This document shows positions 1 through 48,977 of a DNA stretch of 48,977 bases, piece after piece (position 1 is the first letter of the stretch; every line of letters starts with the position of its first letter). The stretch spans positions 1-48,977 of the forward strand of contig JAUVHO010000007.1 in the NCBI GenBank assembly GCA_030593295.1, written 5' to 3'. The notes under the pieces were generated by a model. It worked only from the letters and a program-made list of their open reading frames with translations, had not been told where the DNA came from and did not search any database. The translations under genes were made by a program, and so were the position numbers. Source of the stretch: Methanomassiliicoccales archaeon. GTDB lineage: Archaea; Thermoplasmatota; Thermoplasmata; RBG-16-68-12; SOIM01.

Positions 1-603
1 GAGAAACTCTTTGATTTGATCTCGTAACCACACACGTTTCAGTGCTTTGGCGTGGCTTGTCACTTTCATCAGCGGCTTGAGTACTGAAGTGTCGAAGAAC
101 TCTGAATCCTCATCATCAAGTCTTTCTGGGTCCAATCCGAAGTAGGCCGTGTTCTGAAACATAATGATGCGTGAGTGATCCTCAAGCCTGGATAGAATGA
201 GGTCCTTCATTGCAGCGCCCTTTGAGACCGATGAAAGGGAATAACTGCCTTTCACCGATTTCAGGACACCTCGAAACCTCTTCTGGTGCCTTGTAATGTC
301 CTGATGAAGGTGTTCCCTGAAGTTATACCTCTCCAAACCAGTCAGCCCGTTGACGAGTATGAAATGCTTCGACCAACGCTTTCTCCATTTCTCCCTTTTT
401 GGCTTTCTTCTGCACAAGAGAAAATGAAGGTCGCCAAACTCCAGAGAATCTGTCTTCGAATCCTTGAAGTACTCCCTCACCTTAGGATGACTGAATATCC
501 GCACTGCTGGATGGGAAAAACACTTGCGTCCATACATATGAGATTGCATTGCGGACTCTTCGGCCTGGACATTCTCTCTCCCTGATTCTGTTAACAGATT
601 CAT
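1..603 (-). CDS. Unrecognised protein, partial at left edge
   Basis: An open frame runs leftward from an ATG at 603-601 without a stop to the window edge, giving at least 201 residues; the C-terminus is missing. I do not recognise the family. The chain is rich in Lys, Arg and His, has a basic stretch around residues 64-75 (RRKPKREKWRKRW) and no membrane segment or signal peptide, so a soluble, possibly nucleic-acid-binding protein is plausible but only inferred. A TATA-like box (tttaagta on the minus strand, near 626-635) lies about 25-30 nt before the ATG, which suits a leaderless transcript. The same AT-rich spot could serve the divergent small operon starting at 689. It is not a recognisable transposase. 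Confidence 0.5.
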   Translation of the reverse strand, partial: MNLLTESGRENVQAEESAMQSHMYGRKCFSHPAVRIFSHPKVREYFKDSKTDSLEFGDLHFLLCRRKPKREKWRKRWSKHFILVNGLTGLERYNFREHLHQDITRHQKRFRGVLKSVKGSYSLSSVSKGAAMKDLILSRLEDHSRIIMFQNTAYFGLDPERLDDEDSEFFDTSVLKPLMKVTSHAKALKRVWLRDQIKEFL

Positions 604-688
604 GCACGAATGATTAACAACAAAGTACTTAAACTCAACGTCATTACTCCCCGGGCCTCGCCCCCCTTGAGGTTCAGGAGGTGAATGA

Positions 689-916
689 ATGAAGAAGATA
701 TGGATAGAGAAAGAGACGCACGAACTACTCGAAGAGCTGTCTGAGACAGAGAGCAGGAGTCCCTCCAGTCTTGCGGACGAGATCCTCTGCCAATCCCTGA
801 AAGACATAATGGAGGAGCTTGAAAGCCAGGAAGATGATGGGGACGATGATGAAGAGAGCAACGAGAATGGTTGTGAGACTGAAGAAGACGATGATGACGA
901 GGATTACGAGGACTAG
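689..916 (+). CDS. Small ribbon-helix-helix-like protein with acidic tail
   Basis: A 75-residue protein. Residues 1-45 look like a ribbon-helix-helix DNA-binding module: a short N-terminal strand (KKIWIEKET) followed by two predicted helices around LLEELSE and SLADEILCQSLKDIMEEL. Residues 46-75 are almost wholly Asp/Glu, ending in EEDDDDEDYED. RHH proteins commonly repress their own operons, and an acidic tail could modulate DNA binding or mimic DNA; both are inference. A strong Shine-Dalgarno (ggaggtga, 677-684) precedes the ATG by 4 nt. The next gene starts 14 nt downstream, so the two are probably co-transcribed. The fold is assigned by eye only. Confidence 0.6.
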   Translation: MKKIWIEKETHELLEELSETESRSPSSLADEILCQSLKDIMEELESQEDDGDDDEESNENGCETEEDDDDEDYED

Positions 917-930
917 AGTAGGCGATAACA

Positions 931-1116
931 GTGTCAGGAGAATGCGAAGACAAGGTTCTTTACTTCGAGGGCGACCAGTTGCGAGTCTTCAGGGGAATCA
1001 TAGAGTCAGAAGACCAGCACTTCATATGCCTGAGGCGCAGGGATGGAATGGTGCGAATCGCAAAGACCAGCGTGGTGAAAATACAGCAAAGGACATCATC
1101 ACTTGATGAGGATTGA
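931..1116 (+). CDS. Small beta-barrel-like protein of unknown function
   Basis: A 61-residue protein starting at GTG, 14 nt after the RHH-like gene. The alternating hydrophobic pattern (KVLYFEGDQLRVFRGIIE ... HFICLRRRDGMVRIAKTSVVKIQ) suggests five short strands, as in SH3-like or Sm-like barrels, but no family motif fixes this. With the upstream gene it forms a two-gene unit that could be a small regulator pair. A further in-frame GTG 4 nt after the stop opens only a 19-codon frame (1120-1179) ending in TAG, just before the recombinase remnant, so a third operon gene may have been cut there. Confidence 0.5.
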   Translation: MSGECEDKVLYFEGDQLRVFRGIIESEDQHFICLRRRDGMVRIAKTSVVKIQQRTSSLDED

Positions 1117-1197
1117 CAGGTGACAGACTTGCAGGGCCTCTTGGAAGGGATGACAGAGAGAGCATGGGACCGAGATTAGACACAGGAAGGTCTCGAT

Positions 1198-1662
1198 TTG
1201 GACAATGAGGATCGCTCCAAGAAAATCAAACGAGGTATCGAAAGAGCCAAAGCGATTAAGGGGAAGTGGGGTCGACCGGGTGTTGCCGAGCTCAAGGGAG
1301 ACCCGCATTTGGCCGCTAAGGCATCAGAATTGCGGTCTGAAGGCTTCTCTTGGTCACAGATAGCCTCTCGCCTTTCCATAAGCAGAAGTAGCGCTAGAAG
1401 GCTCGTAAACCTGTGCCAAAAAGATGCAGAAAGCCAGATAGACAACGATCCCGATTCACCAGTGTCAATTGGAGATGTTTCTGACACGTGTGTCGAAAAG
1501 ATGGACAGGAAAGAAGTTGTTCAGGCGGATCTTGTTGATGTTGTCCAGTCTATAGATGTTTCGACAAACGATGAGGTTCTGGCAAAGATGCCTAGAACGT
1601 TCCAAATATTCTCGGACCTCCTCAAGCAGGTGAGAGAGGATCAGCCTAAGAACACAGATTGA
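1198..1662 (+). pseudogene. Serine resolvase C-terminal remnant (copy 1)
   Basis: The 154-residue frame begins with IKRGIERAKAIKGKWGRPG, the linker typical of serine resolvases and invertases just after the catalytic domain, followed by a helix-turn-helix (EGFSWSQIASRLSISRSSARR). The roughly 130-residue catalytic domain with the active serine is absent; an in-frame TAG at 1177 closes the frame upstream. A TTG start at 1198 with ggaagg at 1185-1190 could still allow expression, so a stand-alone DNA-binding protein is possible. The acidic tail (residues 95-154) is not standard for resolvases, but it is conserved in the second copy near 4300-4480. I call it a decayed recombinase gene, moderately sure. 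Confidence 0.6.
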
Positions 1663-1695
1663 TTTGAACCTTGACTATTCATCTCCCCCTCGGCG
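1325..1695 (+). repeat. Direct repeat, copy 1 (resolvase remnant and 3' flank)
   Basis: This segment matches 4194-4525 in the same orientation. Both copies start near cagaattgcgg, share blocks such as ctgtgccaaaaag and ctcaagcaggtgagag, and continue beyond the stop codon through a nearly identical 3' flank ending in atctccccctcggcg. Similarity stops sharply after position 1695. The two copies bracket the beta-helix surface gene. Confidence 0.85.
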
Positions 1696-2048
1696 TAGAT
1701 TTACTAGTCCCCAGTCGTCTTCTAATAGCCGCCATGGAACGTTGGAGCATGTGCCATCGGGACGTTCTCAATGATTTTGCTCAAGTGGATGCGTTTGATG
1801 ACTTGTTCGCTGCGAATCTAACATACGACCATTTGGAGCGTTCAATTGCCCTTGTTTGATGGACAGGATTGCGAAACAAAGAAAAACCTGTGAAGGAGTT
1901 ACGAACGGGCGAAAAATCTGATGAGCGGATAATATCGCATCGTAAGACTTAAATCTTCACATCTCATTGGTTTTTTCTGAGCGGGGGAGGAACTGACTTC
2001 GGGATAATGACAGAAACAATTCTAATTCTCTAGAAGGGAGGAGGAAGA
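1663..2048 (+). other. Intergenic region before the beta-helix gene
   Basis: It begins with the 33-nt tail of direct repeat copy 1. A 62-codon frame at 1671-1859 starts inside the repeat and has no family signature, so I do not accept it as a gene. Near 1947-1955 the stretch agacttaaatc resembles a TATA box and could drive the beta-helix gene about 95 nt downstream. A strong Shine-Dalgarno (gggaggagg, 2036-2044) precedes the ATG at 2049. Nothing else is recognisable. Confidence 0.5.
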
Positions 2049-4097
2049 ATGAAAGGAAAGATAGTAAGAATATTGAACGGAATGCTGTGTGCAGTGCTGG
2101 TAGCTACTTTGTTTGTCTCGGTGATCTCTATGAACTCTGGAAATGGATTGCAATCGGGCAGTCCTGCGGGTGGTTCGCCAACGGAAGTTTGGGTCGATGA
2201 TGATTTTGATTCCTCAACACCAGGTTGGGGGGTGGACCATTTTGATGTTATACAGGATGGTGTGGATGCTGTTGCGGAAGGCGGAACTGTGTATGTGTAC
2301 AATGGGATGTATTATGAGAATGTGGACGTGGGCAAGACGATAGATTTGACAGGTGAGGATAGGTATGATACCATCATCGATGCAGGTGGTAGTGGAGATG
2401 TCATCCATGTGAGCGCAGATTGGGTGAATGCAAGTGGGTTCACTTTGAGGAACAGCGGGGGCCAGGGATGGCCTGTTTATGATGCAGGGATAAAGCTTCA
2501 CATCGTCCAGAACTGCACGGTCATTGACAACAACGCCTCGAATAATAGTGGTCATGGCATCTACCTCCGTTATTCCGACGGGAACAGCGTCACAGGCAAC
2601 AACGCCTCGAATAATAGTGAATATGGCATCCATCTCGAAGATTCCGACGGGAACAGTGTCACAGGCAACAACGCCTCGAATAATGGGTATGGCATCGTCC
2701 TCGTAGATTCCGACGGGAACAACATCACAGGCAACAACGCCTCGATTAATGATGATTATAACATCTACCTATATTCTTCCAACTGGAACAACATCACAGG
2801 CAACAACGCTTCCTCAAGTATTTGGGGTTCTGGCATCCACCTCTCTTCTTCCAACTGGAACAGCATCATAGGCAACAACGCCTCCTCGAAAGGCGAAGAT
2901 GGCATCTACCTCTTTTATTCCGACTGGAACAGCATCATAGGCAACAACGCTTCCTCGAAAGGCGAAGATGGCATCCACCTCTTCTATTCCGACTGGAACA
3001 GCATCATAGGCAATAACTTCTCCTCGAACAAAGAAATTGGCATCCACCTCTCTTCTTCCAACTGGAACAGCGTCACAGGCAACAACGCCTCGAATAATAG
3101 TGTTCATGGCATCCGCCTCGAAGATTCCGACGGGAACAGCATCATAGGCAACAACGCCTCGAGTAATGTGCATGGCATCTATGTCTATGATTCTGACTTT
3201 AACGTCGTCGATGGCAATACCGTTTCCAGCAACGAAAATGGCATTACTCTCTCCAGCGGTGACGGAAATACCATCCAAGGTAATACCGTGTCTACAAACT
3301 TTGGTTATGGCATATATCTCTACTCTTCAGTCAACGATTTTGTTTACCACAATGACATCATAGGCAACACAAATCAAGCCTTTGATGATCGGACCGACAA
3401 TTATTGGGACGATGGTTATCCTTCTGGTGGCAATTACTGGTCTGACTATATCGGTGCAGATAGCTTCAAGGGCCCCAATCAAGACATTCCAGGCAGTGAT
3501 GGAATAGGTGACACGCCCTATGTGATCGATTCAGATTCTCAGGACGACTACCCCCTTATGGAATCCTTCAGTCCAAACCTACCTCCAATTGCTATTGCCG
3601 GCACGTCCCTCGATTCGGGCTCTCTTCGTCTGGATGGGAGCAAATCATACGATCCGGAAGGGGACACGCTCACATACACCTGGGTCCTCATAGGAATCAC
3701 AGACCCAACTTTCAACGATGTCCGAGTAGGTGTCGCACCTTTGATTGACGACCTTGTAGCTGGAGAGTACGAGGTGACCCTCAGGGTAGATGATGGAGGC
3801 AAATCGGACACGGACGTCATGCTCCTCGGAATTTTGCCCAAGCCCGGGAAGGTCTATCCTGCTGACGCCTTGGCAGACCTGATGGACGACGCACAGGCCG
3901 CAGGGGTAACCGGAGGTGCACTGCAAATGCTTCAAAATGCGTTGGATAAATGGAATCAGGGAGACAAGATTGGGTCGATTAAGCATCTGACGAACTTCAT
4001 TGATATGGTGGGGCAAGATGCGAGCTTGAGCGACGAAGATAAGAACGAGCTCATCGACAAGGCAGCGATCATATTGGCGAGCATGGAATTCGGATGA
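2049..4097 (+). CDS. Secreted right-handed beta-helix (NosD-like) surface protein
   Basis: A 682-residue exported protein. Residues 1-30 form a signal peptide (basic MKGKIVR, then a hydrophobic stretch). Residues 50-130 match the start of NosD/pectate-lyase-type beta-helices (VDDDF, FDVIQDGVDAVAEGGTVYVYNG). Residues 150-430 are about a dozen turns of 23-25 residues built on G-I-x-L ... D/W-N-S-I/V-x-G-N-N-A-S. A PKD-like domain follows (about 512-600, KSYDPEGDTLTYTW), then a helical C-terminal domain (about 605-682). No membrane anchor is visible. Ten consecutive turns carry an N-x-S sequon at the same place. The gene sits between two direct copies of a recombinase remnant, so acquisition by transfer is possible. 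The likely role is in the cell envelope or polysaccharide contact; no catalytic residues could be assigned. Confidence 0.85.
   Translation: MKGKIVRILNGMLCAVLVATLFVSVISMNSGNGLQSGSPAGGSPTEVWVDDDFDSSTPGWGVDHFDVIQDGVDAVAEGGTVYVYNGMYYENVDVGKTIDLTGEDRYDTIIDAGGSGDVIHVSADWVNASGFTLRNSGGQGWPVYDAGIKLHIVQNCTVIDNNASNNSGHGIYLRYSDGNSVTGNNASNNSEYGIHLEDSDGNSVTGNNASNNGYGIVLVDSDGNNITGNNASINDDYNIYLYSSNWNNITGNNASSSIWGSGIHLSSSNWNSIIGNNASSKGEDGIYLFYSDWNSIIGNNASSKGEDGIHLFYSDWNSIIGNNFSSNKEIGIHLSSSNWNSVTGNNASNNSVHGIRLEDSDGNSIIGNNASSNVHGIYVYDSDFNVVDGNTVSSNENGITLSSGDGNTIQGNTVSTNFGYGIYLYSSVNDFVYHNDIIGNTNQAFDDRTDNYWDDGYPSGGNYWSDYIGADSFKGPNQDIPGSDGIGDTPYVIDSDSQDDYPLMESFSPNLPPIAIAGTSLDSGSLRLDGSKSYDPEGDTLTYTWVLIGITDPTFNDVRVGVAPLIDDLVAGEYEVTLRVDDGGKSDTDVMLLGILPKPGKVYPADALADLMDDAQAAGVTGGALQMLQNALDKWNQGDKIGSIKHLTNFIDMVGQDASLSDEDKNELIDKAAIILASMEFG
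2871..3008 (+). repeat. Two near-identical 69-nt tandem units
   Basis: Units 2871-2939 and 2940-3008 differ at only three positions (two silent, one Tyr/His), while neighbouring turns of the beta-helix are more diverged. This indicates a recent in-frame duplication of one helix turn, a way to lengthen the protein by slippage or unequal recombination. Confidence 0.85.
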
Positions 4098-4193
4098 AGG
4101 AAATGTGAGTCGAGGGGAAGCGAAAAATCACGACCTCTGATACATTCTATGTTCATCTTGAATCATCAGCCTGCAGCTCAGTCGACAAAACCT

Positions 4194-4525
4194 CAGAATT
4201 GCGGCCTAGGGGGCTTTCGTTGTTGCAGGTAGCCTCCATCTGCAAAACAAGTGGGAATTGCGCTGGAAGGCTTGCGAATCTGTGCCAAAAAGGGATGTTT
4301 CTGGCACATGTGCCAAAAGACAGATAGGAAGAAGATTGTTGAGAGAGACGTTGTTCATGCCGTCCAGCCTATGGATGTCTCTACAGAGAATATGGTCCTG
4401 ACAAGGATGCCCAAAATATGCCTAAACCATTCCAAATATCCTCCCACCTTCTCAAGCAGGTGAGAGAAGATCAGTCCAAGAACGTAGTGTGATTTGAACC
4501 TCGACTATTCATCTCCCCCTCGGCG
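4194..4525 (+). pseudogene. Resolvase remnant, copy 2 (frameshifted direct repeat)
   Basis: A diverged copy of 1325-1695. The helix-turn-helix part is broken by frameshifts. A later frame (about 4293-4430) still encodes CQKTDRKKIVERDVVHAVQ and MDVSTENMVL, homologous to the acidic tail of copy 1. A short insertion (atgcccaaaatatgcc) breaks the frame again before the shared 3' flank. No intact gene remains. Because the copy is collinear with copy 1 and in the same orientation, the pair could have arisen by segmental duplication or by insertion of the intervening 2.5 kb. Confidence 0.75.
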
Positions 4526-4986
4526 CTAAATCAAAGGTTTAGATCCCCTAGAAACTATACACTGCTCGATGAAGGCTGGGATTGACCTTTACAATTACAG
4601 GGACAGACGGCAGAGGCGATATGTCTAAGTACCACGCCCATCGAAAAAGCTGGCATAGGTTGCAGGCGTGATGCGGTTGCTGGCAGGTCAGAAGATTCTG
4701 AGAAGTACGTTCAATTAGCAGGGGGAGCTGGAGAGAAGATCGAAGACAAGGAGAACAGGGAATACTTCTTCAGTGAGCTCGAAACAGTCCCTGCATACTC
4801 AAATGAGTGATCCAGGCTTGACCCATTCCGGCCGATCAGGCTTGGCCGAAAGATCCAAAGAAGAAGTTCTCAGTTGATGTACGAGGATGTCCACGATTCC
4901 TATTACTCTTGCGCAGGACGAATCAATCGTTCACCAATCATACCTGGGTTAGGTGCTGATAGGAAACATTTTTAGTCCAGAAGCCA
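4526..4986 (+). other. Gene-poor stretch with a possible ORF remnant
   Basis: No convincing gene. A frame without a usable start (about 4622-4810) reads LSTTPIEKAGIGCRRD ... EYFFSELETVPAYSNE and ends at TGA; it may be the tail of a lost gene, but I recognise no family. Near 4967-4978 the sequence catttttagtcc is a weak TATA candidate for the DUF2339 gene that begins at 4987. Confidence 0.35.
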
Positions 4987-7575
4987 ATGGTTGGATTGGA
5001 GGCTAAGGTGCGCATTGGCATTTTGGTTACTGGCATAGTCCTATCCGCGGTAGGCTTTGTATTCTCTTCTTCGATGCTGTTTATCATAATGGGTCCGGTT
5101 GCCTTGGTGGGCTTGGCACTCATCTTCATTGGGGTGCTTCTTCCAGATAAGCATCCTTCAGAGACCTATGACTACACCTCAACTCTTCAGAACTTGACGA
5201 GTCGTGTGTGGTTACTTGAAAGGCGTTTGTGGGAAACTGAACAACGCCTTCACAGTGCCGAAAGAAGTATTTCCGGGGCATCAGAAGAGAAACCGGTCCA
5301 AGAAGAAGTGCCGATCGAAGCTCCGCCAGCAACCGTGCCGGTGTCTGCCGAGGAAGTACGAGTGACTCCTGTCCCCGGATTCCAATACATCGCAGAAGCT
5401 CCCTCATCTAAACCTGTTGTCACCAAACGTCCAATTCTTCCAACTGGAGTATCGAGACTTGAGATGGAATTGGGTGAGAGATGGTTCCAGCGGATTGGGA
5501 TTGTGGTTCTTGTGATCGCGTTCCTTTTCGTTCTAGCCATCGCGATTCCCAACATGACATCCGAGCAGATCATCGCGGTCGACTTCGTCTCTGCACTCGC
5601 AATCGGCTTGATAGGAGAGTATTTGTACTCAAGGAAGAACATGCACTTCTACGCCAAGGGTCTGCAGATTGGAGCCTTCGCAATAGCACACATTGGTGTT
5701 TGGGGGAGCGGTTTCTACTTCAGACTAGCAGGTTTTCCCTGGCCATTTGCACTCGGAATATTGCTTGTTCTCGGGGGAGTGGCAGCTCTGAGGTACAAAT
5801 CTCCTTTCATGTCCTTTCAGACCGGTTTTCTGTTTCTTGCTTGGATTGGATGGCTGCGGCTGATTGATGAGCTCACAGCCCTCAACTTCTCGATAGTCCT
5901 TGCTGCTGGCGCAATTGGTATCCTGGCTTTGGTGCTTGCCCAACGACTGGAATTGCCTACAATCATTCTGATATTCTCAGTGGATGCGTTCGCCCTGGCC
6001 TCTTCCAGCCTGGTAGATCCCTTCGGCCTTCTGCCCGTACTCACACTCGGCTTCATCACCATCGGAATCGTGGCCTTCATTCGTCATGAGAGGATTATCA
6101 AGATCGAGCTCTTGAGCAGGTTTGACGCTTGGGCCTTAGGGATTGTCCTGACATATGGCCTTGCATTGGTATACGCCTTGCAGTTCACTGATGTGATTGC
6201 GGTTGCGGTGGTTGTCATCTTCACTGTCCTTCTCGTATTCTCAGAGTTCTCAACCAAGGACAGAGAATTCACTTTGGCCTTTGCTGGGCTAACGGGTCTA
6301 CTGCTGTTTCTAGTTCCATTCATTATGGATCAGGGAGAAATCGCGTTTGCGATTTACCCAGTATTGCTGATTGCCATAGCATTAGGGAAACCGGTCAAGG
6401 GACTTGCCTGGATGCCCAATTTGATATATTTCGGATTGGTAGTCTTTGCATTCTACGGGGCTTTGGGCTATTTCGCCATCAATCTCAATGTCATATGGGT
6501 CTTTTTCTTTGGCACCATGGCGATTCACGTGTTCCTCCAGAAGGAATCTGGTTATGCCTTAGATTTGGAGGATGTTCCAACCGATTTCCAGGTCATCATC
6601 CTTGCGGTGATTCTCTGTGGTGTCACAGCCCGCATCCTCTCAGGAGAGTCGGCGCTCATACTGTATGCCGTTGCCATTCCTCTGACCTTACTCGTTAATC
6701 GAGATTCTTTCCGAAATGAACCCATCAAATTCCCCCTGACCATCCTCGGCCTGGGACTGGCGTTCGGACTTGCCAGGTGGTGGGCATTGGTGCCTGTGCT
6801 CGGGGAAGAATATTCAGCTAATACCATCCTTTTAGCTACCTATCATCTCGTTGGCATGTTGATTCTGTGTGCGCTCGTGTACAAGTACGAACGGAGAAAC
6901 GTTGAAGACACGGGTAAGAAGGAGGGCTACGGCACATCTGTCGCCTCTTTGACACTCCTTGTGGGACTAGTCGCCCAGGATCCATACGTGGCAATCTTGT
7001 TCATCGCCCTGCCTCTGGCAGTCGTCGTCTTAGCCTACCGGGTCAACGATGCGTTCACCTTCAACCTGTCTTACATCATCCTAACCCTGCAGATTCTCGG
7101 CGGTTCCATGAGGTTTCTTGACAGCCCATCGGATATCATTTACGCCTTGCCCATATTCGCCACAATCCACATGCTCCTTGGTTTCCGCCTGAGCATGTAC
7201 TCTGACCGTCAACAAATCGCCAGATCCTCTCAGTTAGTTGGTGCCGTGGCCTGGTTCGTGATAGCTCCCATAACTTTCGGACCAGGCGTGATAACCACGG
7301 TTTCCTGGACTGTTCTTGGGGCGGTCACCGTGGCCTGGGGTCTTTGGCGACGTTTTCCAGATATCCGGTATCTTGGTTTTTTCGTGTTCTTCTCAGCCCT
7401 TGGAAAGGCGTTCTTATATGACATCGCCGGCCTGCCAATAGAGATAAGAATCCTGGGCCTTGTGATTCTCGCAGTGGCCCTGCTGGCCATATCATACGGA
7501 TACACAAAATACAGAAAGAAGCACGTTGAAATTCTCAAAACCAAGGCCCAATTGTCCGCCAAAGAATCGCAATGA
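4987..7575 (+). CDS. DUF2339 family polytopic membrane protein
   Basis: An 862-residue protein matching the DUF2339 (COG5373) pattern: two N-terminal membrane segments (residues 1-52), a charged coiled-coil linker (about 58-100), a Pro/Val-rich spacer, then ELGERWFQRIGIVVLVIAF at about 160-178, the family's typical entry into a long run of more than twenty membrane helices reaching residue 838. The C-terminus is a short basic tail. The biochemical role of the family is unknown. The gene stands alone: direct repeats lie upstream and the isomerase gene is convergent, its stop codon adjoining this one. Length is normal for the family. Confidence 0.85.
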   Translation: MVGLEAKVRIGILVTGIVLSAVGFVFSSSMLFIIMGPVALVGLALIFIGVLLPDKHPSETYDYTSTLQNLTSRVWLLERRLWETEQRLHSAERSISGASEEKPVQEEVPIEAPPATVPVSAEEVRVTPVPGFQYIAEAPSSKPVVTKRPILPTGVSRLEMELGERWFQRIGIVVLVIAFLFVLAIAIPNMTSEQIIAVDFVSALAIGLIGEYLYSRKNMHFYAKGLQIGAFAIAHIGVWGSGFYFRLAGFPWPFALGILLVLGGVAALRYKSPFMSFQTGFLFLAWIGWLRLIDELTALNFSIVLAAGAIGILALVLAQRLELPTIILIFSVDAFALASSSLVDPFGLLPVLTLGFITIGIVAFIRHERIIKIELLSRFDAWALGIVLTYGLALVYALQFTDVIAVAVVVIFTVLLVFSEFSTKDREFTLAFAGLTGLLLFLVPFIMDQGEIAFAIYPVLLIAIALGKPVKGLAWMPNLIYFGLVVFAFYGALGYFAINLNVIWVFFFGTMAIHVFLQKESGYALDLEDVPTDFQVIILAVILCGVTARILSGESALILYAVAIPLTLLVNRDSFRNEPIKFPLTILGLGLAFGLARWWALVPVLGEEYSANTILLATYHLVGMLILCALVYKYERRNVEDTGKKEGYGTSVASLTLLVGLVAQDPYVAILFIALPLAVVVLAYRVNDAFTFNLSYIILTLQILGGSMRFLDSPSDIIYALPIFATIHMLLGFRLSMYSDRQQIARSSQLVGAVAWFVIAPITFGPGVITTVSWTVLGAVTVAWGLWRRFPDIRYLGFFVFFSALGKAFLYDIAGLPIEIRILGLVILAVALLAISYGYTKYRKKHVEILKTKAQLSAKESQ

Positions 7576-8616
7576 TTAGGGTGAGTAAACCTTCTTCTTG
7601 ACCTCTTGAATCGCGTGGACCGGCATCGGGTCAACACCCTTCAGAACGGCCAGATAGAAGCTGACGTAATCTCCAAGATACATGTTGTGGAGCATTCTTG
7701 ACAGGACGGTCGTTCCTTGAGCCCATACCTCGTGGGTCTTCGCCTTCTTGCCCAGCATCTCAACGGCCACCCTCACCTGATTCCTGGTTTCATTGTTCTC
7801 GTGCTTGTCCCTGAGGAATATTGCTGCGAACCTCTTCCCTTTGGAATCTGTCGCCCATCCTTCGATCTCGTTGTGGGTCATCTCAGGGATCTCGCTTTTC
7901 CACGCGAGCGTTTTGGCGTTCTCGTTTATCTGCGTCTTCCACCTTCTGGCAACCGCATTGTAGATCGTGTGACCGTAAATCGCGGGAATTCTCTTCTCCA
8001 GGAGCTTGGCGATCTTCTTGGCTTCGTTGTTCTTGGCCTCCACGTTAGCTGTCCAGCCGTGTTGGATCTCCTCCAGGAAGCCTCTGGCTTCGCGCATATC
8101 CTCCTCCACCCTGACGAGAGCAGCCTCCTGTAAAAGATAAGCTATGGAGGAAAACAGGTATCCTATCGCACCTCTTGGCGGCATCCCTGGAGGCAGTAGG
8201 ATACAGGGGAAACCCCTCGATCTGCACAGCTTCTCGAGCTTTCCTCCTGATGTCACTCCAACTATCCTGCAACCCCTCCTGAGAGCGTGCTCCGTACAAG
8301 CCAACGTCTCTCGAGTGTTCCCTGAGTAGCTCACCATTATAGCCAGAGTGTCTGGGCCAGCGAACCTGGGCAGTCCAGAGGTCCTGTTTGCCATTATCGG
8401 GATATGCATCTTATCGCTCAACCAGTCCCTTATGAGTTCTCCCCCCACCGAGGATCCTCCCATTCCAGAGACTATTACCGATGATGGGTTCTGTTTCGGA
8501 AGGTCCAGTCCGCTAACAAGTGATTTTGTTCTATCGATCTGTGACGGCAAGGACGAGATAACCGCCAGCATGTTTGATTTGTCCACTGCGTGTATCTTCT
8601 TGATGTCGTCGAGCAT
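7576..8616 (-). CDS. Bifunctional phosphoglucose/phosphomannose isomerase
   Basis: A 346-residue archaeal-type PGI/PMI that interconverts glucose-6-P or mannose-6-P with fructose-6-P in the cytosol, feeding glycolysis/gluconeogenesis and mannose-based glycosylation precursors. Two SIS domains are visible. The first has GMGGSSVGGE (51-60) and SYSGNTRET (96-104), which bind the sugar phosphate; then PPGMPPRGAIGYLF (about 142-155). The catalytic EMTHNEIEGW lies near 244-253. Length is typical. The start ATG at 8616 is preceded on the minus strand by aagttataatc, a TATA-like box at leaderless distance. It is divergent from the riboflavin operon and convergent with the DUF2339 gene. Confidence 0.93.
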   Translation of the reverse strand: MLDDIKKIHAVDKSNMLAVISSLPSQIDRTKSLVSGLDLPKQNPSSVIVSGMGGSSVGGELIRDWLSDKMHIPIMANRTSGLPRFAGPDTLAIMVSYSGNTRETLACTEHALRRGCRIVGVTSGGKLEKLCRSRGFPCILLPPGMPPRGAIGYLFSSIAYLLQEAALVRVEEDMREARGFLEEIQHGWTANVEAKNNEAKKIAKLLEKRIPAIYGHTIYNAVARRWKTQINENAKTLAWKSEIPEMTHNEIEGWATDSKGKRFAAIFLRDKHENNETRNQVRVAVEMLGKKAKTHEVWAQGTTVLSRMLHNMYLGDYVSFYLAVLKGVDPMPVHAIQEVKKKVYSP

Positions 8617-8687
8617 TCGTCGACTAATGACCCCATCGAGATTATAACTTTTTTCTATCCTAACCTACTATTTTCTTGGTAGCTACA

Positions 8688-8711
8688 ATAAAGTTAATAT
8701 GTTCGACCAGC
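8688..8711 (+). promoter_or_regulatory. Promoter of the riboflavin operon
   Basis: The AT-rich stretch ataaagttaatat (8688-8700) lies about 12-24 nt before the chosen ribB ATG at 8712. No Shine-Dalgarno is present, so a leaderless or very short-leader transcript is likely. No riboswitch-like structure was seen in the 95-bp divergent space. Confidence 0.45.
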
Positions 8712-9412
8712 ATGGAGAGTCGTATGGAATCCCACATACAGAAGGCGATCGAGGAACTGAGGAAGGGTAATATCGTCCTGATCTATGACGCTGACGGGAG
8801 GGAAGAGGAGACCGACCTGGTCGTGGCCTCTCAATTCATTACACCCGACAAGGTCAGAACACTGAGAAAGGACGGCGGAGGGCTCATTTTCATGATGGTC
8901 CACTCGGACGTGTGGAAGAAGTTCAAGCTACCGTTCCTGACCGACGTCTATACCGATAACTGGGAGAAGTACCCGGTATTCAAGGCCCTGATACCCAACG
9001 ACATACCATACGACACCAAATCATCCTTTTCCTTGACCATAAACCACAGAAAGACCTTCACCGGCATCACGGACGTGGACAGGGCGATGACCATGAAGGA
9101 GTTCGCCAGGGTGTCGGCCGAGGCGTTCGAACTGCACGACGGTCATGCTTTGGATATGTTCGGTCAGGAGTTCAGGTCACCAGGTCACGTTCCGATATGC
9201 TCGGCGTCCACCAACGTATTGGAGAACCGGTTCGGACACACAGAACTGAGCGTGGCACTCATGACGATGGCCGATCTGATACCGATTGCGACCGGATGCG
9301 AGATGATGGCCGACGGGGGCAATGCGCTCTCCAAAGAAGAGGCGATGGCCTATGCAGAGGAACACGGACATGTTTATCTCGAGGGGCGGGAGATAGTAGA
9401 GGCTTGGAGGAA

Positions 9413-9425
<13 letters not shown>
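8712..9425 (+). CDS. ribB: 3,4-dihydroxy-2-butanone-4-phosphate synthase
   Basis: Makes the four-carbon precursor of lumazine from ribulose-5-phosphate, the branch that supplies RibH. The protein shows the DHBP synthase N-terminal motif AIEELRKGNIVLIYDADGRE (about 10-29) with the acidic Mg-binding cluster DGREEETDL, and the later H-x-D/C-x-x-N block (GHVPICSASTNVL). I start at ATG 8712 (237 residues) because family members begin just before the first helix; a TTG at 8676 would add 12 unlike residues, and ATG 8724 is also possible. It is the first gene of a four-gene operon and overlaps ribL by 13 nt. Confidence 0.93.
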
Positions 9426-10739
<1,314 letters not shown>

Positions 10740-10825
10740 CCTTCTCGGTGCCAAATCTCATTTTCAATTTCGAAACTGATAACCAAAGGTTTATAGTGAA
10801 TAGCATGCGTCTTTCGCGTGATATA

Positions 10826-10845
10826 CTGGAATGTTGATATTCCAG
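10826..10845 (+). promoter_or_regulatory. Inverted repeat in the leader of the Roadblock gene
   Basis: A perfect 7-bp inverted repeat (ctggaat, 6-nt loop, attccag). It lies 20 nt before the ATG at 10866 and about 30-50 nt after a TATA-like box (tttatagt, 10790-10797), so it would fall at or just after the transcription start: either an operator that blocks initiation or an RNA hairpin in the leader. Confidence 0.5.
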
Positions 10846-10865
10846 AGAATCAGCAAGGGATTGAA

Positions 10866-11225
10866 ATGGCAGACATAACGTCCATCGAAGAGGTCTTGAG
10901 CGATCTGGAGAACTATCCAGGTGTGAACGAAGCCGTCCTGATTTCTAGGAGTGGTATGCACATTGCGGGGACCGTTCCCGATGGCGCCCATCCGGAGACA
11001 TACGTGGCAATGTTCGCCATCCTTCTTGGCGCGGCTGAGACCGCCATATCCGAGCTCAAGGAGAGCTTGGACGCAGTTCTCATCAATCTGGAGGAATCCA
11101 AGGTGATGGTCATCAACGACGGTCCCAAGGCGCTCTACGTGCTCAGACTTGATGGCGATGTCGATCTTCACGGACTGGAGACAAAGCTGCTGGAGACTTC
11201 AAAATCCATCGAGCAGTACCTCTAG
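10866..11225 (+). CDS. Roadblock/LC7 domain protein
   Basis: A 119-residue single-domain protein. The pattern SIEEVLSDLENYPGVNEAVLISRSGMHIAG (6-35), then ETYVAMFAILLGAAETAISEL and a C-terminal helix, is that of the Roadblock/LC7 (MglB-like) fold, which dimerises and usually regulates small Ras-like GTPases or other P-loop NTPases. No GTPase gene lies beside it. I start at ATG 10866 because aaggga sits 6-11 nt upstream; a GTG at 10818 would place the inverted repeat inside the coding region. The 3' end overlaps the convergent PHP gene by 4 nt. Confidence 0.85.
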   Translation: MADITSIEEVLSDLENYPGVNEAVLISRSGMHIAGTVPDGAHPETYVAMFAILLGAAETAISELKESLDAVLINLEESKVMVINDGPKALYVLRLDGDVDLHGLETKLLETSKSIEQYL

Positions 11226-11887
11226 ATCCTCTTCATCCCTCTTCCGAACCACTCGGAAACGGTTTTAGCCACATATTTAGGAGAACCAGCTGGCCTGCTC
11301 TTCCCGTAGACCTTCGACCTGCCCTTCACGATCTCTTCGAGAGCCTGTTCTTCTGTCTCGATGTTCGATTCGAAGACGGTCACTCCTGTCCCGATATCCT
11401 CTATCTTGTGGGCATCGCTCCCGCCCGTGACCCCCAGGTCCAGTTTCTCTGCCAGAGCTATTGCTTTCTCGTTGGTGCTCTTGGGTGAACGCGCGTTAAG
11501 GCCTTCGATCGCGGAGAAATCCGTATTGAGAACCACTCTCTCTCCCACACCGGACCAGAATCTGTATGGATGAGCCACCACAGGCGTTCCACCTGCCCTT
11601 CTGATAGCGTCCACAGTGTTCTGGGGTGTCATGTCCCGGGGGATCTTCTTATCCACTCCATATGCGATTATGTGCCCCTCTGATGACGAGACCTCTGTCG
11701 CCCTTATCACCACAAAACCCTCCATCTCCTTTGCCAGTTCAAAAGCTTCCAGGGAGCCTGCTATCTCGTTGTGGTCCGAGATTGCCAGGCCATTCAGGTT
11801 CCTTGCTTTGGCTGTCTTGAGAATGTCCTTGATCTCAACATCTGTATCCACAGAATGGGCGGAATGAATATGGAGGTCCATCATCAT
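11222..11887 (-). CDS. PHP domain metal-dependent phosphoesterase
   Basis: A 221-residue PHP-family protein. Metal-binding motifs appear in order: DLHIHSAHSVD (4-14, HxH), ISDHNEIAGS (about 36-45), an ATEVSS block near 63, VVAHPYRFW (about 102-110) and GGSDAHKIEDIG (about 155-166). Such proteins hydrolyse phosphoesters; the substrate cannot be told from sequence. It follows metG after only a few bases (TGA then ATG), so it is probably co-transcribed with the tRNA synthetase. Three ATG codons in a row make the exact start uncertain by two residues. Confidence 0.87.
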   Translation of the reverse strand: MMMDLHIHSAHSVDTDVEIKDILKTAKARNLNGLAISDHNEIAGSLEAFELAKEMEGFVVIRATEVSSSEGHIIAYGVDKKIPRDMTPQNTVDAIRRAGGTPVVAHPYRFWSGVGERVVLNTDFSAIEGLNARSPKSTNEKAIALAEKLDLGVTGGSDAHKIEDIGTGVTVFESNIETEEQALEEIVKGRSKVYGKSRPAGSPKYVAKTVSEWFGRGMKRI

Positions 11888-11891
11888 CTAA

Positions 11892-14084
11892 TCACGTGAT
11901 CTTCGAACCTGGGGCGACTTCCTTGTCCAATGAGACGTAGGCATCTCCCACCTTGAACGGGAACACCTTGTCATCCCCTGTGAAGAACATAGCCACCAGC
12001 TTCCCTTCAGGGGTCTCTAAGTCTATGAAATGATTGGGAGCCACCTGCACACCTTTCTCAGTTCCCAGACCTATTCGCAGCCTGAGCTTCTTGAACTCTT
12101 CGAACTGAAGTATGGGCGCATCCTCGGTCCCCATGACCCTCGTCCCGGGTTCTGCTCCGGATTCGTCCACGAGCAGTGAAACAATATCACCGTCTTCCGC
12201 AGCCAGGAGCATACCTCTTGATTCGATACCCCTCAGCTTCGCGGGCTGAAGGTTGCACAGGACGATGATGTTCAAGCCGTCCATTTCCTCGTTCTCATAA
12301 TGCCCCTTCAAGCCCGAGACTATGGTCCTCTTCTCCGTCCCAATGTCGATCCTCATCACCTGGAGCTTGTCCGCATTCGGATGATCTTCCACGCTCAGGA
12401 CCTTTGCCACACGGATATCCATCATGTTGGTCTCCTCCTCTTCCTCCTCCTCCAATTCCAGTTGCAGTTTCTCGAAGAGCGGCACTGGTCTGGTCAATTT
12501 CGTTCCGACGGACACATCCTCCAGGGCGTCTTCCCAGTCGTGTTCTTCGACCGTATCCTCATTGCCCAGCATCTTCCACAGTCGCTCAGAGGAGTGCGGC
12601 AGGAAGGGATATGCCATTATGCACAGTGCCCGGACGATTCTCAGACAGACATATAAGGTCGTCCCACACGCTTCCCTGTCCTCCTTAATCTGCGACCACG
12701 GGGCCTTGGTGTCCATGTACTGGTTCCCTGACCTTGCCAGCTCCATCAGTGACTTGATGCCCGCCTTGAACTCGCATGCTTCTAGATGATCGCCCACCTT
12801 CTTCCATTGCTCCTCGATCTTCGTCAGGGCTTTCTTGTCCACTTCTTCTAGGTCACCTGGTTTTGGCATCTCCCCGTAGTTCTTGGCAGTGAAGCTCAAG
12901 GCTCTGTGCACGAAGTTACCGTAAGTTGCCACCAGCTCTCCGTTGTTCTTGGCGATGAAGTCGTCCCACCCGAAGTCCGCATCCCTTATCTCGGGCATGT
13001 TGACCGTCAGATAATACCTCAGCGAGTCCACCGGGAACTTGTCCAGCAGCTCATCAATTGTGAGCGAAATGCCTCTGGACTTGGAGAACTTCTCCCCTTC
13101 GATCCTCATGAACTGGTTCGCGGGCACATTATAGGGGAGGTTCAGATCTCCGTGTGCCAGCAGGACAGCAGGCCAGAATATCGTGTGGAATAGAACGTTG
13201 TCCTTGCCCAGGAAGTAGTAGTGACGAACATCCGGATCTTGCCAGTATTCCTTCCATTTGTCGGGTTCTCCTTGCCTCCTCGCCCATTCGACGCTCATGG
13301 TGAAATAGCCCATGAACGCCTCGAACCAGACGTATATCTTCTTATCCTCGTGACCCTCGATGGGTATGTCGATGCCCCAGCCTATGTCCCTGCTGACCGG
13401 TCTGTCCCTGAGCCCGCCTTCCAGCCAGGCTTCGGTTGCCTTGATGACAGGCGTTCTCCAGAACTCCTTGTCTTGGAGGTACTCCCACAGAGGCCTCTCG
13501 AAGGCCGAGAGCCTGAAGAACAGGTGCGTCCTCTCTTTCATCACGGGGATCTCACCGCAGTTCAAGCACCTTGGATCAGTCAGATCTTCCGGGTCCAGCA
13601 GCTTCCCGCATTCGTCGCAGTTGTCTCCCCTGGCAGCATCATAGCCGCAGTGCGGGCAGGTGCCTTCCACGTATCTGTCTGGCAGGTACTTCCCGCATTT
13701 CTCGCAGAACGGGAGAACCATCTCCTTCTCGTAGATGTGCCCCTTTTCGTACAGCTTCTTGAACATATCTCTGGCCACTTCCTTGTGAGTTGGATCTTCG
13801 GTGCTGAGGAAGAGACTGTAAGAAGAACCCAGTTTCTGCAGGCTCTTCCAGTTCAGTTCGTGATACTTATTGGCTAGATCAACGGGCGTGACGCCCTCCT
13901 CGTCCGCCTTTATAGTGGTCGGGGTGCCGTGCATGTCCGATCCCGATACCATCAGGACCTCGTTCCCTTTCATCCTCTGGAATCTGGCGAAGATGTCGGG
14001 CGGGAGATAGCAGCCAGCAACTCCTCCGATGTGAATGACGCCGTTCGAATATGGCCATGCGACCCCGATGAATATCTTAGCCAT
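11892..14084 (-). CDS. metG: Methionyl-tRNA synthetase with C-terminal tRNA-binding domain
   Basis: A 730-residue MetRS that charges tRNA-Met. The class I Rossmann fold starts with AWPYSNGVIHIGGVAG; the HIGH signature reads HIGG here (residues 18-21), an unusual change. Two zinc knuckles (CEKCGKYLPDRYVEGTCPHC; CDECGKLL ... CLNCG) lie around 124-175, and the KMSKS loop is KFSKS. An anticodon-binding helical domain and a Glu-rich linker lead to a tRNA-binding OB fold (about 605-690; MDIRVAKVLSVEDHPNADKL), as in dimeric MetRS. A TATA-like ctttaaat lies about 29 nt before the ATG. The gene follows gamma-carbonic anhydrase and precedes the PHP gene. Confidence 0.95.
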   Translation of the reverse strand: MAKIFIGVAWPYSNGVIHIGGVAGCYLPPDIFARFQRMKGNEVLMVSGSDMHGTPTTIKADEEGVTPVDLANKYHELNWKSLQKLGSSYSLFLSTEDPTHKEVARDMFKKLYEKGHIYEKEMVLPFCEKCGKYLPDRYVEGTCPHCGYDAARGDNCDECGKLLDPEDLTDPRCLNCGEIPVMKERTHLFFRLSAFERPLWEYLQDKEFWRTPVIKATEAWLEGGLRDRPVSRDIGWGIDIPIEGHEDKKIYVWFEAFMGYFTMSVEWARRQGEPDKWKEYWQDPDVRHYYFLGKDNVLFHTIFWPAVLLAHGDLNLPYNVPANQFMRIEGEKFSKSRGISLTIDELLDKFPVDSLRYYLTVNMPEIRDADFGWDDFIAKNNGELVATYGNFVHRALSFTAKNYGEMPKPGDLEEVDKKALTKIEEQWKKVGDHLEACEFKAGIKSLMELARSGNQYMDTKAPWSQIKEDREACGTTLYVCLRIVRALCIMAYPFLPHSSERLWKMLGNEDTVEEHDWEDALEDVSVGTKLTRPVPLFEKLQLELEEEEEEETNMMDIRVAKVLSVEDHPNADKLQVMRIDIGTEKRTIVSGLKGHYENEEMDGLNIIVLCNLQPAKLRGIESRGMLLAAEDGDIVSLLVDESGAEPGTRVMGTEDAPILQFEEFKKLRLRIGLGTEKGVQVAPNHFIDLETPEGKLVAMFFTGDDKVFPFKVGDAYVSLDKEVAPGSKIT

Positions 14085-14133
14085 TATCGGTAGAAAAGTC
14101 TCAAAGGATTTAAAGGTTCAGTGTTGGAATGGC

Positions 14134-14661
14134 TCAGTCCACCCTCTTCAGGCCCTTTCTGTAGACGGTTCTGGCCAGTTCGGGATACCAGCTCTTGTAT
14201 TCGGTCCAAGTCTTGATGAACTCATCCTTGACATCGGAAACCACCTTCGCCGGAACGCCCACGGCCACCTTTCTGCCGGGAATGCTCCTGCCGTGAGGTA
14301 CGACCGCTCCCTCTCCTACGATCCCCCACTCGCCCACCTCTGCCCCTTGACCAACAACGGCTCCCATGCCTATGAGGGCCCAATCGCGAATCGTACATCC
14401 GTGAAGTATGGCAGCATGACCAACCGTGACCTTGTTCCCAATTCTGCACGATCCGACCGGTTTGGCGTGGATCACGCAGTTGTCCTCAATGCACGTCTCG
14501 TCGCCTATGAAAATGGCGCCGTAATCCCCCCTGATGCTGGCACCTGGTCCTATCCAGCTAGCCTCCCCGATCGTCACCTCCCCGATGACACTGGCCGTCT
14601 CGTGAATGTATGCATTCTTCCCGATCTCCGGGACCTTCCCTTCCAGTTCGTATACCGCCAT
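14134..14661 (-). CDS. Gamma-class carbonic anhydrase-like hexapeptide protein
   Basis: A 175-residue left-handed beta-helix protein built of hexapeptide repeats (IGEVTIGEASWIGPGASIRG). The three zinc/iron ligands of gamma carbonic anhydrases are visible: His in CVIHAKP (about 66-71) and the two His of VGHAAILHGC (about 82-91). The C-terminal helix packs on the trimer. Such proteins hydrate CO2 or act as ferripyochelin-binding-like homologues of unproven activity. The gene is 49 nt upstream of metG on the same strand but has no clear functional tie to it. A ggaagg Shine-Dalgarno precedes the ATG. Confidence 0.88.
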   Translation of the reverse strand: MAVYELEGKVPEIGKNAYIHETASVIGEVTIGEASWIGPGASIRGDYGAIFIGDETCIEDNCVIHAKPVGSCRIGNKVTVGHAAILHGCTIRDWALIGMGAVVGQGAEVGEWGIVGEGAVVPHGRSIPGRKVAVGVPAKVVSDVKDEFIKTWTEYKSWYPELARTVYRKGLKRVD

Positions 14662-14802
14662 TGATGACCCTTCCTCTCGCTCCTAATGACTTCCTACCTT
14701 AAAATCTGAATGGAATCCAGACGGCCAGGCACACCACCCGAGAACTTTTTCCCATGGGTAAGGTTAAAGCCACCTTACGCATTTGCCCAACCGGGGCCTT
14801 CT

Positions 14803-16281
14803 ATGATTGACCTGGAGCAGATAAGAAGGGACGTCGAAGCCTGCGAGCGCGGAATGAACGAGGAGTACTACCTGAACTGGTCAGGTCAGAAGGATGATCT
14901 TGATACCGCATCTGTGTTGAACAAGTGCCCGAGTTTGAGCAGCCGTGAGACGGTGGATCACATTGCGGCCAGGAGGCAGATAGCCGAGCCGGCAGAGGAG
15001 AGGAAGCTCAAGTACCTGCACGGAGTCACGGTCGGATTCTACCTGGCCAGCTTGGTCAAGGACCTGAATGACGCAAAGGAGACCGAAGAGGCCAAGCTCA
15101 CGATCGATGTGGACGGAGAGGAGATGGCTTACAGGATGTCCGGCGTGCACATGGTGAACGAGGACGACAGGGCAAAGAGACACGCCATCCACGACGCCCG
15201 CCTGAAGGCATCCGATGGACTGAACAAGATCCTGGTGGAGAGATGGGGAAAGCTGCACAACACCGCGGTCGACCTCGGATACAACAACTACACCATGCTC
15301 TACAAGAACCTCAAAGGTATCAACTTCACATCACTTCTCAACGAGATCAAGGAGTTCAAGCAGAGGACCGACAAGCTGTACAGGGAGAAGATGGGCGAGA
15401 TGACCGATTCACTGGGTGTGAGCCTGGAGGAAGCGGAGAAGCACGACATTGCTCACCTTCTGAGGGCGAAACAGTTCGATCCCCACTTCAAGAAAGGGAA
15501 CTCTCTTCCGGCGCTCAAAGAGACCCTCAAGGGACTTGGAATTGACCTGGACAGCCAGAAGAACATCACTGTGGACATAGAGGAGAGGGAGAAGAAGACC
15601 CCAAGGGCTTTCTGCGCCCCGTTGGACGTCCCCAGCAAGATCATGCTCGTAACCATGCCTCAGGGAGGCTATTCGGACTATTCTTCGCTCTTCCACGAGG
15701 CCGGTCATGCCGAGCACTATGGAAACGTGAATCCCGACGAACCCATGGAGTTCAAGTATCTGGGAGACAACTCGGTCACCGAGTCCTTCGCATTCACCTT
15801 CGACTACCTGCTGACCGATAGGAACTGGGTCAACGAATACATCAAGATGCCCAATGTTGACGAGTACATCCATCATGCCTTTGTGGACAAGTTGTTCTTC
15901 GTCAGGAGGTACGGCTCCAAGCTGGAGTATGAGATGAAACTCCATACCGACGGTCTCCCGGGAATGGACCAGGTCTACAAGTCGGTCATGGAGGACGGCA
16001 TGGTATTCAAACATCCCAGGGAACACTACCTTCTGGACGTGGATGATGGATTCTACTGTGCCCAGTATCTCAGGGCTTGGATATTCCACGCCCAGTTGAT
16101 CGACCTCATGAAGGAGAAGTTCGGAGAGAAGTGGTTCCTGAACACCAAGTCCGGCAATTACCTGACCGATCTGTGGTCTGTGGGCCAGAAGTACGACGTC
16201 GTTGAGCTGGCTCAGAACGAGGGATTCCAGGGACTCGATATCGAACCTCTGACCGAGGAGATCATCGCCAACCTCGAGTGA
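14803..16281 (+). CDS. M3/M2-like zinc metallopeptidase (oligopeptidase-like)
   Basis: A 492-residue, mostly helical cytosolic protein with the gluzincin motif HEAGH at residues 298-302 (LFHEAGHAEHYGN) and the expected third ligand Glu327 in VTESFAFTFDYL, 25 residues later. That spacing and the fold resemble thimet oligopeptidase and ACE-type enzymes, but overall similarity to named members is low by eye, so the substrate is open. ATG 14803 is chosen because a TATA-like stretch (ggttaaag, near 14762-14769) lies about 35 nt upstream; an in-frame ATG at 14710 would add 31 residues that look non-coding. No signal peptide is visible. Confidence 0.75.
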   Translation: MIDLEQIRRDVEACERGMNEEYYLNWSGQKDDLDTASVLNKCPSLSSRETVDHIAARRQIAEPAEERKLKYLHGVTVGFYLASLVKDLNDAKETEEAKLTIDVDGEEMAYRMSGVHMVNEDDRAKRHAIHDARLKASDGLNKILVERWGKLHNTAVDLGYNNYTMLYKNLKGINFTSLLNEIKEFKQRTDKLYREKMGEMTDSLGVSLEEAEKHDIAHLLRAKQFDPHFKKGNSLPALKETLKGLGIDLDSQKNITVDIEEREKKTPRAFCAPLDVPSKIMLVTMPQGGYSDYSSLFHEAGHAEHYGNVNPDEPMEFKYLGDNSVTESFAFTFDYLLTDRNWVNEYIKMPNVDEYIHHAFVDKLFFVRRYGSKLEYEMKLHTDGLPGMDQVYKSVMEDGMVFKHPREHYLLDVDDGFYCAQYLRAWIFHAQLIDLMKEKFGEKWFLNTKSGNYLTDLWSVGQKYDVVELAQNEGFQGLDIEPLTEEIIANLE

Positions 16282-16340
16282 TTTCCCCGCCTGAGAGCCG
16301 AATAGAAACGGTTATTACAGAGAAGCCTAATTTCGCCCCG

Positions 16341-16808
16341 ATGGTCGGACGATTTAAGAAGCGCAACAAGAACGAACCAGCCGAGTCCGTCGAGATGGGT
16401 GAGTGCCCGACATGCGGTTCGAGCATTCCGCTGGACGCGAGCGAATGTCCAGATTGTGGCGAGGTTTTTGATCTTGAGGAATTCGGGGTTGCACCCGGTG
16501 AGGAGATAGTTGAGAAGGGCGGAAGAAAGGAGAAGCTGCTTTTCTACCTCGGTGTCATTCTCATTCTTGTCGGTGGTCCCGGTGTCGCAATGGGCTCCTG
16601 GGTCCACGACTGGTTTAGGATACCGTTCCCCGGCCCGGAATATCACGCTTACGACGTTTTTGGTCCTGTGAACCGCTTCGTCGCCATGCTCGGACTGATC
16701 ATCCTGATAATCGGGATAGTTTTCCTCATTCTCTCGTTGAGGTCCAGCAAGGTCGTCACCGACGAGGACTATGAGGTCGGGATCGATAGGAGCGAACCTC
16801 TGAGATAG
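16341..16808 (+). CDS. Zinc-ribbon protein with two membrane helices
   Basis: A 155-residue protein. Residues 18-40 form a C4 zinc ribbon (CPTCGSSIPLDASECPDCGE). Membrane segments lie at about 64-84 (LLFYLGVILILVGGPGVAMG) and 112-134 (FVAMLGLIILIIGIVFLILSL), and the tail is acidic. Such zinc-ribbon membrane proteins are common in archaea with no known task. ATG 16341 is preferred; an upstream in-frame GTG at 16278 overlaps the peptidase stop and would add 21 unstructured residues. A ggttatta stretch near 16309-16316 could be its TATA box. Confidence 0.7.
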   Translation: MVGRFKKRNKNEPAESVEMGECPTCGSSIPLDASECPDCGEVFDLEEFGVAPGEEIVEKGGRKEKLLFYLGVILILVGGPGVAMGSWVHDWFRIPFPGPEYHAYDVFGPVNRFVAMLGLIILIIGIVFLILSLRSSKVVTDEDYEVGIDRSEPLR

Positions 16809-16853
16809 TCCCGTTGCATAAAGGTAATATTCTATGATTCAATAGCACCAGCC

Positions 16854-17852
16854 ATGAAGCCTGAGGTCGCTGCCAAGAACGTGCTCACTTATGTTCTGGA
16901 GGCCGTCGCGGGGGAGAGCATCATAATCATTCATGACGATGTTCTATCGAAGGTCGGGGAGGCCTTTGGTGAGGCGGCTCTTGATATGGGAATGTGGGTT
17001 AGGTCCATCCGCTTGGAGACCGCCGAGACCAGGAAATCGATCCCGCCAGCTCTGAGAGAGGTACTCGTACGGGAGCGCCCGGATATCTACGTTAACATCT
17101 TCCGTGGTCCAAGCGAGGAGACCCCTTTCAGGATATCTGTCACCAAGCTCCAGACCCGCAATAAGCTCAGGCTCGGCCACTGCCCTGGCATCTCATTGAG
17201 CATGCTGACCGATGGGGCCATGGCTTTGACCGGGAAGCAGTATGAGAGGATGCAGAACTTCTCCAGGAAGTTGATGCGCACGGTGTCCGGGGTCGAGAGG
17301 GTCAGAATAACAAGTCCCAAAGGTACCGATCTGACCATGAGCATCAAGGACAGGGGTTGGTTCTCTGACACATTCTTCGATTGGAGGACGATGAAATGGA
17401 TCAACCTCCCGGTAGGCGAGGTCGTCGTGGGGCCCATCGAGAACTCTATGGAAGGGAAACTGGTCTCCGATGGGGCCATCGGTGGTGTCGGGCTCATCAA
17501 GGAACCTGTGAGAATTGAGGTGTCTGGCGGCAGGGCTGGTAATCCAAAGACGACCGAGGCTGGTGTGAAGAAGAAGGTGAGGGCCGCACTGGATACCGAC
17601 GATTGGTCCAGATACATAGGGGAATTGGGCATCGGGGTCAATCCAGGCGCGCGTTTGTCTAGGGAATTCCTTGAGATCGAGAAGATTAAGGGTACCTGCC
17701 ACGTGGCCTTTGGTCACAACCTGGACTATCCTGGAGGTCAGAACCCCTCGGCCAACCATATGGACCTTCTCATCACCGAACCCACGATCGAGGTTGAGGG
17801 ACCCGAAGGAAAGAAGGTCGTGTTGAAGGATGGGAAGTTTCAACTGGGCTAG
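16854..17852 (+). CDS. M29-like aminopeptidase (aminopeptidase T family)
   Basis: A 332-residue protein with blocks of the leucyl aminopeptidase/aminopeptidase T (COG2309, M29) family: GSDLT-type KGTDLTMSIKDRGWFSD, the metal-site NLPVGEVVVGPIE (about 183-195), ELGIGVNPGARLS (about 260-272) and CHVAFGHNLDYPGG (about 287-300), where Glu and His ligands bind two metals. It probably releases N-terminal residues from peptides in the cytosol. A TATA-like gtaatattc lies about 27 nt before the ATG, suggesting leaderless transcription. Length is slightly shorter than classical AmpS (about 400), lacking part of the N-terminal region. Confidence 0.8.
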   Translation: MKPEVAAKNVLTYVLEAVAGESIIIIHDDVLSKVGEAFGEAALDMGMWVRSIRLETAETRKSIPPALREVLVRERPDIYVNIFRGPSEETPFRISVTKLQTRNKLRLGHCPGISLSMLTDGAMALTGKQYERMQNFSRKLMRTVSGVERVRITSPKGTDLTMSIKDRGWFSDTFFDWRTMKWINLPVGEVVVGPIENSMEGKLVSDGAIGGVGLIKEPVRIEVSGGRAGNPKTTEAGVKKKVRAALDTDDWSRYIGELGIGVNPGARLSREFLEIEKIKGTCHVAFGHNLDYPGGQNPSANHMDLLITEPTIEVEGPEGKKVVLKDGKFQLG

Positions 17853-17910
17853 TCGGGAATAGTTAAATAACCTTCAGTCCATCATTGTTAGTGCGTAAGG
17901 AGAATGGAAC

Positions 17911-18123
17911 TTGGCGGATGAACCCGATACAACTGAAGGTGTTCCTTTGGAAACGGGGAAGGTCTATCTGGCCAGAATAGGGGACTCGGGCGAGACCGGG
18001 GAAGGTCTTGCCAATCTGAATGGTCATCTCGTCTTCGTTCAAGGAGCTCGACCCGGGCAAGATGTCAGGATTAAGGTCACCAAGGTATTCGGGCGGTTTG
18101 CCTTCGGGGAGATTGTCAAGTAG
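17911..18123 (+). CDS. TRAM domain protein
   Basis: A 70-residue stand-alone TRAM domain (GKVYLARIGDSGETGEGLAN, then HLVFVQGARPGQDVRIKVTK and FGRFAFGEIV), the small RNA-binding beta-barrel found in many euryarchaea. Such proteins bind RNA and act as chaperones or cold-response factors. The start is TTG; an aaggag Shine-Dalgarno lies about 10 nt upstream, and the nearby ATG is out of frame. The gene follows the aminopeptidase by 58 nt but has its own TATA-like stretch (agttaaataac). Confidence 0.85.
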   Translation: MADEPDTTEGVPLETGKVYLARIGDSGETGEGLANLNGHLVFVQGARPGQDVRIKVTKVFGRFAFGEIVK

Positions 18124-18143
18124 GGCCCCTTTTCGAGCATCGG

Positions 18144-18159
18144 CGTTTTGGTCAAAACG
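18144..18159 (+). terminator. Possible terminator hairpin after the TRAM gene
   Basis: A perfect 7-bp inverted repeat (cgttttg, gt, caaaacg) lies 20 nt after the TRAM stop and is followed by a short T-run (cattttaacg). Its U-tract is weaker than those of the two hairpins farther downstream. Confidence 0.3.
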
Positions 18160-18301
18160 TCATTTTAACGAGGGAACTTTTTCCGCCTTGGGTTTTTGTT
18201 ATAAGTCCTCGAACTTGGTAATCTTACACAGTTATAACACCCTAACATGCCAACAAACTGCATTAGCGAAAAGTTTATATCCGCATCCCCTAATTATCAT
18301 T

Positions 18302-18371
18302 TGCTTATCTAAGCATCCCTCCACAACGAGGCCGTTCAGCTTCTTTTCTTTCTGAACGGCCAACTTTTTTT
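18302..18371 (+). ncRNA. Candidate small RNA 1 with anti-SD-like CCCUCC and U-tract hairpin
   Basis: A TATA-like box (gtttatat, 18273-18280) would place a start near 18302-18306. What follows has no reading frame but clear RNA structure: a small hairpin (tgctta-tc-taagca, 18302-18315), an unpaired ccctcc (18317-18322), then a perfect 10-bp stem (ggccgttcag, 12-nt loop, ctgaacggcc; 18330-18361) followed by seven T residues. This could instead be only a terminator, but it lies 200 nt past the TRAM gene and the T-run is on the plus strand, so it does not serve the convergent tautomerase gene. Candidate RNA 2 has the same design. Confidence 0.5.
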
Positions 18372-18444
18372 CTTATTGTCTGATTGATAACATGGCTTTC
18401 GCTCGTCCCTTTGTTTCAAAATGATTCAGAGAGCGTTTCCAAGC

Positions 18445-18624
18445 TCAGTCAGAAAGGATATTCCCTGATTGGGCCCAGTTCTCCGGTGAGAGATCCTCGA
18501 AGATTATTGTGATATGGTCAGGAGGAGCCTTCGCAATTCTGACAATATCGTCCGTGATCGCTTTAGCAAGCTCTCTTTTGACATCCTCCGTCCTCGGGAA
18601 CATGGTCACTCTTACAACAGGCAT
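18445..18624 (-). CDS. 4-oxalocrotonate tautomerase family protein
   Basis: A 59-residue protein beginning MPVVRVTMFPRTEDVKRELA. After Met removal, Pro1 is the catalytic base of tautomerase-superfamily enzymes, and the following pattern (AITDDIVRIAK, PPDHITIIFEDLSPENWAQSG) matches small 4-OT-like proteins, which form hexamers and catalyse keto-enol tautomerisation. The substrate is unknown. An aaggag Shine-Dalgarno lies about 8 nt before the ATG on the minus strand. The gene stands alone between the two candidate small RNAs. It is short but the family length (about 60) is normal. Confidence 0.85.
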   Translation of the reverse strand: MPVVRVTMFPRTEDVKRELAKAITDDIVRIAKAPPDHITIIFEDLSPENWAQSGNILSD

Positions 18625-18828
18625 TTAGGACACTCCTTGTATGAGGGCGGTATTCGGCGCGGTTTATTTCAAAGTGTCGAAGATTCATCGCCTGGCAGTC
18701 GGGGACACCTCGGCTGAACCATATTTACCTCCGATTATAGTGCGATCGCACTACCGTTTCCAGTCCGAGCCAGTCCTCTTTATGTCGTGCCGAAGAAAGG
18801 TTTAAATAGATTCTTCTCTAATATGTTA

Positions 18829-18893
18829 AACGGGTGTTTGAATGGGCAATCTCCCCCCTCCTAGAAGATTTCCCCGTTCAACACCACTTTTTT
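18829..18893 (+). ncRNA. Candidate small RNA 2 with C-rich loop and U-tract hairpin
   Basis: A TATA-like box (gtttaaata, 18800-18808) points to a start near 18828-18833. The transcript would form a long stem: 18833-18846 pairs with 18873-18885 (13 pairs, one bulge), continued by aatct/agatt (18848-18852 with 18866-18870), and ends in six T residues (18888-18893). The apical loop is C-rich (cccccctccta) and could pair with Shine-Dalgarno sequences such as ggagg. It resembles candidate RNA 1 in layout. No short reading frame with a start is evident. It lies about 90 nt before purD, so a transcription-attenuating leader for purD is an alternative. Confidence 0.5.
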
Positions 18894-18983
18894 CTTACTC
18901 TACTAGCGATTCTCTGCTGATTGCAGACCAAGAAGAGACCAAAACCTATAATTCTCTCAATGGATATTAGGCATAGTGGTACC

Positions 18984-20315
18984 ATGAAGGTTTTGAGCGT
19001 GGGAGGAGGAGCAAGAGAGCATTCAGTCGTCGAGGCTCTCAAGAGAAGCAATGCTGAGATATTCTCGGTCATGAAGAACAAGAATCCCGGTATCGCAAGC
19101 GCTTCCGTCGAGTTCGTCCTCATGGACGAATGCCAAGTGGAGCAGGTTGCTGACTGGGCGATCTCCAAGGGAGTGGATATCGCGGTCATCGGGCCCGAGG
19201 GCCCACTGGGAGAAGGTCTCGTGGATGTTCTGGAATCCAAAGGGATACCCTGCGTCGGTCCCTCAAGGGCCGCGTCCCAGATCGAGATATCCAAAGAGTA
19301 TGCCAGGGACCTCATGAAGAGGAACAACATACCTGGCTACATTGAGCACCGGGTGTTCGACAACATCGATGAGGTCATGCCGTTCCTGGAGGAGTTCGGG
19401 AAGGACGTGGTGGTGAAGCCCATCGGACTCACTGGAGGCAAGGGTGTCAAGATCATGGGAGAACATCTGCACAGCCTCGATGACGTTGTGGAATACTGCA
19501 GGGAAGTACTGGAGAACAAGATAGGCGGTGAGGCCAGGGTGCTCATAGAAGAGAAATGCGTAGGTGAGGAGTTCACACTTCAGGCGTTCTGCGATGGCAA
19601 GACGCTGTCCCCGATGCCGGCTGTCCAGGACCACAAGAGGGCCTACGAGGGCGACGAGGGACCCAACACCGGTGGAATGGGCTCCTATTCAGAGTCAGAC
19701 GGCCTGCTTCCGTTTCTTTCCAGGGCCGAGTATGACGAGGCTGTCGGGATAATGCAGAGGACCATCGATGCGATGAGGGAGGAGGGCACTCCATACAAAG
19801 GGATTCTCTACGGCCAGTTCATGCTGACGGCTGACGGGATGAAGTTGATTGAATACAATGCCAGGTTCGGTGACCCTGAGTCGATGAACGTGCTTCCGAT
19901 ACTCCAGGACGATTTCCTGGCCATCTGCCAGGACATTGTTAACGGCAGCCTGAGCGCGGCGGTCCGTTTCGACAACAAGGCGACCGTCGTCAAGTACGTG
20001 GTCCCGATCGGTTACGGTATCGAGTCACGGTCGGGTGAGAAGGTGCTTCTGGACGAATCATCGATCAAGAACACGGGTGCGGAGCTCTATTATGCATCGG
20101 TCAACGAAGAGGGCGGACAGATATACACGACCACATCCAGATCGCTCGGGATCGTTGGCATTGCCAGCACCATAACGGACGCTGAGGTCATTTCGGAGGA
20201 AGGCCTCAAGTTCGTCGGCGGGAACGTTTTCATGAGGCACGACATCGGAAAACCTGACAGCATCAGGAAAAAGGTCGAGAGGATGGAGAACATCAGGGGG
20301 AGTCGATCAGCATAG
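18984..20315 (+). CDS. purD: Phosphoribosylamine-glycine ligase
   Basis: A 443-residue GAR synthetase, the ATP-dependent second step of purine synthesis. The family N-terminus MKVLSVGGGAREHSVVEAL is clear, as are AVIGPEGPLGEGLVDVLE (about 71-88), GPSRAASQIEISKEYARDLM (about 92-111), the ATP-grasp loop VKPIGLTGGKGVKIMG (about 138-153), and NTGGMGSYSESDGLLPF plus the metal-site EYNARFGDPE. ATG 18984 is chosen by homology; the in-frame extension from 18921 is unlike the family. A TATA-like acctataatt (18943-18952) lies 32-41 nt upstream. The M20 peptidase gene follows immediately. Confidence 0.95.
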   Translation: MKVLSVGGGAREHSVVEALKRSNAEIFSVMKNKNPGIASASVEFVLMDECQVEQVADWAISKGVDIAVIGPEGPLGEGLVDVLESKGIPCVGPSRAASQIEISKEYARDLMKRNNIPGYIEHRVFDNIDEVMPFLEEFGKDVVVKPIGLTGGKGVKIMGEHLHSLDDVVEYCREVLENKIGGEARVLIEEKCVGEEFTLQAFCDGKTLSPMPAVQDHKRAYEGDEGPNTGGMGSYSESDGLLPFLSRAEYDEAVGIMQRTIDAMREEGTPYKGILYGQFMLTADGMKLIEYNARFGDPESMNVLPILQDDFLAICQDIVNGSLSAAVRFDNKATVVKYVVPIGYGIESRSGEKVLLDESSIKNTGAELYYASVNEEGGQIYTTTSRSLGIVGIASTITDAEVISEEGLKFVGGNVFMRHDIGKPDSIRKKVERMENIRGSRSA

Positions 20316-20320
20316 ATGCA

Positions 20321-21391
20321 TTGGCGCTCACCAAGGGACTCATTCGTATACCCAGCGTTTTAGGCGATGAAAGCGAGATCGGTGAGTTCATCTCATCCCA
20401 ACTTGGCGAGGAGGCGTTCTTCCAGAAAGTGCCTGGGTTCCCCCCCAATGTGGTTGCCGAGAGGATTCATGGGAAGGACTTGCCCACCATCATCCTCAAT
20501 GGACATATGGACACAATAAGACCCTTGGCCAGTTGGGTTGGAGACCCCTTCAAGCCCAGGATCAAGGGCAACATACTCCGCGGTCTGGGCGCCTCTGACA
20601 TGAAAGGCGGGCTTGCGGTCTTGATGAACGTCTTCAAGAAGGTCAGGAACAATCGGATAAATCTCATATTCGTGGGGACCGTTGACGAAGAAGGCGTTTG
20701 CACCGGGGCGTACGAGTTCGTCAAGAAGTGCAAAGGGGATTTCTGCATCGTTGGAGAGCCCTCAGGTGAGAAGTTGGTCCTCGGTGCTCGAGGGAGATAC
20801 GTTCTCGACATCACAGTCAAGGGAAAGGCAGCTCACGCGGCGAAGCCAGATCTTGGTATCAACCCCATCGAGGATATGGCCGAAGTCATCAAGGCATTGA
20901 GTAAGGTCAGGACCAGGAAACACAGGTCCATCGGGGCTGGGTCCATCGCTCCACTGGAGATCCAGAGCGGGGAAGGCTCTCTTACCGTTCCCGAGATCTG
21001 CAGGATGCAGGTGGACAGGCACACCGTTCCCGGGGAGACCCAGAGAATGATCAAGAACGATTTCAGTTCAGTTCTTGATAGGCTCCACATCAAGTCCAAG
21101 GTCAATGTCTCGTTTGCAGAAAGAAGCACCCCATTCCTCGAACCCTATCTTACGGACAGAAGGAACAAGTATCTTCGCCAGTTCATCCATCTATTCAGTG
21201 CCCATTACAGGAGAGGACCGGACATTGCCTTCGCCAAGTCCGTTGGGGATTACAACGTGTTCGGATCTCGAATGCCCACCGTGATTTTCGGACCTTTGGG
21301 GAAAGGATCCCACTCCACGGAAGAGAGGCTGGACGTACGTTCTTTGTGCAGGTGCGAGAGCTTCCTCACAGGCTTCCTGGAATCGTTATAA
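20321..21391 (+). CDS. M20 family metallopeptidase (LysK/ArgE/DapE-like)
   Basis: A 356-residue zinc-dependent amidohydrolase. Ligand motifs are in order: NGHMDTIRP (HxD), GLGASDMKGGLAVL (bridging Asp), VGTVDEEGVCTGA (Glu pair), FCIVGEPSGEKL and the C-terminal GKGSHSTEERLD His. The dimerisation domain with GKAAHAAKPDLGINPIEDM lies between. ArgE/DapE/LysK enzymes remove acyl or carrier groups from amino-acid intermediates; substrate is undecided. No ATG or GTG fits; a TTG five bases after the purD stop is the likeliest start, giving LALTKGLIRIPSV, which matches family N-termini. Coupling to purD translation is probable. Confidence 0.85.
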   Translation: MALTKGLIRIPSVLGDESEIGEFISSQLGEEAFFQKVPGFPPNVVAERIHGKDLPTIILNGHMDTIRPLASWVGDPFKPRIKGNILRGLGASDMKGGLAVLMNVFKKVRNNRINLIFVGTVDEEGVCTGAYEFVKKCKGDFCIVGEPSGEKLVLGARGRYVLDITVKGKAAHAAKPDLGINPIEDMAEVIKALSKVRTRKHRSIGAGSIAPLEIQSGEGSLTVPEICRMQVDRHTVPGETQRMIKNDFSSVLDRLHIKSKVNVSFAERSTPFLEPYLTDRRNKYLRQFIHLFSAHYRRGPDIAFAKSVGDYNVFGSRMPTVIFGPLGKGSHSTEERLDVRSLCRCESFLTGFLESL

Positions 21392-21428
21392 CCCAAAGAA
21401 CCTTATAAGCATTGAAGAATCAGCCATC

Positions 21429-22046
21429 ATGGAGAATCTCGACGAAATCGCAAAGGAAATCGAAGCCGAATTGGACGAGAAGGACGAGGTCAGAGAAGTT
21501 GCCCTGAAGTCCTCAAGGGCCATCGCAAGATTGTCCGGTTCTGCGCTCAGACAGATCCTAAAGGGAGAGGACGAATCCGAGAATCTTGAAGCCGCTAGGA
21601 ATGAGGCTCACAGGCTCACAGGGGTTCTCTCTGGACATCCAGACATATACTATTCCGGTTTCGTGGAGAACGCTTTCCAGGAGCTCACCGAGGTCAACAT
21701 CCTCAGAAGCATCTTGAGGAACGAGCCCCTCAGAGGGCCCAAGGATATCGGAGTGCACTCGGTTGCATACCTGCTGGGACTGGGGGACGTGGTCGGAGAG
21801 CTCAGGAGGCTGACATTGGACTCCCTCATCGAGGGGGATGTGGAGAACGCACAGGACTTCTTGAGAAAGATGGAGACAATATACGACACCATCATTCAGT
21901 TCGATTACCCCAGCGCGCTCGTGTCCATCAGGAGGAAGCAGGACATCGCCAGGAGCTTGATCGAGAAGACAAGGGGCGAGATCGCGGTCGCTTCCAGGGG
22001 CAGCGCCTTGGAGAAGAAGATCGAGGATATGGAGAAGAGGCTCTGA
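21429..22046 (+). CDS. Archaeal translin family protein
   Basis: A 205-residue all-helical protein resembling translin/TRAX, which form octameric shells binding single-stranded nucleic acid; TRAX-type members are RNases. The best block is HSVAYLLGLGDVVGELRRLTLD (about 114-135) with acidic residues (E67-like AARNEAHRL, QELTEVNILRS) that in TRAX help form the catalytic site. A cttataag TATA box (21401-21408) lies about 21-28 nt before the ATG, so it is likely leaderless. It is convergent with the antitoxin-like gene, the stops being 1 nt apart. Confidence 0.82.
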   Translation: MENLDEIAKEIEAELDEKDEVREVALKSSRAIARLSGSALRQILKGEDESENLEAARNEAHRLTGVLSGHPDIYYSGFVENAFQELTEVNILRSILRNEPLRGPKDIGVHSVAYLLGLGDVVGELRRLTLDSLIEGDVENAQDFLRKMETIYDTIIQFDYPSALVSIRRKQDIARSLIEKTRGEIAVASRGSALEKKIEDMEKRL

Positions 22047-22047
22047 G

Positions 22048-22491
22048 CTATCTGTGGAATGTGACCGTCATGCTTTCCACGTGTGAGATGGGTTTCTTAT
22101 CCTTGCCCCTGCGTGGAAGGGACACCAGTCCCCAATCCTCCAGGGCTTTCAGGTCATCATAGACATTCTTGTAGTTCCTCTCCAGTTCACGGGCGAGGTC
22201 CTTTATCGATTTTACATCCTGCGTCCTGATGTACTCCAGAAGCTCCAGCCTCTTGGGCGTAAGGTCACCGAATATGTTGGATGAGTCGACCGTTATCTTC
22301 TCCACGAATTCGCAATCCTGCGTGGCTATTGCCTTCCATACTATGTGGTCGTCCACTGACGACGGATTCCCGCACTTATCTCTCATGACCTTCTGGTGCA
22401 ACTTCTCAGCCGTGCCATGCTTGCTCTTTAGGTTATCCAGCTCGTCCTGGATGTCCCCTGGCCTATGTTTCTTCTCTATCTCCACCAACAT
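22048..22491 (-). CDS. HVO_A0114/COG4190-type winged-helix regulator, putative antitoxin
   Basis: A 147-residue protein. Residues 75-125 (LTPKRLELLEYIRTQDVKS, then IKDLARELERNYKNVYDDLK, ALEDWGLVSL) are a classic MarR-like winged helix of the COG4190 family, known in archaea as the DNA-binding partner of small toxins of the TumE type. It lies 9 nt downstream of the toxin-like gene, with gaggtgaggt as Shine-Dalgarno spanning the gap. It probably represses the shared promoter at the direct repeats near 22907 and 22954; this is inference from context. Confidence 0.75.
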   Translation of the reverse strand: MLVEIEKKHRPGDIQDELDNLKSKHGTAEKLHQKVMRDKCGNPSSVDDHIVWKAIATQDCEFVEKITVDSSNIFGDLTPKRLELLEYIRTQDVKSIKDLARELERNYKNVYDDLKALEDWGLVSLPRRGKDKKPISHVESMTVTFHR

Positions 22492-22500
22492 GACCTCACC

Positions 22501-22863
22501 TCATAGTGCTGATATGTCCATGATCACCAAGTTCCGTCTGAACTCCTTAGCCAGCCTCGCCACCTCCCCAAACGTTCTCTTTGGACACTGCTGCTGGGTG
22601 ACCAGGGAACCATTCTCGTCGTACTTGTCATAGTGAGAACCGATCTCCCAGTTGTCAAACCTGACGATTGGGACCCAGGAGCCCTCGATCATGACCTTAT
22701 AGGTGTAGCTGAAGAACTCCAGTTTGTTCTCATTGAACGTCTCTATTGCGTCCACGACCTCATTCCTGTGGATCCAAACCCGCTCTTTTGTTATCCTCAA
22801 CTTATCGTCCGCAAAACGAGGAAGGGGCAATAAAACCTTTTTGATGTGAGAATCCGCTTTCAA
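22501..22863 (-). CDS. Putative TumE-like toxin partner
   Basis: A 120-residue protein. The central part (FFSYTYKVMIEGSWVPIVRF, DNWEIGSHYDKYDENG) resembles the small DUF6516/TumE-like proteins that pair with COG4190 regulators: strands ending in a short aromatic/Asp/His patch. I am only moderately sure because the typical double-His segment is reduced to one His (GSHYD). The gene order toxin then winged-helix regulator is usual for this type. The start is TTG at 22863; a TATA-like ctataataaaa on the minus strand (22889-22899) lies about 26-36 nt upstream, so it may be leaderless. Confidence 0.5.
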   Translation of the reverse strand: MKADSHIKKVLLPLPRFADDKLRITKERVWIHRNEVVDAIETFNENKLEFFSYTYKVMIEGSWVPIVRFDNWEIGSHYDKYDENGSLVTQQQCPKRTFGEVARLAKEFRRNLVIMDISAL

Positions 22864-22884
22864 TTCTGATAATACCGCGTTTTT

Positions 22885-22975
22885 CGGCTTTTATTATAGC
22901 CAGTGTTTCATTTACTAATTGAGCCATACATAATTGTCCTAGGCACTGGCCAATTCATTTACTAATTGCACCATA
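22885..22975. promoter_or_regulatory. Repeat-rich control region between toxin-antitoxin pair and V4R operon
   Basis: Two 22-bp direct repeats (ttcatttactaattg followed by agccata or caccata) lie at 22907-22928 and 22954-22975, 20 of 22 bases equal, 47 bp apart. A perfect inverted pair gccagtg (22899-22905) and cactggc (22944-22950) interleaves with them. The toxin gene's TATA-like box (22889-22899) abuts the first repeat. This is the layout of an autoregulated operator; it may also reach the divergent V4R gene at 23072. Confidence 0.65.
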
Positions 22976-23071
22976 TTATCGTTTTCGTGTTCCACTTTTG
23001 ATATTCACGTCGAAACGTACTTTAATCAAAAATCGGAATCAAACCGGCTCTGAGAGCAGGAAGACTCCCTT

Positions 23072-24007
23072 ATGGGAAATCCCAACTATGAGAGAAACAG
23101 AGACGGAGAGGGCTCCCAACCCGGTCCAGATGACCCTGAAGGGAGCTCCTACGGTGGTTTTGCCCAGGCTATCTCTGCGCTGGAGAAACTGAACCGCCTG
23201 GAATCGGATATAGCCACGATCCTCTCTTCATGCAAGGTTCCTGTAAAGGAGACCAGGAAGTTCCTGAGATGCACCACGCCAGAGCAGGTCGCCAACATCT
23301 CGCTCTTCCAGTACATGAAGGCGCTTTTCATGCAGCTGGGCGTGGATATGGAGGTCTCCAGGATCGAACCGTACAATTACCGCTTCGTGGTGAACAGCTC
23401 CGCCATTTCTGACCTTTACTCAGGCACCTCTGGCCGGACTTGTCACCTGATCAGCGAGGCCATTTCCAGGTTCTTCAACCGCGATCTCAACCTGGGTTGC
23501 ACCGTTGAAGAGATCGAGTGCGTCAATGCCGGAGATCAATCGTGCCAGTTCAAGATATCGGTGGACAGAGAAGACTACTGCAGGGTCACCCTGAGCGATG
23601 ATGAGAAGAACATCCTGAGAGAACTCGGAAGCTCGGAAAGTGCGCAACGTCTGGAAGTCTACACTGGTATGGCTCCCGCAGAGAAGGAATTCTACACATC
23701 CTTGTTCAAGAAGCTGGAATTGGTGGGCGAAGACGGAAGATCGACCGAACTGGGTGTCAAGTGCTCGACCCAGCTCCGGACAGAGGATGATGCCGAAACT
23801 CCCTGGAAGGATATGGGAGAACTATCCTCCGCGATATCAAGTGCGGTCTCATTTGCGGAAGCCAGCCATTTGTCGCTTCCGCCAGATTCAGAAGTTACAT
23901 CTAAAGATGGAAAAGCCCCGGATCGAAAATCGGTCAGGGCCTACAGGAGCTTTGCCGAACTGCTGGCAAAGCAGGTAGACGAAGAATCCGAATCGGAGGG
24001 ATTCTGA
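23072..24007 (+). CDS. V4R-domain sensor-like protein
   Basis: A 311-residue soluble protein. Residues about 55-165 look like a V4R (4-vinyl reductase) domain, a small-molecule or hydrocarbon-binding module: helix, strands (RIEPYNYRFVVNSSA), the helix CHLISEAISRFFNRDLN and the terminal signature VEEIECVNAGDQSCQFKI. Cysteines at 124, 143, 150 and 158 could bind metal. Residues about 172-235 (LSDDEKNILRELG ...) look like a possible winged helix, and the rest is low-complexity. The ATG follows gcaggaag by a few bases. It opens a run of tightly spaced co-directional genes, the next being a KaiC-like ATPase 1 nt after its stop, suggesting it supplies the input signal. Confidence 0.72.
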   Translation: MGNPNYERNRDGEGSQPGPDDPEGSSYGGFAQAISALEKLNRLESDIATILSSCKVPVKETRKFLRCTTPEQVANISLFQYMKALFMQLGVDMEVSRIEPYNYRFVVNSSAISDLYSGTSGRTCHLISEAISRFFNRDLNLGCTVEEIECVNAGDQSCQFKISVDREDYCRVTLSDDEKNILRELGSSESAQRLEVYTGMAPAEKEFYTSLFKKLELVGEDGRSTELGVKCSTQLRTEDDAETPWKDMGELSSAISSAVSFAEASHLSLPPDSEVTSKDGKAPDRKSVRAYRSFAELLAKQVDEESESEGF

Positions 24008-24008
24008 A

Positions 24009-24881
24009 ATGGGAAGAATAGAAACCGGAATATTTGGGCTCGATCAACTGATCGAGGGTGGTCTGAACGAAAAGAGTACCGTTGTGATAGTGGGCTCTAG
24101 TGGGACTGGAAAGACTACGTTCGGAGTGCAGTTCTTGATGCACGGCATCGAGAACGGGGAGCAAGGGCTGTTCGTTTCTCTCGAAGAGACTCCTGAACAG
24201 ATAATGAAAGAAGCGGAGGCCATTGGAATCGATCTGCGCAAGCACTACGAGAAGGACCTGTTCTTCATACATCTGAAGGGTAAGAACTTCAAGAAGATGG
24301 TCGAGGAGCAGCTACCGCAACTGGTCAAGGCCAGGAGCGACTACGACATCAGAACTAGGGTGGTAATCGACCCCATAACGCCAGTTCTATGGGCGACCGA
24401 GGACAAGCTTGAGCAGAGGGAGCTCATTGGGAAGCTCTTCTACACACTCAGGGAACTGGGCGTCGTGATTTCAACGGTCGAGGAACACACCAAACCTGGA
24501 GAGGCAGTCGGAGAGGACGTTCTTCTGCCCATATATCTGGCAGATGGAGCGCTACATCTGGAGTACTACCCTATCGGCGGAGCATTCAACCGGACCCTCA
24601 AAGTGATCAAGATGCGTGGGACGCACCACGGAGAGGGCGTGTATCCGTACATGTTCGTGCGGGGCATGGGTGTCATCGTTAGGGCATCCGGCACCGACAT
24701 CGCTGTGGAGCCGGGGCAGGAGTACAACGAGATCTTCGACAAGGCGATCCAGACAGCTGAGACCGGACAGGCGCCAAAGCCACTGCTGAGCAGATTGAAG
24801 AAGATGAAGGAGTCCTGGGACTACGATTACTCACCTGAAGAGGCTCTGCACATAGTCTTCGACTCCTACAAGATCAAGTAG
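24009..24881 (+). CDS. KaiC/RecA-like ATPase
   Basis: A 290-residue single KaiC-type ATPase. It starts with the family's RIETGIFGLDQLIEGGL and has Walker A GSSGTGKTT (29-37), the KaiC Glu pair SLEETPEQI (E59/E60), Walker B RVVIDPITP (D121) and the C-terminal KIMRGTHHGEGVYP-like block (VIKMRGTHHGEG, about 199-210) near the subunit interface. Such proteins form hexamers and act as ATP-driven switches in signalling, often beside sensor domains. The ggaggg Shine-Dalgarno (23996-24001) lies within the end of the V4R gene. It is followed after 11 nt by the Roadblock-like gene. Confidence 0.88.
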   Translation: MGRIETGIFGLDQLIEGGLNEKSTVVIVGSSGTGKTTFGVQFLMHGIENGEQGLFVSLEETPEQIMKEAEAIGIDLRKHYEKDLFFIHLKGKNFKKMVEEQLPQLVKARSDYDIRTRVVIDPITPVLWATEDKLEQRELIGKLFYTLRELGVVISTVEEHTKPGEAVGEDVLLPIYLADGALHLEYYPIGGAFNRTLKVIKMRGTHHGEGVYPYMFVRGMGVIVRASGTDIAVEPGQEYNEIFDKAIQTAETGQAPKPLLSRLKKMKESWDYDYSPEEALHIVFDSYKIK

Positions 24882-24892
24882 GACGTGCTTCG

Positions 24893-25684
24893 ATGGTTGG
24901 GAAAACAAAGGATATCGACAAGCGTATGGAGGCCGGAACGGCGACCATGCTCAAGCACATGCTGGACATCGAACTCAGGAACGTCAAGGAGAAGGACGAT
25001 GTTGACGCGGTGTTGTTCATGGGAGTCGACGGCAGAATGTTCAGTTCGAACATCCCCTTTGACCTGTCGCCCCCGCAGTACAGGCTCCTGAACCTGGTCA
25101 AGGCGCACATCCCCCACATATGTGGACAGCTCAGCTCCGAGAACTTGAAGATCTCTGTCCAGTATTACGGCGAGGGAACCATAGTCATCGCCGGCGTCGG
25201 TGACAACGCTTTCATGGTGCTCCTTTTTGCCAAAGGCATCAAGTTCAACGACATGGAGAAGATACTCGACCATGCAGAGGACGCCGGAACGATCCTGAAC
25301 CATCTGTTCGAATCCAGACCTATCACGCCCGGTGCGTTGAAAGGCTACAACAAGAAGGTGCAGGCCGAACTGACAGGACTTTCCAGACAGTTGTTCGTTG
25401 AACGCTTCGAGGAGACCAGGGAGTTCCAGAAGAACATGGAGATACTCAAGTTCGTTAAGCAGAAGATCCAGGACACGCTGGGCATCGGAGTAGTGGACGA
25501 GATAGTCACAGTTTCGTTCAACGAGTTGGGTACATCTGCAGCCTATATGAACGACGATCTGTGGAGGAAGTTCTTTCAGAGTGTGGTTGAACGTATTGGA
25601 GAGATGGGCGGAGAGGTAACTGCGGAGAAGTTCGCATCGACCTCCGTCCCGGAGATCGAGAAGAAATTGAAGTCATTCGTGTGA
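24893..25684 (+). CDS. Roadblock/LC7-like regulatory protein, extended
   Basis: A 263-residue soluble protein. Residues about 15-145 resemble a Roadblock/LC7 fold (DAVLFMGVDGRMFSSNIP, then LNLVKAHIPHICGQL, a central sheet and HAEDAGTILNHL), a module that binds P-loop NTPases. The C-terminal 110 residues are helical with no recognised family (RQLFVERFEETREFQKNMEI ... IVTVSFNELG). Placement directly after a KaiC-like ATPase suggests it is that ATPase's partner rather than a GTPase activator. The Roadblock assignment is by pattern only. The next gene begins 11 nt after its stop. Confidence 0.6.
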   Translation: MVGKTKDIDKRMEAGTATMLKHMLDIELRNVKEKDDVDAVLFMGVDGRMFSSNIPFDLSPPQYRLLNLVKAHIPHICGQLSSENLKISVQYYGEGTIVIAGVGDNAFMVLLFAKGIKFNDMEKILDHAEDAGTILNHLFESRPITPGALKGYNKKVQAELTGLSRQLFVERFEETREFQKNMEILKFVKQKIQDTLGIGVVDEIVTVSFNELGTSAAYMNDDLWRKFFQSVVERIGEMGGEVTAEKFASTSVPEIEKKLKSFV

Positions 25685-25695
25685 GGCCTTTGGTT

Positions 25696-27339
25696 ATGAT
25701 TGAGGACAAGCGGGTTGTGGACGCTCGGAAGGATGTAGCCGAGGCTCAATGCCAGTATTGTGATAGGACCTTCGAATCCCCAAAGGGACGAAGTATCCAT
25801 GAGCGTGCCTGTAAGGAGAAGGAGCGCGCCGATGGAGCGACACGATCCGGCACAGAGAGCTTCGCCAAACCTCCCCCTTCCGCACGAGCACCAGCATCTA
25901 AGGAAGCAGCCGAGATATCGGAAGAATCGGCCGTTCCTCCCACCGAGGATGAAGATGGGGGTCTCAAGGTGGATCCTAGGATGCCCGATGCAAGGTATGT
26001 CTCCGATCCCTCCGTCGAAATCAAGCAGCTGATTGCTCAGATGGAGGAGGAGAGGAAAGGATGGGAAGACGAGAGAAAAAGGTTCATTCAACAGACCGAA
26101 GGCCTCCCGGTAGATGAGCAACCTCACACTACCCAGGTCCCTGAACCCAAGACCAAGAAGGGTGCAGAAGCGGAAGAGATGTTGATGGCAGAGATGAGAA
26201 CCGCCGCAGAGCTGGACGACCTCAAGAGCGAACTTCAGGGGAAGGCGAACGTCGAGACCATGAAGGACCTCGTGGAATTCGGGCGGGATGCCACAAGACA
26301 GTTGGACTATCTGGACGAGAACGTGGAAACCCTCACCACGGTTCTTGGTGAGTTCAGCGCTCGCACCATGGCCAACCTTTCATCTTTGAGCAAGAAGCTG
26401 GATGTGAAGGCCGACGAGGGTGATCTAGACCCACTGAGAGATATGATCAAACGGCTCGACGGGAAGCTGGAGGATGTCGTTGAAGTGGTGGGGTACGAGG
26501 AGTCATTGAACCTGACCAAGATACCTCCGAGGATTCTCGAACTCGTTTACCAGACCACCCTTGACGATATCACAACAGCCCTAATTCAGACCCTGGGAGA
26601 GGCGGAGACCGAAAGACTGATCGGCCAGGTCATGGAAGAGGTCAGGATCAGGACGAGCGGCAGTGAGATGTTCCGCTACCAGTACCCGCGATTCAAGATC
26701 AAGGGTGTTGCGTCGTCGATCGAGAAGGGACTGATATCCGCCAAGCAACTGCAGATGACCTACGATGAAATCCTGAAGAGGCTGAAGGAACAGATCCCAC
26801 ATCACCAAGCCAAGAACTTCCGCGCCATGATAAAGGTCAAGAGCCAGGAGTTCGCGGTCGAGAAGTCCACCCAAGTTGCGAGGGAACTTGTGTCCATGCA
26901 GGCCGAGGTCCAGGCCCTTAGGAAGTCCATTTCAGAAGTGGCAAACAGCATGTCGCACGAGATCGCAGAGATCGCATCAAAGTTATCCGAGATAAATGGG
27001 AAGTTGAAGGAGTTCGAACCAGCCGCTGATGGGAAGAAACTGGACGGTGCTGGAAGCACCTTCGAACAACCAAGCCCAGAAATTCCCCACGAAACGGTGG
27101 AGGAAGCGGACGAAGTTACCTCCACAGAGGAAACCGAGAAGCAGGTCCTCGCTCTGATCCCAGCCAAGGGCACGACCATCACCAAACTGAAGAAATCTGA
27201 TCTACCGGACGGGGACCTGCAATCAACTCTCGATTCTCTGGTCCAGAAGGGGGCGATTGAGAAGAAGAAGAGAGGCAAGGGGTTCGTGTATCTTCCCAGG
27301 GAGGAAGAGGAAGAAGGAGGTGGTTCTGATAATGAATGA
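25696..27339 (+). CDS. Zinc-finger/coiled-coil/winged-helix protein
   Basis: A 547-residue protein not matched to a named family. Residues 19-39 form a C2HC zinc finger (C19, C22, H35, C39). A Pro/Ala-rich and acidic linker follows to about 140. Residues 150-450 are heptad-rich coiled coil with a central helical part (ILELVYQTTLDDITTALIQT; FRYQYPRFKIKGVASSIEKG). Residues about 475-535 look like a winged helix (EKQVLALIPAKGTTITKLKK, LQSTLDSLVQKGAIEKK) and the end is Glu-rich. It could be a DNA- or RNA-binding scaffold, perhaps the output of the V4R/KaiC/Roadblock run. ATG 25696 is preferred over GTG 25681, which overlaps the previous stop. Confidence 0.65.
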   Translation: MIEDKRVVDARKDVAEAQCQYCDRTFESPKGRSIHERACKEKERADGATRSGTESFAKPPPSARAPASKEAAEISEESAVPPTEDEDGGLKVDPRMPDARYVSDPSVEIKQLIAQMEEERKGWEDERKRFIQQTEGLPVDEQPHTTQVPEPKTKKGAEAEEMLMAEMRTAAELDDLKSELQGKANVETMKDLVEFGRDATRQLDYLDENVETLTTVLGEFSARTMANLSSLSKKLDVKADEGDLDPLRDMIKRLDGKLEDVVEVVGYEESLNLTKIPPRILELVYQTTLDDITTALIQTLGEAETERLIGQVMEEVRIRTSGSEMFRYQYPRFKIKGVASSIEKGLISAKQLQMTYDEILKRLKEQIPHHQAKNFRAMIKVKSQEFAVEKSTQVARELVSMQAEVQALRKSISEVANSMSHEIAEIASKLSEINGKLKEFEPAADGKKLDGAGSTFEQPSPEIPHETVEEADEVTSTEETEKQVLALIPAKGTTITKLKKSDLPDGDLQSTLDSLVQKGAIEKKKRGKGFVYLPREEEEEGGGSDNE

Positions 27340-27562
27340 TGGCGAGAAGAAGGACGTCATGGACCTTGGTGACAAGGAGTTGCTTGTCTACGGGGTTCTG
27401 ACACAGGAAGGGCTTACGATGAGCGCCATAAGGAATGAGGTCGGGGAGAAGGCCGAATACACCGAGATACTGGATGCGCTCAAATCACTACTTGACGGTG
27501 AACTCGTGTCGATCACCACACATGGTGCACACACGGTTTACAGAAGGATAAAAAAAGACTGA
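27332..27562 (+). CDS. Small winged-helix protein
   Basis: A 76-residue protein: LGDKELLVYGVLTQEGLTMS, IRNEVGEKAEYTEILDALK, SLLDGELVSITTHGAHTVYR. This is the helix-turn-helix plus wing of a stand-alone winged-helix domain and echoes the C-terminal domain of the preceding protein. The ATG at 27332 overlaps the previous gene's stop by 8 nt and has a strong Shine-Dalgarno, aaggaggtgg (27314-27323). A longer in-frame opening from 27257 lies inside the upstream gene and is not needed. It probably binds DNA or pairs with the upstream winged helix. Confidence 0.65.
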   Translation: MNDGEKKDVMDLGDKELLVYGVLTQEGLTMSAIRNEVGEKAEYTEILDALKSLLDGELVSITTHGAHTVYRRIKKD

Positions 27563-27575
27563 GAGGTGAAAAGAA

Positions 27576-28196
27576 ATGCTTGACGTAGCATTGGTGTCGC
27601 TCATCACAGATATGAGCGAGAAAGCAGGTGTGGAAGGTACAATCGAGTACTGGATGCGCGTCGGCGAGAACATGGCCAAGAGGATCGGAAAGGAAGCCTA
27701 CGTAGGTTGGCCTTCCTTCAACGTCGCCCTGAGAGAGGGTAGGACCGGGTTCTCCATCGAGGGAGATATCCAGGCGTTGACCGATCTTGCCATAACCGAT
27801 GTGGATGGAGACGTGGTCGGATATCTTTACGCGCTCAAAGAGTGCTGCTTCGTTCCGACGATCGAAAGGACGAGGCTCAGTGTTGGAGCACTTCCCAGAG
27901 CTGACAAGGCTGTGGCGGAGGAGTACAACAACAGCGTTCACGATATCGCGGTCTGCAATTTCTGCGTCATCCACGAGAAGTTCAGGCAGGAGGCCTCCAA
28001 GAACATTACCATCGCGGGCCAAGTCTTGGATTGTTTGATGCTGGCGACCAGAGGGTTCAGCGGGGAGACCAAGATCTCTGAGGACAACCTCAAGAAGATC
28101 GCTATGAACCCGGAGTACGTGAGGAGCCTTCTTAGGAACTACGATTGTGTGTACGCCATCCTGATGAAGGGCGCAAGACTGGACAAGGAGGCATAG
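27576..28196 (+). CDS. Cys/His protein of unknown family, paralogue 1
   Basis: A 206-residue soluble, helix-rich protein that I cannot place in a family. It is a clear paralogue of the next gene: shared blocks are a Cys-containing stretch before a variable helix (C90/C91), EEYNNSVHD, the C-x-I-H motif (CVIHEKFR, C130/H133), IAGQVL and a C-terminal LRNYDCVYAI (C191). Conserved Cys and His suggest metal or cofactor binding or redox sensing, which is inference. The ATG has gaggtga upstream and lies 13 nt after the small winged-helix gene, so it belongs to the same run. Confidence 0.6.
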   Translation: MLDVALVSLITDMSEKAGVEGTIEYWMRVGENMAKRIGKEAYVGWPSFNVALREGRTGFSIEGDIQALTDLAITDVDGDVVGYLYALKECCFVPTIERTRLSVGALPRADKAVAEEYNNSVHDIAVCNFCVIHEKFRQEASKNITIAGQVLDCLMLATRGFSGETKISEDNLKKIAMNPEYVRSLLRNYDCVYAILMKGARLDKEA

Positions 28197-28198
28197 AA

Positions 28199-28813
28199 AT
28201 GAGCGTGACTAAAGACCACCTGAAAGAGAGCAACCCCTTCGTTGATGTGGCAACACATCTCTTCCTGGAGGACATTGCCGACAAACAGGGCGCAGCAGGT
28301 CTCAACAACTATCTTATGAGCCTGGCCACGTCGCTTGCCAAGAGCATGCCCGAAGAGGAGTACAAGACATGGGACGAGTTCCTTGAGTCGCTCAAGAACG
28401 GACAATCGATTCTGTCAGCGTTCGAAACAATCGAGACCCCCACCAAGAACTGCGTGGTGAATCCTGTCTGTCCCTTCTCTCGAGGCTGGATCGAGTACAG
28501 CAAGCGGATCGGCAGCTTCTCGCAGATCCACACGGAGGTGGCCGAGTACTATAACTCCACGATAAAACCGGCAGCCATCAATTCGATGTGCATCATTCAC
28601 CAGACCTTCCGAATCGCAGCCGCAGATCGTATCAAGGTTGCAGGGAAGCGGCTGAAGGTCGCTCAAATTGCTGCGATCTGGACCGACGGTGACAAGAGAA
28701 TGGTGCCGGACGAATGGAAGGAGATAGTACTTCAGAAGGCAGGCATCAGCAACACGAATCTCAACATGATTTTGAGGAACAACGCCTGCGTTTGGGTCAT
28801 CTACATCGATTAG
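28199..28813 (+). CDS. Cys/His protein of unknown family, paralogue 2
   Basis: A 204-residue paralogue of the preceding protein, starting at ATG 28199, 2 nt after its stop (acaaggagg Shine-Dalgarno). Shared positions are NPVCPFSRG (C91), AEYYNSTIK, the C-x-I-H motif CIIHQTFR (C131/H134), IKVAGKRL and LRNNACVWVIYI (C197). C85 adds another cysteine. Because both copies sit together at the end of the operon and are well diverged, they may form a heterodimer; this is inference. It is not the V4R family, although short helix-Cys patterns recall it. Confidence 0.6.
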   Translation: MSVTKDHLKESNPFVDVATHLFLEDIADKQGAAGLNNYLMSLATSLAKSMPEEEYKTWDEFLESLKNGQSILSAFETIETPTKNCVVNPVCPFSRGWIEYSKRIGSFSQIHTEVAEYYNSTIKPAAINSMCIIHQTFRIAAADRIKVAGKRLKVAQIAAIWTDGDKRMVPDEWKEIVLQKAGISNTNLNMILRNNACVWVIYID

Positions 28814-28857
28814 GACCGGACGATCGCCCATTTGCCTAAGTCGGGGCAGTGATGTAA

Positions 28858-29403
28858 GTGAAGGAACTTTGGAAAGACCAGAACTATTCATATCTCAAGC
28901 TGGAGCATCCCGAGGAGGTTGACAACTACATCATCAGGGGGGTCGAAAACGAAGAAGGAGGGTTCGATTTCTTCAAAGGTCTCGGAATCATCGGATATCC
29001 TTCCACCTTCAAGGCTTGGCTCCGGAAGTTCCCTCGCCCCATATTCCTGGTCGCGTCCAAGAAGAACGAGATCGTCTCGTGGATCTTCGTGGAGGAGTGG
29101 GAAGAACCCGGAAACGACGGCTTCCCGGTCTACGTTCTCAGAGCGATAGAGACCCTCCCTGGGATGAGGAGGAAGAGGATAGGGTTCAGATTGTTCCTCC
29201 TATTGCTCAAGGAGACCGCTGGATATCTTATCACCAAACCTCTCACGCCGGACGCCATGCGGTTCTTCAAAAGACTTGGTTTCCTGGAGGAGAACGAGAT
29301 CATCAGGCCCCCCATAGATCTGTCCCACAGATCCAACTACCTTGTATTCCCGGTACATTCCAGAAAAGAGATCCTGGAGACCTTCTCCGATTATCTCGTC
29401 TGA
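28858..29403 (+). CDS. GNAT-like N-acetyltransferase
   Basis: A 181-residue protein with GNAT features: strand LVASKKNEIVSWIFVEEWEE, strand VYVLRAIETLPGMRRKRIGFRL holding the acetyl-CoA pyrophosphate-binding R/Q-x-x-G-x-G/A-like loop (RRKRIGFR), a following helix LFLLLLKETAGYL, and AMRFFKRLGFLEEN, typical of the last strand-helix. The substrate is unknown. It starts at GTG 28858, 44 nt after the Cys/His paralogue, without a clear Shine-Dalgarno, so whether it belongs to the operon is open. Its stop faces the convergent secreted-protein gene 2 nt away. Confidence 0.7.
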   Translation: MKELWKDQNYSYLKLEHPEEVDNYIIRGVENEEGGFDFFKGLGIIGYPSTFKAWLRKFPRPIFLVASKKNEIVSWIFVEEWEEPGNDGFPVYVLRAIETLPGMRRKRIGFRLFLLLLKETAGYLITKPLTPDAMRFFKRLGFLEENEIIRPPIDLSHRSNYLVFPVHSRKEILETFSDYLV

Positions 29404-29405
29404 GC

Positions 29406-30191
29406 CTATCTTCTCCTTTTCCGGCTCAATGTTGACGGCAGAAGCAGCAGGACAGCGATCACGAATATGACCAAGAGGACAGTGACAAGCAGTCCAGGTC
29501 CTTCGGAGGGCCCGTAGAAGCCCTTTGTGTAGAACGTCTCTCCCCTCGTCTCGTCTATTATCCCATCGCCGTTGAGGTCAATCTCGATACCCAGTTCGTG
29601 TTTTCCTGGCGATATGCTCTTCGTAATCCAGCTGAACGTGGCAACGCCCTCGCTGAGGGGTCCTATCTCTTCAATAGGCTCACCGCTACCAATCAGCTCA
29701 CCATCCACCTTGAAACTGACCAGTACGTTCTTCAGCGTGGAGTTGGTCGGATTCTTCACAGTCACCCTCAGGCTGATCGGGTCCACCACGGCTATCTCGT
29801 ATGTGTCGGTGACCATGGAAATGTTCGCTCCGAGCAGGGAGGCAGCTTCTATGTGCAGTTTCATGCCCTGGGCGATGGAGGGTGCGGTCACGTCGATATG
29901 GAAGATGTTGCTCTCATTGGTCTCGTTGAACCTATCACCCAGAGTGGGGGTAGCGTCCGTGATATTCTTGCCTGTAAGATGGGCCGCGACTCTCCATTTT
30001 CCTCCCTCCTCCGCGGGACCGCCCACGACCGTTACCGTGTAGACAGCATTGTCGCTGATCCCCAAGGCGTCGGGTCCGACGATGAACACTCTCACCTCGG
30101 TCTCTTCCTGGGCCATCACGGGCTGCCAAACCAGCTGCAAGGGGAGAAGCATCGACAAAGCCAGTATCAGTATCAATAACCTCTTCATCAT
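29406..30191 (-). CDS. Secreted, C-terminally anchored CARDB-like protein
   Basis: A 261-residue exported protein. The signal peptide is LLILILALSMLLPLQLVW with a cut after VMAQ; the ectodomain has two beta-sandwich domains, the second (about 150-225; ISLRVTVKNPTNSTLKNVLVSFKV) like a CARDB adhesion domain. A C-terminal helix (GLLVTVLLVIFVIAVLLLL) and RKRRR tail anchor it in the membrane. N-x-S/T sequons are present (NIT, NES, NST). The ATG overlaps the stop of the STT3 gene in ATGA, so the two are translationally coupled; it may be an accessory or a substrate of the transferase. A longer frame to 30272 lies inside the STT3 gene. Confidence 0.78.
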   Translation of the reverse strand: MMKRLLILILALSMLLPLQLVWQPVMAQEETEVRVFIVGPDALGISDNAVYTVTVVGGPAEEGGKWRVAAHLTGKNITDATPTLGDRFNETNESNIFHIDVTAPSIAQGMKLHIEAASLLGANISMVTDTYEIAVVDPISLRVTVKNPTNSTLKNVLVSFKVDGELIGSGEPIEEIGPLSEGVATFSWITKSISPGKHELGIEIDLNGDGIIDETRGETFYTKGFYGPSEGPGLLVTVLLVIFVIAVLLLLPSTLSRKRRR

Positions 30192-33100
30192 CTCCTCCTC
30201 CTTCCTCTTATGAATCTGTATGCGATCATCAGCCCCAGTATCGCCCCAAGGGCGAACACGGCGTAGGTCCACACATCGACCTCCTGCGTAAGGGAGACTC
30301 CCCTTCCAGACATGACGATGTCCTCGATCTCAAGGCTGAAGCTTGGCAGGAGTACCGGGACGGTCAGAACCTTGTCCGTCGTCCTGTCGTCCTCCTCATA
30401 GCTGAGTATGGTCGCATATGTGGACGCCGTCGGTCCTTTCACAGTGAACCTGAGTACGATCTTCTGGGTGGTGTTCTCGTCAACCTCCACACCCTCCAGC
30501 CGGCTTGAATAAGTCAAATTGATGGGATTCTGCAATTCGGCCGTCCATCCAATCAGTTCCAGGTTCTCGCTGTTGAGTATCTCCAGGACGAACCTCTCTT
30601 CGCTGTTCCCTTCGTTGGTGAGCTCCAGTTCATAATTCACGTGAGTCCCATCATACGTTGCTGGCAGTGTGGTCAGTACAAGGTCCATTCCCCTGATCTT
30701 CTCTATGTCCACGAACACCGGGATGTTGTCCAGCGTTGAGGAACTGTTCTCAGAGCGCGCCGTGACCGTCAGCGTACCGTGGTCCACGGATGCGTTCGCC
30801 GGAGTGCTGATGGTAACGTCAATTGTCGTGCTGCTACCTACGTCGCCGTAGTCCAGGACCACCTTTTCGGGCGTGAATCTGAACTCCCAGTCCTCGGATG
30901 GGCCGAAACCCTGCATGGTGAACGTATCATCCACGTTCCCCTCGTTGGTGATGGTGACCGTGTAAGTCACAGATCCTCCCTGGGGTATCTCTTTCCTGTT
31001 GTCCGGGTCCCATTCGATCTTGATCTTCCTCACTATGTTCTTGGTCAGTTCCAGATTGACCGCTGCGACATCGTCTATCAGAATGCTCTCTGTGGCGCTG
31101 TAGGTCACATCTGCCCCCTTCTCAACGACGATCGTGCTGGCCTGGACCAGATAATCTCCTGGAGGGAGATAGAGCTCATAATGGCCCTGGTCATCCGTCA
31201 GCAATTCCATGGTTCCGTCGCCAAGGAAGTTCACTTCCGTGACCTGCCTTTCACCGTCCTTGAACGTGATGACACCGGACACCCTGAATCCCTGAACAAG
31301 CTCGATGTCGTATCGCGTCGGAGTGTCATAGGCCACCGAGGTCTCGCCCAGGTGGGTGTAGTGTCCTGCCTGTTTGTGAATGTAGACCGTGTACTGGCCC
31401 GGCATCATGTCGACCGTGTAGTTGCCGTCCGGCTGTGAGAAGACCGAGATGTTCATTGCGGATGGGTTCACGGCGATGAACTGTACCTGCGCTACCGCGC
31501 CCACTCCGTCTATCGTCACCATCCCTGAGACCGTCGAGTTCTCGAATGCCTTTGTGATCTGGAGATCGAATATCTCCTGGGCCTCACCTTGATCGATGTG
31601 GAGTGTGGACATGTGTGTGTACTTCAGATACCTTACAACATCGTCCTCTTTCTCGGTCGTGCTGTGGTCGACGCTAACGGTATAGTCGCCCCAGAGCAGA
31701 TATCCTTCATACCTGCCAGTGTCCTCAGTGGAGATGGTCACCGTGCCCCCGACCGTTCTTTCGAACCTGATGTCCAGAGCTTCTCTCACGATCGTTCCCT
31801 TGTACCTCAATAGGCCGGTGATCTTGGTGGATTCCTCGAAGTTCAGGTCAAGAGTCGTGCCGCCTGCCACGTGGAAACCCTCAATGAGGGCGTACTCGTC
31901 CTGGTCATGTTCTTTCAGAGAAGAAGCGGTGTAATCTCCCACCGCCAAGAATAACTCGAAGTCGCCGTCGGTTACCTCTATCGTTGTGACATCCGGGCCG
32001 TCGAAATCTATGCTGGCATTTGTTGGGGCGCCTTGAAGATTGACCGTCCCGGTAACGAGCCCTCTCATGACGACATCCAGGTCATAATCCTGATCATCCT
32101 GGCCGATGGTCAGGAGAATCTCTTCCGTTTCCTGCAGCTGATACCTCAGGTCACCCGATACCGAGATGTTCTGGTCGATCACGATGCTGTACTCCCCTGG
32201 TCTGAGGCTTACCGAATATGCCCCATTGGAGCTTCTGGTCCCGGTGGAGATGGAACCCAAGCCGAGAGCTTGGAACTCAATGTCCAGATTGTCTCCGATC
32301 AGTGGAACACCATCCAGCCACAGGAGTCCCGAAACGCTGATGTTCCTCGGGGTCAAGGCATGGACCGCATCACTTTCCAGGTCCTCGAACGATGACAATG
32401 GCTTCGTGACCGTATCGAATCCGATTGCTTCCACAGTCAAAGAATAGTCAGTATCAGGCAGGAGCCATGCTTCGTACTTCCCCTGCCCGAATGCTGAGAA
32501 CGCCAGCTCATCGCCGGCATCGTTGGAGAACCGTAGAATCGCATCCACCAATCCCTCCTCGGACTGTCTGTCACCAGTTCCATCCATATCATAGTAGACA
32601 AAGCCAGACAGCTTGATGTCGCCCTCCAGGACAATGTCATGGACCACATCCTCGGTCAGGATGATCTGCGAGGAGTAGACCCCCTCTCGAACTCCGAACG
32701 ATCTGATTTGGTAATTGTCAGGGGGCAGTATGGCGGTATACACTGCAAAGTTGTTCGTCTGTGACTTGAACCTTCCCCTGGCGCTCTCCAGGATGACCGT
32801 CGTCTGATTGTCTAACTCACCATGGTAGGACGTCGTCCCGCTGATCTTCACGGCCGTCTCCATCGGAATGTCCAGGGTCATGTTCTTGGCGCCTTTTACC
32901 AGGATCGACCCCAGATAGACATATTGGCTTCCATCTGTGCTGTACACGCTGTAAACGTCATGCACTCCTTCCTGGAGCATCACTGAATACCTGCCCGTCT
33001 CGTCCGACGTTATGAACCTATCTCTCGGAACCGTGGATCTGGACCTGAACTCCAGATGCGTGTAGGGAGCGGTCTTCCCTCCGGCGAGCGTCCTCCCGGA

Positions 33101-36100
33101 AACCGTTCCGGCTGGCACAAGGCTAATCTCCGCCGTGATGTTCTCCGACATCTTCAGCAATATCCTGATAGGAAGACTGGATTCGTCTCCAGTGGATACC
33201 TCGATGGTCAGCTCTCCAGACAGAAGGTCCAGCAAAGTGAAGTTGCCCTCGGGGTCCGTTCTGGTCATTATGGTGGTCTGGTTAGACTCATCGTACAGGC
33301 TCACGGTGGCATTGCCAGCAGGTTCGCCATTATGTTTGCGGACAGTGCCAGTGATGGAGGTCGCTGTTATGTTCATGTTCTTCGTGAGCACCTTCTCTCT
33401 CTCCACGGTGATCGTTTCAAGTCCCAGCAACCTCCCTTCAGTCTCAAGGGTGACCTCGTAATCCCCGGGGAATGCTCCCTCGAGGTTGTAAGTGCCATTC
33501 TCGTCAGTCATTATCTCCCAGGTCTCGTTGACGGCGGTGTGGTCGAATGTCAGGAGCGCGTTGGTGAAGACCAGCTCATCCTCGTCATATTGGGTGTTGT
33601 AGTTCCTGTCCAGATAGACAGTTCCCGCCATTGAACCCCCTTCGACATCGATGTTCTTGGTGATCAGGTAATCCAGCTTGCCGTCGCCATCGGAATCGAG
33701 CGCTCTTCTCATCGCCTGGTCCTCGGTGACATTGAATGTGACCACGTTAAGTTCCGTCGATCCCAGGTTAGTGAGACTCTGGAGGGGTCCGACCGAAACC
33801 TGCAGTGATATCTCTCCAAATGGTGACAATGCGCTGTACTTGCCCTCTGAATCTGTCTTGGTCAGGTAGTGTATCACCTGGAGCTCATCCCTGACAGTGA
33901 TCCAGGCACCTGATAATGGTGATATACCGTCCACCATCACCGTTCCATTGACGTATGCCCCGTCGTAGTACTGCATAATGACAACGCCGTTGAACATGGT
34001 GGACCTCGGGCTCGCGTCCACGACCCCCTCCATCTCACCGCTGTTGATCTTCTGCGAGTAATCTATGGCGGTCTCGAAGTTGATTGCGGTCCAGGCATCG
34101 GTGTGATTTGCCAATTCATCCTGAGGATAGGGATTGAAGTATGCGGTCTTGTAAGTGACCCTGTAATGGGAGAGGTTCCATCCTTGAATGGGTGTTTGCT
34201 CGTCCAGTTCGCCGCTGACCCCTGGGATGCCCACGTTCTGATTCTCGCCGGCATCCACTGGGCTGTAACCAACGAAGGCCTTGTAGAGCATGGAATCGTA
34301 GAACATGTCCTTGTACTCTATTCGAACGTCCGTGACCTGCGCCCCTATCGGGACCTCGTGCGGCCAGAATACCCCCTGATCTGTCTCCGCCTTGATCTCA
34401 AAGAAGTCTATGGGCATATTCTCCTCCATCCGATGGTCGGAGAGCTTGGCAGGTGCGTAGAAGATACCTGTCTGGGACCCAGAGAACGGGAACAGTCTCG
34501 AGTCCACCGCGAAATACTTTATCTCCTTCCCGGTGACCTCGCGGATATCGTGATAGAAGTCGGCCATCTGGTCGACGTTCAGTTTGCTGGTGAACAGTTG
34601 CCTAATTATGATGTACATTGCGTTCTGGATGTCCATGTTGGCATCATATGGGTCGTAGATATCCGGGTTGTCGATGATCGTTCTGATGTAGTTGCCAGGA
34701 CCTTTGAGGTAGTCCTCCACCTCGCTGTAGTTGAAACCGTGTCTTGTTATGACGTCCCTGACCGGATCGCTCAGTCTTCCCTGGGCCACGTTCTCGACGT
34801 AATCTCCCTCTATGAGTCTGGCAATCAGAAGTGCGACAGAGTCGTTCTCACCCCGGGCCATTAGCCAGCTCCCGGCCAGTTGATAACCGTTCAGGAAGTT
34901 GTCTGCCACCGTCGGGTGTTCTCCAGCGTTCACTGCTTCGAAACCGTAGTCCCACCAACTGAGGAATGCAGGTCTGTCGCTGACCGGCATTATATCTGCA
35001 TCCTGTTGAGCAAGCCAGTTCCATGCCGCGGGCCAGTATCTGGTCTCCAGGGGCAGTGAATAACCGAACGCACCAAGATAGAAGTTCCTTCCTTCTTCGA
35101 TCCCTTCCGGCCTCAGAGCCTCGGGAAGCATGTCAATGATCGACTGATCGTACTGGCGCTTCTCTTCGAATGGCATTCCAGCGTCCAGGCCATACCAGAC
35201 GTTTGGCAGGAGTATCATGCCGGTGATGAAGAAGGCGCCAACGATGTGCCTTATCTTGATGCTCTTCCTGATGGCGTACAGCTTATTGGATCGCCTCTCA
35301 TCGTACGATTTCCTGATGCCTTTGAAATCCAACTTATCGACAACTATTATCAATGCCCAACCGGCGGTCATGGCGATTGCCGGCGCCGCGTTGAATATGA
35401 ACCTGGCTGCCGACATGGACATGAAGATGGAAGCGCCGCTCCAAATGACCAAGAACAGGTAGAAGGGCTCCAGCCTTTTCGGGATCTGGATGAATGAATA
35501 CGCCAGCCCTGCCAAAGATAGGTAGAACGAGACAGCACCAAAAGCCAGAGCTAATTGGCTGAAGTTGGGGGCCTGGGCCTCTGCGATAGTCTCGTACGTC
35601 TTGGTTCTCAGGAAATAACCAGCACCGCTCACGAAGCTCTGGGCGATCGCGGGGTAGATTATGGCGAGTATCACGAAGGCCACTCCGAAGGTGATGAAGA
35701 CCGCCGGGATGACCAAGGCCCAAGGATAATCTCGGGTGAAGGTGAAGATGAAGCCGATGGCAATGGCCACCAAGAACAGGATAACCGGAGCATCGAACCA
35801 GGTCGCAATGAAGTTGTAGGAGTAATACCACGGGAAGGACACGAGCAAGGCCACCCCCACCGTGATGGCAAAACAGATCATGATCCCCATCGGGTCCCTG
35901 CTCCTCAATCTGGTGACCAGCAACTGGAATCCGAAGTAGACCAATATGATGACTATGATGTAGGCGAAACCCTTCCACGCCAGGGCTATCGCCGCTATCG
36001 AGAATGCGGCCATCATCGAGTACAGAATGGGTCTTGTGTTGTTGGTGAAGAAGTCAGCCAGACCGCTCTTGACGTCCCCTAACTTACGCCATCTTTTCAC

Positions 36101-36691
36101 CCATTTCTTGTCTTCCAGCAGGTGCAGCGCCCTCAAGAAGAAGAAGAACGCGGTAACGGCGAAGAACAGCGCGTACGCGTCGTGGTCTGCGTTTGAGAAC
36201 GGACTACGTTGTATGTGTGCTGGCATAATCGCCAGGAAGAAAGCGGCAGTCAGTCCAGCTCTCCTTCCGAAAGCCTCCTTGGTCAGGAAGTACAGCGGGA
36301 AGATTGTCAGGCTTCCCCAGACCGCCGTGGAGAACAGGAACGAATACCATACCGATACCTCCACGTTCTGGAAGAACGGGGAGAAGACTATTCCGACGAC
36401 CGCCACCGACCAGTCGTATAAAGGCGGCCTGCCAGATCGCAGTCCTATTGGATATCCAAGCAGCGGATCGTATATCAGATGCTCTCCGGTGCCCACGACA
36501 TAATCGATGATCCTCTTGTGGTAGTACGAGTCAGAACCGCCGGAGACCAGGAACGCCGGGTCTGTTGCCGGTCCGAAACCGAACCATGTTCTGAGGAACA
36601 TCGCAACGACAAAGATTCCAAAAAGAAGGCTAAGAGTAATCCAGTTCTCACTGAACCATGCTTTTGCCTCATCTGATGTACGTGATGCCAT
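30188..36691 (-). CDS. AglB/STT3 oligosaccharyltransferase with giant C-terminal extension
   Basis: A 2167-residue fusion. Residues 1-530 are the multispan STT3 domain with the first acidic motif SDSYYHKR (D54) and NADHDAY. WWDYG at about 579-583 (SWWDYGFEAVN) is the acceptor-binding signature of the catalytic subunit for N-glycosylation, which acts on the outer face of the membrane. Typical AglB proteins have 850-1000 residues. Here a further stretch (about 915-1890) holds roughly a dozen carboxypeptidase-regulatory-like beta-sandwich repeats (SGTVRKHNGEPAGNATVSLY type), then two NEW3-like domains (about 1893-2110) and a final membrane helix with RGRRRR. I start at ATG 36691; a GTG at 36700 is possible. 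A tatatgt box lies about 35 nt upstream. Confidence 0.88.
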   Translation of the reverse strand: MASRTSDEAKAWFSENWITLSLLFGIFVVAMFLRTWFGFGPATDPAFLVSGGSDSYYHKRIIDYVVGTGEHLIYDPLLGYPIGLRSGRPPLYDWSVAVVGIVFSPFFQNVEVSVWYSFLFSTAVWGSLTIFPLYFLTKEAFGRRAGLTAAFFLAIMPAHIQRSPFSNADHDAYALFFAVTAFFFFLRALHLLEDKKWVKRWRKLGDVKSGLADFFTNNTRPILYSMMAAFSIAAIALAWKGFAYIIVIILVYFGFQLLVTRLRSRDPMGIMICFAITVGVALLVSFPWYYSYNFIATWFDAPVILFLVAIAIGFIFTFTRDYPWALVIPAVFITFGVAFVILAIIYPAIAQSFVSGAGYFLRTKTYETIAEAQAPNFSQLALAFGAVSFYLSLAGLAYSFIQIPKRLEPFYLFLVIWSGASIFMSMSAARFIFNAAPAIAMTAGWALIIVVDKLDFKGIRKSYDERRSNKLYAIRKSIKIRHIVGAFFITGMILLPNVWYGLDAGMPFEEKRQYDQSIIDMLPEALRPEGIEEGRNFYLGAFGYSLPLETRYWPAAWNWLAQQDADIMPVSDRPAFLSWWDYGFEAVNAGEHPTVADNFLNGYQLAGSWLMARGENDSVALLIARLIEGDYVENVAQGRLSDPVRDVITRHGFNYSEVEDYLKGPGNYIRTIIDNPDIYDPYDANMDIQNAMYIIIRQLFTSKLNVDQMADFYHDIREVTGKEIKYFAVDSRLFPFSGSQTGIFYAPAKLSDHRMEENMPIDFFEIKAETDQGVFWPHEVPIGAQVTDVRIEYKDMFYDSMLYKAFVGYSPVDAGENQNVGIPGVSGELDEQTPIQGWNLSHYRVTYKTAYFNPYPQDELANHTDAWTAINFETAIDYSQKINSGEMEGVVDASPRSTMFNGVVIMQYYDGAYVNGTVMVDGISPLSGAWITVRDELQVIHYLTKTDSEGKYSALSPFGEISLQVSVGPLQSLTNLGSTELNVVTFNVTEDQAMRRALDSDGDGKLDYLITKNIDVEGGSMAGTVYLDRNYNTQYDEDELVFTNALLTFDHTAVNETWEIMTDENGTYNLEGAFPGDYEVTLETEGRLLGLETITVEREKVLTKNMNITATSITGTVRKHNGEPAGNATVSLYDESNQTTIMTRTDPEGNFTLLDLLSGELTIEVSTGDESSLPIRILLKMSENITAEISLVPAGTVSGRTLAGGKTAPYTHLEFRSRSTVPRDRFITSDETGRYSVMLQEGVHDVYSVYSTDGSQYVYLGSILVKGAKNMTLDIPMETAVKISGTTSYHGELDNQTTVILESARGRFKSQTNNFAVYTAILPPDNYQIRSFGVREGVYSSQIILTEDVVHDIVLEGDIKLSGFVYYDMDGTGDRQSEEGLVDAILRFSNDAGDELAFSAFGQGKYEAWLLPDTDYSLTVEAIGFDTVTKPLSSFEDLESDAVHALTPRNISVSGLLWLDGVPLIGDNLDIEFQALGLGSISTGTRSSNGAYSVSLRPGEYSIVIDQNISVSGDLRYQLQETEEILLTIGQDDQDYDLDVVMRGLVTGTVNLQGAPTNASIDFDGPDVTTIEVTDGDFELFLAVGDYTASSLKEHDQDEYALIEGFHVAGGTTLDLNFEESTKITGLLRYKGTIVREALDIRFERTVGGTVTISTEDTGRYEGYLLWGDYTVSVDHSTTEKEDDVVRYLKYTHMSTLHIDQGEAQEIFDLQITKAFENSTVSGMVTIDGVGAVAQVQFIAVNPSAMNISVFSQPDGNYTVDMMPGQYTVYIHKQAGHYTHLGETSVAYDTPTRYDIELVQGFRVSGVITFKDGERQVTEVNFLGDGTMELLTDDQGHYELYLPPGDYLVQASTIVVEKGADVTYSATESILIDDVAAVNLELTKNIVRKIKIEWDPDNRKEIPQGGSVTYTVTITNEGNVDDTFTMQGFGPSEDWEFRFTPEKVVLDYGDVGSSTTIDVTISTPANASVDHGTLTVTARSENSSSTLDNIPVFVDIEKIRGMDLVLTTLPATYDGTHVNYELELTNEGNSEERFVLEILNSENLELIGWTAELQNPINLTYSSRLEGVEVDENTTQKIVLRFTVKGPTASTYATILSYEEDDRTTDKVLTVPVLLPSFSLEIEDIVMSGRGVSLTQEVDVWTYAVFALGAILGLMIAYRFIRGRRRR

Positions 36692-36851
36692 AGTCTGCAC
36701 CGTGGAGAGCGAAAGGGAACATATACTGACCGTCTATTTATCAGTTATTGCCAGGTTACCCCTGAGAGATGGGCGTGGAGAAGGCGCCTGAATACGCTCC
36801 AGACCTTTGTTCTGCCCACTTTCCAGTCAATATAGCAGGGTTTTACTTATA

Positions 36852-37568
36852 TTATCTTTGAACTCTCCCTTTTCGCTTCGATCCGAGGATGGTCATATAT
36901 GCCGCGTACTTCCGCAACTTTGGCATCGTTCTGAGGGCCTTCTCGTCCAGACCGTGCATAATCCTCCCTTCAAGTCTTCCAAGGCCTTTCAAGGCTTCTG
37001 GCAATCGGAAAACGATGTGCGGATAGAGATATGAAAGCAAGAAATGATGTTCTTTCCATTGGAGATCGAACCTCCCTCCGACGCTCCTCTCCAAGAAGTC
37101 CGGATCCAGAGGCCTCTCTCCGGTCTCGTGTCTTTCTGTAGAGAAGTATCGCCTGGCCATGTTCGCAAAGCAGTTGTTCGCCAACGGTTCCTGTGCAAGG
37201 AAGAGCCCCTTGTTCTTCAGCACCCTGTCCACCTCCGCAAGACATCCATCCAAGCTCTCCGGGAAATGATGGAGTATCGCTCTGGCCGTGACCGCGTCGA
37301 TCGATGAGTCCTTGAAAGGGAGGTTGGTTGCGTCTCCCAGAACCGCCTGAACTCCTTCGACCCTGTTCTTCAGAACATTCAGATCTGTATCCAATGTGAT
37401 CACGGTTGTGTCGTCTGTTTTCAGCGGGCTGGCGAAGTCACCCGTGCCCCCGCCGAGGTCCAGCACTATCTTGGGGTTCTTCCGGGCGATGAGCTCTCTG
37501 GGAAGAAGAGAAAGCCTCTCCCAAAGCGTCTTGTTCACCACCGGATCAACGTTCCACTCAACCTTCAA
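36852..37568 (-). CDS. Class I SAM-dependent methyltransferase
   Basis: A 238-residue methyltransferase with motif I VLDLGGGTGDF (about 35-45), motif II ITLDTDLNVL, DATNLPFKDSSIDAVTARAI (post-II/III) and RVLKNKGLFLAQEPL (about 112-126). It resembles the ubiquinone/glycosyl-pathway UbiE-like group; the acceptor is unknown. It overlaps the upstream methyltransferase gene by 11 nt, so both are one operon. Position next to the STT3 fusion suggests, but does not prove, a part in modifying glycans or lipids. Confidence 0.85.
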   Translation of the reverse strand: MKVEWNVDPVVNKTLWERLSLLPRELIARKNPKIVLDLGGGTGDFASPLKTDDTTVITLDTDLNVLKNRVEGVQAVLGDATNLPFKDSSIDAVTARAILHHFPESLDGCLAEVDRVLKNKGLFLAQEPLANNCFANMARRYFSTERHETGERPLDPDFLERSVGGRFDLQWKEHHFLLSYLYPHIVFRLPEALKGLGRLEGRIMHGLDEKALRTMPKLRKYAAYMTILGSKRKGRVQR

Positions 37569-38286
37569 GTGACGACCTCTTCTTTCCGATTATCTGAAAT
37601 GCGTTGGAGAAGTTCCAGAAGTAGGATGTCAGCTTCACCATCCCGGAACCCATCTTGTAGATGAACCTGTCAGGATTCCTGGGCGCTTTGAACTCGTACT
37701 CTATCGGATACTTGGACAGCAGTTGCTTCAGGTTCCTGTAGGACAGCGGATAGATGTTGTAGACCTTTCCCTTGCCTTTTCGAATGACCCTTCTTGATGC
37801 CTTCTCTCTGGACTGGTAAGAAAGGAACAGGAGGCCGTAATGTCCTTCCATCGGCCAGTACTTGTTGTTCGTGGTCAGGTAGAATACTCCACCTTCCTTC
37901 AGTGTGGTGACGATACTTCTGAGTACGCCTTCCTGGTCTTCCACGTGTTCGAGGACATCACTGCACAGGACCACGTCATATGCTCCCTCGTCGTCAAGAT
38001 CGAAGAGGGACTTGACTTCAAATGTCGCGTTCCTCACTCCCTTCTCCTTCGCCCTCTCTTTGCATTTAGATACATATGATTCGTCGACATCGATCCCTTT
38101 GATCTCCTTGACCCTGAAAGATGCAGGTATCGAAAGACCACCGACACCACAGCCCATGTCGAGGACGGTGCATTCATTGAGAGGCTTGGTCAACTGAGGA
38201 TGGAGAAGCGACAGGATGTCATCGATGTGCTCCTCCCTGTACTGCATCCGTTCATAGCAATCCCTTTCCAGTCTGGACAAGAACAA
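37558..38286 (-). CDS. Class I SAM-dependent methyltransferase
   Basis: A 242-residue methyltransferase: motif I VLDMGCGVGGLSIPA (about 41-55), KGIDVDESYVSKC (motif II), YDVVLCSDVLEHVED (about 104-118), LKEGGVFYLTTNN. The C-terminal part (MEGHYGLLFLSYQSREKASR) recalls methyltransferases in polysaccharide and glycolipid clusters; the exact acceptor is unknown. It is the first gene of the two-gene minus-strand operon and is divergent from the Trm112-like gene 99 nt away. Trm112 proteins activate some methyltransferases, so a partnership is conceivable. Confidence 0.85.
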   Translation of the reverse strand: MFLSRLERDCYERMQYREEHIDDILSLLHPQLTKPLNECTVLDMGCGVGGLSIPASFRVKEIKGIDVDESYVSKCKERAKEKGVRNATFEVKSLFDLDDEGAYDVVLCSDVLEHVEDQEGVLRSIVTTLKEGGVFYLTTNNKYWPMEGHYGLLFLSYQSREKASRRVIRKGKGKVYNIYPLSYRNLKQLLSKYPIEYEFKAPRNPDRFIYKMGSGMVKLTSYFWNFSNAFQIIGKKRSSLEG

Positions 38287-38345
38287 GACCTCGACTTGAC
38301 CGCTATTAAGTGTTGTTATCTAAATACTGTTGTCTCTGAAGCGAA

Positions 38346-38369
38346 TTATTAATAGAACATTGAACGTTC
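38346..38369 (+). promoter_or_regulatory. Promoter and palindrome before the Trm112-like gene
   Basis: The AT-rich attattaata (38345-38354) is a TATA candidate 32-41 nt before the TTG start. A perfect 8-bp palindrome, gaacgttc (38362-38369), lies between it and the start, where a repressor could block initiation. Confidence 0.4.
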
Positions 38370-38385
38370 TTGGCTCGGTGTTCCG

Positions 38386-38565
38386 TTGAAGAGGGCATTG
38401 ATGGATATCATCTGCTGTCCGGTGTGCAAGACCGATTTGGAATTGAGCGTTGACAAGGAAGAAGGTGATGAGATACTCGAAGGGACGCTCACTTGCACGA
38501 AGTGCGGATATCCGTATAAGATAGAAGACGGGATACCAAACCTTTTACCCCCAGAGTCTAAATGA
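38386..38565 (+). CDS. Trm112-like zinc-ribbon methyltransferase activator
   Basis: A 59-residue protein, LKRALMDIICCPVCKTDLEL at the start and LTCTKCGYPYKIEDGIPNLL at the end. These are the two zinc-binding halves and the terminal IEDGIPNLLP motif of the Trm112/YcaR family, small proteins that bind and stabilise several tRNA, rRNA and protein methyltransferases. The start is TTG 38386; ATG 38401 would remove the first strand. It is divergent from two methyltransferases and its 3' end overlaps the convergent tsr3 gene by 8 nt. Confidence 0.85.
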   Translation: MKRALMDIICCPVCKTDLELSVDKEEGDEILEGTLTCTKCGYPYKIEDGIPNLLPPESK

Positions 38566-39058
38566 ACTGTTTCTGCGCCTCCACTATTTCCCTGCTGTTA
38601 TTGGCCTTGGCGTAATCTTCCAGCGGTTCTGCGTTGAGCTTCAGGAATTGCTCCCCCCATGCGAACTTGCTTAGAACGAGTCTCGCCTGGTCCTCTTCCC
38701 CCAGGATTATCAGTGCCGCTGCGAACGCTTCCACGCTGGAGAGCTTGAAGGGCTTTCCGTAGTTCACAGGGTTTGCCGCGACCAGGAAAGGCAACGCTCT
38801 CTCTGTGACTCCAGGTATCCTGGGGAATGTTGCTACCCTCCACGAGACGTCCAAGACCACGATCCCCCTCTTCTCTGCTCTTCTCTTGTCCATCCTCGAA
38901 AGGGCTCTCTCGGCTTCTGGGGTCAAAAGTATCGAACCGGATGGAATCTTCTGCGTCGTCGGAAGAAGTCTCAGCATTCGGAACCTCGCCAACTTCCTGG
39001 ACGTGCACTTCTTGGGATCGCACTCTTTCGCGTCGTAGGCGAAAAGCTTGATTGTCAC
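38558..39058 (-). CDS. tsr3: 16S rRNA aminocarboxypropyltransferase Tsr3
   Basis: A 166-residue Tsr3 homologue, which transfers the 3-amino-3-carboxypropyl group of SAM to a uridine near the decoding site of small-subunit rRNA. The family N-terminus DAKECDPKKCTSRKLARF (about 8-25) is clear, followed by SILLTPEAERALS and IVVLDVSWRVA, and the core PFLVAANPVNYGKPFKLSSV with EAFAAALIILGEED. GTG 39058 (VTIKLFAYDAKEC) gives the normal length; a longer frame to 39151 encodes an unrelated hydrophobic N-terminus. A TATA-like gatttattc lies about 23-32 nt upstream on the minus strand. Confidence 0.9.
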   Translation of the reverse strand: MTIKLFAYDAKECDPKKCTSRKLARFRMLRLLPTTQKIPSGSILLTPEAERALSRMDKRRAEKRGIVVLDVSWRVATFPRIPGVTERALPFLVAANPVNYGKPFKLSSVEAFAAALIILGEEDQARLVLSKFAWGEQFLKLNAEPLEDYAKANNSREIVEAQKQFI

Positions 39059-39092
39059 ACATACCGAAATGCAGAGGGAGAATAAATCCTTA

Positions 39093-39130
39093 GGGATTCG
39101 AAGAACAAACCAGAAGAAGTATAATATCAG
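39093..39130. promoter_or_regulatory. Shared upstream element, copy 1
   Basis: The 20-nt string gggattcgaagaacaaacca followed by a TATA-like agtataatatcag. The same 20 nt recur exactly at 42313-42332, again about 130 nt before the start of the next surface-protein gene. Copy 1 also lies 35 nt upstream of tsr3 on the other strand, so its true target is uncertain. Confidence 0.6.
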
Positions 39131-39222
39131 AATCCATGATATCCCAGTCAAGGATAGGAACTAACTTCAAATAATGGAGTTGAGATTGTCAAATAGACGG
39201 GGCAGTCAATGGAGGGTAGCCA

Positions 39223-42200
39223 TTGGATCTGATTGGTAGAGATGCGAATAGGCTGGTGAGCTTGTCAGTTGCGCTGATTATGGTTCTGCCGTTGGGAGGA
39301 TTGCCATCATTGCTTCCTGACGATGCTTCTTCAAATGACGCAAGGGCTTTTGATGTACGATTACAGACCGTTGGCCCATCCACCGAGAAGTCCGATGACT
39401 CCAATCACCCAACACAAGCCAGCATTGAAATTACGAGTGGTCCTTCTCTGAGAGCTAAGTCTCTGCCTCTCAGTGGATCAGAAACCCGGGGCGAGGAGAA
39501 TGATCCGGCGGACCTTGAGACCTCCCCAATTCCCGATCCCCTTGATTCCCCATTCCTCGTCAACGATGTCGTAGTCTATGATGATTCATATATCCAGTCG
39601 CGTCCTTCTCTTGGTAGTGACGATGCTGGAAAACTCTACGCGGCCTTCGAGCATACGGTACCAGGGAATTCGGACATTTATCTCGCCACTTCGATTAATG
39701 GGGGCACTTCGTGGACCTCAATGCCTCTTGCCAATACGTCAAAGAATGAGAGTTGCCCATCTATCGCCATTGATTACTCTCCCACCGCTGGAAGTGAAAT
39801 GAGGTACTTATTCTTCGAGTCAGATGAATTGGAATTCGCATGGTCGGACGATGGGAGTACGTGGAATAATGAGAACTTTGGGGGTGGGCAGACCTGGTGG
39901 GGGAGGATGATATGCCCTTATGTTGCTGCCAAGGGTGATTTGGTGGTCATAGTGGGCCAGTACGACGGGCAGAATATGTCTGAGGATAAGCTCTACATCT
40001 TCTACACAATGGACGGATTTCAAAATACGACCGGCTATTCGTTGGGTTTGTCAATAGTCGACTTCATATCCCAGCCAAGAGTCACAATCATCGACGACGA
40101 TGAGATTTTCATCGGAATGGACATACAGAATCGAACTGACCTAGATCCGGGTAAGTGGTGGCATGATTCCATGTTCGCCCATGCAATTCTGACGGGAGAT
40201 TCAGGAACCGACGACTGGGACTATTGGGCCTGGGGCTCTGGGTTGTCCAGCACAGTGCCCACATCTCCGACGGTCGAAGCTGCTGGTTACGAAGTGGTTC
40301 TGGCTCAGGAGGTCTTAGACCCTAATGCCGGTCCACCCGACACACCTCCATCCAATACTAGCTGGCTTTTCTGTGTTTGGACTGATGACGTGCGTCTTAT
40401 CATCAATGGAAGCGCTTGGAATGAATGCACTGACTCCGGACCATTCCTCGCCTTCGATGATTCAAACACTTCTCACCAGAAGTTTCCCAAGTTCTACCGA
40501 ATGGGAAAAGCCGTTCACGCTGTATGGCTCAATGGCACAAACGTGAATTATAGATATTCAGGGGACAGTGGGGCAAATTGGGTAGGAGATCCTGCGACAG
40601 GCGACCCCATGAAGGTCAATGAGGCTGGAACCGGTACTGCCATGGAAGCTTGGCATTCCCCAGATTTCACGTTCGCAGACGGAAAACCCAGTGTCGTTTG
40701 GCATGACGATAGAGGCAATGGAAGCATCTACTTCCAGACATTTGGGAATGTCGTTATCTACACTCTTCACACGCAGCCAAGAATGTGGGAGCTCTGGGTA
40801 AGGGAGGTCGGAGACGCATGGCACCCGCCACCGTTCTCGTATCTATGGGGGGTTGGAACCAACCATGACATTGAGTGTATTGGCACCTATGAGTCCCCAA
40901 ATGGTACAAGATATGTATTCACCAATTGGGACGATGGAAGCACTCAGAATCCGCACACCATCACTGTTGATGGCGTTGACAATGATATCGTATGCGTATT
41001 CAATGGAGAGTTATGGCTTGAGATGATTAATCCTGGCGGCGTCACAATCCCGACTTCGGGGTACCAGCCATTTGGCTCCAGTATCACAATCGAGGCCTTT
41101 TCGCCGCCTGCGCCGCCTGGTGGACGATATATTTGGCTTGGATGGACAGGAACAGGCAATGGCAGCTACACTGGCCCAATGAATCCTTGTGTAGATTGTG
41201 TGACCATGAACGAGTCGATCACTCAGATAGCCAACTGGCAGCTGCAGTGGGAAGTAACGGTCGACACTGTCCCATCCGGATTGGTTGTCGAGATTAATGG
41301 TCAGGCGTATGTAGCACCACACAACCACTGGTTCAATGATTCCCAGTCATACACGATATTCGCACCCAGTCCCCAGCCTGGTGGCCCTGGTTCACGGCAC
41401 GAGTTCTCGCACTGGAGCGATAGTGGTGCCCAGGAACACAACGTGAGTGTGACATCCTCCAACAATACGTTTATTGCCTATTTCATAGAGGTCAATCCTC
41501 TTCCAGGACCGCCCGGTGTCTCGGATTGTCAGCTGACAGGGCTCGGATTGAAAGATGTCAGTATTAACTGGTCCCTATCCCTAGATGACGGTGCCGGAGA
41601 AGATGATGTTGTGTCCTATGAGGTCCACTACGGGACAACCTACAGCTCGAACGGTTCCGGCTATCTCTTGCTGAATATTCTCTCGCCAGGTGTCACGTCC
41701 TATGTGCATGTCGGCGCAGGGCACGGAGATAGCAACTCATACTTCTACAGAATCTGTGCGGTTGACGCCATCGGTCAGAAGGCCTGTGGCCCTCAGCAAG
41801 CCTCCAAGTTCAGCAAACATCTGAACGCCGGCATGCAATTGCTGTCAATACCAGTATCATTATCTAATACCAGCATACCGAAGGTCCTGCAAACGGTGGA
41901 TTTTGAGAGGGTCATCTACTATGATGCTATGGCGGGAAAGAGACACAATTGGAGGACCTTCGACACAAGGAAACCGTACAAAGACCTGGAGCACATCAAC
42001 CATACAATGGCGGTCTGGATTAAGGTGAACAGCGACGGTCAGCTCTCGGTTGCGGGTCTGGTGCCTTTGAAGACGACGATTCATCTGGTCGTTGGTTGGA
42101 ATCTTGTGGGGTATCCTTCGTTCATAGACAGGACGGTCAGTGATGCCCTTTCAGGAGCAATATATCAGAACGTCGAGACTTTCGATCCGACGGATCCTCC

Positions 42201-42300
42201 ATGGTTCCTGAAGAGACTCAGTGATACGGACCTGATGTTTGCGGGCGAAGGTTATTGGATTCACGTTTCATCCGATTTCGATTGGGTTCTTTCGAATTGA
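39223..42300 (+). CDS. Large secreted surface protein with sialidase-like and beta repeats
   Basis: A 1025-residue exported protein. The TTG start has gagggt/ggaggg (39211-39216) at good spacing. Residues 10-38 act as a signal region (LVSLSVALIMVLPLGG). About 110-490 resembles a BNR/sialidase-type propeller (YLATSINGGTSWTSMPL; YRYSGDSGANWVG; SVVWHDDRGNG). About 500-760 are beta-repeats (WELWVREVG..., HTITVDGVDNDIV, TVDTVPSGLVVEINGQAY), then a fibronectin-III-like domain (about 765-870) and a C-terminal module (GMQLLSIPVSL, VGWNLVGYPS). No membrane anchor is visible. It is the first of two tandem paralogues; base composition is more AT-rich than in neighbouring genes. Adhesion or carbohydrate binding is likely. 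Confidence 0.8.
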   Translation: MDLIGRDANRLVSLSVALIMVLPLGGLPSLLPDDASSNDARAFDVRLQTVGPSTEKSDDSNHPTQASIEITSGPSLRAKSLPLSGSETRGEENDPADLETSPIPDPLDSPFLVNDVVVYDDSYIQSRPSLGSDDAGKLYAAFEHTVPGNSDIYLATSINGGTSWTSMPLANTSKNESCPSIAIDYSPTAGSEMRYLFFESDELEFAWSDDGSTWNNENFGGGQTWWGRMICPYVAAKGDLVVIVGQYDGQNMSEDKLYIFYTMDGFQNTTGYSLGLSIVDFISQPRVTIIDDDEIFIGMDIQNRTDLDPGKWWHDSMFAHAILTGDSGTDDWDYWAWGSGLSSTVPTSPTVEAAGYEVVLAQEVLDPNAGPPDTPPSNTSWLFCVWTDDVRLIINGSAWNECTDSGPFLAFDDSNTSHQKFPKFYRMGKAVHAVWLNGTNVNYRYSGDSGANWVGDPATGDPMKVNEAGTGTAMEAWHSPDFTFADGKPSVVWHDDRGNGSIYFQTFGNVVIYTLHTQPRMWELWVREVGDAWHPPPFSYLWGVGTNHDIECIGTYESPNGTRYVFTNWDDGSTQNPHTITVDGVDNDIVCVFNGELWLEMINPGGVTIPTSGYQPFGSSITIEAFSPPAPPGGRYIWLGWTGTGNGSYTGPMNPCVDCVTMNESITQIANWQLQWEVTVDTVPSGLVVEINGQAYVAPHNHWFNDSQSYTIFAPSPQPGGPGSRHEFSHWSDSGAQEHNVSVTSSNNTFIAYFIEVNPLPGPPGVSDCQLTGLGLKDVSINWSLSLDDGAGEDDVVSYEVHYGTTYSSNGSGYLLLNILSPGVTSYVHVGAGHGDSNSYFYRICAVDAIGQKACGPQQASKFSKHLNAGMQLLSIPVSLSNTSIPKVLQTVDFERVIYYDAMAGKRHNWRTFDTRKPYKDLEHINHTMAVWIKVNSDGQLSVAGLVPLKTTIHLVVGWNLVGYPSFIDRTVSDALSGAIYQNVETFDPTDPPWFLKRLSDTDLMFAGEGYWIHVSSDFDWVLSN

Positions 42301-42312
42301 TTCTCGATTACG

Positions 42313-42345
42313 GGGATTCGAAGAACAAACCAAAAAGGGTATATC
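42313..42345 (+). promoter_or_regulatory. Shared upstream element, copy 2
   Basis: An exact recurrence of the 20-nt string gggattcgaagaacaaacca, then aaaagggtatatcat, 12 nt after the stop of the first surface gene and 128 nt before the ATG of the second. Either it is a conserved upstream activator site or it marks the start of a duplicated unit of about 3.2 kb. Confidence 0.65.
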
Positions 42346-42372
42346 ATCCAGAGTTCTTGAGAAAGTCAGTAC

Positions 42373-42400
42373 TTCGGTGAGAACCGAATGTATAAATATG
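42373..42400 (+). promoter_or_regulatory. Inverted repeat and TATA box of the second surface gene
   Basis: A perfect 6-bp inverted repeat (ttcggt, 4-nt spacer, accgaa; 42373-42388) directly precedes tataaata (42391-42398), about 45 nt before the ATG. This is where an archaeal activator or repressor next to the BRE/TATA would bind. The first paralogue lacks it. Confidence 0.5.
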
Positions 42401-42440
42401 GGGTAAAATATGCCAAGAACATCTCATAAAAGGTGTTTCT

Positions 42441-45400
42441 ATGATGAGTGAGAATAGTAAGAGGGTAAATGATGTGGGTAGGGGACATGGAAGGTTCGGA
42501 AGAATATTTGCTTTGGCGATCCTTGCGTTGCTCATGGCAGTGTCTCCTTCCATTGCATTCACGGCTACAGCATATAGTGACGCGAACGTCAAGATGGATT
42601 TGCCCGAGGAGTGGGCGACCTTCTACACACCGTCAGAATCCGTCTTAGGTGAAGCTCTCGAAGCTCTTGGACCTATGTCCGGACAGAGGGCCAACCGAGC
42701 AGGGTTGCCGATAGAAGCCGTTCCTATTGAGGGACTGGAAGACATGCTGCAGCCAGACTTTGCGAAAGATGTGTTCAAGGAAAAAGTCGGCACCCCCTCA
42801 CCAACAGGTGAGCCGGGACCTGAGCCGACGGATACGCCTTTCCTTGCCAATGATGTTTTGGTCTTCAATGACCCAAACAGTCAGATGAATACCAGTATGG
42901 CCCACTTCGATAACGGGGACTTGTTGGTGTCCTACGACACTGTCGGTCCAAGTGGCGACAGGGACGTCTATGTCTCGAAGTCCACCGACGGTGGCAGTAC
43001 TTGGAATCAGTACCCCATCGAGGCCGACCCCGGCGAGGAAGAAGCCTGCGCATCAATCGCAGGTGACTACAGCCCGTTCTTTGACACAGAGGTCTTTTAT
43101 GCCTGGTACAGCAATCCCACCCTGCAATTCTCATGGTCATTGGATGGCGTGACTTGGTCACCTGTGGACTTTGGGTATACCTTCTGGGAAACCGTGAGCT
43201 GTCCTTACGTGGTGGTCGATGGTGATTTCATTTTTGTTGCTGCTCAGAAGTTCGATGACGTGAGCCTCTTTGTTGATACATGGTATGTCATATACTCGAT
43301 AGATGCCTTCCAGACGACAATGGCTGGATACTACTGGAGAATGAGCGAATTCGGTGACGTGTTGGCATACAGACCACGGCCGGCCATAACCGGAACCAAT
43401 GAAGTTATGGTTGCATTTGATTTCTACGCTGTATGGGATCCCGATCCAGCGAATTGGTGGCACGATACGTTGACGGCCTACTCTGGCGAACTCACATGTG
43501 ACCTTGCTCATGATCTTGATCCAACTATATCGTGGTTGTACTGGCTCTGGGGGTCCTTCAATCTCAATCAGGTCTATACGAGCCCCTCAATCGCATCTGA
43601 CGGTGCAGGAGCTGTCGTATTCATTCACGAATGGCTGGACCCGGCGGCTCCCCCTCCGTTGTCGACCAGCAGTTTATTCTGCGCTTATACGCTCGATGTT
43701 ACTGTCGCTACACCCGCTTGGAGCCCTTGCAGCGGCGATTGGGCCGTCCCCATTGCATATGATCCTGGGGACACAAAGGACCAGAAGTACCCCCATTTCC
43801 ACTGGGAAGGCGGCGCTGCGACTCATCTTGCTTGGGTGAACGGGACGGATATCAATTACATGTATTCGCCTGACGGAGGAGCCAGCTGGACCATGGATCC
43901 AGTTACGGGAGACCCGATGAAAGTGAACGAGGTAGGTGTGGGTACGCATTTGAACGAATGGCACTCCCCAGATGTTGATTTTGCCAACGGTAAGCCCGGT
44001 GTCGCTTGGCATGACACGAGGGGAGGAGACGATATCTACTTCCAGACTTTTGGAAACGCTGTAATCTTCACCATTGACACCCAGCCGAGTGTTTGGGAGC
44101 TTTGGGTCAGAGCAGACGGCGGTGCACAACGTGGTCCACCAGCATCCTATATGTGGATACCCGGGTCCAATCATGATGTCGAGGCCAATCCATTCTTCGA
44201 GATTCCAAACGACACAAGGTATACCTTCAACCAATGGGATGATGATAGCCCACTGAATCCGCACACAATCAACGTTGACGGTGTCGACAATGACATCGTT
44301 GCGATTTACGATGTGGAATACTACCTGACTATGACGAATCCGGGCGGTCTAACGACTCCGACCACGGGTTATCAGCCGGCTGGATCGCTTGTCACTATTG
44401 AGGCATTCCCACCAGCATCACCGCCGGGCGGCCAATATGGATGGATCGGATGGACCGGAATCGGTCCGGGAAGCTACACAGGCCCCGATAATCCCTGTGT
44501 TAGCTGCGTATTAATGAACGGATCGGCACAGCAAATCGCTAGTTGGCAGCTGCAATGGAATGTAACGATAGACACCGTTCCGACTGGACTGGTAATCGAG
44601 GTTGGTGGGGCACCCTACGTCGCACCCTACTTGACCCAGTTCAACGATTCAGAGATGTACGCCATCAACGCACCATCTCCTCAGTTTGCTGGACCAACGT
44701 TGAGGTATTCGTTCAGCAGCTGGAGCGACACATTACCACAGTCGCACAATGTTTTCGTGACGGGTCCGGAGACTTTCACCGCCTATTTCACACCGGAGCA
44801 TTGGTTGACCGTTGACACCAATCCCACAGGACTGCAGGTCACGGTCAATGGTATGGACTACCCGACCCCATATTCGTTTTGGTGCCCAGAATCGTCCAAT
44901 CCCTGGCTCAATGTTGTATCGCCTCAATCCCTGGGTCCACTCGGAGAGAGATGGGAATGGTATGAATGGAGCACAGGCGGAGGTCAGGCACATGTTTACA
45001 ACTGCCTCAGTTCAACGACAGTTTATGCCAACTTCACCCTGCAATACTCGGTGAACATCACAACCACTCCTCAAGATTTCAGCGTTATCGTTGATGGGCA
45101 GACAACCGCCACACCGGCACAGTTCTGGTGGAACGAAACCACGGGGCACACCATTGAAGCCCTTGCATCCATACCGGTCATGGCCAACAACCGATACAAC
45201 TGGACCGGTTGGTCCGATTTCGGTGCAAGGGTACACCAAGTCACTCCCAGTGCCGACCTGAGCTTAGTGGCCAGCTACGACTTCCAGCATAAGATAACGC
45301 TGCAGTCGAACGCTCCGAGTACCATAATCGAGCTTGACGGCTCACCGATAACTCTGCCATACGTCTACTGGTGCAATGATGGGACTCCTCACAGCCTCTA

Positions 45401-46946
45401 CGCGCCGGATCCGCAGGAGTTCGGTGATACGCGGTATATGTTCAACAGCTGGAGCGACCTTGGAGCGCAGATGCACAACATCGTGTGCAGCGCCCCATCG
45501 ATCATACAGGTCGTCTTCGACCCGGAGTACAGGGTGTACGTCAACACGACTCTGGACGCCGCAGGATCAAACCTCGACATCATAGCGGGTGCGGTAACCT
45601 ATCCAACCCCGGCCGAAATCTGGTGGCCCGCGAATACCATGATGGCCTTGGACACCAACGAGTTCCAGCCTGGTCAGAACCCTGGTAGCGGAATGAGGTA
45701 CAAGTTCGGTGACTGGACAGATTCGGCGTTAAAGAGCAGGACGATCAACGTCAACGCGCCTGGATTGCCATTTGTGGCCAACTTCGGGACGCAGTATAAG
45801 CTGACCTTCGTCAACCCACACGGTACACCAACTACGACACCGGCCGGCGACGCTGTAACAGATGGAATCTACTTCGACGTGGGTACATCTGTTGACATAG
45901 GGGTTGACGCTACGTTTGCTGATACTACTGATCATAGATGGCGATTCGATGCCTGGACCAGCACAGCTGGTGGCTATGCGGGAACGGATAATCCGGCGAC
46001 CGTCACTATGAGTGTAGCGATAACTCAGACCGCTACGTGGATGGATCAGTATCTGTTCACAGTGGTCTCGGCGCATGGTACGCCAACCGTGACCGGCGAG
46101 GATGAGAAGGTCACCGACTACGAGTACTGGTTCGACGCCGGCACTCAGGCAACGTTCTCAATTGAAGCCGAGGTCTTCACCAACTCACCGACCGACACCG
46201 AGAAGGCCGTATTCGACAGCTGGACCGGTGGCACAAGCCCGGCAACGATAAACGCTCCGCTGGAAGTAACTGCGGGGTGGCACAACGAGTATCTCGTTAC
46301 CATGGTGAGCACTCAAGGAACTGTCAAGACGCCCGAGTGGATCGTGGATGGCCAAACATATGCCTTGACCATCGAGGACATCGTCACATCCGGTGATACC
46401 CGGTATGTGTTCGCCTCTTGGTCGACCACGGACACGGCAAATGGCGGCTACCAAGGAACCACCAGAGTGTCCACACTGACCGTTACCGGTGCGATCACCG
46501 AGACGGCGTTATGGACGACCGAGCACCGCCTGACCATCGTCTCCTCGAGCGGAGATGAGGTCGGAATAGGCGACCCGCGAACGATTCCGCCCGCCCAGGA
46601 ATGGGTGGTGGAAGGCACCACGGTCAACATAGAGGTGGACAAGACGGTCGAGATAGGCGATACGAGGTACAAGTTCAAGAACTGGGTTGGCGCAGTGGCC
46701 GATCCGGACTCGCCTGCGACCACGGTCGTGGTAAGCGGACCAACGGCGCTCACGGTTGAGTGGGACAGCGAGCCAACGTTCAGCATCATGGACCTGTGGT
46801 GGTTGTTCGTCGTAATAATCATCGTCGTCGTGGCGCTCGTTGCAGTGCTCCTGATGAGGAAGAAGAAGCCAGTGGAAGAGGAGGAGATTCCGCCCTTGGA
46901 GGAAGAGGAATTCGCCGAGGAGGAAGCTCCCGCTCCCCCCGAGTAG
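42441..46946 (+). CDS. Giant membrane-anchored surface protein with beta repeats
   Basis: A 1501-residue exported protein, paralogous to the preceding one over the sialidase-like half (about 125-545; VYVSKSTDGGSTWNQYPIEA; GVAWHDTRGGDDIYFQTFGN). From about 545 to 1445 it carries ten or more beta-repeats of 70-80 residues (pattern: LTVDTNPTGLQVTVNGMDY, aromatic block, RYxFxxWSD, GAQxHxV, TAYF), of PEGA/InlB-like type. The N-terminus has a basic region and signal helix (FGRIFALAILALLMAVSPSI). A C-terminal helix (LWWLFVVIIIVVVALVAVLL, about 1452-1473) is followed by basic residues and a Glu-rich cytosolic tail. Many N-x-S/T sequons suggest it is a substrate of the STT3 enzyme. ATG 42441 or 42444 starts it. 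Confidence 0.85.
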   Translation: MMSENSKRVNDVGRGHGRFGRIFALAILALLMAVSPSIAFTATAYSDANVKMDLPEEWATFYTPSESVLGEALEALGPMSGQRANRAGLPIEAVPIEGLEDMLQPDFAKDVFKEKVGTPSPTGEPGPEPTDTPFLANDVLVFNDPNSQMNTSMAHFDNGDLLVSYDTVGPSGDRDVYVSKSTDGGSTWNQYPIEADPGEEEACASIAGDYSPFFDTEVFYAWYSNPTLQFSWSLDGVTWSPVDFGYTFWETVSCPYVVVDGDFIFVAAQKFDDVSLFVDTWYVIYSIDAFQTTMAGYYWRMSEFGDVLAYRPRPAITGTNEVMVAFDFYAVWDPDPANWWHDTLTAYSGELTCDLAHDLDPTISWLYWLWGSFNLNQVYTSPSIASDGAGAVVFIHEWLDPAAPPPLSTSSLFCAYTLDVTVATPAWSPCSGDWAVPIAYDPGDTKDQKYPHFHWEGGAATHLAWVNGTDINYMYSPDGGASWTMDPVTGDPMKVNEVGVGTHLNEWHSPDVDFANGKPGVAWHDTRGGDDIYFQTFGNAVIFTIDTQPSVWELWVRADGGAQRGPPASYMWIPGSNHDVEANPFFEIPNDTRYTFNQWDDDSPLNPHTINVDGVDNDIVAIYDVEYYLTMTNPGGLTTPTTGYQPAGSLVTIEAFPPASPPGGQYGWIGWTGIGPGSYTGPDNPCVSCVLMNGSAQQIASWQLQWNVTIDTVPTGLVIEVGGAPYVAPYLTQFNDSEMYAINAPSPQFAGPTLRYSFSSWSDTLPQSHNVFVTGPETFTAYFTPEHWLTVDTNPTGLQVTVNGMDYPTPYSFWCPESSNPWLNVVSPQSLGPLGERWEWYEWSTGGGQAHVYNCLSSTTVYANFTLQYSVNITTTPQDFSVIVDGQTTATPAQFWWNETTGHTIEALASIPVMANNRYNWTGWSDFGARVHQVTPSADLSLVASYDFQHKITLQSNAPSTIIELDGSPITLPYVYWCNDGTPHSLYAPDPQEFGDTRYMFNSWSDLGAQMHNIVCSAPSIIQVVFDPEYRVYVNTTLDAAGSNLDIIAGAVTYPTPAEIWWPANTMMALDTNEFQPGQNPGSGMRYKFGDWTDSALKSRTINVNAPGLPFVANFGTQYKLTFVNPHGTPTTTPAGDAVTDGIYFDVGTSVDIGVDATFADTTDHRWRFDAWTSTAGGYAGTDNPATVTMSVAITQTATWMDQYLFTVVSAHGTPTVTGEDEKVTDYEYWFDAGTQATFSIEAEVFTNSPTDTEKAVFDSWTGGTSPATINAPLEVTAGWHNEYLVTMVSTQGTVKTPEWIVDGQTYALTIEDIVTSGDTRYVFASWSTTDTANGGYQGTTRVSTLTVTGAITETALWTTEHRLTIVSSSGDEVGIGDPRTIPPAQEWVVEGTTVNIEVDKTVEIGDTRYKFKNWVGAVADPDSPATTVVVSGPTALTVEWDSEPTFSIMDLWWLFVVIIIVVVALVAVLLMRKKKPVEEEEIPPLEEEEFAEEEAPAPPE

Positions 46947-47167
46947 CCGAACCTTCTTCGTCTGATCCGGACTGAAACACAGACATCAGCATCAGCCATG
47001 TCGCCCCTACCGCAACTAATATCACCAATCACCACAATCCATGTACTGCCACAGTGATGACAGCTACATCTCTGAACCGTGATGAATGATGGGCGATCTG
47101 AGTGGCACCGCTCGTTCCAGTCCGATTAACATTTTTATACTAGGAATCCGATACACGGAAGGAAGGG

Positions 47168-47662
47168 ATGGGTGATAGTGTGGTCACAGGACTCGACCTT
47201 ATAGGACATAATCGACCTCTTCAACGGCATTGGTTGAAACGAACAGCGGCTTTCATAGTGGACGCGGTACTGGTATTGTTCCCTCTGTGGATCGTTCTGG
47301 AGCTTCTACAGGTCCAGGCCATCCAGGTCTATGGCTTTGCATCGGGGATGTTCTTCTTCCTCTACTCGGCCATCTCGGAGGGACTGTGGCAAAGGACGCC
47401 TGGCAAGGAGCTCTTGGGCCTCAAGGTCTACTCTCTCGTGGGCAACATGGACCTCCACAAGGGAATGGTCAGGAGCGTGGCGAAGTTCTTCTGGTACATT
47501 CTACCGCCATTGGACATGCTCATAGGCTTGGCCACGAGCGGGGATCCAAGACAGAGGCTCTCGGACAGGATAAGCGGGACGACGGTGGTCGGCGCTACCG
47601 TCCCCACGTCGGTGCAGATGGTCGCGGACAAGAACCTGGTGAAGGCCGTTAGAAGGGAATGA
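47168..47662 (+). CDS. RDD family membrane protein
   Basis: A 164-residue protein with the RDD-family layout: an N-terminal RTAAFIVDAVLVLFPLWIVL helix with the Arg and Asp pair (about 25-33), a second helix (SGMFFFLYSAISEGLWQ), the TPGKELLGLKV loop (about 77-87) and an amphipathic C-terminal region (AKFFWYILPPLDMLIGL). Their role is unknown; transport has been proposed for some members. A tttatac TATA-like box (47133-47139) lies about 30 nt before the ATG, and ggaaggg (47161-47167) directly adjoins it. Confidence 0.8.
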   Translation: MGDSVVTGLDLIGHNRPLQRHWLKRTAAFIVDAVLVLFPLWIVLELLQVQAIQVYGFASGMFFFLYSAISEGLWQRTPGKELLGLKVYSLVGNMDLHKGMVRSVAKFFWYILPPLDMLIGLATSGDPRQRLSDRISGTTVVGATVPTSVQMVADKNLVKAVRRE

Positions 47663-47728
47663 TCCGAACCGGCGTTTCACGCCTGGGAACTGGACATTCT
47701 TTATATATCCCAATCCAAATGCTGCAGT

Positions 47729-48133
47729 GTGGGAAAGATCCTTGTGGGGTATGATGGCTCGGAGGGGGCCAAGAAGGCACTTGACAGGGCAGTGACCATG
47801 GTCAAGGAAGGGGATGAGATCGTTGTTGTGTTCGTCGTTCCTCCCGCCAAGATAGAAGAGTTCGTTGGATTCGACACCGATCTGACCGTGGAAAAGGCCC
47901 AAGAGGTGCTGGACGAGGTCGTGGGTTCGTTGGAGGAATCCGGTATCCCGGTCACCAGCTTGGTCAAGGAAGGTGACGTTGCTGGGGAAATAATCGAACT
48001 GGGTGCGGGACTGGAGTGCGATCTCATCGTTGTAGGTTCTTACGGGCTTTCCAAGGTGGGCGCCTTTGCACTCGGTGATGTTGCTGAAGAGGTGGCGAAG
48101 AAGGCAACAAGACCCGTCCTTCTGATAAGGTGA
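47729..48133 (+). CDS. Universal stress protein UspA family
   Basis: A 134-residue USP-fold protein: GKILVGYDGSEGAKKALDRA at the N-terminus, and the nucleotide-binding G-2x-G-9x-G(S/T) motif in LIVVGSYGLSKVGAFALGDVAEEVAKKATRPVLLI (about 95-130). Such proteins bind ATP and form dimers; the stress signal is unknown. The GTG start at 47729 lies about 26 nt after tttatatatcc (47700-47710), a strong TATA box, so the mRNA is probably leaderless. It stands alone. Confidence 0.9.
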   Translation: MGKILVGYDGSEGAKKALDRAVTMVKEGDEIVVVFVVPPAKIEEFVGFDTDLTVEKAQEVLDEVVGSLEESGIPVTSLVKEGDVAGEIIELGAGLECDLIVVGSYGLSKVGAFALGDVAEEVAKKATRPVLLIR

Positions 48134-48182
48134 TGACTACCTTAAAATACTACAACCACCTTATAATCAGCCTGGTGAAATT

Positions 48183-48437
48183 GTGCTTTTTGTAACCGTT
48201 ATGAAGGCTCTTCCAGGCAAGTATGAAGAGGCAACCAGACTGTGCCGACACCCCAAGATCCCGGATGATGTCGAGATCAAGATGTTTCTGGGGCTATTTG
48301 GCAAGCCAGATTCAATTGTCATCTTCGAGGCCCCCGATGCCAGCACGGCCGCGGACTTCGCCATGCAGTTCGGGCGCGTTGCGGATTCCTCTACATCGTT
48401 GGCTCTGCCTATAGAAGAGTTCAAATGGACTTGGTAA
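48183..48437 (+). CDS. Small GYD/DUF3303-like ferredoxin-fold protein
   Basis: An 84-residue protein (LFVTVMKALPGKYEEATRL; FGKPDSIVIFEAPDASTAAD; DSSTSLALPIEEFKW). The beta-alpha-beta layout resembles small dimeric alpha/beta-barrel proteins of the GYD or DUF3303 type, of unknown function. The GTG start follows a TATA-like accttataatc (48160-48170) by about 15-20 nt. It may be leaderless. Confidence 0.6.
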   Translation: MLFVTVMKALPGKYEEATRLCRHPKIPDDVEIKMFLGLFGKPDSIVIFEAPDASTAADFAMQFGRVADSSTSLALPIEEFKWTW

Positions 48438-48451
48438 TCCGATCCAAAGGA

Positions 48452-48625
48452 CTAAGGCTTCTCCTCGCTTTCTACTTCTGGCGGTTTTTCCGGTGGGGGC
48501 GCTGTCTTCTTTCTCTCATCCCTGCGCCTTTGATACATAAGGTACACCAGAAGGGCCATCGAAAACCCTTGTATTATGACGGCAAACACGATCGCCCAAA
48601 TCACTATGTCAGGTATCTCAGCCAT
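48452..48625 (-). CDS. Small single-pass membrane protein
   Basis: A 57-residue protein with one membrane helix (IVIWAIVFAVIIQGFSMALLVYLMY, about 7-31) and a basic then Pro/Glu-rich cytosolic tail. ATG 48625 has gggag about 8 nt upstream; a TTG at 48640 would add five residues. It follows the partial gene at the right edge by about 24 nt on the same strand and is probably in its operon. No family was recognised. Confidence 0.6.
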   Translation of the reverse strand: MAEIPDIVIWAIVFAVIIQGFSMALLVYLMYQRRRDERKKTAPPPEKPPEVESEEKP

Positions 48626-48649
48626 TCTAAGATCTCCCAATATCCCATC

Positions 48650-48977
48650 TCATCCCGGCAGGTCTATGCTCTTGGTAACGATCAATCCTCCGGTCGTGGC
48701 ATCCAGTACGTACATCTTGACCACCGATCCCGATGGAACGTTGCTCACTCTCAAGAAGTCACCGGTGCTGACGTAACTGTCGTCAGCGTTGTCCCTGTAC
48801 TCGATATCGCATATGTCGGTGCCACCGGCGAATACCAGTTCGCCGTCACCGTTGGTCTGGAAGGTGTACGTGCCTTCACTTGTATTGTATCCGATTATGA
48901 TCTTGAGGTCCATCGGCCTGGCTTGAGGACTGATCTTACCGACCTTTGCATCAAATGTAGTACCATCAACCGGCACA
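48650..48977 (-). CDS. Partial extracytoplasmic protein, perhaps an archaeal pilin-type protein
   Basis: An open frame enters from the right edge and ends at TGA, giving about 108 residues of C-terminus. The beta-rich sequence (LKIIIGYNTSEGTYTFQTNG; GDGELVFAGGTDICDIEYRD; PSGSVVKMYVLDATTGGLI) recalls the globular part of archaeal type IV pilin-like proteins, but the N-terminal signal and hydrophobic helix needed to confirm this lie outside the window. The first in-frame GTG near 48976 is not a trustworthy start. Confidence 0.45.
   Translation of the reverse strand, partial: VPVDGTTFDAKVGKISPQARPMDLKIIIGYNTSEGTYTFQTNGDGELVFAGGTDICDIEYRDNADDSYVSTGDFLRVSNVPSGSVVKMYVLDATTGGLIVTKSIDLPG

Follow-up and report, generated by a model that had tools for sequence, protein, structure and literature searches.

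Two predicted small-RNA families with an unpaired CCUCC word in an order of soil and sediment archaea

The window (the whole stretch of 48,977 nt that was analysed) carries two short plus-strand elements, one on each side of a tautomerase gene. They represent two new, previously unlisted families of predicted small RNAs, RNA-1 and RNA-2, and both loci are very probably RNA genes. Their status as such is decided by conservation throughout the order, the multicopy state of RNA-1 and the covariation of the stems, and it agrees with the proposal of an earlier note made from the window sequence, as related genomes keep both stems, with compensatory changes, together with the CCCUCC word. The same note had treated the two loci as one kind of element, which could not be upheld: judged by the genome searches, RNA-1 and RNA-2 are unrelated families and not copies of each other.

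Anatomy of the two loci

RNA-1, predicted to be a small RNA some 70 nt long (18303–18373, ends predicted), belongs to a multicopy, order-wide family. Read from the 5′ side, the locus consists of a TATA-like box (TTTATATC, 18275–18282), the stretch GCTTATCTAAGCATCCCTCCACAACGA, a hairpin with a covarying 10-bp stem (arms GGCCGTTCAG and CTGAACGGCC, 18330–18361), a 3-nt spacer and a T7 tract (18365–18371), the last presumed from direct reading and from the T-tract statistics of the copies to be the terminator. The near-invariant unpaired seed (the TAAGCATCCCTCCACAA region, 18311–18327) holds CCCTCC at 18318–18323. RNA-2, the representative of a second order-wide family, is predicted to span about 62 nt (18832–18893, ends again predicted) and follows a TATA-like box (TTTAAATA, 18801–18808) recognised by direct reading and in orthologues; it has a stem of 13 bp, interrupted by one bulged T, then AC and a T6 tract. 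Inside the loop of this stem lies CCCCCCTCC (18853–18861), within a conserved C-rich segment (CAATCTCCCCCCTCCTAG, 18847–18864) that has its CCCTCC at 18856–18861. Minimum-energy folds leave CCCTCC unpaired in both RNAs, as the earlier note had claimed, and the TATA-like boxes that it reported at both loci are present. Its description of stems of 10 and 13 bp followed by six to seven U is right as to the stems and the tracts but not as to their junction, the T-tract abutting neither stem. A 111-aa ORF does overlap RNA-1 but is only 85 and 72 aa long in close relatives, as expected if it is a chance frame. A perfect, operator-like 12-bp palindrome (GTGCGATCGCAC, 18740–18751) was seen about 50 bp 5′ of the RNA-2 TATA box and is absent from the corresponding sites in the related genomes G001 and G002.

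Folding z-scores were −5.4 for RNA-1 (0 of 200 shuffles equally stable) and −3.2 for RNA-2 (2 of 200). As a generic scan of the surrounding 10 kb gave no excess of terminator-like structures (5 against 8.8 expected), single-sequence structure is weak evidence on its own, and the case for RNA genes rests on comparison between genomes rather than on folding. The whole window, RNA-1 and RNA-2 included, gave no match to any Rfam 15 family at gathering scores, and a scan of 18150–18960 returned just a chance-level snoRNA match elsewhere in the region (E up to 5). C/D and H/ACA guide RNAs were considered and rejected, no boxes being visible by eye in the conserved segments and no Rfam guide family being found at the site.

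Conservation and distribution of the two families

When the window's own genome was searched at the DNA level, six further places matched the RNA-1 element alone. The first covariance model was built on seven copies, and by covariance model this genome holds eight, so that the scan for further copies which the earlier note had recommended was productive for RNA-1 but not for RNA-2, of which the genome search found one copy. Positive genomes of the order carry 1–16 copies of RNA-1. The flanks are unlike among many of these copies, and GCTTATCTAAGCATCCCTCCACAACGAGGCCGTTC...GAACGGCC is largely retained in near relatives. Of the stem cells in 114 matches (96 distinct rows), 98.5% are paired, six of the eight modelled pairs show changes on both sides (0 of 500 shuffles score as high) and sliding the stem partner by 1–3 columns lowers pairing to 22–60%; it should be noted that the alignment was fitted to the covariance model, which biases these counts in favour of structure, and that three weak matches (L104, L080 and L105) are of doubtful membership. 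The unpaired seed is better conserved than the stem: AAGCATCCCTCCACAAC is nearly invariant across 69 non-redundant copies and the hairpin loop drifts.

The position of the TATA-like box is also fixed across RNA-1 copies, the best match lying 34–46 nt 5′ of the seed in 50 of the 69 non-redundant copies (shuffled controls gave a mean of 12 and a maximum of 20), and from this spacing transcription would be expected to start near the 5′ edge of the conserved block. At the other end, 83 of the 91 distinct copies have a 9-nt stretch with at least six T. Archaeal termination is signalled by U-tracts and, as the earlier note had it, hairpins are not strictly needed (PMC8716108), so that the RNA-1 stem presumably serves the RNA itself. 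With this TATA spacing, this T-tract and the mostly intergenic position of its copies, RNA-1 shows the sequence features of an independently transcribed intergenic small RNA.

The covariance model for RNA-2 was positive in 13 of the order's 37 genomes, and the family is mostly single-copy. RNA-2 occurs in families f1, f3, f4 (genus g9), f5 and f6, the last of which has RNA-2 and no RNA-1; five genomes of genus g5, also in f4, gave no match at the syntenic position even in an unfiltered search. Its loop, CAACCTCCCCCCTCCTTGAAACCC, hardly varies in the families other than f1 and is slightly changed within f1; the covariation in relatives that the earlier note had proposed to check is present here as in RNA-1, with both-side changes in seven of the 13 pairs and 0 of 500 shuffles as high. 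A TATA-like sequence lies 5′ of the orthologues examined.

Several RNA-1 copies depart from the common form. In f4 the element commonly occurs as two tandem copies spaced by about 150 nt; at L079 (~1990–2076, in G003) a single hairpin is preceded by two tandem seeds, both reading CATCCCTCCACAAC and separated by about 25 nt. Divergent copies with a weakened stem adjoin a HEPN-domain gene at L016 (1501–1566, G000) and L058 (2039–2104, G001). Exact seeds beyond the covariance-model list occur at L252 (~1019), which has lost the usual stem, and on the minus strand of L253 (~1047), which retains a GC-rich hairpin and T-tract.

The refined covariance model detected RNA-1 in 34 of the order's 37 genomes including the window's own (33 of the 36 others) and in none of the 363 genomes from the rest of the class; when 390 genomes were drawn from the phylum, every additional positive belonged to the order. 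An exact pattern, made of the seed and the commonest stem start and therefore favouring near relatives, was matched over 84,980 species only in MAGs of four labels (Thermoplasmata, Euryarchaeota, Methanomassiliicoccales and Ca. Thermoplasmatota; including soil isolates EA_* and RBG_19FT_COMBO_69_17). IMG/VR holds no exact copy of the seed. To our knowledge few archaeal small RNAs have been characterised so far, and for this order none is described in Rfam or in the literature searched. From record names and sample sources we infer that the order is GTDB RBG-16-68-12 (Thermoplasmata), an order of soil and sediment archaea that has been named Ca. Angelarchaeales (PMC9038741) and Ca. Yaplasmales (PMC9239135).

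Gene neighbourhood and the segment junction at RNA-1

The layout TRAM – RNA-1 – purN ... RNA-2 – folD/purD is conserved across families. RNA-1 lies directly 3′ of a stand-alone TRAM-domain protein gene (17911–18123 in the window, plus strand, PF01938), a place kept in four or more families; in f4 and f5 a GAF gene separates the two, and in f3, f4 and f5 a convergent purN comes next after RNA-1. RNA-2 precedes purD in f1 and f3 (18984–20315 in the window, plus strand; PF01071, PF02844, PF02843) and folD in f5 and f6, folD having been identified by Pfam in one f6 locus and elsewhere by the appearance of the translation. The same-sense folD or purD begins 66–121 nt past RNA-2 in f1, f3, f5 and f6. 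As several loci have TATA-like sequences after RNA-2 and ahead of the following gene, and as the folD start is roughly 600 nt away in f4-g9, the arrangement indicates that RNA-2 is no strict leader. Because the neighbourhood is conserved across families, the window locus appears to be where both RNAs stood ancestrally, and the tautomerase gene (18445–18624, minus strand, PF01361), which among the loci compared occurs at this site in f1 only, looks like an addition made in f1. Away from the window locus the neighbours and orientations of RNA-1 copies vary.

There is a REARRANGEMENT at RNA-1: the left flank of the window matches G001 through one RNA-1 copy and the right flank matches it from a second copy onward, so that G001 has a 6.8-kb segment between two copies (L197, 3773–10664) where the window has a single RNA-1 at the junction (18303–18385). 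The segment encodes a TPR protein, a NosD/beta-helix/fn3 protein of 1242 aa and two frames that match nothing in Pfam. The same two-copy arrangement, 6.4 kb apart, is found in G002, and the corresponding segment is absent from the loci of G003 and G004. As the segment junction lies inside RNA-1, the comparison suggests that RNA-1 copies may act at least as homologous recombination sites, the difference reflecting either loss in G000 or gain in G001 and G002. Five copies in G003 (L066–L069 and L071) share flanks of some 220–1370 bp at 90–97% identity, which suggests that segments holding RNA-1 copies and their promoters were duplicated recently; several of the five lie near contig ends. In f1 many copies adjoin genes for large secreted-type repeat proteins (NosD/beta-helix, PQQ propeller, PKD, BNR, FG-GAP; by plain listing L010, L011, L012, L014, L046, L052, L053, L056 and L059), and six f1 copies lie 43–44 nt 3′ of long same-sense genes of the secreted type or similar.

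Possible modes of action and known systems

The word common to the unrelated RNA-1 and RNA-2 is the C-rich CCUCC. As the window's own assembly has no recognisable 16S, the tail was taken from relatives: it reads GGATCACCTCC in five genomes of the order, contains the CCUCC anti-Shine–Dalgarno (SD) word and, also given as GGAUCACCUCC, matches the C-rich word of both RNAs, which in their folds thus present an unpaired segment matching the 16S tail. SD usage in the window genome is partial, 18 of 35 long ORFs having GGAG or GAGG before an early start in what is a loose count with several clear GGAGG; purD beside RNA-2 has no obvious SD. The main action of the two RNAs may well be to mask SD sites in trans, as the earlier note had suggested, since the anatomy, the 16S tail and the GGAG/GAGG sites fit. 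It is put forward with reserve because targets were not found and because the conserved segment (about 17 nt in RNA-1, 24 nt in RNA-2) is longer than the SD complement. A search for complements of the RNA-1 seed, allowing up to three mismatches in its own genome and up to one in eight genomes, gave no evident dedicated target, and exact 13-nt antiseed matches were nearly all the antisense of RNA-1 copies, the remainder being scattered and patternless. Pairing of the seed with rRNA was computed separately and discarded, the sites and strands being inconsistent between species.

On this proposal the two independent families would be separately transcribed as regulatory RNAs of about 62–75 nt, starting some 20–30 nt 3′ of the TATA box and ending at the U-tract behind the stable hairpin. 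The unpaired segment centred on CCUCC would pair in trans with the SD regions of SD-led mRNAs and so block 30S binding. Hairpin and U-tail would confer stability and perhaps offer a docking place for an RNA chaperone, for which the adjacent TRAM gene is a mere suggestion. With up to 16 RNA-1 copies under unlike promoters, various conditions could feed a common silencing activity.

The excess of the conserved stretches over the SD complement would also suit a doubtful but possible alternative, in which the C-rich segment binds a protein (KH, TRAM or Sm-like, for example) and the RNAs are sponges or RNP scaffolds. Proteins of the TRAM type serve as RNA chaperones in archaea (PMC6705878) and a stand-alone TRAM gene adjoins RNA-1 in several families, but its adjacency is no evidence for binding, and the RNA-1 and RNA-2 segments differ outside the C-rich word, so that a common site would need the C-run itself. 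We give rather little credence to a wider reading in which RNA-1 would be an order-specific global translation regulator, an anti-SD mimic multiplied into up to 16 genes with differing promoters, and in which its copies would double as recombination sites that move surface-protein gene cassettes about the genome, dosage and surface repertoire co-evolving.

That the RNAs might be cis-acting leaders or attenuators for purine and one-carbon genes is very unlikely. The short distance from RNA-2 to same-sense folD or purD and the adjacency of purN to RNA-1 in three families would fit such a role, but RNA-1 and purN are convergent, and the more distant folD in f4-g9 and the intervening TATA-like sequences count against it for RNA-2. 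Given the diverse neighbours and orientations of its copies, RNA-1 lacks the constant same-sense site of a leader or riboswitch; RNA-2 departs from one less strictly. More improbable still is the view of RNA-1 as a DNA repeat, mobile or REP-like, that yields no regulatory RNA: the hairpin, the dispersed copies, the recent flank-inclusive duplications in one genome and the copy at either end of the 6.8-kb segment are offset by a window locus that stays beside TRAM in four or more families, a seed conserved above a covarying stem and TATA boxes at fixed spacing ahead of copies with unlike flanks, and an unsystematic look noticed no terminal repeats or target duplications. Stem and T-tract, and the six f1 copies just past long genes, could be read as mere terminators of upstream genes, but this is scarcely credible when archaeal termination does not strictly require hairpins (PMC8716108) and the best-conserved part is a single-stranded segment with a TATA box upstream.

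Masking of SD sites in trans is the action we prefer for both RNAs. If true, it would be a clear case of archaeal anti-SD regulation, embodied in two strongly covarying families, of which one is amplified and each has the anti-SD word and a purine/one-carbon site near TRAM; the covariance models of RNA-1 and RNA-2 make existing metatranscriptomes searchable at once. Among known systems the SmelA075/SmelA099 RNAs of Rhizobiales, with CCUCCUCCC anti-SD loops, resemble RNA-1 in being short and multicopy in one genome, and have a conserved CCUCC-type anti-SD motif, variable stems and a presumed block of the ribosome-binding site (RBS) (PMC3927594). They are bacterial, however, and carry the motif in the loops of several repeated hairpins, whereas RNA-1 has one hairpin with the motif in a 5′ single strand, and no Rfam match links them. 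NmsRA and NmsRB of Neisseria are tandem siblings, as RNA-1 is in f4; their anti-SD regions are UC-rich, single-stranded and located both inside hairpins and between them, and their repression of metabolic genes has been demonstrated (PMC5362039); likened to RNA-1 and RNA-2 by description, they differ in being bacterial and in having two copies and three stem-loops. The third comparison is with sRNA154 and sRNA41 of Methanosarcina mazei, archaeal intergenic small RNAs for which RBS masking has been reported on the glnA2 and ACDS mRNAs (PMC5867862), and which, compared by description and Rfam scan, belong to another archaeal lineage and have other targets and structures.
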